Positions 1-60,842 of a stretch of 60,842 nt of DNA are shown piece by piece; within the stretch, counting starts at the first letter, position 1, and each line of letters starts with the position of its first letter. Position numbers and translations under genes: made by a program. The DNA is from Ruminiclostridium sp. Its GTDB lineage: Bacteria > Bacillota > Clostridia > Oscillospirales > Ruminococcaceae. The notes under the pieces are model-generated. The model was not told the DNA's origin, searched no databases, and saw only the letters and a list, made by a program, of their open reading frames with translations. The DNA lies in contig JAGBLA010000053.1 of NCBI GenBank assembly GCA_017635675.1, forward strand, positions 1 through 60,842. Reading direction: 5' to 3'.

Positions 1-15
1 GTTCTTCTTATACAT
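1..15 (-). CDS. 5' end of a leftward gene cut by the window edge
   Basis: Only the first five codons (M-Y-K-K-N) are present, so the product cannot be named. The start is supported by an AGGAGA ribosome site at about 21-26, six bases upstream of the ATG, and by a promoter further upstream (76-84). The gene runs off the left end. Confidence 0.55.
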
Positions 16-27
16 AGCGTTCTCCTG

Positions 28-84
28 AAAAGTGCAAGCTTTTTGCTCTGTTTTCGTTTTTTTCCTTGCACTTTTATTATATCA
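28..84 (-). promoter_or_regulatory. Extended -10 promoter and inverted-repeat leader of the edge gene
   Basis: Read leftward, an extended -10 (TGA-TATAAT, hexamer at 76-81) is followed at once by an 11-base inverted repeat, AAAAGTGCAAG at 65-75 and CTTGCACTTTT at 28-38, which ends just before the ribosome site. The repeat covers the start of transcription and the whole leader, so it could be an operator or a leader hairpin. No convincing -35 is visible. Confidence 0.5.
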
Positions 85-149
85 CATTCTTCTCCGTTTG
101 GCTATATCTACAAGTTATTTTTGTTTATGAGGAGAGACTAAATAATGAC

Positions 150-182
150 AAGACGCAGGGCGAAATGCTTTGCGTCTTTTTT
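150..182 (+). terminator. Rho-independent terminator with no visible gene upstream
   Basis: Stem AGACGCA (151-157) pairs with TGCGTCT (171-177), followed by a run of six T. No rightward gene precedes it in the window, so it may be left from a transcript cut by insertion of the mobile element, or may end a small RNA. Confidence 0.6.
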
Positions 183-198
183 GTTTGCAGTCGTTGTT

Positions 199-258
199 CG
201 GCGCTCCTGCGCCGTTTTTCAGCCGTCCCTGCGGCTGTGATCGGGGTAGGTCTCGGGA
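199..258. repeat. 60-bp direct repeat, copy 1 (left flank of the cargo)
   Basis: This 60-base block matches 1976-2035 at about 52 of 60 positions without a gap. It contains two small hairpins, CGGCGC/GCGCCG (199-214) and CAGCCG/CGGCTG (220-237). In the second copy the latter stem keeps pairing through G-U wobbles. Together the copies bracket the cargo genes at 779-1811. Confidence 0.75.
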
Positions 259-275
259 GGGCGCTCCCTCCTGAG

Positions 276-406
276 CAGGTAGTACCGCGCAGTCTATGCA
301 AAGCCCGCCGTTAGTCGGGATTTGTATAGCCAGCGGTGCTACCTGCCTATCGCCTCTGGCCGCCGTAATTTTATTGGGTTGGCTATACTCGGCGGACAGA
401 GGCGAT
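276..406 (+). other. Two tandem long hairpins, possible structured RNA
   Basis: The first hairpin (276-345) has outer arms CAGGTAG/CTACCTG, then CCGC/GCGG, then CTATGCAAA/TTTGTATAG, then CCCG/CGGG. The second (349-406) has ATCGCCTCT/AGAGGCGAT and CCGCCG/CGGCGG around a 24-base loop. The loop of the second contains GGCTATAC, exactly complementary to GTATAGCC in the 3' arm of the first, so alternative pairing is possible. No protein is supported here. The stretch from 16 to 778 otherwise holds only the repeat, a terminator and a gene remnant. Confidence 0.5.
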
Positions 407-506
407 GAAAACGCGCTTCGGCATCACTTTTTCGCAGATTTAGTATCGGTGCAGTATCATTTTCTGTGCCGATTGATGTAGGCTTTTGGAAGCACGGAAT
501 CCGTAG

Positions 507-692
507 TATCATAGTCGGGCGAAACCGGTATCGTTTGCGGGAAAATCGGTATTGGAACCGATAATTATTGGTGATATACAAAAAAGCAGTAAAAATGCCG
601 ATTTTAAGCGCTATACAAAGGCAAGCCCCGTACCGCATTTTACGATACGTGGTAGGGAAATTCCTGAATGGTTGAAGAAACAGATAGCATAA
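507..692 (+). pseudogene. Remnant of the 3' end of an unidentified gene
   Basis: An open frame of about 61 codons with a protein-like, lysine-rich C-terminus (ending I-P-E-W-L-K-K-Q-I-A) runs from just after a TAG at 504 to the TAA at 690-692. There is no ATG and no ribosome site. It stops three bases before a good intrinsic terminator, which fits the tail of a truncated gene. The family is not recognised. Confidence 0.35.
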
Positions 693-694
693 TT

Positions 695-730
695 ACTGCC
701 GGACAGTTTAGAACTGCCCGGCAGTTTTTG
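695..730 (+). terminator. Intrinsic terminator after the gene remnant
   Basis: ACTGCCGG (695-702) pairs with CCGGCAGT (718-725) and is followed by TTTTT. It lies directly after the stop codon at 690-692. The symmetrical stem may also slow leftward transcripts from the 779-1811 pair. Confidence 0.7.
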
Positions 731-778
731 TGCTAAAGCTTTCATTTTCTTCAAACACGGAATAGCTTTATCACATAT

Positions 779-1489
779 TCAAGTCCCGTTCAATATTTCG
801 TTCTCGTATGCGGCGACATCGTCACTGTTCATATCTTCGACCCACCTGCCCCACATATTTGTATTTACGTAATGCTCATAATACTCAACGAATATGCTTA
901 TATTCCGTTCTTCGAGAACATTGTATTTATCATAAGGTTTAAGTTTCATATAGCATGAATGTATCAGTGCGGGTCTTATCCCCGAAAGAAGGAACCGCCG
1001 CGCTTCTTCTTTCGTGTCAAAGATTATTTCCACTCTGCTCTCGCAGTTAAGTTCATATACTTTATAATCTTTTATGGCATCATTTACAATGTCATGTATC
1101 ATTTGCGAATGGTCGTGCTTCAATGTATGTACCGCGTCAAAAGTAAACATATTCAGGGCGACATAAAACTCGGTATCTTTGTTTACATCGGCATCGGGAG
1201 GGCAAAGATCAAAGAGTGCCAATTCCCAGCTTTTTATCCCGCCGATGCAGATACCGAAATTTTCTTTCAGCTTTTTCCGGTCTTGCAGGTCAAACACATA
1301 CAGCCATACTTGGTTACGATCTTTTTTATGTTCGACAGCTATCAGTCTTATACCGTATTTATCTTCAAGCTGCTTTTTTAATTTGTTCAGCCATTCCGGC
1401 GAGAGCTGTTCAAACTGCATATTATACAGCTGATCGATCTCTTCCGCGCTGTAATAATACTTGTGCAGTAATTCGTAGTTCATGGTCAC
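779..1489 (-). CDS. Hypothetical protein, cargo of the mobile element
   Basis: A 236-residue, mostly acidic, soluble protein with no signal peptide, membrane segment or motif that I recognise. It lies seven bases downstream of the 104-residue gene at 1497-1811 and shares its promoter. The pair sits between 60-bp direct repeats and beside mobilization genes, a usual place for exchangeable cargo such as defence, toxin-immunity or anti-restriction genes. That is context only. The reading frame is intact and reads as a genuine protein. Confidence 0.7.
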   Translation of the reverse strand: MTMNYELLHKYYYSAEEIDQLYNMQFEQLSPEWLNKLKKQLEDKYGIRLIAVEHKKDRNQVWLYVFDLQDRKKLKENFGICIGGIKSWELALFDLCPPDADVNKDTEFYVALNMFTFDAVHTLKHDHSQMIHDIVNDAIKDYKVYELNCESRVEIIFDTKEEARRFLLSGIRPALIHSCYMKLKPYDKYNVLEERNISIFVEYYEHYVNTNMWGRWVEDMNSDDVAAYENEILNGT

Positions 1490-1496
1490 ACCTCAT

Positions 1497-1811
1497 TTAT
1501 TTCAGTAACTGTTTTTGATCCAAAAACATCTCGAATTCCCTCATAAAAGTATTGAACGCTTCATTTTGATCGTGTATGGTATCGGAAAGATAACGATCCC
1601 ATAGTATTGAATCCGTTATCTGGTATTTATTTCTAAACCACTTGTTAAACTCATCATACGCATCTTTTTCACAGTCCAGACCATTTTCTCGCATCGCATG
1701 AAAGTAGCCTTCAAGAAATATTCTGAGCCTTTCGACCGAGACAGTTCCTATATACATTCCCGGGCACTCCTTGATTTTCAGAATAAGCTCAATAACACTG
1801 TTCTTCATCAT
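1497..1811 (-). CDS. Small hypothetical protein, cargo of the mobile element
   Basis: A 104-residue protein containing C-P-G-M-Y-I-G near residue 15, followed by a helical segment (L-R-I-F-L-E-G-Y) and an aromatic, acidic C-terminal half. Small proteins with a similar M-Y-I-G...G-Y pattern occur in bacterial immunity or accessory loci, to my recollection, but I cannot assign a family. An AGAGGTG ribosome site precedes two adjacent ATG codons. It is the first gene of a two-gene leftward operon with 779-1489, driven by the promoter at 1928-1956. Confidence 0.65.
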   Translation of the reverse strand: MMKNSVIELILKIKECPGMYIGTVSVERLRIFLEGYFHAMRENGLDCEKDAYDEFNKWFRNKYQITDSILWDRYLSDTIHDQNEAFNTFMREFEMFLDQKQLLK

Positions 1812-1927
1812 AGCACCTCTGTATTAATCGGACGTCCCACTATGTTTCTTTTTACTAAAATAATTTATCGGATTTATATTGAAGTTGTATCAATAATAAG
1901 CTTAATATTATTAAAACTATCTGTATT

Positions 1928-1956
1928 ATTATATCATTTGTCGGTAAAAAAGTCAA
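1928..1956 (-). promoter_or_regulatory. Promoter of the two cargo genes
   Basis: Leftward TTGACT (1951-1956), a 17-base spacer and TATAAT (1928-1933). The leader to the start at 1811 is about 110 bases of AT-rich sequence with no clear structure. Confidence 0.75.
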
Positions 1957-1975
1957 ATGCAACAGTATTCTTGCA

Positions 1976-2035
1976 CGGCGCTCCTGCACCGTTTTCCAGC
2001 TGCCCCAGTGGCTGTGGTCGGGTTAGGTCTCGGGA
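1976..2035. repeat. 60-bp direct repeat, copy 2 (right flank of the cargo)
   Basis: Same orientation as 199-258, 1,777 bases away, with about 8 mismatches and no gap. The CAGC...GCTG hairpin is kept. Its position just upstream of the cargo promoter makes the intervening segment look like a replaceable cassette. Confidence 0.75.
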
Positions 2036-2137
2036 TGGCATATACGGCACAGGTCTTTCCGGCATGCTATACTTATCTTAATTCGGAAATGCCGACGCGG
2101 ACAAAGTTGTTTTCTATGTCGTTTCTGCACAAAACCA

Positions 2138-3040
2138 GCTGTCCCTGATTGGTAATATCGGAGATTTTATTCAAAGCTATGGCAAAATGCCCCCAATTTC
2201 GGGCGTGATATTTCCCCCCTTATGAAGGGCAGTGTAATTTGAAGTGATTCTGCGTGACTTTTCACAAAACTCGCAACCCCCGATTGGTCATAACGTAGAT
2301 TTATGATGAAAGTTCTGTGAAGTACCCGATAATTATTATATTTTTTGTCCCCCATTATGAAAGGACTTAAAATTCTAGAAATATAACGTACCGCATAAGG
2401 AAAGTCCGCCCCCGCTGCCGCCGATTCCTATGTGACGGTTGTATAAATTTAGTTCCCTGCCATTGGTGATAACGCAGAATTAAAATGAAAATTTCGTGAA
2501 TCATACCGCAAAAACGCCTTTTGGCTCTCCAATATAGTGAGAGGACATTTATATCGACCTGTTTGTGACCGCAATTCGGAACCGACGAAGCAGAGTAAAA
2601 ATATACAACTCCGGGAGATGTATAAAACTCTTAACCTGTCATATTTTACGAATTTTTCAAATAGTGTGGAAATACGGCGTTTTTAACCTTAAAAAATGAT
2701 GTTAAATTTTCCCTATTAGTGAGGGGCATTGATTTCGCAGCGCATATCCGACATACCGAAATGCCTGCCCCGACATCTGAATATTGCACAGTTTCATATC
2801 TGTTCTTTTGTAAGGAATGTAGAAAATTTCATTTTGCCGCCAAAATGTGTCCCATTTTTGCCGTTTTTTGTAGGGACTTATGGGGGGACTGTTTTTCAGC
2901 TTCCCGTCATCTATATATTGCACAGCGAAAACTGTAATTTGACTGCCCCGCATAGTCAATCATACAAAAATGTTAAGTAAGCGGAACAAAAACGCCCGGA
3001 AAAGCCCTAGATATATGAGAGGATAAATTTTCGAGACCGC
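2138..3040 (+). repeat. Degenerate array of about six units, each with a short hairpin
   Basis: About 0.9 kb without a gene. A core of a C/T-rich 5' arm, an AT-rich loop (TTATGA, ATTATGA, ATATAGTGA, ATTAGTGA or ATATATGA) and a purine 3' arm recurs at about 2210, 2343, 2521, 2706, 2871 and 3000, spaced 133-183 bases. The arms differ but still pair: CCCTT/AAGGG, GTCC/GGAC, CTCTC/GAGAG, CCCT/AGGG. The fifth unit uses GTCCC/GGGAC with another loop. The first three units also share an upstream block beginning with ATTGGT and a run like ATAACG. Such paired change points to selected structure. The array ends 20 bases before the 45-codon ORF. Confidence 0.55.
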
Positions 3041-3054
3041 AGGAGGTGAATCCA

Positions 3055-3192
3055 ATGCAGAGAAATCCAAGCGACCGCGAGGTCGCGAAAAACACGAAAC
3101 AGCCGGTATCCGTAAACCGGCTTAAAAAAGTCGTTTCAGCAAGCATAGAAAGTATCCGGATACTTTCTGAAATTTTATGGGGACCCCCATAA
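3055..3192 (+). CDS. Small basic protein at the head of the mobilization genes
   Basis: Forty-five codons starting with ATG seven bases after a near-perfect AGGAGGTG (3041-3048), the strongest ribosome site in this region. The N-terminal half is basic and polar. I recognise no family. It precedes mobC by 92 bases, and its 3' end overlaps two palindromes (3148-3167 and 3170-3200). It could be a real small accessory protein or a translated leader controlling the downstream genes. Confidence 0.5.
   Translation: MQRNPSDREVAKNTKQPVSVNRLKKVVSASIESIRILSEILWGPP
3148..3167. repeat. Perfect 20-bp palindrome, possible oriT part
   Basis: GAAAGTATCC is followed at once by its exact reverse complement. 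It lies upstream of mobC and the relaxase, the usual place for an origin of transfer, and within the 45-codon ORF. A role as MobC binding site or oriT arm is inferred from position only. Confidence 0.5.
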
Positions 3193-3200
3193 AATTTTTT
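3170..3200 (+). terminator. Terminator-like hairpin between the small ORF and mobC
   Basis: AAATTTTATGGGG (3170-3182) pairs with CCCCATAAAATTT (3185-3197) and T residues follow. The stop codon of the small ORF lies inside the 3' arm, so ribosomes finishing that ORF would open the hairpin. That layout fits an attenuator. It could equally be part of oriT. Confidence 0.5.
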
Positions 3201-3284
3201 CGCAGCTCCGGAGGACGGAACTGCTTAACCCCGCGGCAGCGTCAGGCGCTGCCTGAAACCGAAAAATGGAGAGGAGACAAGAAA

Positions 3285-3613
3285 ATGAGAAAGTACAAAC
3301 AGATAAAACGCAAAGAGGTCATATTTGATCTGAAAGAATGGGAGCTAATAGAAAAGTGGGCTGCCCGATTCAACATCACGACTTCCGAGTACATACGGCA
3401 GGCGACCCTCACGGATAAAGTCACGATCGCAAGGGCACCGGAAGAGTGGGCGCTGCTGATAAATACGCTGAAGAAGATCGGCACGAACATCAATCAGCTC
3501 GCTAAAAAAGCGAGGAACTGCACAGTATCTACGCCGATGACTACGAAAAAATGAAGGGAGAGTTCGAGCAGTTATGCCATACATTAAATGCAAAGCTATC
3601 CACACAAGAATGA
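3285..3613 (+). pseudogene. mobC: mobC mobilization protein, frameshifted near its C-terminus
   Basis: The start is ATG 3285 after GGAGAGGAGA. The first 75 residues are a typical MobC: basic start, ribbon-helix-helix-like segment (S-E-Y-I-R-Q-A), then N-I-N-Q-L-A-K-K. In this frame the protein ends early at 3554 with an unrelated tail. In the -1 frame the normal MobC end follows without a stop (Y-A-D-D-Y-E-K-M-K-G-E-F-E-Q-L) to a TGA at 3611-3613. A one-base loss near 3500-3525 explains this. Ribosomal slippage at the A run of the two Lys codons is possible but the site is not a canonical heptamer. MobC normally helps the relaxase open oriT. The restored frame would overlap the relaxase start by 40 bases. 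Confidence 0.75.
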
Positions 3614-5157
3614 AGGAGCGCATCGCATATATCCTAAACCCGGAGAAAACCGAAGGAATGTTCTGGTGCAACTCTTACAACTGCATGACCAACGCAGAGG
3701 ACGCATACCTGAACATGAAATTCATATATGAAAACTTCACGCACCACAAGTTCAACGAGCCGGTTCCTGAAAACGGCAAAGCGCACGTGAAGCTGCTTCA
3801 CTACGTCCAGTCGTTTTCTCCCGATGACAATGTTGATCCGGCACTTGCCCACCGCATAGGTTTGTCACTTATGCGAAAAGCCTTCGGAGATAACGTGCAG
3901 GCGGTTGTTGCCACTCATGTTGACAAGGCGCATATCCACAACCACATCATCATCAACACCTACGGAATCGACGGACGCAAGTTCAACAGCAACAAAAAGA
4001 CGCTTGCAGAGATACGTGAACATTCCGATAGGGTATGCCTTGCCTTTGGCATTCAGCCGATCATGAACAACAAGCACCTCGGTATGACTTACAAGGAGTG
4101 GGACGCTCGCCGCAAGGGTACATCATGGAAAGAAAAGATCAAGAAAGAGATCGACACACTTGTGCTGTCCTGCAAGAATTATGATGAGCTTGCTTGTACT
4201 CTCGAAGAACGGGGTTATGTGTTCAAGTACGGGAAATACACAGCTATCAAAGCTCCGGATCAGAAGAATTTCACACGGCTGAAAACGCTCGGCGAAGACT
4301 ATACTATCGAAAACATTTCATCAAGAATTAAATGGAAGGACGACTTGGGTAACGCCACACGCGAGGACGCATACAACAAGGGACAAGCCCTGACTATCTG
4401 CTTTGCGAGTGTTATCACACAGCTCGCCAAGCGCATAGTCGACGGAACAAAGAAAGAGAACAAGCGCGTTGACGATCTGGAGTACCTGCCGAACAACGAC
4501 TGTGATGTATTTCAGTTGGGAGCACAGCTCGCGCTTATCAACAAGCTGAAAATCCATTCCATAAGCGAGGTCAGAACAAAAAGGGAGGAAGCACAGAAGG
4601 AGCATGATAAGGCGGTAAAGGAATTTAACGCTCTCACAAAGGAACAACATCGGATTGATGATCTGCTGAAACAGTATGATAATTTCCGAGAGCTGGAGGA
4701 CAAGCCCGACAAATCTCTCGCGGAGAAGATGAAGCTACAAATTGCCAAGTCCTCGCTTTCCCGTCATGGTATCAATTCTCCGGAAGATGTGCGGCAGCTT
4801 GAAATTCAGAAACAGGATTACGATGACCGTATCGCAGAAATTCAGAGGACGATTGATGATAACGACTATCTTGTCAAAGCGCTTCACGAAATATCTGATA
4901 CCTACTATGATATATTGCAGGGCGACTACATCAGTAAATTGATAGTTGAGAAGAAAGCACAGCAGGAGACCACGCCGAATAATCCTGTACAAGAAAAACC
5001 AGTACAGACACAGGCTCAGACGATTCCAGCTCAGAAACGTGACGTACCGAAACCGAAAGCTCCGGAACCTGTACAAAAGCAGGACGAACCGAAACAGGAT
5101 AGCCCTGCCCAGAAACCGACAGTACAGGAAACACATCGTAGGAAAAAGAGCAGATGA
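3574..5157 (+). CDS. MobP-type relaxase/mobilization nuclease
   Basis: A 527-residue relaxase of the VirD2-like family that nicks one strand at oriT and pilots it during conjugal transfer. The catalytic tyrosine is probably Y19 (A-Y-I-L-N-P-E-K-T). The metal-binding three-histidine motif is at 115-124 (H-V-D-K-A-H-I-H-N-H) followed by I-I-I-N. The region from about 330 to 450 is strongly charged and predicted coiled coil, and the last 60 residues are a P/Q/K-rich tail. It follows mobC and precedes small proteins and a serine recombinase, the order usual in small mobilizable elements of gut Clostridia. No coupling protein or mating-pair genes are present, so it would depend on a helper element. 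Confidence 0.93.
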   Translation: MPYIKCKAIHTRMKERIAYILNPEKTEGMFWCNSYNCMTNAEDAYLNMKFIYENFTHHKFNEPVPENGKAHVKLLHYVQSFSPDDNVDPALAHRIGLSLMRKAFGDNVQAVVATHVDKAHIHNHIIINTYGIDGRKFNSNKKTLAEIREHSDRVCLAFGIQPIMNNKHLGMTYKEWDARRKGTSWKEKIKKEIDTLVLSCKNYDELACTLEERGYVFKYGKYTAIKAPDQKNFTRLKTLGEDYTIENISSRIKWKDDLGNATREDAYNKGQALTICFASVITQLAKRIVDGTKKENKRVDDLEYLPNNDCDVFQLGAQLALINKLKIHSISEVRTKREEAQKEHDKAVKEFNALTKEQHRIDDLLKQYDNFRELEDKPDKSLAEKMKLQIAKSSLSRHGINSPEDVRQLEIQKQDYDDRIAEIQRTIDDNDYLVKALHEISDTYYDILQGDYISKLIVEKKAQQETTPNNPVQEKPVQTQAQTIPAQKRDVPKPKAPEPVQKQDEPKQDSPAQKPTVQETHRRKKSR

Positions 5158-5173
5158 TTGGAGACGAGAAACA

Positions 5174-5206
5174 ATGATTTATATTTACGGAGGTGTGCCG
5201 CCGTAA
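5174..5206 (+). CDS. Ten-residue leader peptide candidate
   Basis: ATG 5174 opens M-I-Y-I-Y-G-G-V-P-P and a stop, preceded by a GGAGA at 5160-5164. The codons end in a G/C-rich stretch able to pair with GGCTTTG... downstream. It may be a translated leader for the following gene. Evidence is limited to the ORF and ribosome site. Confidence 0.3.
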   Translation: MIYIYGGVPP

Positions 5207-5311
5207 GGCTTTGTTGTGCCGTTTGGGGCAACATCAGACTACAGAAATAAAAAAGGAAGAGGAAACAACAAAACCGGACAAGCGAAGATAAATACTGCTT
5301 GTCGGTAAGGA

Positions 5312-5530
5312 ATGGAGGCTAATTTGAGAGGAAATGAACTCATCACCACGCCCGCCGTAGCGAATTCGGCAGAAACCAAGACCGAGCCGCAGCCTGTCAG
5401 TGTATCAGAATACAAGATCGAGCATACGACTTACATCGTTCGGACGTTTTTCAATCCTAACGGTACGGAATCGCTTGAAGAACTGGTCAAGCGGCTCATA
5501 ATGAAGGACGTTGCAAAACTGTCCGCATAA
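5312..5530 (+). CDS. TnpW-like transposon-encoded small protein
   Basis: A 72-residue protein ending with a T-T-Y-I-V-R-T-F-F segment and L-E-E-L-V-K-R-L-I, the pattern of the TnpW family often found between relaxase and large serine recombinase genes. Its function is unknown. The ATG at 5312 has a poorly placed ribosome site. TTG at 5324 lies five bases after GGAGG and may be the real start, which would remove four residues. Confidence 0.7.
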   Translation: MEANLRGNELITTPAVANSAETKTEPQPVSVSEYKIEHTTYIVRTFFNPNGTESLEELVKRLIMKDVAKLSA

Positions 5531-5545
5531 ACAAAAATGCTGTAC

Positions 5546-5567
5546 TATCCCCGCCGAAGCGGGGATA
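5546..5567. other. Perfect GC-rich hairpin after tnpW
   Basis: TATCCCCGC and GCGGGGATA flank a CGAA tetraloop-like turn. No T run follows, so it is not a standard terminator. It may be an RNA stability element or a protein-binding site before the recombinase promoter. Confidence 0.5.
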
Positions 5568-5604
5568 TGCACGGCGAATAGACAGATAAACAATGAAAGG
5601 CAAA

Positions 5605-5694
5605 TCACAGGCAATTTAATGAAATGATACTTTAAAGCCTTGACAAATTTCTCGAAAAGATGTATAATCAAGGTGATAAGAATAATGCCTGTGA
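5605..5694 (+). promoter_or_regulatory. Recombinase promoter enclosed by two nested inverted repeats
   Basis: The promoter is TTGACA (5640-5645), 17 bases, TATAAT (5663-5668). It is enclosed by CCTTGA (5638-5643) and TCAAGG (5668-5673), and further out by TCACAGGCA (5605-5613) and TGCCTGTGA (5686-5694). The symmetry suggests control by a regulator or by the recombinase itself. The leader to ATG 5716 is about 40 bases. Confidence 0.65.
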
Positions 5695-7441
<1,747 letters not shown>

Positions 7442-7472
7442 TTCTACTATTCGGGGAAAACTTCTTTCCCAC

Positions 7473-7502
7473 GCCCCTGCTTGTGCAGGGGGAGCTTTTT
7501 TT
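7473..7502 (+). terminator. Intrinsic terminator at the right end of the mobile element
   Basis: GCCCCTGC-TTGT-GCAGGGG followed by GGAGC and seven to eight T. It faces rightward, so it ends recombinase-side transcription. It abuts the stop codon of the convergent secreted-protein gene. Confidence 0.8.
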
Positions 7503-8914
7503 CAGTATATCTGTGAAATCCTGTCCGCGGAAAGTTTGAGCTTGGTACTGTCGGTGAACGTTATCTCGGCACCTGCTATTACGATGTCGGTAACGCCGAG
7601 ACTGCTGTCGAATATCGACCACCATTCCTTTGACGCGCCTTTGCGGTCGGTGAGCCCTGTGGTGTCCTGAAGGTACATATTGTACTCGGTGCCGGCTTCA
7701 TAGCGCACCTTATTTCCCTTGCTGTCGATGCCGTAAACGGTGAAGATGACGCTTCTTATGGACTTTCCGGTGTTGTTGTAATACTCGACGGTGAAGTCGG
7801 TCTTTTTGCTGTAATTGGTGTAGAGCGATTTGCGCACGACCACAAGGTCGCCCGCCTTCGATGCCGTGGGAGCTTTACCCTCGCCGTTGAACGTCCATAT
7901 CTTGCCGTCGGAGGAGTTGAATACCTTCGAGCCCTCCGCTATGCTGAATTTCTCGGTTATGTCGGGGTAGCCGCAGAAGTTTGCGACCTGCTTGCCGGTG
8001 CGTATGTCGAAAACGGGAGTATTTTTGAACAGTGCGTTCTCGCCGGTCGCGGCATAAACGCCGGTAGCAAGCAGGTACAGCCGGTAGTAGTCCCCTCCGA
8101 TACGGAAATACGCGCCGCGAAGGCTTGTCTTACCGTAGGTCGGGAGATCCTTCGGTTTTACAGTGGCACCGTTTATGTACAGCGTCGCGGACGTCCTGCC
8201 GCCGCTGTTCAGCTCGTACTTGGTGAGCTTTCCCTTTGAGTTTGCGTAGTAGTAAACGCTCGATGTGTCTGTCATGGTGCCTGTTATCCATTGGCTTACC
8301 TTCACGGCTCCGTTTTTGTCGGTGTAGTAATCACTTCCGCCCACAGTCTGTACGCCCTTGCCTGTGAGGGCGCCGTCCGAGCCGAACAGATACAGCTTTC
8401 CGTCTATTTCCTTGGTTGTGCCGGAAACTGCCGTGCCGTTCTCGAAGTAATACTTCTTACCGCCGCTCGACGCAAAGCCGGTGTAGTTCTTGGACGGGGC
8501 GGAGGGCAGCTTGACATTTGAGGTCTTTACCTCGATGTCATCTGTACTGCCGTGCTCGTAGAGCTTGCTGCCGCCTTTGAGCAGCGTCACTATCCTGAAT
8601 TTATAGGTGGTATTCTTTTTGAGACCGTCGATAGTGGTCTTGGGCTTGGAAACGTTCTTGACGATTTTGTATTTGCCGCTTTCTGCATCGTACTGATACA
8701 CGCGGTAGGCGTCCGCGCCGCTGACAGCGTTCCATGTGAGGGCCACGTCATTGTTTCCCGCCGCCGTCTTTACTCCCGAGGGAGCGGCGAGCTTGGCGGC
8801 AGCTTCAGCCCGAACCCCTGCAGAGGGCAGGAAAGCCGTACCCGGCGAAGAGAATGCTGCGGCAGCCGCGATAAGCGCTGAGATACCTGCCCTTGCGAAT
8901 TTGCTGCTCTTCAT
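7502..8914 (-). CDS. Secreted protein with FN3 domain and glucan-binding-like repeats
   Basis: A 470-residue exported protein. A signal peptide (basic start, Ala-rich core, likely cut near residue 36-38) is followed by one fibronectin type III domain (about 44-132, with A-P-S-G-V-K and T-T-Y-K-F-R-I). Then come short aromatic repeats of the cell-wall/glucan-binding type (about 140-235, K-K-Y-Y-F-E-N-G and S-D-Y-Y-T-D-K-N-G). The C-terminal 230 residues are a beta-rich domain I cannot name. No catalytic domain is visible, so a surface-binding role is likely. A strong AGGAGGA precedes the ATG. It is the last gene of the leftward run starting at 12575. Confidence 0.85.
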   Translation of the reverse strand: MKSSKFARAGISALIAAAAAFSSPGTAFLPSAGVRAEAAAKLAAPSGVKTAAGNNDVALTWNAVSGADAYRVYQYDAESGKYKIVKNVSKPKTTIDGLKKNTTYKFRIVTLLKGGSKLYEHGSTDDIEVKTSNVKLPSAPSKNYTGFASSGGKKYYFENGTAVSGTTKEIDGKLYLFGSDGALTGKGVQTVGGSDYYTDKNGAVKVSQWITGTMTDTSSVYYYANSKGKLTKYELNSGGRTSATLYINGATVKPKDLPTYGKTSLRGAYFRIGGDYYRLYLLATGVYAATGENALFKNTPVFDIRTGKQVANFCGYPDITEKFSIAEGSKVFNSSDGKIWTFNGEGKAPTASKAGDLVVVRKSLYTNYSKKTDFTVEYYNNTGKSIRSVIFTVYGIDSKGNKVRYEAGTEYNMYLQDTTGLTDRKGASKEWWSIFDSSLGVTDIVIAGAEITFTDSTKLKLSADRISQIY

Positions 8915-8956
8915 GTTATGATTCCTCCTGTTCTGTTCTTACAGAGCTTTTTTTTG

Positions 8957-9715
8957 TTATCCTAAAGCCACATCGAGTGACATCATTACCGCGAAACCTG
9001 CCGCAAAAGCTGCAATTCCCGAGTACGGGTGCGCTTTGTCTGTCATTTCCGGTATAAGCTCGGCGGTCACCACATATATCATAGCTCCTGCCGCGAAACT
9101 TAGAAGATACGGCATCGCGGGGATTATAAGGCTTGCGGCGGCTATGGTCAGCAGTGCTCCCGCAGGCTCCACCGCGCCGGAAAGTGTTCCGACAAGGAAA
9201 GACTTCGCGCGGGAGGTTCCCGCCGCGTGCAGCGGCATTGAGATTATCGCGCCCTCCGGGAGATTTTGTATCGCTATCCCGAGCGCCAGAGCGAAAGCTC
9301 CCGCGGCGGTTATATCCGTGGCTCCGCAGATAAGCCCCGCGTATATCGCTCCCACCGCCATGCCCTCGGGGATATTGTGTATCGTCACCGCGAGCAGCAT
9401 CAGCCGCTTGTCGGAAAATTCCGTATTCACAGGCATCGGCAGCGCCCTGTCGAGCAGCATCATCAGCCCGACACCGAGTAAAAAGCCTGTTACCGCGGGA
9501 ATGAACGCGAGCTGCCCCATGTCGGCGGCGCATTGCTCAATGGACGGTATCAGCAGGCTCCAAACACTCGCCGCCGTCATAACTCCCGCCGCGAACCCGT
9601 CAAGCAGGCTTTCCACCGTTCGGGAAAGCTCCCTTTTCATCATAAATACGCACAGCGCTCCGAGCGTTGTGCCGATAAACGGGATAAGCACCCCGTAAAA
9701 TACATCAGCAAACAT
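8957..9715 (-). CDS. ZIP-family metal transporter
   Basis: A 252-residue membrane protein of the ZIP/GufA family, moving divalent metals such as zinc into the cytoplasm. About eight hydrophobic segments are visible. The signature metal-site motif H-N-I-P-E-G-M-A occurs near the middle and a second, N-L-P-E-G-A-I, follows, as in the paired TM4/TM5 motif of the family. I place the start at 9715, where GGAGG lies seven bases upstream. The ATG ten codons earlier has no ribosome site. It is third in a leftward run with the P-type ATPase and rnhA, so two of the genes handle cations. Confidence 0.88.
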   Translation of the reverse strand: MFADVFYGVLIPFIGTTLGALCVFMMKRELSRTVESLLDGFAAGVMTAASVWSLLIPSIEQCAADMGQLAFIPAVTGFLLGVGLMMLLDRALPMPVNTEFSDKRLMLLAVTIHNIPEGMAVGAIYAGLICGATDITAAGAFALALGIAIQNLPEGAIISMPLHAAGTSRAKSFLVGTLSGAVEPAGALLTIAAASLIIPAMPYLLSFAAGAMIYVVTAELIPEMTDKAHPYSGIAAFAAGFAVMMSLDVALG

Positions 9716-9776
9716 TTCCGGTCCTCCGAACATTTTTAATAACATTCTATTCGGAAGACCGCGGGATTGCTACCCC

Positions 9777-10226
9777 TTATCTGCCCGCGTAGTAGTCGCG
9801 CATCGACACCGCAAGCTTGTCGCAGCGCTCGTTCTCGGCGTGACCCGCGTGACCCTTTATCCAGTTGAATTCCACGTCGTGGATTTTCAGCAGGTCAAGC
9901 AGCCGCTCCCAAAGGTCGGGATTGAGCGCCGGTTTCTTGTCGGATTTCACCCAGCCGCGCTTTCTCCACGACTCCGCCCAGCCTTTTGTCACGCTGTCAA
10001 CAACGTACTTCGAGTCGGTCTGGAGTATTACGTGACAGGGGTATTTGAGCGCCTCAAGCCCCGTTATCACGCCCATAAGCTCCATGCGGTTGTTGGTGGT
10101 GTGGGCTTCGCCGCCTTTAAGCTCGGTTTCCTTGTCGCCGTACCGCAGTATGACGCCGTAGCCGCCGGGGCCGGGATTGCCGGAGCAGGCTCCGTCGGAG
10201 AATATATAAACATTCTTTTTTTCCAT
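9777..10226 (-). CDS. rnhA: Ribonuclease HI
   Basis: A 149-residue type 1 RNase H that cuts RNA in RNA-DNA hybrids. The four acidic metal ligands are present at D11 ([10 protein letters not shown]), E49 (N-R-M-E-L), D71 (Q-T-D-S-K-Y) and D136, and the catalytic-loop histidine is in K-G-H-A-G-H. Length is normal for the bacterial enzyme. It lies 12 bases after the P-type ATPase gene and is probably co-transcribed with it, which has no obvious functional meaning. Confidence 0.95.
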
Positions 10227-10238
10227 GAGGACACTCCT

Positions 10239-12575
10239 TTACGCTTTGTTTCTGTGTTTTTCGGTTATACGGTCGGCTATCGTCACAGTGATGATGTTCA
10301 GCACAATGGTAAGAACTGCCGCGCTTACCGTTATTATCGCCGTTGTGAGTACCATGTCAGGAGTGAACGGTACAAATCCGAAGAACTCCTCAAGGAATAT
10401 ATGTCCGCAGAGGAACGCTCCGATAAGCAGCACCAGCATACCTATCTTCCACGGGCGCATAGGGTGGCAGGCAAGTAGGACGATGACGAACGATACCGAC
10501 GCGAGTATGAACGCGGACACGGTGCTGAGCTGCTCCACCGTGAACCCGAGAGTATGTCCGCAGATTATGCCCGCGGACAGGGCAATGACTGCCGAAACGC
10601 CGTTTGGTATCGCGCGGCGCAGGACGTTCGAGATGAAGCTCCCGCGTATCAGCTCCTTGTTGGGCTGGAGAGCCAGCAGAAAGCTCGGCGCGCCGATGCA
10701 GAGCGCGTTTATCAGCGTCATCTGTATCGGCTCAAACAGGAACGGCAGCTGTATTATCACGAACAGCAGCGCCAGCAGCAGGCTGTAAGTGGTTTTGGAC
10801 AGGAACAGCGACGCCGAGCGTTCAACGTTGTTTATCGAGCGCCGTCCCTCGGCTACGACCTTGGGCATGGATGCGAAGTTGCTGTCCAGCAGGACGAGGT
10901 TGGACACGTTGCGGGCAGCCTCGCTGCCGCTCTGCATAGCTACCGACACATCTGCCTCTTTGAGCGCGAGCACATCGTTCACACCGTCGCCTGTCATGCC
11001 TACTGTGTGACCTTTCGCCCGGAGCGCCTTTACAAGCTCAAGCTTCTGAGGCGGCGTTACACGTCCGAAAATGGTGTAGTCATCTACGACCTCGCCTATG
11101 TGCTCCACCGCTGACGCGTCGATATACTTATCGGCGTTCGTCACTCCCGCTTTCTGCGCAACGCAGCTTACGGTCATTGGGTTGTCGCCTGAGATTATCT
11201 TTATATCCACGCCCTGTTCCGCGAAGTACCGCAGGGTATCGGGAGCCTCGGCGCGTATCTTGTCCGCTATCGCCACTAAAGCTATGGGCTTTATGCCCTG
11301 CGGGAGAGCCTTGTCGCCGAACTCGTTGTCTGAGCGCGCAAGCAGTATAACGCGCCTGCCGCCCGCGGAGAATTTTTCGGCAGTTTCGCGTATGCTGTCA
11401 TAACTGCTGCCGAGAATGAATTCACCCGCGCCCATGATAAGCGAGCCTGTCTCGGGGAAGTGTGCTCCGCTCCACTTTCTCGCGGAGGAGAAAGGCACAG
11501 TCATGTCGGCGGTGAGCTTGCTTTCGTCGTTCCAGTGCTCTTTCACGGCGCAGAAGGTGGGATTGGTGTCGTTGAGCGCGCAGGCAAGCGCCGTCATATA
11601 TGTATCGGTGTCGCAGCTCTCGTCGAGTTTCAGCGTCTCCACCACCTGCATACTTCCCTCGGTTATGGTGCCTGTCTTGTCAAGGCACAGCACATCTACG
11701 CGCGCGAGGGTCTCGATGCAGTACATATCCTGCACAAGCGTCTTGTGCTGCGCAAGACGTATGGAGCTTACCGCAAGCACGATGCTCGTCAGCAGAACAA
11801 GCCCCTCGGGTATCATGCCGATTATTGCCGCGACGGTGCTCACCACAGCGCGGTTTACGGTCTGCCCCGAAACGAAGATGCCGTTGTACATGAGAATGAG
11901 CATGAGCGGGATAATGAGTATGGAAATGCCTTTGAGTATTGTGTTTATGGCATTCATCATCTTTGACTCGGTGCGCTTTACGTACTTCGCGCTGCTGGTT
12001 ATCTTGTTGGCGAAGCTTTCGGCACCGAGCCCCACGGCGACGGCACGGCATTCGCCGCTGACTGCGAAGGAGCCGGAGAGTATCTTGTCTCCGGGCTTTT
12101 TGTATATCGGGTCGCTCTCGCCGGTGATAAGGCTTTCGTTGACCTCGCACTCACCGGAAACGAGAAGGCAGTCGGCGGAAGCCTGGTACCCTGTGCGGAA
12201 CATTACAAGGTCGCCCTCGACTATCTCGGAGTTCGGTATTTCAAGCTCCTGCCCGCCGCGGATAACATGGGCTTTCGGTGCGGATATGAGCGTGAGACGG
12301 TCTATTGTGCGCTTTGCGCGTATCTCCTGGAAAATGCCTATGCCGGTATTGCAGAAGATGACGCCGATGAACATGGCGTTCTTTATCTCCCCGAATATCA
12401 GTACCAGCACCGCGAGCACGATGTTAAGAAAGTTGAAGAATGTGAGCGTGTTCTCGCGCACTATCTGCCCTATGGATTTGGTCTTTATCTCGCCGGTTCC
12501 GTTCACCTTTCCCTCGGCGGCGCGCTTTGCGGCTTCCTCGGGGGAAAGCCCCTTTTCTATGTCTGTGTCAGTCAT
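10239..12575 (-). CDS. Cation-translocating P-type ATPase, CtpE-like
   Basis: A 778-residue P-type ATPase. Landmarks are the actuator T-G-E-S (151-154), the TM4 motif P-E-G-L (256-259), the phosphorylated aspartate D299 in D-K-T-G-T-I-T, and the hinge T-G-D-G-V-N-D. There is no heavy-metal-binding N-terminal domain and no C-P-C motif. The P-E-G-L signature with M-I before it resembles CtpE-type calcium or monovalent cation pumps rather than copper or zinc exporters. The substrate cannot be fixed from sequence. It is the first gene of a run with rnhA and the ZIP transporter. Confidence 0.88.
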   Translation of the reverse strand: MTDTDIEKGLSPEEAAKRAAEGKVNGTGEIKTKSIGQIVRENTLTFFNFLNIVLAVLVLIFGEIKNAMFIGVIFCNTGIGIFQEIRAKRTIDRLTLISAPKAHVIRGGQELEIPNSEIVEGDLVMFRTGYQASADCLLVSGECEVNESLITGESDPIYKKPGDKILSGSFAVSGECRAVAVGLGAESFANKITSSAKYVKRTESKMMNAINTILKGISILIIPLMLILMYNGIFVSGQTVNRAVVSTVAAIIGMIPEGLVLLTSIVLAVSSIRLAQHKTLVQDMYCIETLARVDVLCLDKTGTITEGSMQVVETLKLDESCDTDTYMTALACALNDTNPTFCAVKEHWNDESKLTADMTVPFSSARKWSGAHFPETGSLIMGAGEFILGSSYDSIRETAEKFSAGGRRVILLARSDNEFGDKALPQGIKPIALVAIADKIRAEAPDTLRYFAEQGVDIKIISGDNPMTVSCVAQKAGVTNADKYIDASAVEHIGEVVDDYTIFGRVTPPQKLELVKALRAKGHTVGMTGDGVNDVLALKEADVSVAMQSGSEAARNVSNLVLLDSNFASMPKVVAEGRRSINNVERSASLFLSKTTYSLLLALLFVIIQLPFLFEPIQMTLINALCIGAPSFLLALQPNKELIRGSFISNVLRRAIPNGVSAVIALSAGIICGHTLGFTVEQLSTVSAFILASVSFVIVLLACHPMRPWKIGMLVLLIGAFLCGHIFLEEFFGFVPFTPDMVLTTAIITVSAAVLTIVLNIITVTIADRITEKHRNKA

Positions 12576-12631
12576 TTTGTCTCCTCGTCATATAAGTAAA
12601 TTGCAGTACCTGTAAAAAACGGTTCTATATC

Positions 12632-12660
12632 ATTATACTACTTTTCACATGATTTGTAAA
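12632..12660 (-). promoter_or_regulatory. Promoter of the P-type ATPase run
   Basis: Leftward TTTACA (12655-12660), 17 bases, TATAAT (12632-12637). It lies only 12 bases from the divergent response-regulator promoter at 12673-12701, so the two could share control. Confidence 0.75.
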
Positions 12661-12672
12661 TAGTAAAAATCA

Positions 12673-12701
12673 TTGACAAAGCAGCCTTTTTTTGATATTA
12701 T
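12673..12701 (+). promoter_or_regulatory. Promoter of the response regulator-addA operon
   Basis: TTGACA (12673-12678), 17 bases, TATTAT (12696-12701). The leader of about 75 bases carries a TATAGGAGG ribosome site before ATG 12785. Confidence 0.75.
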
Positions 12702-12784
12702 AATAAGATAGGAATATATTTCTCGCCGCCGTGGATGCGGAGAGATATTGAAATACAGCTTTTTAAAAGTATAGGAGGCATCAG

Positions 12785-13462
12785 ATGAGACTTCTGCTTG
12801 CGGAGGACGAGAAGACACTTTCAGAGGCTCTCGTGATACTGCTTTCACACAGCAACTATTCCGTAGATGCGGTATATAACGGACAGGACGCGCTGGACTA
12901 TCTTGAAGCGGGCAACTACGACTGCGCGGTGCTTGATGTGATGATGCCGAAGATGGACGGGATAACGGTGCTGAAACGGATACGTGCGAAGGGGATAAGC
13001 ATTCCCGTGCTGCTGCTCACTGCGAAGAGCGAGATAGACGACCGCGTGGAGGGGCTTGACGCGGGCGCGGACGACTATCTGACCAAGCCGTTTGCCACAA
13101 AGGAGCTGCTCGCCCGTGTGAGAGCCATGACGCGGCGTATGCCCGAGCTGACCGACAATCTGCTGAAAGTCGGGAACGTAACTCTCAACCGCGGGGACTT
13201 CATGCTGTCGGGACCTCTGGGCGGCATGCGCCTTGCCAACAAGGAATATCAGATGCTTGAGATGATGATGATGAACCCGGGGCACGCCATATCCACGGAG
13301 CGGTTCCTGGAGAAGATATGGGGCTATGAGAGCGAGTCGGAGATAAACGTGGTGTGGGTGAATATATCCGGACTCAGGAAAAAGCTCGCTGCGGTGGGCG
13401 GAAATGTTGAGATAAAGGCTGCGCGCGGCATCGGATATATGCTTGTGACATCGGAGGGATAA
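12785..13462 (+). CDS. OmpR-family response regulator, no kinase beside it
   Basis: A 225-residue regulator: receiver domain (1-118, acidic pair E7-D8, phosphoacceptor D51, T-K-P-F lysine) and a winged-helix output domain (about 128-222, ending in R-G-I-G-Y-M-L). It should bind DNA when phosphorylated. Unusually, no histidine kinase follows. The stop codon abuts the ATG of addA, so it is co-transcribed with a recombination helicase. The kinase may be elsewhere, or another phosphodonor may be used. Confidence 0.9.
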   Translation: MRLLLAEDEKTLSEALVILLSHSNYSVDAVYNGQDALDYLEAGNYDCAVLDVMMPKMDGITVLKRIRAKGISIPVLLLTAKSEIDDRVEGLDAGADDYLTKPFATKELLARVRAMTRRMPELTDNLLKVGNVTLNRGDFMLSGPLGGMRLANKEYQMLEMMMMNPGHAISTERFLEKIWGYESESEINVVWVNISGLRKKLAAVGGNVEIKAARGIGYMLVTSEG

Positions 13463-16400
13463 ATGGATTATACAGACGAACAGAAATTTGCCATAGATTA
13501 CGAAGGCAGCGCCGCGATAGTATCGGCGGCCGCGGGAAGCGGAAAGACCAGAGTTCTTGCGGGGCGTGTCATACGCATTCTCGAAGACCGTGAAAGCGGA
13601 ATAAACGCAGATGAAATGGTAGTTTCGACATACACCAATGAAGCTGCCGCTGAGCTCAGGTCAAGGATAGTGGATATGGTGGAGAAGGCGATAGCCGCCG
13701 CGAAGGAGAATGACAAGGCGCTTTATGACCATCTGACCGATCAGCGGATGCGGCTTTCGGACGCGCATATATGCACCATAAGCTCGTTCTGTCTTGACCT
13801 GCTTCGCCGCAGCAGTGCCCAGGCAGGTCTTCAGCCGGGTTTCGGCGTGATCGACGAATCACAGGGCAAGCTTTTGTACGCCAGAGCAGTGAGATCAGTG
13901 CTTGAGGATTACTGTGAGAACGGCGACCCTGTCAAGCGTGATATGATGTATGACTGGTTCTTCGGCGAGGACGACACAGCCCTTGAAAAGGCAATAACCA
14001 CGCTTTACGAATTCTCACGCACTCTTCCCGACAGGAAGGCTTATTTCCGCGATCAGATCGCGCTCTATGACGATCCCGATAATATGTCCCCACAGGCTAA
14101 GGCAGTGCTTGAAAAATATGTGGAAAAGAACATAGTGAAAGCATTCGCGGCGATCCGTGAGAAATTTACCAAGCTGCTGGCGCTGGCACCCGCCGCGAGG
14201 ACGACAAAGTTTGCCGGGAAGCTCAATGACGTAATAAACCTTACCAATAGTGTAACAGACATGAGATCGTGTCTCGAAAACTGTGATAAGATCACAGGCG
14301 CAAAGCTGCCGACATTCAGCAGAGATGACAGGGACAAGGAGTACGAAGCGGAACATATAGATGATATAGAAAAGGCGAAGGACATTGCCGGCAGTATCCG
14401 TGACAACTGGAAGGAGGTTATCCCTCGCCTGAAAATGCTGAGATCCCGGAACGCGGATATGAAGAAATGCAAGCCGGTGCTTGAGGAGCTTATAAGGCTC
14501 ACATTCATGGTGGAGCATCAGTTCGATGCACTCAAACGCGAGCGCAATGCTGTGGATTTTGCGGATATAGAGCTTATGACGATAGAGCTTCTCCGCGATG
14601 AAAACGGCGGTCAGACAGAGTTTGCGAAGGAAATATCAAAGTCTGTTAAGGTAATAATAGTTGATGAGTTCCAGGACAGCAACGACATACAGTATGAGAT
14701 ATTTCGGCTGCTTTCCCGAGACAAGAAGAACCTGTTTTTCGTGGGTGACATCAAGCAGTCCATATATCAGTTTCGCGGCGCGAATCCCATGGTGTTCCGG
14801 CGGCTCACAAATGATCCTGATTTCAAGGTCATTGATCTGAACAAGAACTTCCGCAGCTGTGACGAGGTCATCGACTCGGTGAACGCGATATTTACAGGCA
14901 CCATGACCGAGGAGCTCGGAGATGTTGACTATAACGAACATTGCGCGCTTGTTCGCGGCAGCGACGCATATTCCACCGACAAGGAGCTTAACCGCACCGA
15001 GTTCATCACGTTTGAGGGCGGCACTCAGCCCGAGAACCGCCGCCGTGAGGCTGAATATATCGCTTGGCGCATAAGGAAGATGCACGATGAGGGCTTTGAG
15101 GTCACGGACAGCGACGGGAAACGTCCCTGCAATTACGGCGACTTTGCCATTATTATGGGGCGCTATAACACCAATATAGGAGTTTACAGCAGCGCGCTCG
15201 AAAGGGCAGGCATACCTTATGAGGCAAAGGAAAGCGAGGATTACACAAGCAAGACCGAGATAAAGCTCGCTATGGCTATGCTCAAGGTCATAGATGACCC
15301 GTACAGAAGCACCGAGCTTGCAAGTGTGCTTATGAACGAGCCGTTCATGTTCGATGCGGAGGAAATGGCGAAAATAAAGCTCGCGGCAAACGAGGCGAAA
15401 AGCAAATTCCTGTGGACAGGTCTTGAGAAACGTGCGAAAAGCGACAAGCACGCTGCTGCGGCAGTGAGCGAGATACGAAAATACCGTACCTACGCTGCGG
15501 AGAATTCCGCGGAGAGGCTGATACGCATGATATGCGATGAGAGCCTGCTGATGCCGGCGATACAGGCTTCTCCCAACGGTGAGCGCCGCGGTTTCAATCT
15601 TCACAAGCTCATATACTACGCAGAGATGTTCGCGGAAAACGGCTGTCTCGGTCTGGGGGATTTCATAGCCAACATGGATGACCTTGCCGCAGGGAATGTT
15701 AAGCTTCCCAAGGCAAAGGGCGGGAACAAGAGCGGGAAAGTGCGCCTTATGACCATTCACGGCTCAAAGGGGCTCGAATTCCCGGTGTGTTTTGTATCAA
15801 ACATGTTCTCAAAGCCGATAATCGATGGCGGCGATATCATCTGCAACAGCGAGTACGGTATCGGAATGAAGATAAATGACATAAGAACGCTGACAAAGAC
15901 CGAGACAGCGTCATATACAATGACGAAGAATGAGAAAATGCGCTTGAGAGACAGCGAGAATATGAGGCTCCTGTATGTTGCGGCGACAAGAGCAAGGGAA
16001 AAGCTGATATTCACAGCGCCTTTTGACGGGAAAAAGGCGGGTCAGCACTATGGCTGGCTGCTCGAAAGCTCGGCTGTGAACGAAAAAGACCCCGCAAACT
16101 CTATGATACGGTTTGAGCGTGTGAATGACAGCAGGTATTCGATCATCGGTCAGGAGTCTTCCGATGATGACGTACAGATCAATGTACCGCGGTTCAGAGA
16201 GTACGCTTTCAGGGATTATCTCGCTGCGCCTGCAAAGGTGACGGCAACACAGGTGGGCGTAAAGAGCGTTGACGATTTTTCCGAGGAAAGCTCGGTAATG
16301 GACAGGTTCCTGCGTATGCCCACATTTGCCGCGAAGGACGGTGAGTCCGCGAAGCTTTCTCCGAAAAAGCGCGGCGACGCTTACCACAAGGTAATGGAGC

Positions 16401-16864
16401 GGCTCGACTTCAGAACGGAGCCGGAGGAGCTGTCCGCTGTGCTTGACAGATTTCACAGTGAGGGAATTCTGTCCGATGCGGAGCGCATAACCGTTGATGA
16501 AAAGGACATCGTGAAGTTCCTCGAAAGCGACCTGTGCAGACGCGCCGCCGCAAGTGAGCGTGTAGAACGGGAGTACCCGCTTTTCTGCGAGTATGACCCG
16601 AAACCCGGCGAGTGGGGGATAGAAGAATGGAAGGACAATGTGAAACCGTTCGTACAGGGCGTTGCGGATATGTTCTTCGTGGAGGACGGCGAGATAGTCC
16701 TCGTCGATTATAAGACCAACCGCGGCAAGACCGCCGACGAGCTGAGAGAGGAATACAGCGGACAGCTTGCTATATATGCTCACGCACTTTCGGAAGCTAT
16801 GGGAATGAAGGTGCGGCAGAAGGTGCTGTTCGCGTTTGAGATAGGCACAATAGAGGTAGAATAG
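13463..16864 (+). CDS. addA: AddA-type helicase-nuclease
   Basis: A 1133-residue UvrD/Rep-superfamily helicase with a C-terminal nuclease domain, matching AddA, which with AddB processes double-strand breaks for RecA loading. The Walker A motif is at about 22-29 (A-A-A-G-S-G-K-T) and the Walker B is V-D-E-F-Q-D-S. Motif V/VI regions include T-I-H-G-S-K-G-L-E-F and Y-V-A-A-T-R-A-R. The RecB-like nuclease motif is in L-V-D-Y-K-T-N near residue 1080. It is somewhat shorter than typical AddA (about 1200). No addB is adjacent, although the genes are usually neighbours. The start overlaps the regulator's end and uses the GGAGGGA inside it. Confidence 0.9.
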   Translation: MDYTDEQKFAIDYEGSAAIVSAAAGSGKTRVLAGRVIRILEDRESGINADEMVVSTYTNEAAAELRSRIVDMVEKAIAAAKENDKALYDHLTDQRMRLSDAHICTISSFCLDLLRRSSAQAGLQPGFGVIDESQGKLLYARAVRSVLEDYCENGDPVKRDMMYDWFFGEDDTALEKAITTLYEFSRTLPDRKAYFRDQIALYDDPDNMSPQAKAVLEKYVEKNIVKAFAAIREKFTKLLALAPAARTTKFAGKLNDVINLTNSVTDMRSCLENCDKITGAKLPTFSRDDRDKEYEAEHIDDIEKAKDIAGSIRDNWKEVIPRLKMLRSRNADMKKCKPVLEELIRLTFMVEHQFDALKRERNAVDFADIELMTIELLRDENGGQTEFAKEISKSVKVIIVDEFQDSNDIQYEIFRLLSRDKKNLFFVGDIKQSIYQFRGANPMVFRRLTNDPDFKVIDLNKNFRSCDEVIDSVNAIFTGTMTEELGDVDYNEHCALVRGSDAYSTDKELNRTEFITFEGGTQPENRRREAEYIAWRIRKMHDEGFEVTDSDGKRPCNYGDFAIIMGRYNTNIGVYSSALERAGIPYEAKESEDYTSKTEIKLAMAMLKVIDDPYRSTELASVLMNEPFMFDAEEMAKIKLAANEAKSKFLWTGLEKRAKSDKHAAAAVSEIRKYRTYAAENSAERLIRMICDESLLMPAIQASPNGERRGFNLHKLIYYAEMFAENGCLGLGDFIANMDDLAAGNVKLPKAKGGNKSGKVRLMTIHGSKGLEFPVCFVSNMFSKPIIDGGDIICNSEYGIGMKINDIRTLTKTETASYTMTKNEKMRLRDSENMRLLYVAATRAREKLIFTAPFDGKKAGQHYGWLLESSAVNEKDPANSMIRFERVNDSRYSIIGQESSDDDVQINVPRFREYAFRDYLAAPAKVTATQVGVKSVDDFSEESSVMDRFLRMPTFAAKDGESAKLSPKKRGDAYHKVMERLDFRTEPEELSAVLDRFHSEGILSDAERITVDEKDIVKFLESDLCRRAAASERVEREYPLFCEYDPKPGEWGIEEWKDNVKPFVQGVADMFFVEDGEIVLVDYKTNRGKTADELREEYSGQLAIYAHALSEAMGMKVRQKVLFAFEIGTIEVE

Positions 16865-16910
16865 GCGTACAGACAGATATGATCGCCGTTTGAACAAAGG
16901 AAAAAGACAG

Positions 16911-17816
16911 ATGATAAACTGGAAAACACCTGACAGCAGTATAGTCGTGGACTGCGCGTGGACTGAGGACTGCGCCAAGCGTTTCGGCAGCGATACCGCC
17001 CCCGCCAACATCATATTGCTCAGCGGGAAATATAATATCGTGACCGCCAGCGCCGGCGGAGCTTTGCTGCGGTATTACGGCGGCAAAACGCCCAATCGGC
17101 GCGGTTACGGGTTCCCGCTCTGCGCGAAGGACGCGGACATGGCGGGGATAATGGAGCTGCTGCGGCAGGACGCACAGGAGCGCAGAGTTCCGTTTGAATT
17201 CTGCTTGTGTGACGAGCGGCAGAAAGCTGTGGCAGACACGCTGCTGACCGTGGAATGGAAGTCCACCGACGATGACAGCGACTACATCTACAAGCGTGAG
17301 AGCCTTGCGACATTAACGGGTAAAAAGCTCCACCGCAAGCGCAATCACGTGAACGGCTTCCGAAGGCTTTACGACGGAATAGAGTACAGACCGCTGGATA
17401 GCTCCACCGCCGCTGACGCGCTTACGGTCGCCGAAAAGTGGCTTGCGGAGCGCGGTGATACCGCAGGGGACGATGAGCGCGGAGAATTTGACTGCATACG
17501 GACGGCTCTCGCGGACATCGACGCGCTGCGGCTGTTCGGCGGGGTGCTGTACGTGGGGGATATACCTGTGGCAATGACTGCCGCGTCTAAAATATCGGGC
17601 AGCGTGACTGATGTGCATTACGAGAAATCCTACGGCGAATACGCGGAAAACGGGGCGTTCGCGGTGATAAACCAGTGCTTCGCGTCATCCGATGCTGTGA
17701 CCTCCGAGTATATAAACCGTGAGGAGGACATGGGGATAGAGGGGCTTCGCACAGCCAAAAACTCCTACTATCCCGCGTTCAGGGTCAGAAAGTATTATGG
17801 GGTGGTCAGATGTTAA
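16911..17816 (+). CDS. DUF2156-like (LPG lysyltransferase C-terminal domain) protein
   Basis: About 301 residues with the pattern of the soluble GNAT-like domain found at the C-terminus of phosphatidylglycerol lysyltransferase (K-L-H-R-K-R-N-H-V-N in the middle, R-T-A-K-N-S-Y-Y-P near the end). There are no membrane segments, so it is not MprF itself. It may transfer an aminoacyl or acyl group to an unknown acceptor. The start at ATG 16911 follows AAAGGAAAAAG. A TTG at 16890 is less likely. It heads a tight run with the next two genes, overlapping by seven bases. Confidence 0.75.
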   Translation: MINWKTPDSSIVVDCAWTEDCAKRFGSDTAPANIILLSGKYNIVTASAGGALLRYYGGKTPNRRGYGFPLCAKDADMAGIMELLRQDAQERRVPFEFCLCDERQKAVADTLLTVEWKSTDDDSDYIYKRESLATLTGKKLHRKRNHVNGFRRLYDGIEYRPLDSSTAADALTVAEKWLAERGDTAGDDERGEFDCIRTALADIDALRLFGGVLYVGDIPVAMTAASKISGSVTDVHYEKSYGEYAENGAFAVINQCFASSDAVTSEYINREEDMGIEGLRTAKNSYYPAFRVRKYYGVVRC

Positions 17817-18304
17817 GTTCGGTACTTTCGCGCGAGGACTGCGCAAAATGCAGGTTCTGCTGTTCGTTCAGACGCCAGAGCCTGTGGGAGACCCCGCTGT
17901 TTGACGGACAGACGGCAGAGCGGCTCGCTGAGCTGTACCCGGGAGCGGCATTCAAGCCCCGCGAGGGAGCATTCACGATCGACATCGACGGCTGCTATGC
18001 CACCGACGACCCGGAGGAGGAAGCACTCTGTCCGTTCAACCGCGGCGGTTGTGTGCTGGGTGCGGAGGATAAGCCCTTCGACTGCTCGATATGGCCGCTT
18101 CGGGTCATGCCTGTGAACGGGCATAACGCTATTTGCCTTACGCCCACCTGTCCCGTCATTTCCGCCAAGCCGCTGTCGGTCATGAAGGAGCTTGCGGACG
18201 GCATTATCGGCGACCGCATACTGGAATATGCCGCCGCTCACCCTGAAATGGTCAAGCCGTACCGTGAGGGCTTCCCGGTGCTGCGGGAGGAAACTGACGT
18301 ATGA
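17810..18304 (+). CDS. YkgJ-type cysteine-cluster protein
   Basis: A 164-residue protein with clustered cysteines near the N-terminus (C-A-K-C-R-F-C-C) and further ones in L-C-P-F, G-G-C-V, D-C-S and T-P-T-C-P. This is the pattern of small zinc- or iron-sulfur-binding proteins of unknown function. It overlaps both neighbours by a few bases, so translation is probably coupled. No membrane segments. Confidence 0.75.
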   Translation: MLSSVLSREDCAKCRFCCSFRRQSLWETPLFDGQTAERLAELYPGAAFKPREGAFTIDIDGCYATDDPEEEALCPFNRGGCVLGAEDKPFDCSIWPLRVMPVNGHNAICLTPTCPVISAKPLSVMKELADGIIGDRILEYAAAHPEMVKPYREGFPVLREETDV

Positions 18305-19890
18305 GCGGGGTAACGCTGTATGTGACCGACCTTGACGGCACTCTCCTTTGTGACAGGGGAACGCTTAAACCACGTGCCGCCGCCATGCTCAACAGCTTCA
18401 TTGCGAGCGGAGCGAAGATATCATACTGCACCGCGAGAGGGCTTGCAAGCGCTGCAGACATACTTTCTTCGGTGAAATTCAACACGCCGGTCGTACTGAT
18501 GAACGGCGTGTTTATCTATGACCCTGTGACGGGGGAGTACCCTGTGCGCCATTCCTTCGGTGAGCGTCAGTGTGAGCTGCTGCGCCGCGCGGTGAAGGAG
18601 AACGGCGAAACTCCCATGATATTCTCGTTCATTGACGGAGCCGAGCGGGTGAGCTACATAAAGGACGCGGAGAATTTACAGGCACACCTTGCGCGCAGGA
18701 AACACGACAAGCGCCGCCGCCCTGTTAAGCGTACAGACAGTATGTTCGCGGGTGACATCTTTTACGCCGCGTTCATCGACCCGCGCAGCAAAGCGGCGCT
18801 TGATGAGGTGTTCACAGTGGAGAACGGGTTCCGCGTGTCCTGCTATAAGGACACCTACCCGCCGTATCAGCTATGGTACGAGGTATTCGACGCGGACGCG
18901 GGAAAGGCGAACGCGGTGCTAAAGCTCAAAGAACTTACAGGCGCGGACGAATTGGTGTGTTTCGGAGACAATGCCAATGACATACCGATGCTTGAGGCTG
19001 CCGACCGCTGTTACGCCGTGGGGAACGCGATACCCGAGCTCAAAGCGATAGCCGATGATGTTATCGGCACCAACGAGCAGTACGGAGTTCCCGAATTCAT
19101 TGAGCGGGAGCTGTTCCCGCAGCTCGGACAGACGGAGCGCGATACATCATCTGCCTGCGGCACGCCCGACAGCGAACGCTTCGCGTGGGCAGTAGGGAAG
19201 GCGCTCGAGCGTGAGCGCACCACCATAGGCACACTCAACGAGAAAACGATACACAACGCGCTGAAATATTACTACTGCGACGAGAGCGGGCATGAAACGA
19301 AGATAGGGAGCTTCTTTGCCGACGGCATGGACGAGGGCGGCATACTTGAAGTGCAGAGTGCGAATTTCACATATCTTGCGAAGAAACTGCCGCAGATGCT
19401 TGCGGTGAGCCCCGTCACGGTGGTGTACCCGTTTGAGCGTGTGACGCGCCTTTACTCAATAAACGAGCAGACGGGGGAGATACTGTCGGAGTCCCGCCGC
19501 ACCAACAGTTCACTGTCGAAGCTGTTCCTGGAGCTGTACAGGCTCAAAGCGTTCCTCACAAACCCGAACCTCACCGTGCGTATAGCCGAGCTTGAGATAG
19601 ACAAGAAGTTGTATTACAAGGACGAGCGCAAGATAAGGCGGCGCGGCATGAAAAAGGAGAAGTTCCCCATGCGGTTCATAAGTGAGACTGTGCTGCGCGG
19701 CGCGGAGGATTACGCAGGATTTCTCCCTGACGGACTTGGCGTGCGGTTCACCCGCGCTCAGCTGCATGCTTTGATGCGCTCCACCGACGCAGGGCTTATG
19801 CTATCCGTGCTGGAGTTCACCGGCGCAGTCCGCCGCTGCGGCAAGCAGGGAAACAGCATAGTTTACGAGAGAACCGACATTCCAAAATAA
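18301..19890 (+). CDS. Cof-type HAD phosphatase fused to a nuclease-like ExQ domain
   Basis: A 529-residue two-domain protein. Residues 1-275 are a Cof-like HAD hydrolase with nucleophile D10 (T-D-L-D-G-T-L), a C2 cap and the metal motif G-D-N-A-N-D-I-P-M-L at 222-231. Residues about 290-529 form a separate domain with G-G-I-L-E-V-Q (E350, Q352), P-V-T-V-V-Y-P and a conserved-looking end (G-K-Q-G-N-S). To my recollection this region occurs alone in Clostridia as an uncharacterised protein, and its E-x-Q pattern recalls PD-(D/E)xK folds. Joining it to a sugar-phosphate phosphatase is unexpected. The ATG overlaps the end of the cysteine-cluster gene. Confidence 0.75.
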   Translation: MSGVTLYVTDLDGTLLCDRGTLKPRAAAMLNSFIASGAKISYCTARGLASAADILSSVKFNTPVVLMNGVFIYDPVTGEYPVRHSFGERQCELLRRAVKENGETPMIFSFIDGAERVSYIKDAENLQAHLARRKHDKRRRPVKRTDSMFAGDIFYAAFIDPRSKAALDEVFTVENGFRVSCYKDTYPPYQLWYEVFDADAGKANAVLKLKELTGADELVCFGDNANDIPMLEAADRCYAVGNAIPELKAIADDVIGTNEQYGVPEFIERELFPQLGQTERDTSSACGTPDSERFAWAVGKALERERTTIGTLNEKTIHNALKYYYCDESGHETKIGSFFADGMDEGGILEVQSANFTYLAKKLPQMLAVSPVTVVYPFERVTRLYSINEQTGEILSESRRTNSSLSKLFLELYRLKAFLTNPNLTVRIAELEIDKKLYYKDERKIRRRGMKKEKFPMRFISETVLRGAEDYAGFLPDGLGVRFTRAQLHALMRSTDAGLMLSVLEFTGAVRRCGKQGNSIVYERTDIPK

Positions 19891-19928
19891 AAAAACTCCC
19901 ATGACAGGATATACCGTCATGGGAGTTT
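19891..19928. terminator. Bidirectional terminator between the HAD fusion and pnp
   Basis: AAAACTCCCATGAC (from 19892) and GTCATGGGAGTTT (19916-19928) pair, with A and T runs on either side. It serves the convergent genes ending at 19890 and 19934. Confidence 0.85.
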
Positions 19929-19933
19929 CTGTA

Positions 19934-22054
19934 TTACTGCTTGTTCTTCTTAGCTTCTTCAATGTCCGCGAGGGCAGCCTTGCGGGAGAGACCGATCTTG
20001 CCCTGGTTGTCGATCTTGATGATCTTTACGATGATCTGATCGCCGACATTGCAAACGTCCTCAACCTTTTCTACGCGGCGGTTTTCGAGCTCGGAGATGT
20101 GGACCATGCCCTCCTTGCCGGGAGCAAATTCCACGAACGCGCCGAATTCCTTCACACGTACTACCTTGCCCTTGTAGATAGCGCCGATCTCGGGGTCGGT
20201 CACTATGGACTTGATAGTGTCTATGCAGGCATTTGCCTTGTCGAGGTCGCTGCCGCAGATGAATACGTTGCCTTCCTCGTCGATGTCGATCTTGACCTCG
20301 AAGTCAGCGCAGAGCTTCTGGATAACCTTTCCGCCTGTGCCGATGACTTCTCTTATCTTATCCACCGGTACCTTCATGCCCATCATCTTGGGAGCGTACT
20401 TGTTCACGGTAGCTCTCGGAGCGGGGATAGCCTTGAGGATTATCTCGTCGATTATATAGTCACGAGCCTTGTGGGTCTTTGCGAACGCGTCCTTGATGAT
20501 CTCGGGAGTAAGTCCGTCGATCTTGAGATCCATCTGGATAGCTGTGATACCCTTGTGAGTACCGCCTACCTTGAAGTCCATATCGCCGTAGAAGTCTTCG
20601 AGACCCTGGATATCCACCATGGTCATCCAGCGGTCACCCTCGGTGATAAGTCCGCAGGAGATACCCGCAACAGGAGACTTTATCGGAACGCCTGCGTCCA
20701 TAAGTGCGAGAGTGGAGCCGCAGATAGAAGCCTGGGAGGTGGAGCCGTTGGAGGAGAGAACCTCGGACACAAGTCTGATAGCATACGGGAACTCGTCAAC
20801 GCTGGGCAGCACGGGTTCAAGCGCTCTCTGTGCGAGGGCTCCGTGACCTATCTCACGTCTGCCGGGACCGCGGCTTGCCTTTGTTTCGCCTACGGAGTAA
20901 GCGGGGAAGTTGTAGTGATGCATATATCTCTTGGTGTCCTCGTCGTCGAGACCTTCAAGCTTCTGCGAATCGCTTACGGGACCGAGTGTAGCGACTGTGA
21001 GCACCTGGGTCTGACCGCGGGTGAAGAGACCTGAACCGTGAACGCGGGGCAGCAGGTTGACCTCTGCCGCGAGAGGACGCATCTGATCCATCTTTCTGCC
21101 GTCAACGCGCTTCTGCTCGTCGAGGAGCCAGCGGCGAACGATGACCTTCTGGAGCTTGTATATAGCCTCGTCGATCATGGAAGCCTGATCGGGGTAAACA
21201 GGGTCGAATTCCTCGTGGATAGCGTCCTTGATAGGCTGGAGCCGTGCTTCGCGGATGTTCTTGTCATCGGTGTCGAGCGCGAACTTCACCTTGTCGCCGT
21301 ACTCTTCGAGGAGCTTGTCCAGAAAGTCATGGTCGATCTCCATGGACGGGAAGCTGAACTTAGGCTTGCCGATCTGCGCCTGTATATCCTTGATGAACGG
21401 GATAAGGGACTTGTTGATCTCCTCGTGGCCTGCCATGATAGCCTTGAGCATGGTGTCGTCATCGACTTCGTTTGCGCCTGCCTCGATCATGACTACCTTC
21501 TTCTCGCTGGAAGCCACGGTGAGCTGGAGGTCGGACTTTGCTCTCTGCTCGGCATCGGGCATGAGTACGATCTCACCGTCAACGAGACCTACGGAGATGC
21601 CGCCTATGGGTCCGTTCCACGGGATATCGGAGATAGAGACCGCGATAGAAGCGCCGATCATCGAGAGTATCTCGGGCTGGGTATCGGGATCCACAGCGAG
21701 GACAGTCATTGTGATCGCCACGTCATTTCTCATGTCCTTGGGGAACAGGGGACGCATGGGGCGGTCAACGACGCGGGAGGTGAGTATAGCTTTCTCGCTG
21801 GGTCTGCCTTCTCTCTTGAGGTAGCCGCCGGGTATCTTGCCTACGGCGTAGAGCTTTTCCTCGTAATCCACGGAGAGCGGGAAGAAATCAACGCCCTCAC
21901 GCGGCTTGGGGCTTGCCGCAACGTTTACCATTACCACTGTTTCGCCGTAGTGTATCCAGCATGAGCCGTTGGCGAGCCCGCAGACTTTGCCTGTCTCGAC
22001 CATAAGCTCTCTGCCCGCGAAAGTGGTCTTGAAAGTCTTGTAGTTTTCAAACAT
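19934..22054 (-). CDS. pnp: Polyribonucleotide nucleotidyltransferase (PNPase)
   Basis: A 706-residue 3'-5' phosphorolytic exoribonuclease. Two RNase PH domains (about 1-220 and 300-540) flank an all-helical linker. A KH domain ([10 protein letters not shown] near 560) and an S1 domain ([10 protein letters not shown] near 620 to V-K-I-I-K-I-D) bind RNA. Length and domain order are standard. It follows rpsO in the conserved rpsO-pnp order with a structured spacer that probably controls pnp expression. Confidence 0.97.
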
Positions 22055-22095
22055 CTGTATAATTCCTCCTTTTTCATTGCGCGTTCAAGAGGTAC

Positions 22096-22159
22096 AGATT
22101 TAGCAATAAATCCAACCCGGGCGGAGACTTCCGCCTGAGCTCGATTTAATGCTAAATCT
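22096..22159 (-). promoter_or_regulatory. Long leader hairpin upstream of pnp
   Basis: Read leftward, AGATTTAGCA pairs with TGCTAAATCT (64 bases apart at the outer ends), and GGCGGA/TCCGCC forms an inner stem. It lies between rpsO and pnp, where many bacteria have a stem cut by RNase III for PNPase autoregulation. That function is inferred by analogy. A second hairpin, GGGCGGGGCA/TGCTCTGCCC, is at 22190-22214 after rpsO. Confidence 0.7.
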
Positions 22160-22234
22160 TCTGCCGCCTCTTTTGGCGCATTTGCAAACGGGCAGAGCAT
22201 AAAATGCCCCGCCCTTTCTGCTGTTTGTACTTGC

Positions 22235-22501
22235 TTACTTACGGATACCGAGCTTTGCGATTATAGCACGGTAACGCTCGATGTCCTTCTTCTGAAGGTA
22301 GTTGAGAAGATTACGTCTTCTTCCGACCATCTTGAAGAGTCCGCGTCTGGAATGGTGATCCTGCTTGTGGCTCTTAAGGTGTTCGGTGAGGTCAGCTATT
22401 CTCTTGGTGAGGATAGCGATCTGGACTTCGGGAGAACCGGTATCGTTCTCGCTGAGACGGTTAGCCTCGATGATAGCTGTCTTTTCCTCTTTGAGCATCA
22501 T
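22235..22501 (-). CDS. rpsO: 30S ribosomal protein S15
   Basis: An 87-88-residue protein with the S15 signature ([25 protein letters not shown]). It binds the 16S rRNA central domain and starts assembly of the platform. Two adjacent ATG codons (22501 and 22498) are possible starts, and the family usually begins with M-L. A GGGG ribosome site lies upstream. It is transcribed with pnp from the promoter at 22629-22657. Confidence 0.97.
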
Positions 22502-22628
22502 GGTACATACACCCCTTTTCAAATTATTTCTTCGCGTGACACAGCAAAGGGCAGGCGTTATCTCCACAGGAGCTTGCACCGCAGAGCCGAGTCGTGCGTA
22601 AATGCCGTAAGCATACGACAATGCAGTA

Positions 22629-22657
22629 ATTATACCACATTTTGCTCTGTTTGTAAA
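22629..22657 (-). promoter_or_regulatory. rpsO-pnp promoter
   Basis: Leftward TTTACA (22652-22657), 17 bases, TATAAT (22629-22634). The leader to rpsO is about 120 bases, long enough for S15 feedback control, although I see no recognised S15-binding fold. Confidence 0.75.
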
Positions 22658-22695
22658 TAGCTTTTGCAAAATTTTATAAGTTTTTTCTCGTTATA

Positions 22696-23457
22696 TCACA
22701 GGAACAGCGTCCCCTGTCCGGTGAGCTTGAACACGAGCTCAAGAATAACGATAGTCACCGGCTGGTGCAGCATATATATCCATAGCCCGTGTCTGCCGAT
22801 GAACGCGAGACCGCCGAAACGCGTCATGTACATACCTTTCGCGGCGTGCCCCGCCTTGAAGTAAACTCCGAGGGACGCTCCCGCAAGGAACAGGAACAGG
22901 TACGGGATGAGCGGGAAGTAATCCGCGCTGTAAAAGCTGTCGGAAGTAAATCCGAGGGGGAACAGCCAGTAATGCCCGTACATCGCCGCGGGCGGCTCGA
23001 CGGTGAATATCCCGTCAACGCCCATGTAGCCGCGGGGGATATTGAACGTCACCGCGAACAGCAGCAGGAACACGATAAGCCCGATGAGCCACGGTATGCG
23101 TTCTGTGAAGCTGCCGATGAAGCCGTATATCATGGCGGCTATGCCGAGGAAGTGCAGCACTCCGAAAAGGATTATCTCTGACGGCATCGCCACCGCCGTC
23201 ACGAAGGTGAGCACCATTGCGAGGAAGAAATACAAGGTGCCGCGTCGGAAGTTGTTATGTGAGAAGTTTGAAGATATGCCGGCGAGGAAGATGAATGTAC
23301 CTGCTATGAACGGCTGAATGAACCGCATTATGACATCGACTGTGTCTGGCAGGTCATGCCCGTACACGAAAACAATGTCATAATATAAATGGTACAGTAT
23401 CATCGCTATGTACGCGATGCCCCGTATCTCGTCGAGAATACCTAATCGTTTGCCCAT
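22696..23457 (-). CDS. DUF1624-type membrane acyltransferase-like protein
   Basis: A 253-residue integral membrane protein with about seven hydrophobic segments. The N-terminus R-L-G-I-L-D-E-I-R-G-I-A with L-Y-H following resembles the DUF1624/heparan-alpha-glucosaminide N-acetyltransferase-like family of transmembrane acyltransferases. The acceptor is unknown. The start at 23457 follows AAGGAG. Upstream in-frame codons cross a terminator and are unlikely to be used. Confidence 0.75.
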   Translation of the reverse strand: MGKRLGILDEIRGIAYIAMILYHLYYDIVFVYGHDLPDTVDVIMRFIQPFIAGTFIFLAGISSNFSHNNFRRGTLYFFLAMVLTFVTAVAMPSEIILFGVLHFLGIAAMIYGFIGSFTERIPWLIGLIVFLLLFAVTFNIPRGYMGVDGIFTVEPPAAMYGHYWLFPLGFTSDSFYSADYFPLIPYLFLFLAGASLGVYFKAGHAAKGMYMTRFGGLAFIGRHGLWIYMLHQPVTIVILELVFKLTGQGTLFL

Positions 23458-23531
23458 TTTGCTGCTCCTTGTCCCATGCTGTGCGGTAAACCTATAATAG
23501 CATATTACGGCGTGTTTGGCAAGCCGTGTAC

Positions 23532-23569
23532 AAAAAACTTCCGCACAGCACTCAACGCCGTGCGGAAGT
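23532..23569 (-). terminator. Terminator of the acidic cell-wall protein gene
   Basis: Read leftward, CTTCCGCACGGC pairs with GCTGTGCGGAAG and is followed by TTTTTT. It lies 13 bases after the stop at 23582. Confidence 0.85.
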
Positions 23570-23581
23570 CGTTTCTGTGTC

Positions 23582-24136
23582 TTAGCCCTGTCCGTTTTCG
23601 ATATTGCGCTTTTTTGTGAGGTATGCAACGCCTGCCGCCGCCACAGACACGAGACCCGCCGTCATGAACGGCAGACCGCCTGTTGCGGGGTTGCGGTTGT
23701 CGGTACCGTTGTTGTCGAGCTGCACTTCATATATCTTCGCTTCATCGTCGTCGTCAGGAGTATCTTCGAGGTCATCTGCAACGTCGTCGTCATCGGTGAA
23801 TTCGGCTATGCCTACATCATCGTCCGCGTCGCCGTCCTCTTCTTCGTCGTTCACAACGACCTCGTCCTCGCTGTCGGAAATTCCGTCAGCCGCACCGCCG
23901 GTAACATCATCTACTGCTCCGCCAACTCCGTCAAGCACATCATCGGCAGCGTCGCCAATGCCGTCGGCTACCTCGGAAATACCGTCGCCTATGCCGTCAA
24001 TGACATCTCCCGCAGCGTCGCCCGCGTCGGACACCGCACCCGCGGCTCCGTCGGCAGCAGGTGCCGCCGCGGCACTCAGGGTGAGCACCGATGCGATATA
24101 TGCAGCGGCTGTGAGCGCCGTTAATTTTCTTTTCAT
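23582..24136 (-). CDS. Acidic secreted protein with a sortase-type cell-wall anchor
   Basis: A 184-residue protein starting at ATG 24136, seven bases after GGAGG. It has a signal peptide (about 1-25), a low-complexity stretch of short G-I-G-D/A-D repeats (30-80) and a very acidic Asp/Glu region (85-140). It ends with N-P-A-T-G-G, a hydrophobic segment and a K-K-R tail. This end matches an LPxTG-like sorting signal in N-P-x-T-G form, so it is probably linked to the wall. The acidic core could bind cations, but no enzymatic domain is seen. Confidence 0.75.
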   Translation of the reverse strand: MKRKLTALTAAAYIASVLTLSAAAAPAADGAAGAVSDAGDAAGDVIDGIGDGISEVADGIGDAADDVLDGVGGAVDDVTGGAADGISDSEDEVVVNDEEEDGDADDDVGIAEFTDDDDVADDLEDTPDDDDEAKIYEVQLDNNGTDNRNPATGGLPFMTAGLVSVAAAGVAYLTKKRNIENGQG

Positions 24137-24257
24137 AAACGTCCTCCGTTCGTCCGTCAAAAACTGTTATCCTGCCGGACAATGTTATTGTCTGCCGGAC
24201 GCGCGGTGTTTATGAATTGAAAAATACGGCAAATATGTCAATTTTCAGATGCGTTTG

Positions 24258-25766
24258 TTATTCGGCTCTGCCGGTGTGGCTTTCTTTGAGTATTACGTCG
24301 TGTGAGCCGCCCTCTACGATACTTGTGGAGGAAACGAGCGTGAGCTTAGCTTTCTCGCGGAACTCGGGAATGCTGAGGCTTCCGCAGTTGCACATCGTTG
24401 AGCGCACCTTTGCCAGTGTATGGTCAACGTTGGATTTGAGCGAGCCCGCGTAAGGCACGTAGCTGTCAACGCCCTCCTCAAATGAGAGCTTCTTGTCGCC
24501 GCCCATGTCATAGCGCTGCCAGTTTCTCGCTCTGTTGGAGCCCTCGCCCCAGTATTCCTTGACGTAGGTGCCGCCGAGCATGAGCTTGTTGGTCGGGGAT
24601 TCGTCGAAACGTGAGAAATAGCGTCCGAGCATTACGAAATCAGCACCCATAGCAAGTGCGAGAGTGATATGGTAATCGTGTACGATACCGCCGTCGGAGC
24701 ATACGGGAACGTAGATGCCTGTCTCCTCGAAATACTTGTCACGCTCCGCGCAGACTTCGATGAGCGCGGTAGCCTGTCCGCGTCCGATGCCCTTCTGCTC
24801 GCGGGTTATGCATATAGAACCGCCGCCTATGCCGACCTTTACGAAGTCAGCGCCGCAGTCGGCAAGGAATCTGAAACCGTCCTTGTCAACTACATTTCCG
24901 GCTCCCACCTTGACGGAATCGCCGTACTTTGCGCGTATCCAGTCTATGGTGAGCTTCTGCCATTCGCTGAAGCCCTCGGAGCTGTCGATGCACAGTACGT
25001 CCGCACCTGCATCTACGAGAGCGGGAACGCGCTCGGCGTAGTCGCGTGTGTTGATGCCCGCGCCTACTACATAGCGTTTCTGGGCGTCAAGCAGCTCGTT
25101 CTTGTTCTCCTTGTGAGAGTCATAGTCCTTTCTGAACACGAAGTACAGGAGCTTGCCGTCCTTGTCGATTATCGGAAGGGAATTGAGCTTGTGGTCCCAG
25201 ATTATGTCGTTCGCTTCCTTGAGCGTAGTTTCGGCGGGAGCGGTTATGAGCTTGTCGAAGGGGGTCATGAAGGTGCTTACCTTCTCGCTTTTGTCCATTC
25301 TTGAAACGCGGTAGTCTCTGCTTGTGACAAGACCGACCAGTTTTGTATCTGTGGTGCCGTCCTCGGTGACAGCCATTGTGGAGTGTCCGGTCTTTTCCTT
25401 GAGTGCCAGCACATCTGCGAGCGTCATGTCGGGGCTTAAGTTCGAATCGCTCGTTACATAACCCGCTTTGTAAGCCTTTACGCGTGCCACCATGGCTGCT
25501 TCGTCAGCAACGCTCTGCGAGCCGTAGATGAAAGAGATGCCGCCCTCTTTTGCGAGCGCGATAGCCATTCTCTCGCCGGAAACGGACTGCATTATGGCGG
25601 AGACCATGGGTATGTTCATGTTGATAGCGCTTTCTTCGCCTTTTCTGAACTTAACTACCGGAGTTCTCAGCGAAACATTAGAGGGGATACACTGGGAGGA
25701 GGAATAGCCGGGGATTATGAGGTATTCGCCGAAGGTGTGCGAGGGCTCGGAATAAATGAATGCCAT
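24258..25766 (-). CDS. guaB: Inosine-5'-monophosphate dehydrogenase
   Basis: A 502-residue enzyme of guanine nucleotide synthesis, oxidising IMP to XMP with NAD. The N-terminal barrel is interrupted by a CBS-pair region (about 95-215). The catalytic cysteine lies in G-G-G-S-I-C-I-T, followed by the flap region and the IMP site (S-D-G-G-I near 365). The [11 protein letters not shown] stretch is typical of one IMPDH subgroup. The start at 25766 follows AAGGAG; an upstream ATG would add eight polar residues. It is transcribed alone. Confidence 0.95.
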
Positions 25767-25804
25767 ATCTTTTTTCTCCTTTTCTGTCAATAATCTTACC
25801 TTAT

Positions 25805-25833
25805 ATTATAAACTTTTCGCGCGATAAAGTCAA
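25805..25833 (-). promoter_or_regulatory. guaB promoter
   Basis: Leftward TTGACT (25828-25833), 17 bases, TATAAT (25805-25810). The leader is only about 35 bases, so there is no room for a purine riboswitch. Confidence 0.8.
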
Positions 25834-25954
25834 CCTTTTTTTGAAATTTTGGGCATACTATGAGTCTACTCCCTGTATATCGGTGACGAAATTATTCATG
25901 TGCGAATTATGCAGGCTTTTTTGCAAGCGTGAAAAATAAAAATTGCATTTTTGC

Positions 25955-25983
25955 TTGATTTTTTTTAGGGAAAGTTGTATAAT
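25955..25983 (+). promoter_or_regulatory. Promoter of the RpiR-family regulator
   Basis: TTGATT (25955-25960), 17 bases, TATAAT (25978-25983), about 30 bases before the ribosome site CGGAGGA. Confidence 0.75.
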
Positions 25984-26022
25984 AAATAGCATGAAAATGA
26001 AAGGTAACGGAGGATATTCTTT

Positions 26023-26910
26023 ATGTCGGTAAATCTTATCACAGAGATAGAAAAAAGAATGCCGGGCTTTTCAAAAAGCCAGAAATATATTGCGAAATTC
26101 ATTACCGAGCATTATGAAAAGGCGGCTTTCATGACTGCCGCGAAACTCGGAGCCGCGGTAGGCGTAAGCGAGAGCACGGTGGTGCGCTTTGCCGACGAAA
26201 TGGGCTTTGAGGGCTACCCTGAAATGCAGCAGGCTCTCCGAAGCTACGGCCGCAACCGCCTTACGACGCTGCAGCGTCTCAACATATCGGCTGACCGTCT
26301 TGAGGACGGCAACCTGCTGAAATACATGATGACGCAGGACATCGAACGCATACGCTACACTCTTGAGAACACCTCCGAGGAGAGCTTCAACGCCGCTGTG
26401 GACAGGATAATAGCTGCCCGCCGCGTGTATATATTCGGAGCCATGAGCAGCGATATCCTTGCGCGATTCCTCAGCACATATCTGAGCTTGTCATGTGAGA
26501 GCGTGGTGCACGTCCAGCCGATAAATTCCAGCGGCATTCTCCAGCAGCTCATAAACATGGGGAAAGATGATGTGTTCGTTTCCATATCCTTCCCGCGTTA
26601 TTTCAAGAACACGCTCACCGCTACCGCCTACGCGAAGGAATGCGGGGCTGACATCATCGCCATAACCGACTCGGAGGCGTCGCCTCTTGCGGAATACGCC
26701 GACCAGCTCCTCCTCGCCCGAAGCGATATAGTGAGCTACGCCGACAGCCTTGCCGCACCGCTAAGCCTTATCAACGCGCTTATCGCGGGGGTCGGCATGA
26801 AGAACAGCGCCCGCCTGGAAAAGACCCTTGCCCGTCTCGAAGACCTATGGGAGAAAAACGAAGCCTATAAGAAGGACGATGAGGAGCCGGACGGCGAAAG
26901 CAAGTCATAA
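26023..26910 (+). CDS. MurR/RpiR-family transcriptional regulator
   Basis: A 295-residue regulator with an N-terminal helix-turn-helix (about 20-75, V-S-E-S-T-V-V-R-F) and a C-terminal SIS domain (about 125-265, R-V-Y-I-F-G-A-M-S-S-D) that normally senses phosphosugars. No sugar gene is adjacent, so the ligand cannot be inferred. It is a single gene between its own promoter and a terminator. Confidence 0.9.
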   Translation: MSVNLITEIEKRMPGFSKSQKYIAKFITEHYEKAAFMTAAKLGAAVGVSESTVVRFADEMGFEGYPEMQQALRSYGRNRLTTLQRLNISADRLEDGNLLKYMMTQDIERIRYTLENTSEESFNAAVDRIIAARRVYIFGAMSSDILARFLSTYLSLSCESVVHVQPINSSGILQQLINMGKDDVFVSISFPRYFKNTLTATAYAKECGADIIAITDSEASPLAEYADQLLLARSDIVSYADSLAAPLSLINALIAGVGMKNSARLEKTLARLEDLWEKNEAYKKDDEEPDGESKS

Positions 26911-26933
26911 ACGTTCCCGCAGCATATAAACCG

Positions 26934-26965
26934 ACGGCAGTGTGAGCCTTCACACTGCCGTTTTT
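26934..26965. terminator. Terminator between rpiR-like and lysR-like genes
   Basis: ACGGCAGTGTGA and TCACACTGCCGT pair around GCCT-like turn bases and are followed by TTTTT on the rightward strand. It separates the convergent genes ending at 26910 and 26972. Confidence 0.85.
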
Positions 26966-26971
26966 GTTATG

Positions 26972-27868
26972 TCATTCGTGCGTGTCCTGCTGTCCGAGCT
27001 CGTCACGGAAATACGCGAGGAATTTTTCCGCGGACTTTGTCATGGGCTGGAACCTGTTCCACACGAAATACATTTTCGCGTAAACGGGCGGGTCGAGAGG
27101 TCTGAAACAAAGCTCGCTGTCACCCGTCACATTTATCAGCTTGTCGAAGGTGAGAGCATACCCGATGCCCTCGCGCACCAGTATCGAGGCGTTGTAAACG
27201 AGATTGTACGTCGAGACTATGTTGAGCCGTTCAACGCTGTCCCCGAACCATTTGCACACAGGAAGCTTGTCGGCGGCACGGCGGGAGAATATCAGCGGCT
27301 CGTCCGATATGTCATCGCGGGTCAGCCTGTCTTTCTCCGCAAGAGCGGAATCCCTCCGCATCAGTATGCCCCATTCATCTACCAGCGGCATTGTGATGCT
27401 GTTGTATTTCAGACTGTCAACAGGCATGAATACTATGCCGAAATCTATCAGCCCCTTGTCAAGACGCTCGATGACGTCCTCGCCGTCGCCGCTGTATATA
27501 TGGTAATGCACAAGGGGGTGTTCCGACTGCATTTTTCGTGCCGCAGCCGCCGCAAGCCCTACCGCGTATGTCTCGCCCGCCCCGATATAAACGTCCCCCG
27601 AAAGCGTCTCGTCAGAGCACTTTATGTCGTTTTCGGTGCGGGAGACAAGCTCAACTATCTGCTCCGCGCGCTTTCGCAGCAGCATTCCCTCTTCCGTCAG
27701 CTTTATGCTGTGCGCCCCGCGGATAAACAGCTTTTTTCCGAGGTCGTCCTCAAGGTCTCTGAGCTGTCTCGAAAGTGTGGGCTGTGTGAGGTGCAGGGTT
27801 TCCGCCGCCGCGGATAATGTGCCTTCCCGCGCCACGGCGAGGAAGTATTGCAGCACTCGTATCTCCAT
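26972..27868 (-). CDS. LysR-family transcriptional regulator
   Basis: A 298-residue regulator. The N-terminal winged helix (1-60) has the family pattern L-Q-Y-F-L-A-V-A-R-E-G-T-L-S-A-A-A, and the C-terminal periplasmic-binding-like domain (about 90-290) senses an unknown effector. The start follows AAGGAGG. It is divergent from the flavin reductase gene, and an operator between them recurs upstream of 28792, so both are its likely targets. Confidence 0.92.
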   Translation of the reverse strand: MEIRVLQYFLAVAREGTLSAAAETLHLTQPTLSRQLRDLEDDLGKKLFIRGAHSIKLTEEGMLLRKRAEQIVELVSRTENDIKCSDETLSGDVYIGAGETYAVGLAAAAARKMQSEHPLVHYHIYSGDGEDVIERLDKGLIDFGIVFMPVDSLKYNSITMPLVDEWGILMRRDSALAEKDRLTRDDISDEPLIFSRRAADKLPVCKWFGDSVERLNIVSTYNLVYNASILVREGIGYALTFDKLINVTGDSELCFRPLDPPVYAKMYFVWNRFQPMTKSAEKFLAYFRDELGQQDTHE

Positions 27869-27896
27869 GATTGCCTCCTTACGGTATTTAATATAA

Positions 27897-27926
27897 ATTA
27901 TACCATATCGGTTCTATGCCTGTCAA
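27897..27926 (-). promoter_or_regulatory. Promoter of the LysR regulator
   Basis: Leftward TTGACA (27921-27926), 18 bases, TATAAT (27897-27902). It overlaps the operator at 27915-27942, consistent with autorepression. Confidence 0.75.
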
Positions 27927-27982
27927 GCATAGAGCACTATGCTGAATAAGCAATTGTAATTTCGCAGTATTTATGATAGAAT
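27915..27982 (+). promoter_or_regulatory. LysR operator and flavin reductase promoter
   Basis: Three half-sites, TATGCC-N5-AGCATA-N6-TATGC, occupy 27915-27942. They are followed by GAATAAG and the promoter TTGTAA (27954-27959), 17 bases, TAGAAT (27977-27982). The same half-sites, spacing and GAATAAG recur at 28693-28727. The operator sits just upstream of the -35, the usual place for LysR activation. Confidence 0.75.
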
Positions 27983-28060
27983 AAAACATGGAACAGCCGT
28001 AAAAAGTCAGCATGACTATGCGAGCGGCTGAAAACATTGAATCAAAAGGAGAACGCGAAA

Positions 28061-28642
28061 ATGAGAAAGAATTTAGGAACACAGCCCGCACTTTTCCCGA
28101 TGCCGGTAGTTATCGTCGCCGCCTACGGCGCGGACGGCAGCGTCTGCGCGATGAACGCCGCATGGGCGCAGATATGTGACATGGACAAGATAGCGCTTTT
28201 TATCGACAAAGACCATAAGACCACCAAGAATATTTATGAGACCCGTGCTTTCACAGTGAGCATAGCCGACGTGCCGAACATGGCGCCCGCGGATTTCTTC
28301 GGTATCGCCACAGGGAACAAGATGCCCGATAAGTTTGAGCGCTCCGGCTGTCACGCGGTAAAGAGCGAGTTTGTCAACGCGCCTGTGATAACGGAGTTCC
28401 CTGTTGCTCTCGAATGTGAGTTTGCCGAGGAGATAGATACCCCGAATATCCATGCTGTCGTGGGTAAAATAGTCAACGTCAGCGCCGAGGAGAGCGTGGT
28501 GGGCGACAAGGACAAGATACTTCCCGAAAAGGTGAACGCGCTGATATTCGACCAGTACCGCAACGGTTATTTCGCTGTGGGCGAGAAGGTCGGACAAGCA
28601 TGGAACGCCGGTGCGGGACTAATGAAAGAAACAGGCAAGTGA
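28061..28642 (+). CDS. Flavin reductase-like protein
   Basis: A 193-residue FMN-binding split-barrel protein of the flavin reductase-like group, expected to bind FMN and pass electrons from NAD(P)H. The start (P-M-P-V-V-I-V-A-A-Y) and the T-V-S-I-A segment fit the family. ATG 28061 follows AAGGAG. The donor and acceptor partners are unknown. It is divergent from the LysR gene and shares an operator with the cyclophilin-like lipoprotein gene downstream. Confidence 0.85.
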   Translation: MRKNLGTQPALFPMPVVIVAAYGADGSVCAMNAAWAQICDMDKIALFIDKDHKTTKNIYETRAFTVSIADVPNMAPADFFGIATGNKMPDKFERSGCHAVKSEFVNAPVITEFPVALECEFAEEIDTPNIHAVVGKIVNVSAEESVVGDKDKILPEKVNALIFDQYRNGYFAVGEKVGQAWNAGAGLMKETGK

Positions 28643-28657
28643 TGAGCGCCGAATGAC

Positions 28658-28690
28658 AAAAAAGCAAGACCTCGGTCTTGCTTTTGCTTT
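28658..28690 (+). terminator. Terminator after the flavin reductase gene
   Basis: AAGCAAGACC (28662-28671) and GGTCTTGCTT (28674-28683) pair, followed by a T-rich tail. It isolates this gene from the next promoter. Confidence 0.8.
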
Positions 28691-28692
28691 TA

Positions 28693-28760
28693 TATGCCCG
28701 GAAGGCATAATGCTCTATGCGGAATAAGTATTTGTAATTATGATGTATATGTGATATAAT
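28693..28760 (+). promoter_or_regulatory. Second LysR operator and lipoprotein promoter
   Basis: TATGCC-N5-GGCATA-N6-TATGC (28693-28720), then GAATAAG, then TTGTAA (28732-28737), 17 bases, TATAAT (28755-28760). Spacing of every element matches 27915-27982 exactly, which strongly suggests control by the same regulator. Confidence 0.75.
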
Positions 28761-28791
28761 GAACACAACAGAAGAAGGGTAGGAACTCAGA

Positions 28792-29325
28792 ATGACACTT
28801 GCTGCAAAAATGATAACTCTCACGATGATGATACTGTCAGCCGCGTCATGTGCGGGTCAGACGGGAAAGACCTCCCCCGCGGATACGGCGGAGATAGCAT
28901 CGCTGGTGAACGATATAGTCACAGAGGCGGCTGCTGCGCAGACAACGGAAAGGGAGGACACGGGAACAATGCCGGAGATAGCTGTAAACGGGGAAAAGAT
29001 AACAGTCGAATGGGAAGACAACGAGTCTGTCAAGGCACTCGCGGAGCTTGCGGGAAATGACGGCATAACAGTGGATATGTCGATGTACGGCGGCTTCGAG
29101 CAGGTCGGCTCACTGGGACAAAGCATAAAGAGAAACGATAAGCAGACAACCACTTCGCCGGGTGATATCGTGCTGTACTCGGGGAACAGCATTGTGGTTT
29201 TCTACGGTTCAAACTCCTGGAGCTACACACGGCTCGGAAAGATAACGGGTATGACGGAGAGCGAGCTTGCGGAGCTGCTCGGAAACGGCAATGTGACGCT
29301 CACGATAACGGCAGCCGGAAGGTGA
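28792..29325 (+). CDS. Lipoprotein with a cyclophilin-like fold
   Basis: A 177-residue exported protein. A short signal peptide ends in the lipobox S-A-A-S-C, so it is probably anchored outside the membrane. After a low-complexity linker, residues about 60-175 match the bacterial cyclophilin-like family (Y-G-G-F-E-Q-V-G-S-L-G, then S-P-G-D-I-V-L-Y-S-G-N and F-Y-G). Such proteins lack clear peptidyl-prolyl isomerase residues and often sit near redox genes. It heads a three-gene rightward run. Confidence 0.8.
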   Translation: MTLAAKMITLTMMILSAASCAGQTGKTSPADTAEIASLVNDIVTEAAAAQTTEREDTGTMPEIAVNGEKITVEWEDNESVKALAELAGNDGITVDMSMYGGFEQVGSLGQSIKRNDKQTTTSPGDIVLYSGNSIVVFYGSNSWSYTRLGKITGMTESELAELLGNGNVTLTITAAGR

Positions 29326-29335
29326 GAGATAAAAA

Positions 29336-29554
29336 ATGGACGAGGAGATAAGAGCAAACCTTATAGCCGCGGGCTGCGACGACGAGTTCATATCGGAGTT
29401 TGAAAAGTGCGCCGGTGACGGCAGAAAATGCGAAAAGCTGCTTGCAAAACATCGCCGCGAGCTGCTCGAACGGGTACACGCCGATGAACGCAGGATAAGC
29501 AATCTTGACTATCTTATTTACAGCATGGAAAAGCAAAGGAGCGATGTGACATGA
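29336..29554 (+). CDS. Small hypothetical helical protein
   Basis: Seventy-two residues, charged and probably all helical, with no signal peptide. ATG 29336 is ten bases after the lipoprotein stop, and its TGA overlaps the next start by four bases, so translation is likely coupled to the DUF3737 gene. No family recognised. Confidence 0.7.
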   Translation: MDEEIRANLIAAGCDDEFISEFEKCAGDGRKCEKLLAKHRRELLERVHADERRISNLDYLIYSMEKQRSDVT

Positions 29555-30396
29555 GGACATTACAGGGCGGCATATATACGGGAGAGCGTGCGCTGTTTCA
29601 GGCGCATGACATGAAGATATGCGACGCTGTGTTCGAGGACGGAGAATCCCCGCTCAAACACAGCCGGAATATAGAAACGTATGACACCGCGTTCAAGTGG
29701 CGCTATCCCGTGTGGTACAGCAAAAACGTGGAAATGTACGGCTGTACGGTATTTGAGGGCGCAAGAGCGGGTATGTGGTACACAGATGACCTTACCATGC
29801 GTGACTGTATCGTGGCGGCTCCTAAGTGTCTGCGCAGGTGTAGGGACGTGGTGCTGGAGAACGTGAGCTTTCCCGACGCTCCGGAAACACTGTGGGACTG
29901 CCATAGCGTAAAGCTCGGGAATGTAACTGCCAACGGCGATTACTTCGGCATGAACTGCTCGGACATGGAGATAGACGACCTCAGGCTCACCGGGCATTAT
30001 CACTTCGACGGCGTTAAGAACGTGACTATACGCAATTCGCGGCTCATAACGAAGGACGCGTTCTGGAACAGCGAGAATGTAACGGTGGAGAACAGCTATA
30101 TAAGCGGGGAATATATCGGCTGGAACTCAAAGCATCTCACATTCATAAACTGCACTATCGAGAGCCTGCAGGGACTCTGCTATGTGGACGACCTCGTTAT
30201 CCGCGGCTGTAAGTTCATCAATACCACCCTCGCTTTCGAGTATTCCACGGTGGAGGCATCTATCATCGGCGGCATAGACAGCATAAAAAATCCTTCGGGC
30301 GGTACGATATGCGCCGACAGCATAGGCGAGCTTATTCTTGAAGAAGACATGGTAGATGTATCGAAAACGAAAATATGCTGCCGCGCGGCGTGCTGA
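29551..30396 (+). CDS. DUF3737-family right-handed repeat protein
   Basis: A 281-residue protein made of short repeats (W-Y-S-K-N-V-E-M-Y-G-C, C-R-D-V-V-L-E-N-V and similar) expected to form a right-handed beta-helix. The G-G-I-Y-x-G-E-R-A-L-F start is typical of DUF3737. The family's role is unknown and there is no signal peptide. It ends the run from the LysR-type promoter and is followed by a terminator. Confidence 0.85.
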   Translation: MRTLQGGIYTGERALFQAHDMKICDAVFEDGESPLKHSRNIETYDTAFKWRYPVWYSKNVEMYGCTVFEGARAGMWYTDDLTMRDCIVAAPKCLRRCRDVVLENVSFPDAPETLWDCHSVKLGNVTANGDYFGMNCSDMEIDDLRLTGHYHFDGVKNVTIRNSRLITKDAFWNSENVTVENSYISGEYIGWNSKHLTFINCTIESLQGLCYVDDLVIRGCKFINTTLAFEYSTVEASIIGGIDSIKNPSGGTICADSIGELILEEDMVDVSKTKICCRAAC

Positions 30397-30415
30397 ACGG
30401 CAGGGCAGAGGAAAA

Positions 30416-30445
30416 GCCGGAGAGAACAATACTCTCCGGCTTTTT
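30416..30445. terminator. Terminator after the DUF3737 gene
   Basis: GCCGGAGAG and CTCTCCGGC pair, followed by TTTTT. It lies between convergent genes ending at 30396 and 30454. Confidence 0.85.
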
Positions 30446-30453
30446 GTGTGCTT

Positions 30454-31857
30454 TTATTTTCCTGCGAATGCTCTGCCGCCGTTCACGGCGAGCCTGTCCG
30501 TCACCTTAGTGCGCATAAGCCGCAGGTGCAGCAGGAGCGCGGCTGCTGCGGTGAGCACCTCGGCTATCGGGAACGTGAGCCATACGAGCCATGCGTTTTC
30601 GGCATTGCCGCCCGTCATTCCCGCGAAAAGCAGCGCGAATGGGAACACGAACACAAGCTGTCTGCCAAGGGAGATTATCAGCGAGCTTACTCCTGCGCCG
30701 AGAGCCTGGAAAACGCCCTGGAATGCTATGTTCGCGCCGGCAAAAACAAAACTTAGCGATATTATATGCATTGCGCTCACGCACAGCTCGCTTGTAGTTC
30801 CCGACAGCCCGAACAGCGCCGAGAACGGCTCCGCGAATACCTCAAGGACTATCGTACCCGCGAGCATGATGATGAATGTATATAGCTGACCGTATTTCAC
30901 GGAGTCCCGTATGCGGTCGGCATCCCCCATTCCGTAGCTGTACGCGGTTATCGGCATTATCGCGTCACGCATTCCGAATGCCGCGAAAAGCAGGAACTGC
31001 ATAACCTTGTAGAATAGTCCGTATGCCGTCACCGCCTCCGCGGAAATGCCGCCGAGTATGAGATTCATGCCGTAGGTCATCACGGAGATGAGTGCCTGAG
31101 AGATTATCGCGGGCAGACCCACCGAGTATATCTGCTTTATCACCCGCAGGTCGGGCTTTAAGTATCCGGGCTTGTTCTTTATCGCGGTGTTGACTCTGAG
31201 GTGGAATATGAGCGCCAGCACGAAGGACACTATCTGTCCGATGACAGTGGCGTATGCCGCGCCTTTTACTCCCATTTCCGGGAGACCGAAAAGCCCGTAG
31301 ATGAGCACGGGGTCAAGTATGATGTTCGTCACCGCGCCCGCTGTCTGCGCTATCGTGGAGTAAACCGAGTGACCCGTTGCCTGAAGCAGCTTTTCGTATA
31401 TCGCGAAGAATGACATACCGAATGACAGGACGCTGCATATCCGCAGATAGTCCGCGCCCATTCGTGCGGTCTCGGGGTCACTCGTCTGCGAGCCGATGTA
31501 CAGCTCTGTGCCGAACAGCCCGAACAGCAGGAACGCCGCGTATATCACCGCAGCCATGAATTCCGCGTTTCCCGCGGCGCGGCTTGCCTTTTCCGTGTCT
31601 CCCGCACCGAGGTTTTTCGCCGTGAGAACGTTTGCTCCCACCCCTGTGCCGATACCGACCGCCACCATGAGTATCTGCATGGGGAACGCAAGCGTCAGCG
31701 CGTTGAGCGCCTGCTCGCCGCCGACTGCCATATTCGATACGAATGCGCTGTCAACGATGTTATAGACAGCCTGCAGCACCATTGAGACTATCATCGGTAT
31801 GCCCGTTGAGAGCATGAGCTTTCTCACCGGCATTGCCGACATTTTTGTGTTTTCCAT
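30454..31857 (-). CDS. MATE-family efflux transporter
   Basis: A 467-residue membrane protein with about twelve hydrophobic segments arranged as two similar halves, each opening with the MATE pattern (P-M-I-V-S-M-V-L-Q-A-V-Y-N-I-V-D and G-L-P-A-I-I-S-Q). It should export cationic drugs or metabolites using a Na+ or H+ gradient. The start at 31857 has GGAGGG four bases upstream. A structured leader and strong promoter precede it, so expression is probably conditional. Confidence 0.9.
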   Translation of the reverse strand: MENTKMSAMPVRKLMLSTGIPMIVSMVLQAVYNIVDSAFVSNMAVGGEQALNALTLAFPMQILMVAVGIGTGVGANVLTAKNLGAGDTEKASRAAGNAEFMAAVIYAAFLLFGLFGTELYIGSQTSDPETARMGADYLRICSVLSFGMSFFAIYEKLLQATGHSVYSTIAQTAGAVTNIILDPVLIYGLFGLPEMGVKGAAYATVIGQIVSFVLALIFHLRVNTAIKNKPGYLKPDLRVIKQIYSVGLPAIISQALISVMTYGMNLILGGISAEAVTAYGLFYKVMQFLLFAAFGMRDAIMPITAYSYGMGDADRIRDSVKYGQLYTFIIMLAGTIVLEVFAEPFSALFGLSGTTSELCVSAMHIISLSFVFAGANIAFQGVFQALGAGVSSLIISLGRQLVFVFPFALLFAGMTGGNAENAWLVWLTFPIAEVLTAAAALLLHLRLMRTKVTDRLAVNGGRAFAGK

Positions 31858-31875
31858 ATTTCCCTCCAAAAAAAT

Positions 31876-31942
31876 AAAGTGTGCAGACGTAACGCATAAG
31901 CCGGACTTATGCGTTGGACGAAGTCCACACGCCGCACACTTT
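31876..31942 (-). ncRNA. Three-way-junction leader RNA of the MATE gene
   Basis: Read leftward, AAAGTGTGC plus GGCGT pairs with ACGTC plus GCACACTTT to form P1. Inside are P2 (GGAC-TTC-GTCC) and P3 (AACGCATAAG-TCCGG-CTTATGCGTT). GGACTT of P2 can instead pair with AAGTCC of P3. A run of seven T follows P1 and the ribosome site comes right after. It may be a small regulatory RNA switch or a terminator with a structured loop. I could not match it to a named riboswitch. Confidence 0.55.
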
Positions 31943-31963
31943 CTGTTTATTGATTTCATATCA

Positions 31964-31992
31964 ATTATACCATTCCGCCCGTATTTTGTCAA
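31964..31992 (-). promoter_or_regulatory. Promoter of the MATE gene
   Basis: Leftward TTGACA (31987-31992), 17 bases, TATAAT (31964-31969), a near-consensus promoter. Transcription would begin about 15 bases before the leader structure. Confidence 0.85.
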
Positions 31993-32047
31993 TGTCAAAA
32001 ATCAACAAAACCGGCGGCAGCCCGAGCGTCCGCCATGCGCATTAGCG

Positions 32048-32085
32048 TAAAAATCGACCGCGCAGGAGTTTCCTCCCGCGCGGTC
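32048..32085 (-). terminator. Terminator of rnpB
   Basis: Read leftward, GACCGCGCGGGAG and CTCCTGCGCGGTC pair around GAAA, followed by GATTTTT. It lies about 45 bases after the end of the RNase P RNA. Confidence 0.85.
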
Positions 32086-32129
32086 TTGTGCGTCTTCCTC
32101 TGGCCCCTGCATACCGAAGATGTCTTCCT

Positions 32130-32493
32130 GAACTAAATCTGTAAGCCGGGTTTTGTCGTTGGGTGAACATCTATCTGAGCTTACCGTCGCCGGTAAGCTT
32201 GTCTTGCTTTCGCAATGTAGCCGCCTATAACGGAGCGCGCCGAGCAGGCACGTTGCTCTCCGAACCAATCGGCGTTGCATCGGATAGGGTTTACATGGCA
32301 TACGCGTCTCCGCGTATCCGGTGAGCTCTTACCTCGCCTTTCCACCCTTACAGTCGCGGATATGGTCTGCGCCTGCGGTATATCTCTGTTGCACTTGCCC
32401 TGAGGTCACCCTCGGCTGCCGTTAACAGCTATCCTGCTCTGTGATGCCCGGACTTTCCTCACGGCGGTTGCCGCGCGTCCACCTGGTTTAGTT
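32130..32493 (-). ncRNA. rnpB: RNase P RNA, bacterial
   Basis: The catalytic RNA that removes 5' leaders from tRNA precursors. Read leftward it begins near the G-A-G-G-A-A-A-G-T-C-C-G-G-G-C segment (P4 5' strand and flanking conserved core). It contains the A-G-G-G-T-G and A-A-A-C-C-C core blocks and ends with C-A-A-A-A-C-C-C-G-G-C-T-T-A-C. The 5' end is set from the -10 at 32500-32505 and the 3' end from P1 pairing (AACTAAA), so both are approximate. Confidence 0.93.
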
Positions 32494-32499
32494 CGGTTT

Positions 32500-32529
32500 A
32501 TTATAGCATACAACGCGGTAAAAAGTCAA
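32500..32529 (-). promoter_or_regulatory. rnpB promoter overlapping the spoVAE stop codon
   Basis: Leftward TTGACT (32524-32529), 18 bases, TATAAT (32500-32505). The TGA stop of spoVAE (32526-32528) lies inside the -35 hexamer. Confidence 0.75.
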
Positions 32530-32903
32530 GGCTGTACGGCAATTTTTGCGGTTTTGTCGCCGCGTGTGAACAGCAGAGCCACCAGAAGCCCGAATATCAC
32601 GGCGGCGGTAATGCCTCCGGCACAGGCTTCAAGCCCGCCCGTCAGCGCGCCGATAAGCCCGTCGGACGTGACAGCGTCACGCACGCCCTTGGCGAGAAGA
32701 TACCCGAACCCCGTGAGCGGCACTGTGGCACCCGCTCCCGCAAATTCTGCGAATGGTTCATAAACTCCCACTGCGCCGAGGAATACTCCCGCCACCACGT
32801 ATGTGACGAGTATGCGGGCGGGGGTCATGGAGGTAAGGTCAATAAGAAGCTGACCGACGGCGCACAGCGCACCGCCCGCGAGAAATGCCCATAAATAATC
32901 CAT
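32526..32903 (-). CDS. spoVAE: Stage V sporulation protein AE
   Basis: A 125-residue membrane protein of the SpoVAE (AEb) type, with four hydrophobic segments and the conserved G-A-G-A-T-V-P-L-T-G-F-G motif. With SpoVAC and SpoVAD it forms the inner spore membrane channel moving dipicolinic acid during sporulation and germination. Third gene of the leftward spoVAC-AD-AE run. Confidence 0.92.
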   Translation of the reverse strand: MDYLWAFLAGGALCAVGQLLIDLTSMTPARILVTYVVAGVFLGAVGVYEPFAEFAGAGATVPLTGFGYLLAKGVRDAVTSDGLIGALTGGLEACAGGITAAVIFGLLVALLFTRGDKTAKIAVQP

Positions 32904-32952
32904 AATTTCTCCTTTGTTAAGTCAAAAACGCGCAAGCTGTGCGGTTTTGACG

Positions 32953-33969
32953 CTATATACTTTCCGAGCTTATATGCACGGCATGGGATATACCGGGTAT
33001 GCTTTCGCCCTGCTGCACCAGCGTTGGCGACATCAGTGCGCCCGTTGCCGCAAACAGCACGTTTTTAAGCTCGCCCTTTTGCACCCGCCCGAGAATATGC
33101 CCGCACAGCACCGATGCGCTGCACCCGCAGCCCGAGCCGCCCGCGTGCACATCCTGTTTCTCGCGGTCGAATATCATCAGTCCGCAGTCGTTGTATCTCT
33201 CGCCAAGGGTAACGCCGTCCTGGAGGAATAAGTCCCTCAGTATCTCGCTGCCCACAAGCCCCAGGTCGCCCGTGAGTATCATATCGTAGTCCTCGGGGCA
33301 GGTGCCTGTGTTCGTGAAGTGTGAGCGCAGGGTGTCATACGCTGCTGGAGCCATTGCCGCGCCCATGTTGTTGGCGTCCTTTATTCCCATGTCTATTATT
33401 GTGCCTATCGTTACCGCGCGGATATAGGGCGGGTCTGCATGGTCGCCCACGATAGCGCAGCCGCTTGCCGTGGCAGTCCACTGGGCTGTGGGAGGGCGCT
33501 GACCGCCGTAGGTCTCGGGAAAGCGGAACTGCCTTTCGGCGGAGCAGAAGTGTGATGATGTGAGAGCCGCGCAGTATGCTCCGATGCCGTTGTCGATGAA
33601 AAGCCCCGCCATTGCAAGGCTTTCCGCCATGGTGGAGCACGCGCCGTACAGCCCCACGAACCGCAGACCGTTGTTTCTCATGCTGTACGCCGAGCCTGTA
33701 CACTGATTGAGCAGGTCGCCCGCGAAAACGAAACTTATATCGCTTTCCGCGATGCTGCCCCGCAGGAGAGCCTGCTCAAAGGCGTGCTGCTGCAAGCGGC
33801 TCTCTGCCTTCTCCCATGTGTTCTCACCGAATCCCGAGTCCTCGCTCACATAGTCGAAGCAGCTCCCGAGGGGACCTTCTCCCTCCATTCTGCCCACCGC
33901 CGTGCCGTAGGAAACTATTGACGGCACGGTGTCGGTCACTACTGTGCCGTTTTTCAGATAACTGCTCAT
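32953..33969 (-). CDS. spoVAD: Stage V sporulation protein AD
   Basis: A 338-residue protein of the SpoVAD family with a thiolase-like fold that binds dipicolinic acid. Family landmarks include L-N-Q-C-T-G-S-A-Y, G-A-C-S-T-M-A-E and G-G-S-G-C-G-C-S-A-S. It has no membrane segment and acts on the spore inner membrane with SpoVAC and SpoVAE. Length is normal. Confidence 0.95.
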   Translation of the reverse strand: MSSYLKNGTVVTDTVPSIVSYGTAVGRMEGEGPLGSCFDYVSEDSGFGENTWEKAESRLQQHAFEQALLRGSIAESDISFVFAGDLLNQCTGSAYSMRNNGLRFVGLYGACSTMAESLAMAGLFIDNGIGAYCAALTSSHFCSAERQFRFPETYGGQRPPTAQWTATASGCAIVGDHADPPYIRAVTIGTIIDMGIKDANNMGAAMAPAAYDTLRSHFTNTGTCPEDYDMILTGDLGLVGSEILRDLFLQDGVTLGERYNDCGLMIFDREKQDVHAGGSGCGCSASVLCGHILGRVQKGELKNVLFAATGALMSPTLVQQGESIPGISHAVHISSESI

Positions 33970-33984
33970 TTCGTCTCCTTTCCG

Positions 33985-34428
33985 CTAAACCGCACGGGCA
34001 ATGAACAGTATTATCCCGTACAGCGCCGAAGCCGCGAGCCCGTAAACTATCACAGGCCCCGCGATAAGGAATATCTTTGCTCCCACGCCGAGCACATATC
34101 CCTCGGTCTTGAATTCGAGAGCGGGGGAGACCACCGCGTTTGCAAATCCTGTTATCGGCACGAGAGTTCCCGCACCCGCGTGCTTGGCTATCTTGTCGTA
34201 CAGCCCGAACCCCGTAAGCAGAGCGCTGAGCGCTACGAGCGTCACCGAGGTGAGCGTTCCCGCGGCTTGTTTGTCCAGTCCTGCCGAGGTGTACATATTT
34301 ATAAGAAACTGTCCTATGCAGCATATTATACCGCCCACGAAAAACGCTCCTGGAACAGTCCTGTACATCTTCGTGTTCGGTGAGCGCCTCTTCGCGAGGG
34401 CACCGTATTCTTTTTCCGTTAGTTTCAT
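33985..34428 (-). CDS. spoVAC: Stage V sporulation protein AC
   Basis: A 147-residue membrane protein, first of the spoVA genes. It has the conserved start (E-K-E-Y-G-A-L-A-K-R-R-S-P), several hydrophobic helices and a G-A-G-T-L-V-P-I-T-G-F motif. In Bacillus SpoVAC is a mechanosensitive channel component. The start at 34428 follows AGGAAGG; an ATG ten codons upstream has no ribosome site. The forespore sigma-G promoter expected upstream could not be identified. Confidence 0.93.
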   Translation of the reverse strand: MKLTEKEYGALAKRRSPNTKMYRTVPGAFFVGGIICCIGQFLINMYTSAGLDKQAAGTLTSVTLVALSALLTGFGLYDKIAKHAGAGTLVPITGFANAVVSPALEFKTEGYVLGVGAKIFLIAGPVIVYGLAASALYGIILFIARAV

Positions 34429-34525
34429 GTCTGTCCTTCCTTTCATTGTTTTCATCAATAGTTTTTGTCCGTTCCCGCCTCATTTATTTGAGGAAATTTC
34501 AGTAAACGAAAATAATGTGCACTTG

Positions 34526-34554
34526 TTGACAAATCCGCGTAACAATGCTAAAAT
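34526..34554 (+). promoter_or_regulatory. Promoter of the DNA glycosylase gene
   Basis: TTGACA (34526-34531), 17 bases, TAAAAT (34549-34554), divergent from spoVAC. Confidence 0.75.
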
Positions 34555-34583
34555 CAATGATACATAAGAGTTTCGGAGGAGTT

Positions 34584-35072
34584 ATGGAGACTTTGCATAT
34601 AGTTCACAGCTTTGAGCCTGTATTTGATGAAAACAGCCGCGTGCTTATCCTCGGCAGTCTGCCGTCGGTGAAGTCGCGGGAAAACGGTTTTTACTACGGT
34701 CACCCGCAGAACCGTTTCTGGCGCGTTACCGCGGCGGTATTCGGAGAGAGCGTACCGCTGACCGTGGAGGAAAAGCGCGCAATGCTGCTGAGAAACGGCG
34801 CCGCGATATGGGACGTGGTATCGGAGTGCGACATCATGGGTTCATCGGACGCGTCCATACGCAATGTGATACCCACGGATATAGCGGCGCTGCTGAAAAA
34901 GACGGCTGTCCGAGCGGTATTCACCAACGGCGGCACTGCCGACCGCATTTACCGCAGGTATCAGCTTCCGCTTACCGGAGTCGAAGCGGTGAAGCTGCCG
35001 TCAACCAGCCCGGCAAACGCCGCGTGGCAGCTCGACAGGCTCACGGAGGCGTGGCGCGTTATCGCGGGATAA
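34584..35072 (+). CDS. DNA-deoxyinosine glycosylase (UDG superfamily)
   Basis: A 162-residue member of the uracil-DNA glycosylase superfamily most like the hypoxanthine/deoxyinosine glycosylase group. The active-site loop is L-G-S-L-P-S near residue 25, followed by Y-Y-G-H-P-Q-N-R-F-W, and the C-terminal loop is L-P-S-T-S-P-A-N. It removes deaminated bases. ATG 34584 follows GGAGGAG; in-frame codons upstream overlap the promoter. Confidence 0.9.
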   Translation: METLHIVHSFEPVFDENSRVLILGSLPSVKSRENGFYYGHPQNRFWRVTAAVFGESVPLTVEEKRAMLLRNGAAIWDVVSECDIMGSSDASIRNVIPTDIAALLKKTAVRAVFTNGGTADRIYRRYQLPLTGVEAVKLPSTSPANAAWQLDRLTEAWRVIAG

Positions 35073-35080
35073 AACAAAAA

Positions 35081-35115
35081 CGCGGAAGTATCGTGGATAC
35101 TTCCGCGCTTTTTTT
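35081..35115. terminator. Bidirectional terminator between glycosylase gene and clpB
   Basis: CGCGGAAGTATC and GATACTTCCGCG pair around GTG, followed by CTTTTTTT. It sits between two convergent genes and overlaps the last codon of clpB. Confidence 0.85.
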
Positions 35116-37711
35116 ACTGCGCTATGAAAAGCTTGTCGCTGTCGGCGTCAACCGTTACCTTTGAACCGGGCGCTAAGCTGTCGGAGATTATCGCGCGGGC
35201 TATAAGAGTTTCGAGCTTGTGCTGAATGAAACGTTTCAGCGGGCGGGCTCCGTAAACCGGGTCATAGCCGTTGTCGATGATGAACTGCTTTGCGGCAGGG
35301 GTCAGCTCAAGCGTGAGCTGCTTGTCTTCGAGACGCTTGGCGAGCGCCGCCGTCATAAGGTCAACTATGCTTCCTATCTCGGTCTTTGTGAGGGGCTTGT
35401 AGTAAACTATCTCGTCAAGACGGTTCAGAAATTCGGGTCTGAATGACTGTTTGAGCAGCTGATCCACCTGTTCTCTTGCTTCGGGGGATATCTCGCCGTT
35501 TTCATTTATGCCGTCGAGGATATAGGGCGAGCCTAAGTTGGACGTGAGAATGATTATCGTGTTCTTGAAATCTACCGTGCGTCCCTGGCTGTCGGTTATG
35601 CGCCCGTCGTCGAGAACCTGCAGGAGAATGTTGAATACATCGGGGTGCGCTTTTTCTATCTCGTCGAACAGCACCACGGCGTAAGGCTTGCGGCGTACCG
35701 CTTCGGTGAGCTGACCGCCCTCGTCATAGCCCACGTATCCGGGAGGCGCTCCGATAAGACGGGAAACGCTGAATTTCTCCATATATTCGCTCATATCTAT
35801 ACGCACGATGCCGTTCTCGTCGTCGAACAGCGCTTCCGACAGCGCTTTCGCAAGCTCGGTCTTGCCCACGCCCGTAGGTCCTAAGAACAGGAACGAGCCT
35901 AGGGGACGGTTCGGATCCTGGATGCCCGCACGGGAGCGGATTATCGCTTCGCTCACTTTTTCTACGGCTTCGTCCTGACCTATGACGCGCTTATGAAGTA
36001 TGCCCTCCATGTTGAGCAGCTTTTCACGCTCGCCCTCCATGAGCTTCGACACGGGTATGCCTGTCCAGCGGCAGATTATACGGGCTATCTCCTCCTCCGT
36101 CACTGCGTCACGCAGCAGGGTGGCTGACTTGCCGTTCTCGGCGTTCTTCTCGGCTTCCTCCAGCTTTCTGCGAAGCTCGGGGAGCCTGCCGTACTGGAGC
36201 TCCGCCGCCTTGTTGAGGTCGTAGGTGCGCTGTGCCTTCTCTATTTCCGCCGTGACCTGCTCTATTTCCTTGCGTATGTCCTGTACGTTGGTGATAGAGC
36301 TCTTTTCGTTCTCCCACTTTGCCTTCATTTCCTTGAACTTGTCGCGCATCTCGGAAAGCTCCTTCTGTATCTCCGAAAGGTGCTCCGCCGAGAGACGGTC
36401 ATTTTCCTTTTTCAGCGCCGCTTCCTCTATTTCGTGCTGCATTATCCTGCGGGAAAGCTCGTCGAGCTCCGTGGGCATCGATTCCATTTCCGTCTTTATC
36501 AGCGCGCAGGCTTCATCTACAAGGTCGATAGCCTTGTCAGGCAGGAACCTGTCGGAGATGTAGCGGTTGGACAGCGTTGCAGCCGCGATAAGCGCGTTGT
36601 CGTGTATCTTCACGCCGTGGAACACTTCATAACGCTCTTTAAGTCCGCGGAGTATGGATATGGTATCCTCAACGGTGGGCTCGCTCACAAGCACGGGCTG
36701 GAAACGCCGCTCCAGAGCCGCGTCCTTTTCGATGTACTGACGGTACTCGTTGAGAGTCGTGGCACCGATGCAGTGCAGCTCGCCGCGCGCCAGCATGGGC
36801 TTTAATATGTTGCCCGCGTCCATTGCGCCGTCGGTCTTGCCCGCACCGACGATAAGGTGAAGCTCGTCTATGAACAGGATTATCCTGCCGTCGCTCTTCT
36901 TTATCTCCTGAAGCACGGCTTTAAGGCGCTCCTCAAACTCGCCGCGGTATTTCGCGCCTGCCACAAGCGCACCCATATCAAGCGAGAATATGCTTCGGTC
37001 TTTGAGACCCGACGGCACATCTCCGCGGACTATACGTATGGCAAGCCCTTCGGCTATGGCGGTCTTGCCGACGCCGGGTTCGCCTATGAGCACGGGATTG
37101 TTCTTGCTCTTTCGCGAGAGTATGCGGATAACGTTGCGTATCTCGGTGTCACGCCCAATTACCGGGTCGAGCTTGTTCTGCCGCGCGAGCTCCACGAGGT
37201 CCTGTCCGTACTTTTTGAGCGCGTCGTAGGTGCTCTCGGGGTCATCGGTGGTGACGCGGGTATTGCCGCGCACGTCCTTGAGAGCTTCGAGGAATTTTGT
37301 CTCCGTTATGCCGAACTCCGAGAATATCTCCTTGGTCTTGTCTTTGGCTTTCCGAAGAAGTCCGAGGAACAGGTGCTCTACCGAGATATACTCGTCACCC
37401 ATGCGCTTTGCGGCTTCCTCTGCTTCATTGAGCGCACGGTCGGTGTCCTGGGTGATATACACCTCGTCGGCGCGCCGTCCTGTGCCTGTGACACGCGGCA
37501 GCTGTGAAACGAAGTCCTCCGTCCGTGCTCGTACCTCTGCCTCGTCAATGCCCATTTTTGTCACGAGCCCCGGGATAAGCCCGTTCTCGTCGCTCAGCAG
37601 CGCGAGCAGGATATGGAGCTGGTCTATCTGCTGATTTGAGTATGATACGGCTATGCTTTGCGCCTGCTGTATCACTTCCGTTGATTTCTGTGTGAGCTTG
37701 TTTGTATTCAT
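35114..37711 (-). CDS. clpB: ATP-dependent disaggregase ClpB
   Basis: An 865-residue Hsp100 chaperone that, with DnaK, dissolves protein aggregates. It has an N-terminal Clp domain (1-145), first AAA+ ATPase (Walker A G-E-P-G-V-G-K-T near 207), a long coiled-coil middle domain (about 405-525) that marks ClpB rather than ClpC, and second AAA+ (G-P-T-G-V-G-K-T near 605, pore loop G-Y-V-G). No ClpP-binding loop is expected. It follows a ribbon-helix-helix gene by 13 bases. Confidence 0.96.
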
Positions 37712-37724
37712 AACTATACCTCCC

Positions 37725-38372
37725 TTAAATTGTATTGTTTGTCGGAGCTGTGAGCTCCGAGTAACGTTTTTCTACTGCTGCCTCTGCTGCGGCAGGGTCG
37801 TCGGCATAAGAGAACCACAGCTTTATCAGCTCGTCGAACACCGAAACATAGTTTGACAGAGCTTCTGCGATATCGTTATCCGACGTTTCTCCGCGGACTG
37901 TTATGTCGAAGAGCCGTGTGAATTTCCCGCCGTCAATGCTGCCCTTATAGCCGCTTCCGCAGCATCCGCTGTCCAGCATTATCCACAGCGAGAGAAACTC
38001 GGAATAGCAGGCGGTCAGAGCTGCCGACTGTGTGCGCAGGTACGCGCATACCTTAGCGTTTAGCTTGGTGTCGTTCTTGCTGAACTCTATCGAGTAGCGC
38101 ATGACGGGATTGTACTTGTAGTGCAGTGCCGAACGCAGAGCGAGTGCAGTCTCCGACGGACGCGGCATTATGCGGAAAATATCTCCGTTCATCAGCTGCT
38201 CTATCGCGCCGAAGATATCGTTCACGCGCTTTTCGGGGGTCACGTAGGAAACCGCGTCCGCGAGAACGCTGTTTATATATGCCGAGCGGCTCATACCTGC
38301 ACGGTGGGCGGCTCTGTCCACTGCCGCTATCACCTCGTCAGACAACACAAGGCTGTAAACACTCTTGCTCAT
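37725..38372 (-). CDS. Ribbon-helix-helix protein upstream of clpB
   Basis: A 215-residue protein. The first 45 residues look like a ribbon-helix-helix DNA-binding domain (Y-S-L-V-L-S-D-E-V-I-A-A-V-D-R-A-A with S-R-S-A-Y-I-N). The remaining 170 residues form a helical domain I do not recognise, with a C-C pair near 137. It is the first gene of a two-gene operon with clpB, so it may be a stress regulator or a ClpB partner. Neither CtsR nor HrcA is present here. Confidence 0.75.
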   Translation of the reverse strand: MSKSVYSLVLSDEVIAAVDRAAHRAGMSRSAYINSVLADAVSYVTPEKRVNDIFGAIEQLMNGDIFRIMPRPSETALALRSALHYKYNPVMRYSIEFSKNDTKLNAKVCAYLRTQSAALTACYSEFLSLWIMLDSGCCGSGYKGSIDGGKFTRLFDITVRGETSDNDIAEALSNYVSVFDELIKLWFSYADDPAAAEAAVEKRYSELTAPTNNTI

Positions 38373-38399
38373 CGGTACACCTTCTTTCTTTACATCATC

Positions 38400-38428
38400 A
38401 TTTTAACACAGGATCAATAATTTGTCAA
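38400..38428 (-). promoter_or_regulatory. Promoter of the RHH-clpB operon
   Basis: Leftward TTGACA (38423-38428), 17 bases, TAAAAT (38400-38405), a sigma-A type promoter. No CIRCE inverted repeat or CtsR heptamer pair is visible. Confidence 0.75.
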
Positions 38429-38542
38429 GAGAATTATATAATTTTTATTGCAAATTCATAAAATAAATTGAAAATTAAGAAATCAGATGTCGCTTTTACG
38501 CGAATTTTACATTTCTTCGGCGAAAAAATACTGCGGCGAGAC

Positions 38543-38571
38543 TGTACAATTACGTGGAAATGTGATATTAT
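38543..38571 (+). promoter_or_regulatory. Promoter of the PhoB/PhoR-like pair
   Basis: TGTACA (38543-38548), 17 bases, TATTAT (38566-38571). The weak -35 is compatible with an activated promoter. Confidence 0.5.
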
Positions 38572-38638
38572 AATATATAGAATATTTAAACTAGAGTTTA
38601 CGGCAGAGGGTATGCTTTGCCGTGAAACGGAGGAAAGA

Positions 38639-39319
38639 ATGATATACTGTGTGGAAGACGATTCTGCGATACGCGAGCTTATCGTCTATACGCTGAATGC
38701 CGCGGGTTATACTGCGAAAGGGTTCGGTTCAGGGCAGGAGTTCTTTGAGTGCTGCAGCGGTGAGACCCCGGACCTTGTACTGCTTGACCTCATGCTCCCT
38801 GCCGAGGACGGGATATCTATACTGAAAAAGCTGCGTCATGACGAGCGTACTTCGGAGCTTCCCGTGATAATCGCAAGCGCCAAGGGCACCGAATATGACA
38901 AGGTCACGGGTCTTGACTCGGGTGCGGACGACTATCTTGTAAAGCCCTTCGGAATGATGGAAATGGTCTCGCATATCAAGGCAGTCATGCGTCGGTGCGG
39001 CAGACAGACGGCTGTTCCGTCGAACGTGCTGCGCACGTCGGGACTGGTGCTCGACACATCGAGCCATACTGTTTCCGCGGACGGCAGGGAGCTCAGGCTC
39101 ACTTTAAAGGAATACGAGCTGCTGAAGTGTTTCATGGAGAACCTCGGCACAGTCATGACGAGGGATAAGCTGTTTGAGAATGTATGGGGCAGCGACCTTG
39201 CGGGTGAGACCCGCACCGTTGATGTACATATCGGAACGCTTCGCATGAAACTCGGCGGCTACGGCTCGCTCATACACACGGTCAGGGGCGTCGGCTATCG
39301 CATGGAGAGCAAGAATTGA
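38639..39319 (+). CDS. PhoB-like response regulator
   Basis: A 226-residue OmpR/PhoB-family regulator with acidic pair E6-D7, phosphoacceptor D50 (L-L-D-L-M-L-P), lysine in V-K-P-F and a winged-helix domain ending R-G-V-G-Y-R. The ATG at 38639 follows GGAGGAAAG. In-frame codons upstream cross the promoter. It overlaps the kinase gene by four bases. No phosphate-transport genes are adjacent, so a phosphate role is only suggested by kinase architecture. Confidence 0.92.
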   Translation: MIYCVEDDSAIRELIVYTLNAAGYTAKGFGSGQEFFECCSGETPDLVLLDLMLPAEDGISILKKLRHDERTSELPVIIASAKGTEYDKVTGLDSGADDYLVKPFGMMEMVSHIKAVMRRCGRQTAVPSNVLRTSGLVLDTSSHTVSADGRELRLTLKEYELLKCFMENLGTVMTRDKLFENVWGSDLAGETRTVDVHIGTLRMKLGGYGSLIHTVRGVGYRMESKN

Positions 39320-40974
39320 AAGCGCCCACACTTACGGGACGTGTTTTTCGGGTCATATTCCTTACGGTGTCGGTGATACTCACCGCCGCGCTGATAGTGC
39401 TGGTCGGGGAGCTGTACCGCTATTTCTCGGGTGTGCATTATGACAGCCTTGAATCCCAGACCTCGATAATCGCCTACGGCGTTGAGCACTACGGCACTTC
39501 GTTCATCGACAGCCTTGAACACAGCGACTATGATGTCGCGTGGATAGACTCGGAGGGGAACGTTATCTGCGATACCTCCGATGACGAAATGGCAAGGGGC
39601 GAGCGCGAGGCTTTCATGGAAGCCCTGCGGCTCGGTCAGAGCGAGGGCATGAGCATACGCCCGACACTTACGGAGAAAAACATCTACTCCGCGCGCAGGC
39701 TGACGGACGGCAGTGTCATTATTGTATCGGAGCTTCAGTTCACGTTCTTTTCTCCGATGATGGGCTTTATACAGCGTGTTGTGGTCATCGCTTTCATATC
39801 CGCTCTTATCGCGTTCGTCGTGGCGAAGGTGTTTGCCGCCAGGATAGTGAAACCGCTCGGGAGCATTGATCTTGACGCGCCTGTAAACACAAAGGGCTAT
39901 GAGGAACTTATGCCGCTTCTTGAGAGGATAGATGCCCAGCAGACCGAGCTCAGACAGAAGGAGCTGCGCCTTCGCAACAAGCAGATAGAGTTCGAGACGA
40001 CCACCGGCGGTATGCGGGAGGGACTTGTACTGCTGAACACCGATAACGCGGTGATAAGCATAAACAATGCCGCCTGCTCCATTTTCGGGATAAAAAAGTC
40101 CGATATCGCGGACACGAGGATATCAGGCATAGGAAACCTCGGTATGCTGCTTGACACGGCTTACAGCGGCAAAAGCGCCGAGACTGTGCTCAGAATGGGC
40201 GATACCGACTATCAGGCGAATGTGAGTCCCGTCATTTCCGACGGCGTTGTCACAGGCGCGGTGCTGTTCATATTCGACATCACGGAGCATGAGCGGTCGG
40301 AGGAGCTCAGGCGGGAGTTCACCACAAACGTTTCCCACGAGCTGAAAACGCCGCTGCAGTCGGTCTCCGGCTACGCGGAGCTGATAATGAACGGTATGGT
40401 GAAGCAGGAGGATATCCCGGCCTTTGGCAGCCGCATATACTTTGAGGCTAAGCGCATGACGGCGCTCATTGACGATATTATCAAACTTTCGCGCCTTGAC
40501 AACGGCGAAGCGGATATGCAGCAGGCGGACGTTGACCTTATCAACATAGTGCGCGCCGAGGTGAGAGCGGCAGCTCCCACGGCGGAGGAAGCGCAGGTGC
40601 ATATCGATGTGCGCGGTGAAAGCGCTGTTATCCATGCGTTCCCGGCGCTTATAGGGGCGATAGTTCACAATCTCTGTGAGAATGCGGTGAAGTACAACCG
40701 CAAGGGCGGCAGCGTCACGGTGACGGTGCGGAACTCTGAGGACGGCGCGGAGCTCGTGTTGGAGGATACCGGTATCGGGATACCTCCCGAGCATACCGAC
40801 AGAGTGTTTGAACGTTTCTACCGCGTTGACAAGAGCCGCTCAAAGCAGGTGGGCGGTACGGGGCTCGGGCTTGCGATAGTCAAGCACGCCGCAAGAATGC
40901 ACAACGCGGAGGTGAAGCTCGAAAGTGAGCCGGGCAAAGGCACCCGCGTGAGTGTGATGTTCCCGCGAAGCTGA
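39316..40974 (+). CDS. PhoR-like sensor histidine kinase
   Basis: A 552-residue membrane kinase. A TM segment (about 9-32), a 105-residue extracytoplasmic sensor, a second TM (about 150-172), a linker with coiled coil, a PAS domain (about 225-320), the HisKA domain with H341 (V-S-H-E-L-K-T-P-L) and an ATPase domain with N box, D-T-G-I-G-I and G-T-G-L-G-L. It starts with TTG overlapping the regulator's TGA (T-T-G-A), indicating coupled translation. It phosphorylates the adjacent regulator. Confidence 0.92.
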   Translation: MKAPTLTGRVFRVIFLTVSVILTAALIVLVGELYRYFSGVHYDSLESQTSIIAYGVEHYGTSFIDSLEHSDYDVAWIDSEGNVICDTSDDEMARGEREAFMEALRLGQSEGMSIRPTLTEKNIYSARRLTDGSVIIVSELQFTFFSPMMGFIQRVVVIAFISALIAFVVAKVFAARIVKPLGSIDLDAPVNTKGYEELMPLLERIDAQQTELRQKELRLRNKQIEFETTTGGMREGLVLLNTDNAVISINNAACSIFGIKKSDIADTRISGIGNLGMLLDTAYSGKSAETVLRMGDTDYQANVSPVISDGVVTGAVLFIFDITEHERSEELRREFTTNVSHELKTPLQSVSGYAELIMNGMVKQEDIPAFGSRIYFEAKRMTALIDDIIKLSRLDNGEADMQQADVDLINIVRAEVRAAAPTAEEAQVHIDVRGESAVIHAFPALIGAIVHNLCENAVKYNRKGGSVTVTVRNSEDGAELVLEDTGIGIPPEHTDRVFERFYRVDKSRSKQVGGTGLGLAIVKHAARMHNAEVKLESEPGKGTRVSVMFPRS

Positions 40975-40988
40975 AACCATATAAAAAA

Positions 40989-41027
40989 GCAAGCACCGCA
41001 GAGCTCGTGTCTCCGCGGTGCTTTTGC
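40989..41027 (-). terminator. Terminator of the spoVM run
   Basis: GCAAGCACCGC and GCGGTGCTTTTGC pair. On the leftward strand a TTTTTT run follows the stem, so it mainly ends the spoVM transcript eight bases after its stop. It may also act on the kinase transcript. Confidence 0.75.
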
Positions 41028-41035
41028 TATGTATC

Positions 41036-41116
41036 CTACGCTTGTTTTTTTACTCCGAACACAAGTCTGAACAGCCACGCAAGCGGCTTCGGGCTTCTCA
41101 TCACAAGAACTTTCAC
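41036..41116 (-). CDS. spoVM: Stage V sporulation protein M
   Basis: A 26-residue amphipathic peptide, GTG start, with GAGGTG five bases upstream. The pattern (R-S-P-K-P-L-A-W-L-F-R-L, then F-G-V-K-K) matches SpoVM, which has the same length in Bacillus and a conserved proline near residue 9. SpoVM senses the convex forespore membrane and anchors SpoIVA for coat assembly. It is too short for standard gene finding. It lies nine bases after a small membrane-protein gene and before a terminator. Confidence 0.8.
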   Translation of the reverse strand: MKVLVMRSPKPLAWLFRLVFGVKKQA

Positions 41117-41125
41117 ACTAACACC

Positions 41126-41293
41126 TCATTTGCAGTTATTTTTCAGCAGAAGTCCGGCTCCGATAAGCGCCGCGGCAAGAAATATCAGCAGGAACCTGTA
41201 TGACAGACAGCAGAGCCAAACCGCGCCTGCCGTTATAAGTATCACCGATACCGCGCAAAGCACACAGTTCGGTCTGTGCCTCCTGTATCTCAT
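41126..41293 (-). CDS. Small membrane protein upstream of spoVM
   Basis: Fifty-five residues: a basic start (R-Y-R-R-H-R-P-N) and two hydrophobic stretches, one with a C-x-x-C pair (C-V-L-C) and one with C-C. ATG 41293 follows AAAGGGG. It is nine bases upstream of spoVM and probably in the same transcript. No known function. Confidence 0.55.
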   Translation of the reverse strand: MRYRRHRPNCVLCAVSVILITAGAVWLCCLSYRFLLIFLAAALIGAGLLLKNNCK

Positions 41294-41364
41294 GCCGCTT
41301 ACCCCTTTCATCTGCTCTATAACATTCTATTCCGCAGGCGGAAATGTGTTACAGAGCGGGAGCA

Positions 41365-41949
41365 TCAGCCGAAAAATACGCCTTTTATGAATATCTCGGC
41401 TCCTATGATGATAAGTATGATGCCGCCGAAGATCTGTGCCTTGTCGGAGAGTTTGGTGCCGAATTTTCTGCCGATGACGAGACCGCCCATGCAGATAATG
41501 AAGGTCACTGCGGCTATGATCAGCGAGGACAGGAGCGCTCCCGGAAACTCGTATTCCGCGATGGTGAAGCCAACGGAAAGCGCGTCGATGGAGGTCGCTA
41601 TCCCCTGCACCATGAGCGCTCCGAAGGTAAGTCCCGCGGTCTTACCGCCCTCTGTCTTTTTCAGTATCCCGTCAAGTATCATCTTCCCGCCGATAAACAG
41701 CAGCAGCACAAGAGATATCCACGGTATGAACGGCTCGAATGCTTTGAAATGCGCGACGGCGGTATGTACGAACACCCAGCCCGTCATCGGCATGATGCCC
41801 TGGAACAGCGCGAAGGTGCCGGCTATGCCGCACTGCTTGCCGCGGCTCATGTCCGGCTCGCCAAGTCCGTTGGCGAGAGATACCGAGAACGCGTCCATGG
41901 CGAGCCCTACGCCGAGGAGCATGGAGTTGAGAATAAAGACGATGTCCAT
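41365..41949 (-). CDS. mntP: Manganese efflux pump MntP
   Basis: A 194-residue membrane protein with six hydrophobic segments and the paired acidic motifs of MntP (G-L-A-M-D-A-F-S-V-S near 16-25 and S-I-D-A-L-S-V-G-F near 121). It exports excess manganese. A strong ribosome site follows the leader terminator. The manganese-sensing riboswitch upstream supports the assignment. Confidence 0.94.
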   Translation of the reverse strand: MDIVFILNSMLLGVGLAMDAFSVSLANGLGEPDMSRGKQCGIAGTFALFQGIMPMTGWVFVHTAVAHFKAFEPFIPWISLVLLLFIGGKMILDGILKKTEGGKTAGLTFGALMVQGIATSIDALSVGFTIAEYEFPGALLSSLIIAAVTFIICMGGLVIGRKFGTKLSDKAQIFGGIILIIIGAEIFIKGVFFG

Positions 41950-41965
41950 TTGTCTTTCCTCCGAA

Positions 41966-42125
41966 TAAAAAAGTCACAGCCGTAAGCTGTGACGTCCTTT
42001 GACTGTGCACAGCAAAACCGTGCACAGGTCTTACAAATTAAAGCAAGCCGGGCGAAAATGCCGGTATGTCGGTCATGCTGCTCACTCGCTGCGGGAACGG
42101 TGAGCCTGCTACTCCCCTGTACCTT
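41966..42125 (-). promoter_or_regulatory. yybP-ykoY manganese riboswitch with terminator
   Basis: Read leftward, the leader begins with AGGGGAGTAGC, the hallmark 5' loop of this class. It continues through a branched region containing ACCGACATACC and TAAGACC, and ends with the terminator GTCACAGC-TTACG-GCTGTGAC plus six T (41966-41993). Mn2+ binding to the aptamer should prevent termination and turn on mntP. Exact helix borders were not computed. Confidence 0.88.
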
Positions 42126-42128
42126 TAC

Positions 42129-42158
42129 AGTATATCACAGCCTGTACGGGTTAGTCAA
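42129..42158 (-). promoter_or_regulatory. Promoter of the mntP riboswitch transcript
   Basis: Leftward TTGACT (42153-42158), 18 bases, TATACT (42129-42134), starting transcription a few bases before the aptamer. Confidence 0.75.
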
Positions 42159-42180
42159 GCACAACCTTGCGGAGCATATC

Positions 42181-42891
42181 TCATATCGCTTTTTCAAGCT
42201 CCTTGCGCAGCCGTTTGATTATGCGCTTTTCAAGGCGGGAAATATAGCTCTGTGAAATGCCGATAAGGTCAGCGACCTCCTTTTGCGTCATCTCCTTGCC
42301 GTCCACAAGCCCGAACCGTTTCTCCATTATGAACCGCTCACGCTCCGGCAGCCGCGCCACCGAATCCAGCAGCAGTTTGCGCTCTGCCTCGCTCTCGATG
42401 TTCTCGTTCACCACATCGTCATCGGTGCCGAGAACGTCCGACAGCAGCAGCTCGTTACCGTCCCAGTCGATGTTCAGAGGCTCCTCGATAGATATTTCCG
42501 AGCGGTATTGATTAGCCTTGCGGAGAAACATCAGTATCTCGTTCTCGATGCACCGCGACGCGTATGTAGCGAGCTTTATGTTCTTGTCGGGGCTGAATGT
42601 GTTGACAGCCTTGATAAGCCCGATAGTGCCTATGGAGATGAGGTCTTCTATGCCTATCCCCGTTGACTCGAATTTCTTCGCGATATATACTACCAGCCGC
42701 AGGTTGTGGGTTATGAGCGTATCGCGCGCTTCCTGTGAATCATGCCGCAGCCCCTCGAACGCCGCTTCTTCCTCCTCCCTCGTAAGCGGAGCGGGAAGAT
42801 TGTCCGAGCCGTTGATGTAATACACTCCGCAGATGCGGCGCCGTGCGGCGATGCGCCGTATTATCTCGTTGATGCCGATGTTTGTGTTCAT
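42181..42891 (-). CDS. sigE: Sporulation sigma factor SigE
   Basis: A 236-residue sigma-70 family protein with a short pro-sequence, region 2 ([12 protein letters not shown], then [13 protein letters not shown]) and region 4 ([19 protein letters not shown]). This fits sigma-E, the mother-cell factor made as an inactive precursor. It is directly downstream of spoIIGA, its processing protease, as in other spore formers. Confidence 0.95.
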
Positions 42892-42904
42892 TGTTATCTC
42901 TCCT

Positions 42905-43732
42905 TTATTTCAGCAGCTTTGCGGGTATCACCGCGTCAAAGCTTTCGTTTTCCGGTATGCTGTCGGAGGCGGCTATAAGCGCTTCCAGTCTGACATTTCC
43001 GCGGTCCGTGCGTATCTCCGAAGGGCGGAACGCCGCAACGAGAGCGCTGCCTGTCACTGTTGCCGCGGGTATCAGCCGTATCCCCGATACATCACTGTCG
43101 TCCCCGTTCAGATACGCTGCCACGTTGGGCGGAGTTACCGAGGTGATCGCCGAGCGCTTGCAGACTATTACGGGAAGCCCCGTGAGGAAGTCGCGCAGGT
43201 GGCTGCCGGTATCAGCTATGGCTGTAAGCTCCGCCGTATTGCCGAGGTTGGTGATACGCAGTGTCAGCGGCTCGTCGGTGAGCGGACTGTCGAATATCCT
43301 GCGCAGCAGCAGCAGCGCTCCGTATATCACCGCCGACGATATGACGAGCACCAGTGCCGATACGCTCACATAGACATAACCATTGGCAGGGAAGATGATG
43401 CTGCTGCCCGTGAGCTCGTGTATCAGCACCGCCGCGCCGCATATCAGCATGGTCACGGCAAAGCATACGAACGACCGCAGCGCAAGCAGCTTCGCGCTGC
43501 CGAAACCGAATGCTGTCAGCGTCATCAAAGCCGTAAGCAGTACACGCAGGGCAAGCGCCGCGGGCAGTCCCGTCTCTATCAGCGCCGCAAGCGATGTGAA
43601 CCCGCCGAGTACCGACGCCCCAGCGAGCCGCCCGAACGGTATCGCCGTGTGGAGCAGCCTTGCCGATGCCCTGAGAGTGAAATACGATATGTAGATGTTC
43701 ATGACGATAAGCACGTCAATATAGACAGTCAT
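42905..43732 (-). CDS. spoIIGA: Sigma-E processing peptidase SpoIIGA
   Basis: A 275-residue protein with five N-terminal hydrophobic segments (1-145) and a C-terminal aspartic-protease-like domain whose active site is D174-T-G-S. It cleaves pro-sigma-E after a signal from the forespore. ATG 43732 follows AAAGGAG. It is 13 bases from sigE and shares its promoter. Confidence 0.93.
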
Positions 43733-43759
43733 GCCGCGCTCCTTTCGTACCATGCTGAT

Positions 43760-43793
43760 ATTATAGCGCATTCCTGCCGCGAGATATGTCGGA
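43760..43793 (-). promoter_or_regulatory. spoIIGA promoter with possible Spo0A box
   Basis: Leftward TATAAT at 43760-43765. Instead of a -35 at 17 bases there is TCCGACA (43787-43793), one mismatch from the Spo0A box TTCGACA, 21 bases upstream. The Bacillus spoIIG promoter has a similar over-long spacing with Spo0A binding at the -35, so Spo0A control is inferred. Confidence 0.5.
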
Positions 43794-43974
43794 GCGTGGG
43801 CGAAAAGCCGCTCGTTTTTTGGCTTTTTGCGGGACAGGAAAAATTTTTTCGGGAAATTTTGTCAAAGAGCTAAAGTTTTTGGCATATCTGACGATATGAT
43901 ATATGGATAAGTATCCTCGTGTGAGCCGCAGCGGACACACAGGTTATCAATATTTTCCGAGGGAGGGATCATTT

Positions 43975-44973
43975 ATGAGCATTAATATCAATTACAACGC
44001 GCTGAAAAATATGTCGGCGCAGCAGCGCACCGAGCTCACGCTGAACAATATCCCGCAGTCGAAGGACGATGACCTCAACTTAAATCAGAGCATTTTCAAG
44101 TCATATCTTGACACACTGAGAGAGAAATCGGACGAGGCTGCGCAGAAAACGTTAAAGGAGCTCGAAAATACGCCAATTACGGCTGTCGGAAAGCTGTTCG
44201 GAAATTTGCAGGTCAATTCCGTGGATCAGGTAAGCAAGATATTCGATGATCTTCGCATAAAGCCGAATGACGAGATAGGCTCGATACTCGACAATATCAG
44301 ATCGGGAGACGCGGTAAAGGCTCGTCAGCCCGATCTTACCGAGCGGCTTATAAAGAAAGACGCTGCACAGGACATCAAAAAGTCCGAAGAAGCGAAGAAC
44401 ACCGAAAAGCCCGGCGACCGCAGGAGTTTCCTTGAAATGAACCTTGACCACGCGGGCGATAAGATGTCCAAGGAGAACAATGCGCTCAACGAGCAGTCCA
44501 AGCAGGTCTCCGAGGCTGCGCTCGAAGTGAGGGCGGCGGCGGAGCGAGATGAAATATCAGGCGAGCGTGACATGGAGCGCCTTGACGGTGCGGCTGAAAA
44601 GCTTGTGAGCAGATACAACACCTTTGCGGACACTGTGAACAGCTCCAAAAACAGCACGGTGAACAGCAAGGCGGAGTTCATCAGTGATATGCTTGACGCG
44701 TACAGCTCACGGCTTGAAAAGGTGGGTATCACGAAGGACGAGGACGGCAGGCTTAGCCTTGACCGCGAGAAACTCGAACAGGCGAATGACAAGGACATCG
44801 AGCGCGCGTTCGGCAAGGAGGATTCCTTTGCGGAGTTCATCGACGGACAGGCGAAACAGCTCTCCGCGTATGCGCAGACCGACCTGTACCAGAAGGCGGG
44901 CGCGTATAACGACGGCGGCAATATCACACAGGTGTCGAATATAAGCGGTTCTTATTTCAATATGCTCGGCTGA
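43975..44973 (+). CDS. Uncharacterised protein with a FliD-like C-terminal segment
   Basis: A 332-residue, highly charged, mostly helical protein. ATG 43975 follows GGGAGGG. Residues about 215-300 (V-S-R-Y-N-T-F-A-D-T-V-N, then L-E-K-V-G-I-T-K-D-E-D-G-R-L-S-L-D) resemble the C-terminal part of flagellar cap protein FliD. It lacks the FliD N-terminus, and no flagellar gene is nearby. It is divergent from spoIIGA and ends at a terminator. It may be a structural or surface protein. No signal peptide is seen. Confidence 0.65.
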   Translation: MSININYNALKNMSAQQRTELTLNNIPQSKDDDLNLNQSIFKSYLDTLREKSDEAAQKTLKELENTPITAVGKLFGNLQVNSVDQVSKIFDDLRIKPNDEIGSILDNIRSGDAVKARQPDLTERLIKKDAAQDIKKSEEAKNTEKPGDRRSFLEMNLDHAGDKMSKENNALNEQSKQVSEAALEVRAAAERDEISGERDMERLDGAAEKLVSRYNTFADTVNSSKNSTVNSKAEFISDMLDAYSSRLEKVGITKDEDGRLSLDREKLEQANDKDIERAFGKEDSFAEFIDGQAKQLSAYAQTDLYQKAGAYNDGGNITQVSNISGSYFNMLG

Positions 44974-44988
44974 TAACGGCGTAAAGAT

Positions 44989-45026
44989 GCGCCTGTCCCT
45001 GTAAAATGCGGGGACAGGCGCTTTTT
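44989..45026 (+). terminator. Terminator after the FliD-like gene
   Basis: GCGCCTGTCCC and GGGACAGGCGC pair around a ten-base loop, followed by TTTTT. Confidence 0.9.
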
Positions 45027-45171
45027 AATGCTTTTTGCGTGTATCGGACTCGCGGCGACTTGTGCACGAGGTGAACAAGTAATGTGCTATAATACAGTCA
45101 TAGAAGGGGAAAGACTTCTGATCGGGACAACTAAAAAAAGGTGCAGGGAGGCACGAAGGGAGGAGCTTATT

Positions 45172-45345
45172 ATGTGCGCCGGATTTGGCTTTGATTTTGA
45201 TAATGACGGTATTCTGAGCTGGGAGGACACGTATCTCGGCTGTACGGTGACTGAGGATATCCTTGAGACCGAGCGCGACAGGGTCGTTTACGATTCCTGT
45301 TTCGACGACATCTATCTCGGCGAGGAGGACAAGAAAGCGAGTTAG
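45172..45345 (+). CDS. Small acidic protein with an EF-hand-like loop
   Basis: Fifty-seven residues from ATG 45172, which follows AGGGAGGAG. Residues 8-19 (D-F-D-N-D-G-I-L-S-W-E-D) match the calcium-binding EF-hand/dockerin loop pattern with D at positions 1, 3, 5 and 12 and G at 6. The rest is acidic, with no signal peptide and no second loop. An extended -10 (TGC-TATAAT, about 45085-45093) lies upstream. Function unknown. Confidence 0.6.
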   Translation: MCAGFGFDFDNDGILSWEDTYLGCTVTEDILETERDRVVYDSCFDDIYLGEEDKKAS

Positions 45346-45409
45346 CCGCGGGAACTCCGTATCGGAGTCTGTACAAGCGGTGGGGCTGTTCCTCGCAGAC
45401 GCGAACACA

Positions 45410-45439
45410 AAAAAGCCGGTTTATGTGCCGGCTTTTTTT
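45410..45439. terminator. Terminator after the small EF-hand-like gene
   Basis: AAAAAGCCGG and CCGGCTTTTTTT pair around a short loop. It could act in both directions. Confidence 0.8.
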
Positions 45440-45470
45440 GTGCGTTATTGGGACTTATCTTCGTTTTCGG

Positions 45471-45499
45471 TTGACACAGGACGATACAGGTGGTATAAT
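45471..45499 (+). promoter_or_regulatory. Promoter of the double pseudo-receiver gene
   Basis: TTGACA (45471-45476), 17 bases, TATAAT (45494-45499), a consensus promoter. Confidence 0.85.
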
Positions 45500-45548
45500 A
45501 TAACAGGATATACACGCCCGGAATGACGGGCGAAAAGGGGGAGATACC

Positions 45549-46343
45549 ATGCCTAAAATACTTATCGTGAGTTCGGGTGCCGCATTTATGATGGATACGC
45601 TTAAAAAGGGCTTTGACGAAGCGGGGATAGAGTCGTTCCGGTGTGAGCCGTTCTCCGAAATGATAGAAGGCTACTCCGAATATATAGATATGATACTCCT
45701 GTACGCGAACGAGGATATGATAAAGGATACGGACTTTCTGAAAACAGTCAGCGATACCTGTGAGGAGAATTTCATGCACCTGTTCGCTGTGGGATACCCG
45801 AACGAGCTTACCGCGATAGAAAAGGAAATAAATGTCTCGCTTATCTCGGCGGAGTTTACGCGTCCGTTCGATGTGAAAGAGCTTATCGCCGGCGTAAAGG
45901 CTATCGCTCTCGGCGAAATGGCGAGCGACAGCGGCATTAAGCAGCCCGAGAAGAAGCATATACTGATATGCAACGACGATAATGATTTCCTGCAGAATGT
46001 TAAGAAAGCGCTTTCACCGAAATACCGTGTTACGGCTATCCAGCGCGGCATACTTGCGGCTACGCTCGCGGAGAAGGATATGCCCGACCTTATACTGCTT
46101 GGGTATGAGCTGCCTGTCACCTCGGGTCCTCGGGTAATGGAGATGATACGGGCGAAAAAGAAGACTGCGGGCATTCCGATAGTGTTCCTGACGAAACACG
46201 CGGACAGGGACACCGTGATGAAGGTCATGCAGCTCAGACCGCAGGGGTACATGATAAAATCGTCGAATTACGAGGATATCATCGTTTCGGTAGATAATTT
46301 CTTCGCCACCGGACAGTGGAAGAATATACAGGTAAGGCTCTGA
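45549..46343 (+). CDS. Two-receiver protein lacking phosphoacceptor aspartates
   Basis: A 264-residue protein of two tandem CheY-like folds and no output domain. The second (about 136-255) keeps the acidic cluster (C-N-D-D-N-D) and the switch lysine region (Y-M-I-K), but the phosphoacceptor is replaced by G185 in I-L-L-G-Y-E-L-P. In the first, the equivalent is I-L-L-Y-A-N. It therefore should not be phosphorylated in the standard way and may act as a fixed-state adaptor. It is transcribed alone from a strong promoter. Confidence 0.8.
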   Translation: MPKILIVSSGAAFMMDTLKKGFDEAGIESFRCEPFSEMIEGYSEYIDMILLYANEDMIKDTDFLKTVSDTCEENFMHLFAVGYPNELTAIEKEINVSLISAEFTRPFDVKELIAGVKAIALGEMASDSGIKQPEKKHILICNDDNDFLQNVKKALSPKYRVTAIQRGILAATLAEKDMPDLILLGYELPVTSGPRVMEMIRAKKKTAGIPIVFLTKHADRDTVMKVMQLRPQGYMIKSSNYEDIIVSVDNFFATGQWKNIQVRL

Positions 46344-46350
46344 AAGACGG

Positions 46351-47007
46351 TCACGCCTTTCTTTCGGCAAGGTCGGCTTCTATCTCCTCTGCCCATTCGC
46401 GGTTTATCGACTTGCCGCAGCGCATATTCATTATCGGTTCGCACAGCGCGTCGAATACCTTGCGTGTGCCTTTGGCGTCGGCACAATAGTTCGCGGTGCG
46501 CTCGGCGCTTATGCCGACTTTCTGTGCCGCTGCCGCCGCGTCTATATTCGCTCCCACGAACAGGAACTCCCAGCCGTCCTTCTCCTTGCGTTTCTCGATG
46601 AGCTTCTTTACCTTGTCATAGTCGAATCTGTGGCTTGCGTTCTCCATGCCGTCGGTGGTTATCACGAACATCGTGTGCTCAGGCACGTCCTCGGGACGGG
46701 CGTATTTGTGGATATTGCGGATATGCTTCACGCTGTCGCCTATTGCGTCCAGAAGCGCCGTACAGCCCTGTGGAGTATAGTCGTTATCCGTCATTGCGGG
46801 GATATCGGCTATGTCGGCGCGGTCATGCACGACTGTGCTCGTATCGCTGAAAAGCACAGTGGAAACGTAAACCTTGCCGCCCTGCTTTTTCTGCTTTGCT
46901 ATCATGGAGTTGAATCCGCCTATCGTGTCGGATTCAAGTCCGCTCATGGAACCGCTCTTGTCAAGAATGAATACCAGCTCTGTGATACCGTTGTTTGTCT
47001 TTTTCAT
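46351..47007 (-). CDS. VWA-domain protein
   Basis: A 218-residue protein that is essentially one von Willebrand factor A domain with a full metal site: D-K-S-G-S-M-S-G at 16-23, T near 85 and T-T-D-G-M-E-N. It is cytoplasmic (no signal peptide). It lies downstream of an HTH-like protein (47122-47916), a pairing I have seen in Firmicutes, but the process is unknown. Its ribosome site is inside one arm of the inverted repeat at 47015-47084. Confidence 0.85.
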   Translation of the reverse strand: MKKTNNGITELVFILDKSGSMSGLESDTIGGFNSMIAKQKKQGGKVYVSTVLFSDTSTVVHDRADIADIPAMTDNDYTPQGCTALLDAIGDSVKHIRNIHKYARPEDVPEHTMFVITTDGMENASHRFDYDKVKKLIEKRKEKDGWEFLFVGANIDAAAAAQKVGISAERTANYCADAKGTRKVFDALCEPIMNMRCGKSINREWAEEIEADLAERKA

Positions 47008-47014
47008 AATAAAT

Positions 47015-47084
47015 ACCTCCGTAAATGTGTTTGTTTAAGCCCTTTGCTTACCCTGTATCTGTATGATACCACATTTACGGAGGT
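47015..47084 (-). promoter_or_regulatory. Perfect 15-bp inverted repeat covering the VWA ribosome site
   Basis: ACCTCCGTAAATGTG (47015-47029) and its exact complement (47070-47084) are 40 bases apart. Leftward, the distal arm contains the GGAGG of the VWA gene, and the first arm adjoins an extended -10 like TGG-TATCAT (47064-47069 region). In a read-through transcript the arms would pair and hide the ribosome site. For a start at the internal promoter they would act as DNA operators. Confidence 0.7.
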
Positions 47085-47121
47085 TTTTGGTCGCCTTAAA
47101 AGCGACAAATCGCGGGGAAGT

Positions 47122-47916
47122 TCACGTCCCGATAAGCGACTGGTCGTAGGCGAACAGCGCTTCGTTTATAGTAAATACGTCGTATATGCCGTTCCTGATG
47201 AAATACTCGACGATTATGTCGAACCGGCTGCTCCGTGAGAAGGCGAACCCTGCCTTTGAGAGCATATCCCGGGTCTCGTCTATGTCAAGCTCAAGCGCGA
47301 CGGCAAAGGCTATAACAGTGGTCTTTCTCGGGTGATAGCCCGGGTCGCTCCGTATCTTGGAGAACAGCTTGCGGTCTATATTGGCTTTCTTGTAGCACTG
47401 GGAGTCCGTCATACCGCTCTCGTCTATCTTGCGCAGGAGCATTTCCGTGAAGCTCTCGTCAAGCTGTCCGACCGCAGCTTCAAGCTCCTTCGGCAGAGCT
47501 GACGCGGGCATACGCATGAGCGCGTCTTCGCACAATTCATCGGCGTTTGCGGCAGGCTCAAAGCGCTCACTGCCTTTCGGCATGAACTTTGCTGTCCCTC
47601 GGAACACATTTCCGAAAAAGCTGTTTTTTTTCTGCGGAGCCGCGTAAGCTCCCATGTGCGGTGTGTCGTTGATACCGAGAATATTCCGCAGAGCTTCGGG
47701 GACATTGCTGCCGACGGCGAGTGGAGACTCCTTTATCACAAGAGTGGCTTCGATGTCCCCGTCCGCGAAAATGCGCATGGCGTCCGCAAGCCGTATATCC
47801 TCCGACGGCACGGCAGTCACGTTTCCGCCGCGCTCCGCAAGTCTGTACAATCCCGCCGTGTCAAGAACCGGCACGCTGCTGTATATGTCGCTGTACCGTG
47901 CAAGTGTTACCGCCAT
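47122..47916 (-). CDS. Uncharacterised protein with C-terminal HTH-like domain
   Basis: A 264-residue protein. The N-terminal 90 residues begin A-V-T-L-A-R-Y and are of unknown fold. A linker follows. Residues about 150-264 (M-L-L-R-K-I-D-E-S-G-M-T-D, then N-I-D-R-K-L-F-S-K-I-R, then L-D-I-D-E-T-R-D-M-L-S-K-A-G) form a conserved-looking XRE/HTH-like domain seen in other Firmicute proteins. It lies between a membrane protein gene (2 bases) and the VWA gene (115 bases, with the inverted repeat). Regulation of the VWA partner is a guess. Confidence 0.7.
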   Translation of the reverse strand: MAVTLARYSDIYSSVPVLDTAGLYRLAERGGNVTAVPSEDIRLADAMRIFADGDIEATLVIKESPLAVGSNVPEALRNILGINDTPHMGAYAAPQKKNSFFGNVFRGTAKFMPKGSERFEPAANADELCEDALMRMPASALPKELEAAVGQLDESFTEMLLRKIDESGMTDSQCYKKANIDRKLFSKIRSDPGYHPRKTTVIAFAVALELDIDETRDMLSKAGFAFSRSSRFDIIVEYFIRNGIYDVFTINEALFAYDQSLIGT

Positions 47917-47918
47917 GT

Positions 47919-48632
47919 TCAGTCCTTTCTGTCACGCAGCCCCGTACTTAGAGCTATGATGTACTGCGCGTAGTAGTATGTGAGCAGGTTGAACGCGCTC
48001 CCGACAACCGAGTAGGATCCGGCAAACAATCCCTTTACGAGTATAGCGTCGGATATGAAGAACAGTATCGCCGCGATACCAAGCGCCGTCAGCCGCAGGT
48101 CTTTCTTTTCGCGTAATGTGAACGGTATCGCTATTGCCCATGTGAGTATCGTGCCGTAGATGAACACCGGCGCGGTCATGTTCCCGAGTTCGGCTCCGAC
48201 GACTTTCACAAGCACAATGATGAATATCCACAATCCCACTGCCGACGCGGGAAGTGTTATGAACAGCCGCTTTTTGTGAGGCGACGACTTCGCGCTCAGT
48301 ATCATGCCCGTACACCACACGATATGCTGCACAAGGAAGAACAGCAGTCCCGACAGTGTGCTCATGCCTTCAAGCTGGATCTTGAGGTCTATGAATATGT
48401 CGCCGAGCATTCCGAAAACAAGCCCGATAAGGCAGAAAAGCGAAAGTCTGCCGAACTCGCCGCTCCTGTGAGCCGATACCGCGCAGGTAACTATAAATCC
48501 CGCGCTCAGCAGAGTCTTGATGTAAAGAAATTGCGGAGTAATGCCGCCTGTGCCGGAAAAAGTGAGCGCCAGCACCGCGGGGAACAGCAGTATAAGTATG
48601 ATGACAGAGAATAACTTGTGTGAACTGCTCAT
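47919..48632 (-). CDS. YhhN-family membrane protein (lysoplasmalogenase-like)
   Basis: A 237-residue membrane protein with about eight hydrophobic helices. The F-G-M-L-G-D-I-F and F-F-I-S-D-A-I-L segments match the YhhN/TMEM86 family, some members of which cleave lysoplasmalogens. ATG 48632 follows AGGTG. An ATG at 48662 overlaps the upstream stop codon and would allow coupling. Confidence 0.75.
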   Translation of the reverse strand: MSSSHKLFSVIILILLFPAVLALTFSGTGGITPQFLYIKTLLSAGFIVTCAVSAHRSGEFGRLSLFCLIGLVFGMLGDIFIDLKIQLEGMSTLSGLLFFLVQHIVWCTGMILSAKSSPHKKRLFITLPASAVGLWIFIIVLVKVVGAELGNMTAPVFIYGTILTWAIAIPFTLREKKDLRLTALGIAAILFFISDAILVKGLFAGSYSVVGSAFNLLTYYYAQYIIALSTGLRDRKD

Positions 48633-48658
48633 TTTATCACCTGTCTTATGTGTGTTTT

Positions 48659-49600
48659 TCATAAGCTGTCGCCGCAGGCAGCTTTGCGGGCTGCTTTGAA
48701 CTGCTTGGACGAGCGGGTGACTTTCATGTCCCCGATGCCCTCGGCTGTGCAGACATGAAGCCCTATCATTCCGCCGGATATCTCCGGGTGGCGGAGTATG
48801 CGCCGCTCACACACGGACGCGTCCGAACGGACTGCGGCAATGAACGAGAACTTCTCGTCCTCGTACGGCACATCGCCGTCCTTTAGCTGTTTGTGGAGCT
48901 TTGAGCGGGCAGCCCGCGCGGTGAAGTGACACCAGTCATTTTCCGGCAGCGGACAGCTCGTGACAGCGGGACAGGGCGCAGCTATCAGCGCGCCGTTTTT
49001 AATAAGAAGCTCACGAGCCTGCAGAATGCACCGATACCCCTTCATTGTGCCGGGCTCGGTTATCAGCAGCATTCCGTCCGTCCTGCTCCACAGAGAAAGT
49101 ATAGCGGCTTCGCGCTGTGCGTCGGTAAGCTCGTTGAAAACGTAGCCTGCAATTACAAGGTCATAGCTGCGGGGCAGCGGCACTTTCGTGATGTCCGCGC
49201 TGTACCACTGCGCTGCGGGTACCAGTTCGCTGCCGAGCTTTCGCATAGCGTCTGCCCGCTCGTAGCAGTGCAGCAGCTCAGGCTCGTCTGTGAGCTGCAT
49301 TGCCGCGAGTGCGGCTGCACCTGTGCCTGCACCGACGTCGGCGCAGCTGTGAAGTTCGCCGCCGTAACAGGCGAGCGACAGCTCCAGCGCCCTGCTCACT
49401 GCCGCGAATGTGGCGGGCATACGCACCACGGAGTACGCTGCCGCTTGTATGTCGCTGGCGATTATCACCGAGCCGTCAGCCTTTTCTTCCCTGTAACTCG
49501 CCGACAGCTCAGCTGCCGCTTTGCTCAGCAGCTTTCGGTCAAACTGTACGGCATGACGCTCGGCGGCGAGCCTTACTTCCTCGGGAAACTGCACCGACAC
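48659..49600 (-). CDS. Rsm22-like methyltransferase
   Basis: About 313 residues, SAM-dependent methyltransferase of the Rsm22 family linked to the small ribosomal subunit. The SAM motif is D-V-G-A-G-T-G-A-A-A-L-A, followed by N-E-L-T. A cysteine-rich motif (A-P-C-P...C-P-L...D-W-C-H-F) typical of the family may bind iron-sulfur. The likely start is GTG 49600, giving the usual S-V-Q-F-P-E-E-V beginning. An earlier GTG (49663) lies inside the DAHP synthase gene. Confidence 0.8.
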   Translation of the reverse strand: MSVQFPEEVRLAAERHAVQFDRKLLSKAAAELSASYREEKADGSVIIASDIQAAAYSVVRMPATFAAVSRALELSLACYGGELHSCADVGAGTGAAALAAMQLTDEPELLHCYERADAMRKLGSELVPAAQWYSADITKVPLPRSYDLVIAGYVFNELTDAQREAAILSLWSRTDGMLLITEPGTMKGYRCILQARELLIKNGALIAAPCPAVTSCPLPENDWCHFTARAARSKLHKQLKDGDVPYEDEKFSFIAAVRSDASVCERRILRHPEISGGMIGLHVCTAEGIGDMKVTRSSKQFKAARKAACGDSL

Positions 49601-49605
49601 TTCGA

Positions 49606-50634
49606 TTACAGTACGTCCGCAAGCTCGTAGATGAGCTTTTCGGACTTCTCCCAACCAAGGCACGGGTCGGTTATAGACTTGCCGTAAACGCCCTCTTCTA
49701 TCTTCTGAGCGCCGTCCTCGATGTAGCTTTCTATCATAAGACCCTTTACAAAGCCGTTGAGCTCGTCGCTATGGCGCTTGCTGTAGAGGACTTCCTTGGC
49801 TATGCGTATCTGCTCCTCGTACTTCTTGCCCGAGTTAGCGTGGTTGCAGTCAACGATAACGCTCATGTTCTGCAGCTTTTTCGCGTTGTACATTGTGTAG
49901 ATGAGCTTTAAGTCCTCATAGTGGTAGTTCGGGATAGCGTTGCCGTGCTTGTTGGTGTAGCCGCGCAGTATCGCGTGGGCGTACGGGTTGCCGCTTGACA
50001 CGACCTCCCAGCCGCGGTAGATGAACATATGCGAGTTCTGCGCCGCGGTTATGGAGTTGAGCATTACCGAGTAGTCGCCGCTGGTGGGGTTTTTCATGCC
50101 CACGGGACCGTCGATGCCGCTTGATACAAGGCGGTGCTCCTGGTTTTCGACAGAGCGTGCTCCCACCGCGTTGTAGGAAAGTATATCCGACAGGTAGCGG
50201 TAATTCTCGGGGTAAAGCATTTCGTCGGCGCACACAAGTCCGGATTCCTCGATAGCGCGGGTATGCAGTCTGCGGACTGCGACAATGCCGTCGAGCATAT
50301 TCTCGCTTTTGTTCGGGTCGGGCTGGTGGAGCATACCCTTGTAGCCTTCACCCGTGGTGCGGGGCTTGCCTGTGTAGATTCGCGGGATTATGAATATCTT
50401 GTCCTTTACCTTGTCCTGGACCTTCGTTAGTCTTGATACATAGTCAAGGACCGCGTCCTCGCGGTCGGCGGAGCAAGGTCCGATTATAAGGATAAATCGC
50501 TTGTCCTCACCTCTGAATATCGCTTTGATCTGTTCGTCACGCTCTTCCTTGATCTTCAGAATATCTTCGGAGAGGGGGTACATCTCTTTGATATGCTTAG
50601 GGATCGGGAGCTTGCGGTTGAATGTCATTCCCAT
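49606..50634 (-). CDS. 3-deoxy-7-phosphoheptulonate synthase
   Basis: A 342-residue class I (AroF/G/H-type) DAHP synthase, the first step of the shikimate pathway, joining PEP and erythrose 4-phosphate. Landmarks are G-P-C-S-A-D, K-P-R-T-T-G-E-G-Y-K-G, G-A-R-S-V-E-N-Q and V-D-C-N-H-A-N. Length is standard. AGGAGG precedes the start by nine bases. No other aromatic biosynthesis gene is adjacent. Two GTTTCAA repeats lie just upstream. Confidence 0.93.
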   Translation of the reverse strand: MGMTFNRKLPIPKHIKEMYPLSEDILKIKEERDEQIKAIFRGEDKRFILIIGPCSADREDAVLDYVSRLTKVQDKVKDKIFIIPRIYTGKPRTTGEGYKGMLHQPDPNKSENMLDGIVAVRRLHTRAIEESGLVCADEMLYPENYRYLSDILSYNAVGARSVENQEHRLVSSGIDGPVGMKNPTSGDYSVMLNSITAAQNSHMFIYRGWEVVSSGNPYAHAILRGYTNKHGNAIPNYHYEDLKLIYTMYNAKKLQNMSVIVDCNHANSGKKYEEQIRIAKEVLYSKRHSDELNGFVKGLMIESYIEDGAQKIEEGVYGKSITDPCLGWEKSEKLIYELADVL

Positions 50635-50689
50635 GTCTTTTGTCCTCCTGTGTCGGTTGGTAATTAGTTTGTTATATTATCAATAAAAA

Positions 50690-50754
50690 GTTTCAACCTT
50701 TAAGAAACGTTTTATTGCTTTTACCTAAAAACGGTTTCAACTGCTAAATTGAAA
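50690..50754. promoter_or_regulatory. Pair of GTTTCAA inverted repeats upstream of DAHP synthase
   Basis: GTTTC-N9-GAAAC (50690-50708) and GTTTCAA-N7-TTGAAAC (50734-50754) start 44 bases apart, about four helix turns. They fall where the DAHP synthase promoter must lie, although no strong -35/-10 pair is clear. They look like operator sites. Confidence 0.5.
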
Positions 50755-50761
50755 CGCGATT

Positions 50762-50790
50762 TTTTTACAGGTCGCTGAGACCTGTAAAAA
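50762..50790. terminator. Symmetric hairpin after the MarR-like gene
   Basis: TTTTTACAGGTC and GACCTGTAAAAA pair around GCTGA. It lies eight bases after the MarR stop. The T-rich arm makes it a plausible terminator. Confidence 0.5.
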
Positions 50791-50797
50791 CAATATT

Positions 50798-51268
50798 TTA
50801 CTTGTTGTTTTCTGATGATGCCATTTTATCAAGAAACCCGGTCAGATTATTGAGGGAATCCCTTATTTTGTTGAATTCTTCCTCGCTCATTTCCTGTTTT
50901 GCGGTTTTCATCAGTGTATTCTGGAAAGTGTGGTGTGTATTGTATGCTTTTTCGCCCTTTTCGGTGAGTTTCACAAGTACGGAACGACCGTCCTTCATTG
51001 ATGTGTTCTTAACAGCGAAATCCTTGCTGCACAGCTTGTTTACTGCTACGGTGGTAGAAGGTCGGGTGATGTCAAGCTCGGAAGCTATGTCGCTTATTGT
51101 GGGGCCGTCGCTGCTTTTCTTGGTGAGACTGCGGATACACTCGATAAGATTAAGCTCGTTTACAGTAAGCTCTTTACAGGTCTTATTGTCCTTAAGCTCG
51201 TTTTCCTCGAGCTTTGCAAGAGTATGATAAAGCTTATATAAGGTGCTGCTAAACTGAAGTTCGCTCAT
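50798..51268 (-). CDS. MarR-family transcriptional regulator
   Basis: A 156-residue winged-helix regulator. The recognition helix region is T-I-S-D-I-A-S-E-L-D-I-T-R-P-S-T-T, and the wing has D-G-R-S-V-L-V-K-L-T. It probably binds DNA as a dimer. The start is set at ATG 51268 by comparison with the family; the ribosome site (AGAAAG) is weak, so an upstream start is possible. A perfect palindrome sits between the -35 and -10 of its own promoter, pointing to autorepression. Confidence 0.88.
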   Translation of the reverse strand: MSELQFSSTLYKLYHTLAKLEENELKDNKTCKELTVNELNLIECIRSLTKKSSDGPTISDIASELDITRPSTTVAVNKLCSKDFAVKNTSMKDGRSVLVKLTEKGEKAYNTHHTFQNTLMKTAKQEMSEEEFNKIRDSLNNLTGFLDKMASSENNK

Positions 51269-51366
51269 TTTGTTGTTTGTGTCTTTCTGCCGCCTAATGC
51301 TGTAAACAACTCTTACGGGCGTACAGAGGATCTCCTTCCCTCTATAATAATACATTCCGTAGAATT

Positions 51367-51395
51367 ATTATAACACAATGATAAATCATTGTCAA
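51367..51395 (-). promoter_or_regulatory. MarR gene promoter with embedded palindromic operator
   Basis: Leftward TTGACA (51390-51395), 17 bases, TATAAT (51367-51372). The spacer and part of the -35 are a perfect palindrome, ACAATGAT-AA-ATCATTGT (51375-51392). The gene-free stretch 51269-51632 holds this promoter and the divergent ybaK promoter. Confidence 0.8.
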
Positions 51396-51527
51396 GAGAG
51401 TTTTTGACAAAAATCATAAAAATTTTAACATCGTTTAAAAAACGATATGTAAAAAAACAGAGAGGCTTTCGTCCTTTATAAAAAGCCGCACGGGCGATAT
51501 TTGCAGCAGAAAATTTTACATTTATAG

Positions 51528-51556
51528 TTGAAATAACATCCCGGTTGTGATATAAT
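51528..51556 (+). promoter_or_regulatory. ybaK promoter
   Basis: TTGAAA (51528-51533), 17 bases, TATAAT (51551-51556). Confidence 0.75.
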
Positions 51557-51632
51557 TGATTGGTAAAGATGTCAAATATTTGGTGATTTTGACAAATAGT
51601 AATTCGTAATGTATGAGAACGGAGGAAAAAAA

Positions 51633-52109
51633 GTGGCAAAGGAAGCAAAGACCAACGCTATGCGTTTTCTGGATAAGAACAAGATCCCCTATGAGGAGCA
51701 GTCGTATGAGTGCGATGAATTCGTGGACGGCGTAACCACCGCCAACACGCTCGGTCAGCCTCTCGATATGACATTCAAGACACTGGTGGCACACGGGAAA
51801 AGCGGTGCTTACTATTGTTTCCTTATCCCTGTCGAAAGGGAGCTTGACCTTAAAAAAGCAGCCAAAAGTGTCGGAGAGAAATCAGTCGAGCTGCTTCATG
51901 TCAAAGACCTCACCGCAGTGACCGGATATGTACGCGGCGGCTGTACGCCTATCGGCATGAAAAAGCAGTTCATGACCGTTATTCACAGCTCCGCTGAGTC
52001 TCTGACGGAGTTCTATATCAGCGGCGGCAGGGTAGGCTTACAGATAAAGCTGTCTCCGTCGGCTCTTGTAAAAGCTATTCGCGGGAGATTTGATGATATT
52101 TTACTCTGA
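51633..52109 (+). CDS. ybaK: Cys-tRNA(Pro) deacylase YbaK-like
   Basis: A 158-residue protein of the YbaK/ProX-type editing family that hydrolyses mischarged Cys-tRNA(Pro). Landmarks are the K-T-L-V segment, the L-K-K-A-A region and G-G-C-T-P-I-G-M-K-K. The best start is GTG 51633, eight bases after GGAGG. Its last codons overlap the convergent dprA gene by nine bases, with no terminator between. Confidence 0.88.
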   Translation: MAKEAKTNAMRFLDKNKIPYEEQSYECDEFVDGVTTANTLGQPLDMTFKTLVAHGKSGAYYCFLIPVERELDLKKAAKSVGEKSVELLHVKDLTAVTGYVRGGCTPIGMKKQFMTVIHSSAESLTEFYISGGRVGLQIKLSPSALVKAIRGRFDDILL

Positions 52110-53330
52110 CGCCACGTAGCGTGAGCCCGTGCGGGTTATCACCCCGTCTATCTCAAGGTCGAGCAGCAGCGCCGACATATCTGCGGGTGAGATGCCCGTC
52201 ACGGCGATCATTTCCTCAACGCTTATCGGCGTTTCGCTCGCGGCGACTGTCTTGTATATCAGAAGGCGGTCGCCCTCAAGCGATTCCAGCGGTATCAGAG
52301 GTTTATTGCGGTGTATCCCGTCGTCCTTTTTCGGCGGCGGGGTGCTTTTTTTGCTGTTTTTCGCGGGCACGGTCTTCTCCGGCTTTTTGCGGAATTTCTG
52401 CTTTGCGGGCGCGGCAGCGGGCGCTTTCGGCGGCTCCTGCAGGTCTTCGGCGGGCGCTGACGCCGACGTCTGACGCTCGGTTTCCTCGACGCGCAGGAAT
52501 GCCTTTTCTATGCTATACTGCCCGAGGTATGGCTTAGCGCCGCCTCGCATGGCATTTATCGCCCCGGCGTACTCGGGAGCCGTGCAGTCGGAGGGCGGCA
52601 GGAACAAAGGCGCTGCCGAATACTCCGCTGTAGCAAGTGAACCGCTGGTCTCGCCCGCCTGCAGCACAAGGGTCACACGGGATATGCCGCCTATGATGCG
52701 GGAGCGCCGCAGGAAACTGCCAGGTGACGATCTGGTCTTAGGGAGATACTCGGTTAACAGCAGCCCTCCGCTTGCAAGAAGGAATTTCCGCAGTGTCTTG
52801 CTGCCTGTGGGGTATGTGTGTGCAAGACCGCAGGGGAGCACTTCGATGAACGAGATGCCGGAATGTATCGCGTTAAGGCAGGTGAGCTGGTCACAGCCCT
52901 CGGACAGCGAGCTTACCACCGCGTACTGATATCCGAGCCGTGATATTATCTTAGGTATCGCGGCTGCGGTCTCGGCTGTGATGCTGCGCGCGCCCACGAC
53001 AGTTATGAGCTTTTTGCGCAGCAGGCTCGTGTCGCCGGCGGCAAACAGCACGCAGGGCGGATCCTTGACGGTGCGAAGGTGCTCGGGGTAATCCGGAGAA
53101 TCAATGGTGATGACGCTATAACCGTCCGTCAGTATGCTTTCGTATGTTTTCTGCGCTCTTTCGATGCTCACGGAGGCTGCCTTCGCGGTGAGCTCCGCGC
53201 CTACCAGCGCGACGTTCTTCTGAAACGCGCCGTAAACCTTTTCTGCCGAGCCGAACCGCGCGATCAGCTCCGATATGACAGGCTCCCCCTCGCCAAGCGC
53301 CAGCAGAAGCCAGATATAGTATTTTTCCAT
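52101..53330 (-). CDS. dprA: DprA-like DNA processing protein, divergent
   Basis: A 409-residue protein with a DprA-type Rossmann domain (about 95-270) and a C-terminal winged helix (about 345-405) joined by a P/K-rich linker. DprA loads RecA on incoming DNA in transformation. Key motifs are altered: the first reads V-G-A-R-S, the usual S-G-x-A-x-G-I-D is S-S-L-S-E-G-C-D and its following A-H is T-C, and R-N-R-I-I-A-G-L is R-S-R-I-I-G-G-I. It may have a changed role. It is last of a leftward seven-gene run. Confidence 0.8.
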   Translation of the reverse strand: MEKYYIWLLLALGEGEPVISELIARFGSAEKVYGAFQKNVALVGAELTAKAASVSIERAQKTYESILTDGYSVITIDSPDYPEHLRTVKDPPCVLFAAGDTSLLRKKLITVVGARSITAETAAAIPKIISRLGYQYAVVSSLSEGCDQLTCLNAIHSGISFIEVLPCGLAHTYPTGSKTLRKFLLASGGLLLTEYLPKTRSSPGSFLRRSRIIGGISRVTLVLQAGETSGSLATAEYSAAPLFLPPSDCTAPEYAGAINAMRGGAKPYLGQYSIEKAFLRVEETERQTSASAPAEDLQEPPKAPAAAPAKQKFRKKPEKTVPAKNSKKSTPPPKKDDGIHRNKPLIPLESLEGDRLLIYKTVAASETPISVEEMIAVTGISPADMSALLLDLEIDGVITRTGSRYVASE

Positions 53331-53354
53331 GTCAGCGTACCTCTCCGACCTGTA

Positions 53355-54791
53355 TCATTCCGAAAGCTCCTTTTTCAGCAGCATTCTCACAGCCCGCACA
53401 CCCGCTCTGAAATTGAGCAGGAGCGCTGCCGCGAACATCGCCGCGAGTATGCCGTAATACATAAGGTCGTTGTCCTTTACAAAGAATATCACCGAGCCCA
53501 TGGCAAGCAGCAGCGCCACATTTATCACCATTTTCCTGAGCCCGAGATCCATAGATACTATTTTACGTGTGTCAACAGCGCGCACCGCGAATATAAGCGC
53601 AAAGCTGAGGAAGCTCGCAAGGGTGGCGCCGAGAACTCCCCAGAGCTGTATCATAACGATGTTCAGCCCTATGTTCACCGCCGCGCCGACGGCAGCCGTG
53701 CCGAGTGAGCGCATTGTCTTTTTGGAAGCCACGTAAACACTTCCCATGAACGTAGAAAAGCAGGTATATACCACCGACATCACTATGAACGGTGTCACAA
53801 GGTAAGCCTCGTAGAACGCCTCGTCACAGAATATCAGTATCAACGGTCTTATGACCAGCAGCAGAGCGCTTGCGATAACATAGACCGTTGACTGGAAGAT
53901 GTCGAAAACGTTGCTGTAAAACTTTCCTATCGTGGAGGAGTTGTTCTCGGTAATGGCGGACATATTCCATGCCTGCGAGAATATCCCCGAGAATATGGAT
54001 ATCATGCTTGGGAAACGGGACGCAGCTTTATACACTCCGCTCGCGTCGAAACCCACCATTCCCGATATCATGAAGCTGTCGGACACATTGATTATCCACC
54101 ACATTATAGATGTGGGTATCATCGGTATGCAGAACCGCAGCATCGTGATTATCATGCCGCGGTCGTGACCCGTAAGTGTCACATAACGGTTCAGTTTCGC
54201 GGTGAGCGAGAGAAATACTATCGAGCATATATCCGCGAGTATGACGGACAGCAGATAGCCGAGATTTCCGAGGTTGAACGTGAACAGCAGTATGACGTTG
54301 AAAATGATGTTCATTACCGTCGTCAGTATGCCGTCTATCGCGTAGAGTTTCACATGACCTATCGAGCGCACGAAAAGCGCACAGGTGCTCTTGAAACTCC
54401 CCGTGGTAACATACAGCACCGTGAGCCACGCATAGCGGCTCAGAAGGTCGAGCACCGCGCTGTCGAATATGCCGCTCAGCATTCCTATGAGCGGCACGAA
54501 CAATACTCCGCAGGCCACCCCGAGGAACGTAATGCGAAGCCCTATCGAAAATACCTGCTTATTGTCGTAGGCGGTATCGATGCCGAAACGTATTATGGAT
54601 TCGCCGATCGACAGCGTTACCAGTGACATCAGCAGCGTCGCCGTGTCTATTATATTGTTTATCTCGCCGTAGCCCGTTTTTCCCAGCGCCGACTGATAAA
54701 ACCCCATCATAACTATGACGAGGAGCTTTGAGCCGAACTGCCCGAGACCGAGAATTATCGTGTTCGCGGCGAGAGTTCTGTATCTGTTCAA
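53355..54791 (-). CDS. Oligosaccharide/polysaccharide flippase-like membrane protein
   Basis: A 478-residue protein with about fourteen hydrophobic segments, of the MVF/Wzx-type flippase superfamily. The N-terminus (A-A-N-T-I-I-L-G-L-G-Q-F-G-S-K) is typical. It should move lipid-linked glycans across the membrane. No glycosyltransferase is adjacent, so the substrate is unknown. It lies between tadA and dprA. Confidence 0.85.
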   Translation of the reverse strand: MNRYRTLAANTIILGLGQFGSKLLVIVMMGFYQSALGKTGYGEINNIIDTATLLMSLVTLSIGESIIRFGIDTAYDNKQVFSIGLRITFLGVACGVLFVPLIGMLSGIFDSAVLDLLSRYAWLTVLYVTTGSFKSTCALFVRSIGHVKLYAIDGILTTVMNIIFNVILLFTFNLGNLGYLLSVILADICSIVFLSLTAKLNRYVTLTGHDRGMIITMLRFCIPMIPTSIMWWIINVSDSFMISGMVGFDASGVYKAASRFPSMISIFSGIFSQAWNMSAITENNSSTIGKFYSNVFDIFQSTVYVIASALLLVIRPLILIFCDEAFYEAYLVTPFIVMSVVYTCFSTFMGSVYVASKKTMRSLGTAAVGAAVNIGLNIVMIQLWGVLGATLASFLSFALIFAVRAVDTRKIVSMDLGLRKMVINVALLLAMGSVIFFVKDNDLMYYGILAAMFAAALLLNFRAGVRAVRMLLKKELSE

Positions 54792-54819
54792 TTTTTGCTT
54801 ATCTCCTATGGGTATAGGG

Positions 54820-55275
54820 TCACTTTTCCCTCAGTTTTCTGAAAAAATCCGTGAGCAGTGCCGAGCACTCCCGCTCCAGTATCCTGCTCCTTACCAGCGG
54901 AGCGCGCCCGAAACCGCACTCGAAAAGGTTCACCACGGACGCGCAGGCTCCGCCGCTGTCATCGAACGCCCCATATACAAGACGCTTAAGTCCCGCGTTC
55001 AGCACCGCACCCGCGCACATCGGGCAGGGTTCGAGCGTCACGTACAGCGTACATTCCGTCAGCCGCCTGCTTCCGATGGACTTCGCGGCAAGCTCGATGG
55101 CGTTTATCTCCGCGTGCCCTGTGGGCTTTCCGTCCGCCTCGCGGGTGTTGTGGGCGCGGGCGATGACGAAACCTTCGGGGTCGGTGATGACTGCGCCCAC
55201 CGGCACATCGCCTGCGGCTCCCGCGGCTTTCGCTTCCTCCAGCGCAAGGAGCATCATTTCCTCGTCGAACAGCAT
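54820..55275 (-). CDS. tadA: tRNA-specific adenosine deaminase
   Basis: A 151-residue zinc deaminase converting A34 to inosine in tRNA(Arg). The zinc and catalytic residues are in G-H-A-E-I-N-A and P-C-P-M-C-A-G-A. Length is standard. Its start overlaps the stop of the pyrophosphatase gene by one base. Confidence 0.95.
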   Translation of the reverse strand: MLFDEEMMLLALEEAKAAGAAGDVPVGAVITDPEGFVIARAHNTREADGKPTGHAEINAIELAAKSIGSRRLTECTLYVTLEPCPMCAGAVLNAGLKRLVYGAFDDSGGACASVVNLFECGFGRAPLVRSRILERECSALLTDFFRKLREK

Positions 55276-55823
55276 TATTCCGCTGTTTCCGCCTTATCGC
55301 CGTATATGCTGTTGTAGTTGTCTATGCACTGTCTGATGATGTCGGAAGCGGCTTTCTGACCTTGCACCTCGTTCACCGCGGTCTCCTTGCCCTCAAGCTG
55401 TTTGTACACGCGGAAGAAGTGCTGCATCTCCTCGAAGATGTGCTTGGGCAGGGCTTCTATGCTGCGGTAGGCGTTGTAGCTCGGGTCTTCAAAGGGAATG
55501 GCGATTATCTTCTCGTCGTTCCTGCCGTTGTCTATCATGCTTATGACGCCGATAGGGTAGCAGGGTACCAGCACCAGCGGGTCTATCACCTCGTTGCACA
55601 GCACAAGCACGTCCAGAGGGTCGCCGTCGTCCGCCAGTGTCTTCGGGATAAATCCGTAGTTCGCCGGGTAATGTGTCGAGGTGTAAAGTATGCGGTCAAG
55701 CATAAGCAGCCCGCTTTTCTTGTCGAGCTCGTACTTTTTCTTGCTCCCCTTGGGTATCTCTATCACTGCGAGAAAGTTATAGGGGTCTATCCTGCTGCTG
55801 TCGATGTCATGCCATACGTTCAT
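55275..55823 (-). CDS. ppa: Inorganic pyrophosphatase, family I
   Basis: A 182-residue soluble pyrophosphatase. Landmarks are E-I-P-K-G-S-K-K-K-Y-E, Y-P-A-N-Y-G-F-I-P and the metal motif D-D-G-D-P-L-D-V-L-V. It hydrolyses PPi to drive biosynthesis. Confidence 0.95.
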   Translation of the reverse strand: MNVWHDIDSSRIDPYNFLAVIEIPKGSKKKYELDKKSGLLMLDRILYTSTHYPANYGFIPKTLADDGDPLDVLVLCNEVIDPLVLVPCYPIGVISMIDNGRNDEKIIAIPFEDPSYNAYRSIEALPKHIFEEMQHFFRVYKQLEGKETAVNEVQGQKAASDIIRQCIDNYNSIYGDKAETAE

Positions 55824-55857
55824 AAGTATTATTTCCTTTCACTTGTCGTTTTCATTG

Positions 55858-57231
55858 TCAGAACTGCTCGGCTATCACGCGGGCAGCGTAAACTCCGGAC
55901 GCGGACGCCTGGGAGAGCGAATGTGTCACTCCCGAGCCGTCGCCGAGGGCGTACAGCCCTTCCACTGATGTTTCAAGCCTTTCGTCAACCGTCACCTTGG
56001 AATTGTAGAACTTTACCTCCACGCCGTAAAGCAGCGTATCGTAGTTCGCTGTACCGGGGGCTATCTTGTCAAGAGCGTATATCATCTCTATTATATCGTC
56101 GAGCTGGCGCTTCGGGATAACAAGGCTCAGGTCGCCGGGAGTGGCTTGGAGGGTGGGTTCGGTGAAACTCTGGGAGATGCGGTGCTCGTTGGTGCGCCTG
56201 CCCGCCACAAGGTCTCCGAATCGCTGTACAAGAACTCCGCCGCCCAGCATATTCGACAGCCGCGCTATCGACTCGCCGTACAGGTTGCTGTCCTTGAACG
56301 GGCTTGAAAACGTGTTTGAAACCAGCAGCGCGAAGTTCGTATTATTGGTGTGCAGGGCGGGGTCGGCGTAGCTGTGCCCGTTGACGGTGATTATGCCGTT
56401 GGTGTTCTCGTTGACCACCTCGCCGTAGGGGTTCATGCAGAATGTTCTTACAAGGTCACCGTACTTCTTCGTGCGGAACACTATCTTGCTTTCATATACC
56501 TTGGAGGTTATGTGCTCAAATACCGCAGCGGGAAGCTCTACGCGCACGCCGATATCCACGCGGTTGCTTTTTGTCTCGATGCCGAAACTGTCACAGAGCT
56601 TTGACATCCACTTTGAGCCCGAGCGTCCTGCCGCCGCCGCAACTTTCTTACAGGTGTAGCTGCCCTTGTCGGTGTTCACGGCGAAGATGCCGTCGTTCTT
56701 TTCCACGGTCAGAACTTCCTCGCGGAAGTGTATGTCTATCTTATCCTTAACATATTCATATATGTTCGCGAGTATCGTGCGGTTGCGGTCGGTGCCTAAA
56801 TGCCGCACCTTGGCGTCCAGCAGGTGAAGGTCGTACCGCAGAGCCTCGGCTTTGAGGTCGCTGCTCACGGTGCTGTACAGCTTCGCGTCCGCTCCGCCCA
56901 TTTCAAGGTTCACCTTGTCAACGTACTCCATGAGCTCTATCGCCTCGTCTCTGCCCGTGTGAGACCACAGGTCGCCGCCGAAGCTGTTGGTGATATTGTA
57001 CTTGCCGTCGGACATTCCGCCCGCGCCACCGAAACCGTTCATTATCGCGCAGGTCTTGCAGTGTATGCAGGACTTTACTTTCTTTCCGTCTATCGGACAG
57101 ACGCGCTCCGATATAGGCGCACCTCGGTCTATCATGCAGACCTTTATACCTTTGCCGAGCTTTGCGAACTCGTATGCCATGAACACTCCGCTCGCTCCCG
57201 CTCCTATTATAATAACGTCATAGTCTGTCAT
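55858..57231 (-). CDS. FAD-dependent oxidoreductase
   Basis: A 457-residue flavoprotein. The dinucleotide-binding motif G-A-G-A-S-G is at 11-16 and a second FAD motif is Y-A-L-G-D-G-S-G near the C-terminus. A four-cysteine-like cluster (C-P-I-D, C-I-H-C-K-T-C) at about 45-62 is followed by G-F-G-G-A-G. This layout matches uncharacterised bacterial dehydrogenases of the FAD-dependent/YhiN-like type. Substrate unknown. It is ten bases after the thioesterase gene. Confidence 0.8.
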   Translation of the reverse strand: MTDYDVIIIGAGASGVFMAYEFAKLGKGIKVCMIDRGAPISERVCPIDGKKVKSCIHCKTCAIMNGFGGAGGMSDGKYNITNSFGGDLWSHTGRDEAIELMEYVDKVNLEMGGADAKLYSTVSSDLKAEALRYDLHLLDAKVRHLGTDRNRTILANIYEYVKDKIDIHFREEVLTVEKNDGIFAVNTDKGSYTCKKVAAAAGRSGSKWMSKLCDSFGIETKSNRVDIGVRVELPAAVFEHITSKVYESKIVFRTKKYGDLVRTFCMNPYGEVVNENTNGIITVNGHSYADPALHTNNTNFALLVSNTFSSPFKDSNLYGESIARLSNMLGGGVLVQRFGDLVAGRRTNEHRISQSFTEPTLQATPGDLSLVIPKRQLDDIIEMIYALDKIAPGTANYDTLLYGVEVKFYNSKVTVDERLETSVEGLYALGDGSGVTHSLSQASASGVYAARVIAEQF

Positions 57232-57240
57232 ACCTGTACC

Positions 57241-57654
57241 TCACATGAATATCTCGGCCATTTCGGGGTGTGTCTTGTTAAGGCGCAGAGGACGGAAATT
57301 CTCCGCGTTCACGAAGCAGTGCTCCGAGCGCCCGGTAACGTGCAGCTTTCCGTTCTCTTTGTCTGTTATCTCGTATGAGACATTGAGTCTGAGCCCGTCG
57401 AACAGCTCTATGCCTCCGCGTATTATCACGGGCTGGTCATATTTCACCGGTATCTTGTATCTGCACTCCACCGCAAGCACGGGTATCATCACGCCTTCGC
57501 TTTCCATGCGGGAATAGGGGTAGCCGCGGTCGGACATATAGGCTATGCGCACCTCCTCGAACCAGCGGATATAGTTGGAATGGTGGACGATGCCCATCTG
57601 GTCGGTCTCGTAGTAGAACGGTTTTCTTTCATATTCAAATGTTGTATTGCCCAT
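57241..57654 (-). CDS. Acyl-CoA thioesterase, hotdog fold
   Basis: A 137-residue 4HBT-type thioesterase. The start F-Y-E-T-D-Q-M-G-I-V-H-H-S-N-Y carries the catalytic aspartate and the conserved H-x-x-Y motif. It hydrolyses a cytoplasmic acyl thioester. Confidence 0.88.
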   Translation of the reverse strand: MGNTTFEYERKPFYYETDQMGIVHHSNYIRWFEEVRIAYMSDRGYPYSRMESEGVMIPVLAVECRYKIPVKYDQPVIIRGGIELFDGLRLNVSYEITDKENGKLHVTGRSEHCFVNAENFRPLRLNKTHPEMAEIFM

Positions 57655-57669
57655 TTCATGTCACTCCTG

Positions 57670-58143
57670 TCAATGCAAAAAATCCTCTATCGCGCTGTCG
57701 GGTCCCGGAGGCTGTACTCCGAACATCACCTTGTTGTATTTCGCTATCGCGTCGTCAAAGCCCGACGGGTCGTCCGAGCGCTTTATCCAGTAGGCGTCGC
57801 CTGGAAGGATACCGTATGTCCGAAGTATTATCTCGTAGGGGTTGTATTCTGTGAGCCCGAGCCGCTGAAGCTCCATGGGAGCGATGAACGGCAGGTCCTG
57901 GAAAACGCGGGTGCGCATAAGATAGTACACATCGTCTATTTTAAGGTATCTGTCCGTTGGGGTAAGCATGGGGATGTCCGTGTTCGCGTTATAGGAATAA
58001 TCAACGGTAAAGTCGCTTTTTATGGAATAGATGCACATCAGTGTGTTCGCGTGATGAAGCTCCAGCTTTATCGGCAGGGGCATATCGAAGGGCTCGTGCG
58101 TTATCGGGAAATATGTGCTTGCTTTTATGATGTGACTGCTCAT
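57670..58143 (-). CDS. Hypothetical protein heading the leftward run
   Basis: A 157-residue soluble protein, rich in aromatic and acidic residues, with no motif or membrane segment that I recognise. It starts after an AAGGT ribosome site and is 15 bases upstream of the thioesterase gene. It is the first of a seven-gene run to dprA. A -10-like TATAGT lies at about 58183-58188, next to the MITE-like element, which may supply part of the promoter. Confidence 0.65.
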   Translation of the reverse strand: MSSHIIKASTYFPITHEPFDMPLPIKLELHHANTLMCIYSIKSDFTVDYSYNANTDIPMLTPTDRYLKIDDVYYLMRTRVFQDLPFIAPMELQRLGLTEYNPYEIILRTYGILPGDAYWIKRSDDPSGFDDAIAKYNKVMFGVQPPGPDSAIEDFLH

Positions 58144-58189
58144 ATTATCATACCTTTTCAGTATTTTTGCGCCTTATGGCATACTATAA

Positions 58190-58354
58190 TTAGAGGAAAC
58201 CTCTAAAAACCCATTTGAGAGAAAAAGAACTGCTTGCACCAACTGCTTCGTCAAGTCTCCTCACCTTGCGTCAGCAAGCTTTCGGAGCTTTTCCTTGCAT
58301 TTGGCGCAATCATCTCATTTTCTCTATTCAAAGCGGTTTTTAGAGGTACCCTAA
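58190..58354. mobile_element. 165-bp MITE-like element with about 50-bp terminal inverted repeats
   Basis: Its ends are imperfect inverted repeats of about 50 bases: TTAGAGGAAACCTCTAAAAACC on the left compared with the complement of the right end, TTAGGGTACCTCTAAAAACC, continuing through TTTGA and GAGAAAA to TTGC-CC. The 12-base core CCTCTAAAAACC is exact. No ORF is inside. It fills most of the gene-free stretch 58144-58483 between divergent genes. Confidence 0.65.
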
Positions 58355-58392
58355 AATTATATCATATTTTTTCGGATTTTTCAATATTTTTA

Positions 58393-58421
58393 TTGACAAT
58401 ATTCAAAAAATATTGTAAAAT
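58393..58421 (+). promoter_or_regulatory. Promoter of the large acidic membrane protein
   Basis: TTGACA (58393-58398), 17 bases, TAAAAT (58416-58421). The spacer contains the inverted repeat CAATATT-N5-AATATTG (58397-58415), a possible operator. Confidence 0.75.
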
Positions 58422-58483
58422 TATCTATGTCCGATTATTTGCGGACGCTTACATCGTAATCTTATCTTCGGATCGGAGACGTC

Positions 58484-60736
58484 ATGAAAGAATTGCTTGA
58501 AACGGGAGTGGCCGCCGGGCTCGGCTACAATGAAAGCGCTGATGCGCTTTACGGCAGGATAAAGGGACTTTCTGTCGTTATCAAGGAAAATGATGCGACA
58601 AAAAGCTACGGCTGTCTTATCTGGGTGAGAAAGAAAAACGGCGCGGACGACGAGCTCGACCGCTATCTTTCACAGCAGGTCGCGGATAAACCGCATATCA
58701 TAAAGCATTTCAAAACCACAGGCAGAGGAGCGGCAGTCGCTCTTGTGAAGTATAATGATCCGGTGAGAAACATTAACAATATATTGAGGTTTCTCGGTGA
58801 GCTTTCGGCTGACCTGCAGGCGAACGACTATGTGAACTGCTGCTATTCCTGCGGCGGAACGGATGGTCTGGATATTTACGTTGACGGGAGATCCGTGGTA
58901 CAGTATTGTGAGAACTGCCGCAGGGGTGTTCCGATAGAAAATGCCGTCATGGAGTCTGTTTCTTCCGCAGCAGGCGCGGAGACGGAAACACCTGTCAAAG
59001 AAACTGCGGCTGAGCCTGTTGAAGAGCCTGTGGCGGAAGCTGCTGCGGAGGAAGAAACGGAAGACGACGCAAGTATCGACGAGCTGGTCGCGCTTGCCGC
59101 GAAATATACCGAGCCTGCCGTGGGCGGGGAAGAGCTTATCGACGCGATAAACGAGGCTGCCGCCGAGCTCAAGGCGGAGGAGATCGCGAATTCCGTGGAG
59201 GATCTTCTGGCGGAAGTACCTGCGGAAAGCGTGGAGCCGGCGGTAGAAGAGCCGGTTCCCGAAGTAATGACCGCTGACGGCGATGATACCGATATAGGCG
59301 ATTTTATGCTCACAGAGGTGAAGAACGAGCCTGAAGCTCAGAAAGAGAGCGGTGAAGATGATCCGCTTTACAAGGGTTTTGAGAAGGTCGGAGCGAGGAA
59401 ACGCGAATTTGAGGAACTGATGCTTTCCGACGAGGATAGCGGCGCTGATAAAGCTGATAATGAAACTGCGCGTGAATCGGAGGATTTTGCGGCTCCGCCA
59501 GATACTGGCGCGGAAAACGATACGGCGCTTGATGATCTGATGTTCGATGCGGACGCTGCAAAAGCCGAAACCGCCGCGGAGACAGCACCGGCGGAGACTA
59601 TTGACGAGGAAGCGTTCGGAAACGCGAACTTGCGCGACCTTGTGCTTGCCGATGAACAGGAGATAGCCGAGGCGGGCGATGAGGTGGTCGAGGTCACTGC
59701 CGTTACCGCTATAGGCGAAGGTTTCGGTGAAGATCTTCTGGTCGAATCGGAGGAGATCGAGGAGGTCGGCGAGAGCGACGAGATCGCCGTTACCGAGATA
59801 TATGACGACAGCAACGAGGGCGAAGATATCGAGATAGAGGAGCTGGAGTCGGATTTCAACAAGCCTACCGAAACAAAGGGCGGCGAGCTCGGGGCGTCGG
59901 AGACTCCGCTTGAATCCGACGGAAGCGTGCCTATGGTGAACCCGACCTCGGACTTTGCTGACAATAAGCCTTCCTCCGGCCGTGATCCTTCGGCGGTCAG
60001 AGCGTTCGCTTACGGCAGTTATGACTACGGCAGCACGGCGGAAGAACCTATGGGCTTCGACGGAAGACCTAAGGGGTATCAGGGCGGCGACCCGAGAATG
60101 GGTGACGAGGTAGGCGGCGTGAGCAGAGATTATTCGCGTCAGCAGGCTGCTTTCGCGGCACCCGGCGCAAATGCTCCGAGACCGACTATGCAGAAAGTAG
60201 TCAGCAAGGGAGGAAACCGTTCCAAGCCGATAAACATGAAAGCGAAGAAGGTGCGTTCGTATTCCGACGGGAGCCATGCATTTGTCGGATTTATCGCCTG
60301 TCTGCTCTTCGGTCTTATCGGCTGTGCGCTGTGGTGCGGGACAGGCTACATACTCGGGCTTATGGAGACTATGGATGCGGAGGTGAAGCTGCTTGCTTCG
60401 GCGGTTTCGGGATTCCTTCCGACGCTGTTCGTGTTCCTGGGATACAGGGTAGGCGGAGATTACTTTGACGGCAAGGGCATCGCGGTATCTGTGGTAATGT
60501 CTCTGATAATGGATACTGTGGGGATCGCTGCGTTCCTTATTACCGGAGAGATGCAGAAGAACTCGAAGGAGCTTGGGTACACTCTTCCTGTTGAAAAGAT
60601 GCTGGATAATCTGAAAGCGACTTTTGCGGACAGTGCGGCGAGCTTTAATCTGAAAAGACAGCTTTTGATTACCTGCGGAGTAATGCTTTTGACTCTTATT
60701 ATTTCGATAATAGTAGCGAGAAAGAAAAATAATTGA
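58484..60736 (+). CDS. Large acidic protein with N-terminal zinc ribbon and C-terminal membrane domain
   Basis: A 750-residue protein of unknown family. Residues 1-150 form a globular domain ending in a zinc-ribbon-like C-C-Y-S-C and C-E-N-C pair. Residues about 160-590 are a long, strongly acidic, A/E/P-rich region likely disordered, changing to a G/Y/R-rich stretch near 540-600. Residues 605-750 hold four hydrophobic segments. The N-terminus and the acidic tail are probably cytoplasmic. No signal peptide. It has its own promoter. Confidence 0.75.
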   Translation: MKELLETGVAAGLGYNESADALYGRIKGLSVVIKENDATKSYGCLIWVRKKNGADDELDRYLSQQVADKPHIIKHFKTTGRGAAVALVKYNDPVRNINNILRFLGELSADLQANDYVNCCYSCGGTDGLDIYVDGRSVVQYCENCRRGVPIENAVMESVSSAAGAETETPVKETAAEPVEEPVAEAAAEEETEDDASIDELVALAAKYTEPAVGGEELIDAINEAAAELKAEEIANSVEDLLAEVPAESVEPAVEEPVPEVMTADGDDTDIGDFMLTEVKNEPEAQKESGEDDPLYKGFEKVGARKREFEELMLSDEDSGADKADNETARESEDFAAPPDTGAENDTALDDLMFDADAAKAETAAETAPAETIDEEAFGNANLRDLVLADEQEIAEAGDEVVEVTAVTAIGEGFGEDLLVESEEIEEVGESDEIAVTEIYDDSNEGEDIEIEELESDFNKPTETKGGELGASETPLESDGSVPMVNPTSDFADNKPSSGRDPSAVRAFAYGSYDYGSTAEEPMGFDGRPKGYQGGDPRMGDEVGGVSRDYSRQQAAFAAPGANAPRPTMQKVVSKGGNRSKPINMKAKKVRSYSDGSHAFVGFIACLLFGLIGCALWCGTGYILGLMETMDAEVKLLASAVSGFLPTLFVFLGYRVGGDYFDGKGIAVSVVMSLIMDTVGIAAFLITGEMQKNSKELGYTLPVEKMLDNLKATFADSAASFNLKRQLLITCGVMLLTLIISIIVARKKNN

Positions 60737-60754
60737 AAAATTTCAAAAAAGGTA

Positions 60755-60783
60755 TTGACAAATCGCGAAGATCGTGATATACT
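60755..60783 (+). promoter_or_regulatory. Strong promoter for a transcript beyond the window
   Basis: TTGACA (60755-60760), 17 bases, TATACT (60778-60783), followed by an A/T-rich untranslated stretch with no ribosome site or start before the window ends. The remainder (60784-60842) shows no gene. Confidence 0.7.
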
Positions 60784-60842
60784 AAATCCACTATCTCGCC
60801 CGACAAGCTCGGCGGTCGAAAAAAGTTTGAAAAAAATTGAAA

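Follow-up and report, generated by a model that had tools for sequence, protein, structure and literature searches.

Six repeats ahead of the mobilization genes of a clostridial element are probably tandem copies of a DNA switch-on site rather than RNA hairpins

In the window (the whole stretch of 60,842 nucleotides analysed here), we found an array of six related units, each about 100 bp long, at positions 2139-3031. All six lie on the plus strand, directly 5′ of a mobC gene and a relaxase gene (Table 1). We regard them as probable tandem copies of a DNA switch-on site rather than as RNA hairpins. The assignment of the unit to cis-regulatory DNA is well supported, and the unit is likely a promoter-like module for the mobilization genes. 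As to what acts on it, we see an even chance that the units are promoters, or promoter-proximal targets, of sigma-like regulators encoded by helper ICEs, placed ahead of the mob operon.

The cores of the six units follow each other at start-to-start distances of 135, 180, 182, 161, and 135 nucleotides, and blocks upstream of the cores are common to the units. As a non-circular test of the array, we used an independent HMM built from 57 units of other elements; neither the window nor L003 or L008-L014 contributed rows to it, and one training row, L100, comes from a different element of the window's own genome. Searched against all 60,842 bases, this model placed four of the array units as its top four matches, and its fifth match was part of the unit with its core at 2533, whereas the unit at 3011 gave no match in the window. 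The best non-array match in the window had an E-value of 7.1, and the best match in the reversed window had an E-value of 0.51. The array is real and beyond chance. The other E-values in Table 1 (R1) are from a search of the window's own genome, and unit 1 was in the R1 training set. The unit closest to the operon, unit 6, is the weakest of the six. With these positions and the independent HMM, a preliminary description of six recurring cores with shared upstream blocks beside mobilization genes is borne out, and it was right to see there a repeated and selected feature. Elsewhere in the window, a 64-bp stretch is present twice (199-262 and 1976-2039; 86% identical), flanking two ORFs without a Pfam match.

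Table 1. Units of the array and the features that follow it in the window.
Feature	Position	Strand	Core start	R1 E-value	Independent HMM E-value	Annotation
Unit 1	2139..2238	+	2218 (14-mer)	1.9e-13	6.4e-5	
Unit 2	2272..2373	+	2353	2.1e-16	0.0065	
Unit 3	2451..2553	+	2533	1.1e-13	1 (partial only)	
Unit 4	2630..2735	+	2715	2.2e-11	0.002	
Unit 5	2796..2896	+	2876	1.3e-8	1.7e-7	
Unit 6	2947..3031	+	3011	0.0025	missed	
Leader	3041..3192	+				Strong ribosome site and short frame, 45 codons in the window
OriT-like region	3101..3197	+				Inverted repeats 3101-3122, 3148-3167, and 3170-3197; putative function
mobC/NikA-like gene	3285..3554	+				Pfam NikA-like, E 6.2e-12 on frame 3177-3554
MobA/VirD2-type relaxase	3574..5157	+				Pfam PF03432, E 3.1e-29
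TnpW-like protein	5312..5530	+				Pfam PF14202, E 5.8e-9
Large serine recombinase	5704..7362	+				Pfam PF00239, PF07508, and PF14287

What is conserved in the units is sequence, about TTTTTGTAGGTACTTATGARRGG, in a nearly gap-free DNA motif with near-constant spacing. Positions −5 to −3 are T, C/A, and C/G, and positions +2 to +11 read TTATGARRGG. Upstream of these are a CTTA-type box near −27 and a weaker box at about −70 to −54; A/T tracts upstream of the core recur, by eye, in steps of roughly 10-11 bp. Among the matches listed by a sigma-70-type promoter scan, none places its second hexamer on a core, and a SigA/sigma-70 promoter at the core (TTGACA-like and TATAAT-like boxes 16-18 apart) was rejected.

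The preliminary description had seen stems retained in five of the six cores while the stem bases changed. Stems of 4-5 bp are indeed possible in four cores (CCCTT/AAGGG; GTCC/GGAC, enclosing a 12-base loop; CTCTC/GAGAG; and CCCT/AGGG), in differing registers, but the core at 2876 has no stem longer than 2 bp and that at 3011 has one of 3 bp. The 1,011-base array stretch contains 16 perfect stems of at least 5 bp, compared with a mean of 12.1 (range 5-22) in 60 windows of the same size. When any register and loops of 3-11 are allowed, a stem of 4 bp or more is present in 30 of 97 units, compared with 27.4 (sd 3.6) when columns are permuted. RNAalifold gave no consensus pair on 36 units. Covariation at the core helix was 0.151 against 0.155 in shuffles for 36 units and 0.129 against 0.129 for 85 units, values from a sequence-based alignment that may mask covariation between shifted helices. 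A separate set of pair statistics was dominated by neighbouring columns. Pairs of the core helix altered on both sides numbered 3 against 4.3 in shuffles for the smaller set and 3 against 4.9 for the larger one. At the upstream inverted repeat, covariation was 0.142 against 0.159 in shuffles. The fold energies of both strands are slightly below those of shuffles (mean z −0.06 to −0.68), with the strongest signal (mean z −0.68) at this inverted repeat. A search of positions 1-6000 against Rfam gave no match with an E-value below 0.4, and three weak matches below the cut-offs all fell outside the array. Covarying hairpins were rejected for the core and for the upstream inverted repeat, as was a structured RNA family. 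The covarying stems, and with them the conserved RNA or DNA structure that had been proposed, are thus not supported.

Related units are found in other genomes. A relaxase search gave eight loci, and all of the seven examined upstream (L008-L014) have cores, as arrays in four (L008, L009, L010, and L013) and as back-to-back pairs in three (L011, L012, and L014). A sequence-only model of 36 units matched 48 of 396 genomes of the family at E ≤ 1e-3, a count that includes some false matches with E-values near 1e-3, and these represent 27 of 126 genera. Outside the family but within the order, units were matched in 12 of 394 genomes at E ≤ 1e-4. By plain blastn, only four of the 396 family genomes were matched, the window's own included; the match in G015 is an array (L003), while L004 and L005, judged by eye, resemble chance matches within coding DNA. 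The array had no blastn match among plasmids.

We compared 58 loci, namely, the window, L008-L014, and 50 further regions (40 + 10). In 38 of these, a match to mobC, a relaxase, or MobL lies at most 4 kb downstream on the strand of the unit (the match of L062 is doubtful). The remaining 20 have no such match; some of them lie at contig ends or sigma genes, and others (L093 and L131) look like false unit matches. The mob strand of these 38 loci carries 108 units, and the opposite strand carries 11, every one of them in a back-to-back pair. Neighbours on the mob strand with gaps below 600 bp are 160-191 apart in 39 of 68 cases. Of the 11 units on the opposite strand, five point toward an ORF that bears a CHC2 zinc-finger primase signature (by Pfam for L072), and a sixth points toward a truncated look-alike of this ORF. 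The relaxases downstream of the units are of two types, MOBP-like and MobQ (the latter in L079, L080, and L089). The units thus accompany the beginnings of several mobile-element operons that are unrelated to each other, a distribution that suits a promoter module and not the site of a single Mob protein.

Two further loci are of note. A second element in the genome of the window also carries a unit 5′ of a mobC-like gene (L100 4976-5056; G000:C61). In another family of the order, L130 (5285-5701) has an array with more divergent cores, located 5′ of an AAA-ATPase gene and a mobC-like match.

After the array, the window continues with a leader, oriT-like inverted repeats, mobC, the relaxase, TnpW, and the serine recombinase (Table 1). 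The mobC, relaxase, and recombinase genes of this element were identified by Pfam. G+C content is 0.38-0.47 over the first 7 kb of the window and mostly 0.5-0.6 thereafter. In relatives, the frame of the leader stops almost immediately, after one codon in L008 and L013, two in L010, three in L069, and five in L080, such that a start-stop leader after the last unit may be conserved. The last core precedes the ribosome site of the leader by about 30 nt in the window as well as in L008, L010, and L013; in L069, this distance is about 85 nt. Judging from the layout, the inverted repeats 3′ of the array are the probable oriT; the region carries GCAAGCATAG at 3139-3148, and relatives show a similar layout. 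Separately, L099 (5600-5720, minus strand) has three tandem oriT-like motifs (GCAAGCA.AGAAAG) with an inverted repeat 3′ of a unit, near which a mob gene match was not found. By eye, the 3′ end of the window's mobC is out of frame in comparison with L008 and other relatives, which gives the protein a different C-terminus.

Matches to the unit are also found at another kind of locus. In L123, L127, and L128, the match overlaps the 3′ end of a gene encoding sigma-70 region 4, with E-values of 5.1e-8, 4.4e-4 (below the Pfam cut-off), and 1.4e-15, respectively. This gene is followed by an integrase or serine recombinases in L127 and L123 and by a DUF4314 gene in L128; we take DUF4314 genes to mark Tn1549-like ICEs. 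At E ≤ 1e-8, searches with the three sigma-like proteins matched 102 of the 396 genomes of the family. In G236, G157, and G025, a weak unit match falls at the 3′ end of a sigma-like gene or shortly beyond it. When a PWM built from 85 units from IME-type loci was applied to the DNA 3′ of the sigma stop, 10 of 30 loci (several of them near-duplicates) reached a score of at least 6; the same score was reached by 2.8% of shuffles, by 5.5% of random windows, and by 1 of 30 windows upstream. Scores of at least 10 were found in 5 of 30, compared with 1.0-1.3% in controls. At most 110 nt past the sigma stop, 25 of 33 loci have a TGARRGG-type core, compared with 16.6% at random; three of the 33 had originally been found through the unit. 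Fourteen of these cores lie at 37-42 nt, and six (five at 83 nt and one at 99) look like chance coding matches; the other eight loci have no core. In a class-wide sample, the first core match is 35-44 nt past the sigma stop in 9 of 29 loci, compared with 1.6% of random windows; in 5 of the 29 the only match spans the stop codon, and 11 lack a strict match, some of these having looser cores by eye.

Other sigma-like genes, in 17 array genomes, are followed by a core in 2 of 24 scored loci (L165 and L166 were left out), and a core is absent 3′ of three longer sigma-like matches among these 24 (L167, L170, and L183). In G021, the core of the ICE and three IME units have GGAACTTATG in common, which is found in no other of 97 units; this is suggestive but comes from a single genome. 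From these sequence comparisons, helper and IME appear to have a putative regulatory site in common, and some ICE loci lack the core. The preliminary description had named decayed coding sequence as a finding that would overturn it; for an origin from the ICE sigma gene, we found 0 matches in 15 array stretches.

What speaks against a helper is that arrays and ICE-type sigma genes do not clearly co-occur. Such a gene was found in 6 of 17 chosen array genomes, compared with 102 of 396 at E ≤ 1e-8, which is no clear enrichment, and with A5 only 2 of the 17 had a sigma match below 1e-15. The window's own genome, which is 85% complete, had no ICE-type sigma at 1e-8 with A4 and region-4 matches only with A5 (best 3.4e-9). 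Among plasmids, the ICE sigma protein matched one Streptomyces record, partially. An IME need not reside permanently with its helper, however. The ICE sigma-like genes themselves can form tandem runs of as many as four genes (G151:C1:291964-293847 and similar places).

We infer that the ICE protein acts on the unit, that transcription starts at the unit, and that the element senses a helper in this way. Small sigma-70-region-4 proteins of self-transmissible ICEs would target the site, their own copy lying just 3′ of the regulator gene, and each unit would be a module of about 100 bp oriented toward the mobilization operon. With RNA polymerase, such a protein would drive transcription from the site at its own gene and from every unit of a resident IME, such that excision and mobilization of the IME would be turned on together when the helper makes the protein. 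Several tandem units may give more output or sensitivity. It is plausible that the array senses ICE sigma-like proteins. In a broader form, clostridial ICEs and IMEs would have one dedicated transcription circuit at a site of about TTTTTGTNNGTTTATGARRGG, and IMEs with differing relaxases and recombinases would have multiplied the site to follow the helper; we put this at somewhat less than an even chance. The IMEs may have taken up the site and multiplied it 5′ of mobilization and primase-like genes, with the arrays tuning or amplifying the response.

Comparable arrangements exist in other elements. The phage late regulators RinA and LtrC are read by SaPI/PICI satellites; there, too, satellite genes answer a sigma-like late regulator of the helper, although phage packaging rather than conjugation is concerned. 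In SGI1 and related IMEs, promoters respond to AcaCD of IncA/C or SetCD of SXT, and a review that gives SXT and IncA/C examples of helper-regulated IMEs holds that most others are probably alike (PMC5704250). By analogy, excision and mobilization genes of a mobilizable element would answer a helper regulator here via a site common to both. The present case differs in its host class, the Clostridia, in the tandem arrays, and in the proposed regulator, a sigma-70-region-4 protein instead of AcaCD or SetCD. The EGeRS1 copies of pLS20-family plasmids lie 5′ of establishment operons (PMC8708921). Like the units, EGeRS1/2 are repeated and conserved regulatory DNA of a Gram-positive conjugative element, placed ahead of a ribosome site and an operon; however, the EGeRS1 copies are 420-750 bp long, whereas the window's units are about 100 bp, tandem, and ahead of mob genes. 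Transposon-borne sigma factors are also described for Clostridioides difficile 630, in which eight such factors, including those of Tn916, Tn1549, and Tn5397 type, are suspected to transcribe genes of their own elements (PMC7438776). In the openly licensed literature, at the level of titles and the starts of abstracts, such arrays are not described, and in the available part of a paper on IMEs we found no mention of promoter, sigma, or oriT (PMC12904643).

In the strongest competing explanation, the units are promoters or operators of mob operons that a host factor reads together with the RNA polymerase of the host, and their likeness to the ICE sites comes from shared descent or from that factor rather than from helper sensing. 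The orientation of the units and their position ahead of several operons suit this explanation, as does the lack of clear co-occurrence between arrays and ICE-type sigma genes. However, the core is not a SigA box, and a core after ICE sigma-like genes and seldom after others (2 of 24) would be left unexplained. We consider it rather unlikely.

In phage lambda, the Q gene is directly followed by its site, and the regulator gene directly 5′ of its own site in the ICEs resembles this order. The unit could accordingly be where a Q-like system of antitermination or pause release is loaded, with the sigma-like protein riding on RNA polymerase rather than starting it. One sigma-like protein has a weak match to Phage_antitermQ (E 0.0021, below the cut-off), and Tn916 employs an antitermination RNA, canT, in its Porf7-canT region, which controls excision and conjugation genes (PMC11658703). 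However, the active canT fragment is several hundred bases long, whereas the unit is a short, DNA-level motif of about 100 bp. Tandem arrays and back-to-back pairs would not be predicted for an antiterminator loading site either, and this explanation appears improbable.

Single-stranded DNA promoters or priming sites in the leading region, working on the incoming transferred strand, are slightly less probable again. Promoters of this kind (Frpo-type; F and ColIb-P9) form several sites near oriT and need a conserved fold. The array does adjoin the oriT-like repeats in a fitting orientation, and if nic follows the inverted repeat, as is usual, the units would have the transferred strand as their template. 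However, the units have no conserved hairpin, their fold energies being only slightly below those of shuffles, and they also occur back to back on the other strand and, in ICEs, 3′ of sigma genes.

Binding sites for MobC or the relaxase in an extended oriT, which the preliminary description had named as one possibility, are very improbable as the main role. The units adjoin mobC and a relaxase in most mob loci, but they also lie 5′ of MobQ-type relaxases, face primase-like genes, and follow ICE sigma-like genes, and oriT-like repeats exist separately. The units are not confined to loci of one relaxase type, as would be expected of an oriT or relaxosome site. Least probable of all is an array that encodes conserved RNA hairpins or a set of small RNAs, as the preliminary description had proposed. 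The stems of four cores would suit it, but there is no Rfam family, no covariation above shuffles in 36 or 85 units, and no excess of stems above permuted columns.

For the reading of the units as targets of sigma-like proteins from helper ICEs, the consequences concern Gram-positive gut IMEs, in which the timing of excision and transfer is little known. If the site is common to ICEs and IMEs, it would tell which elements can follow which, and it would be a candidate target for ICE-borne sigma-like proteins. A site of this type may also supply the target promoters of the C. difficile transposon sigma factors. Finally, past the ICE core, L136, L137, and L140 have a stretch of conserved DNA (CCCGGATACGAAGGG), possibly one more regulatory RNA or site.
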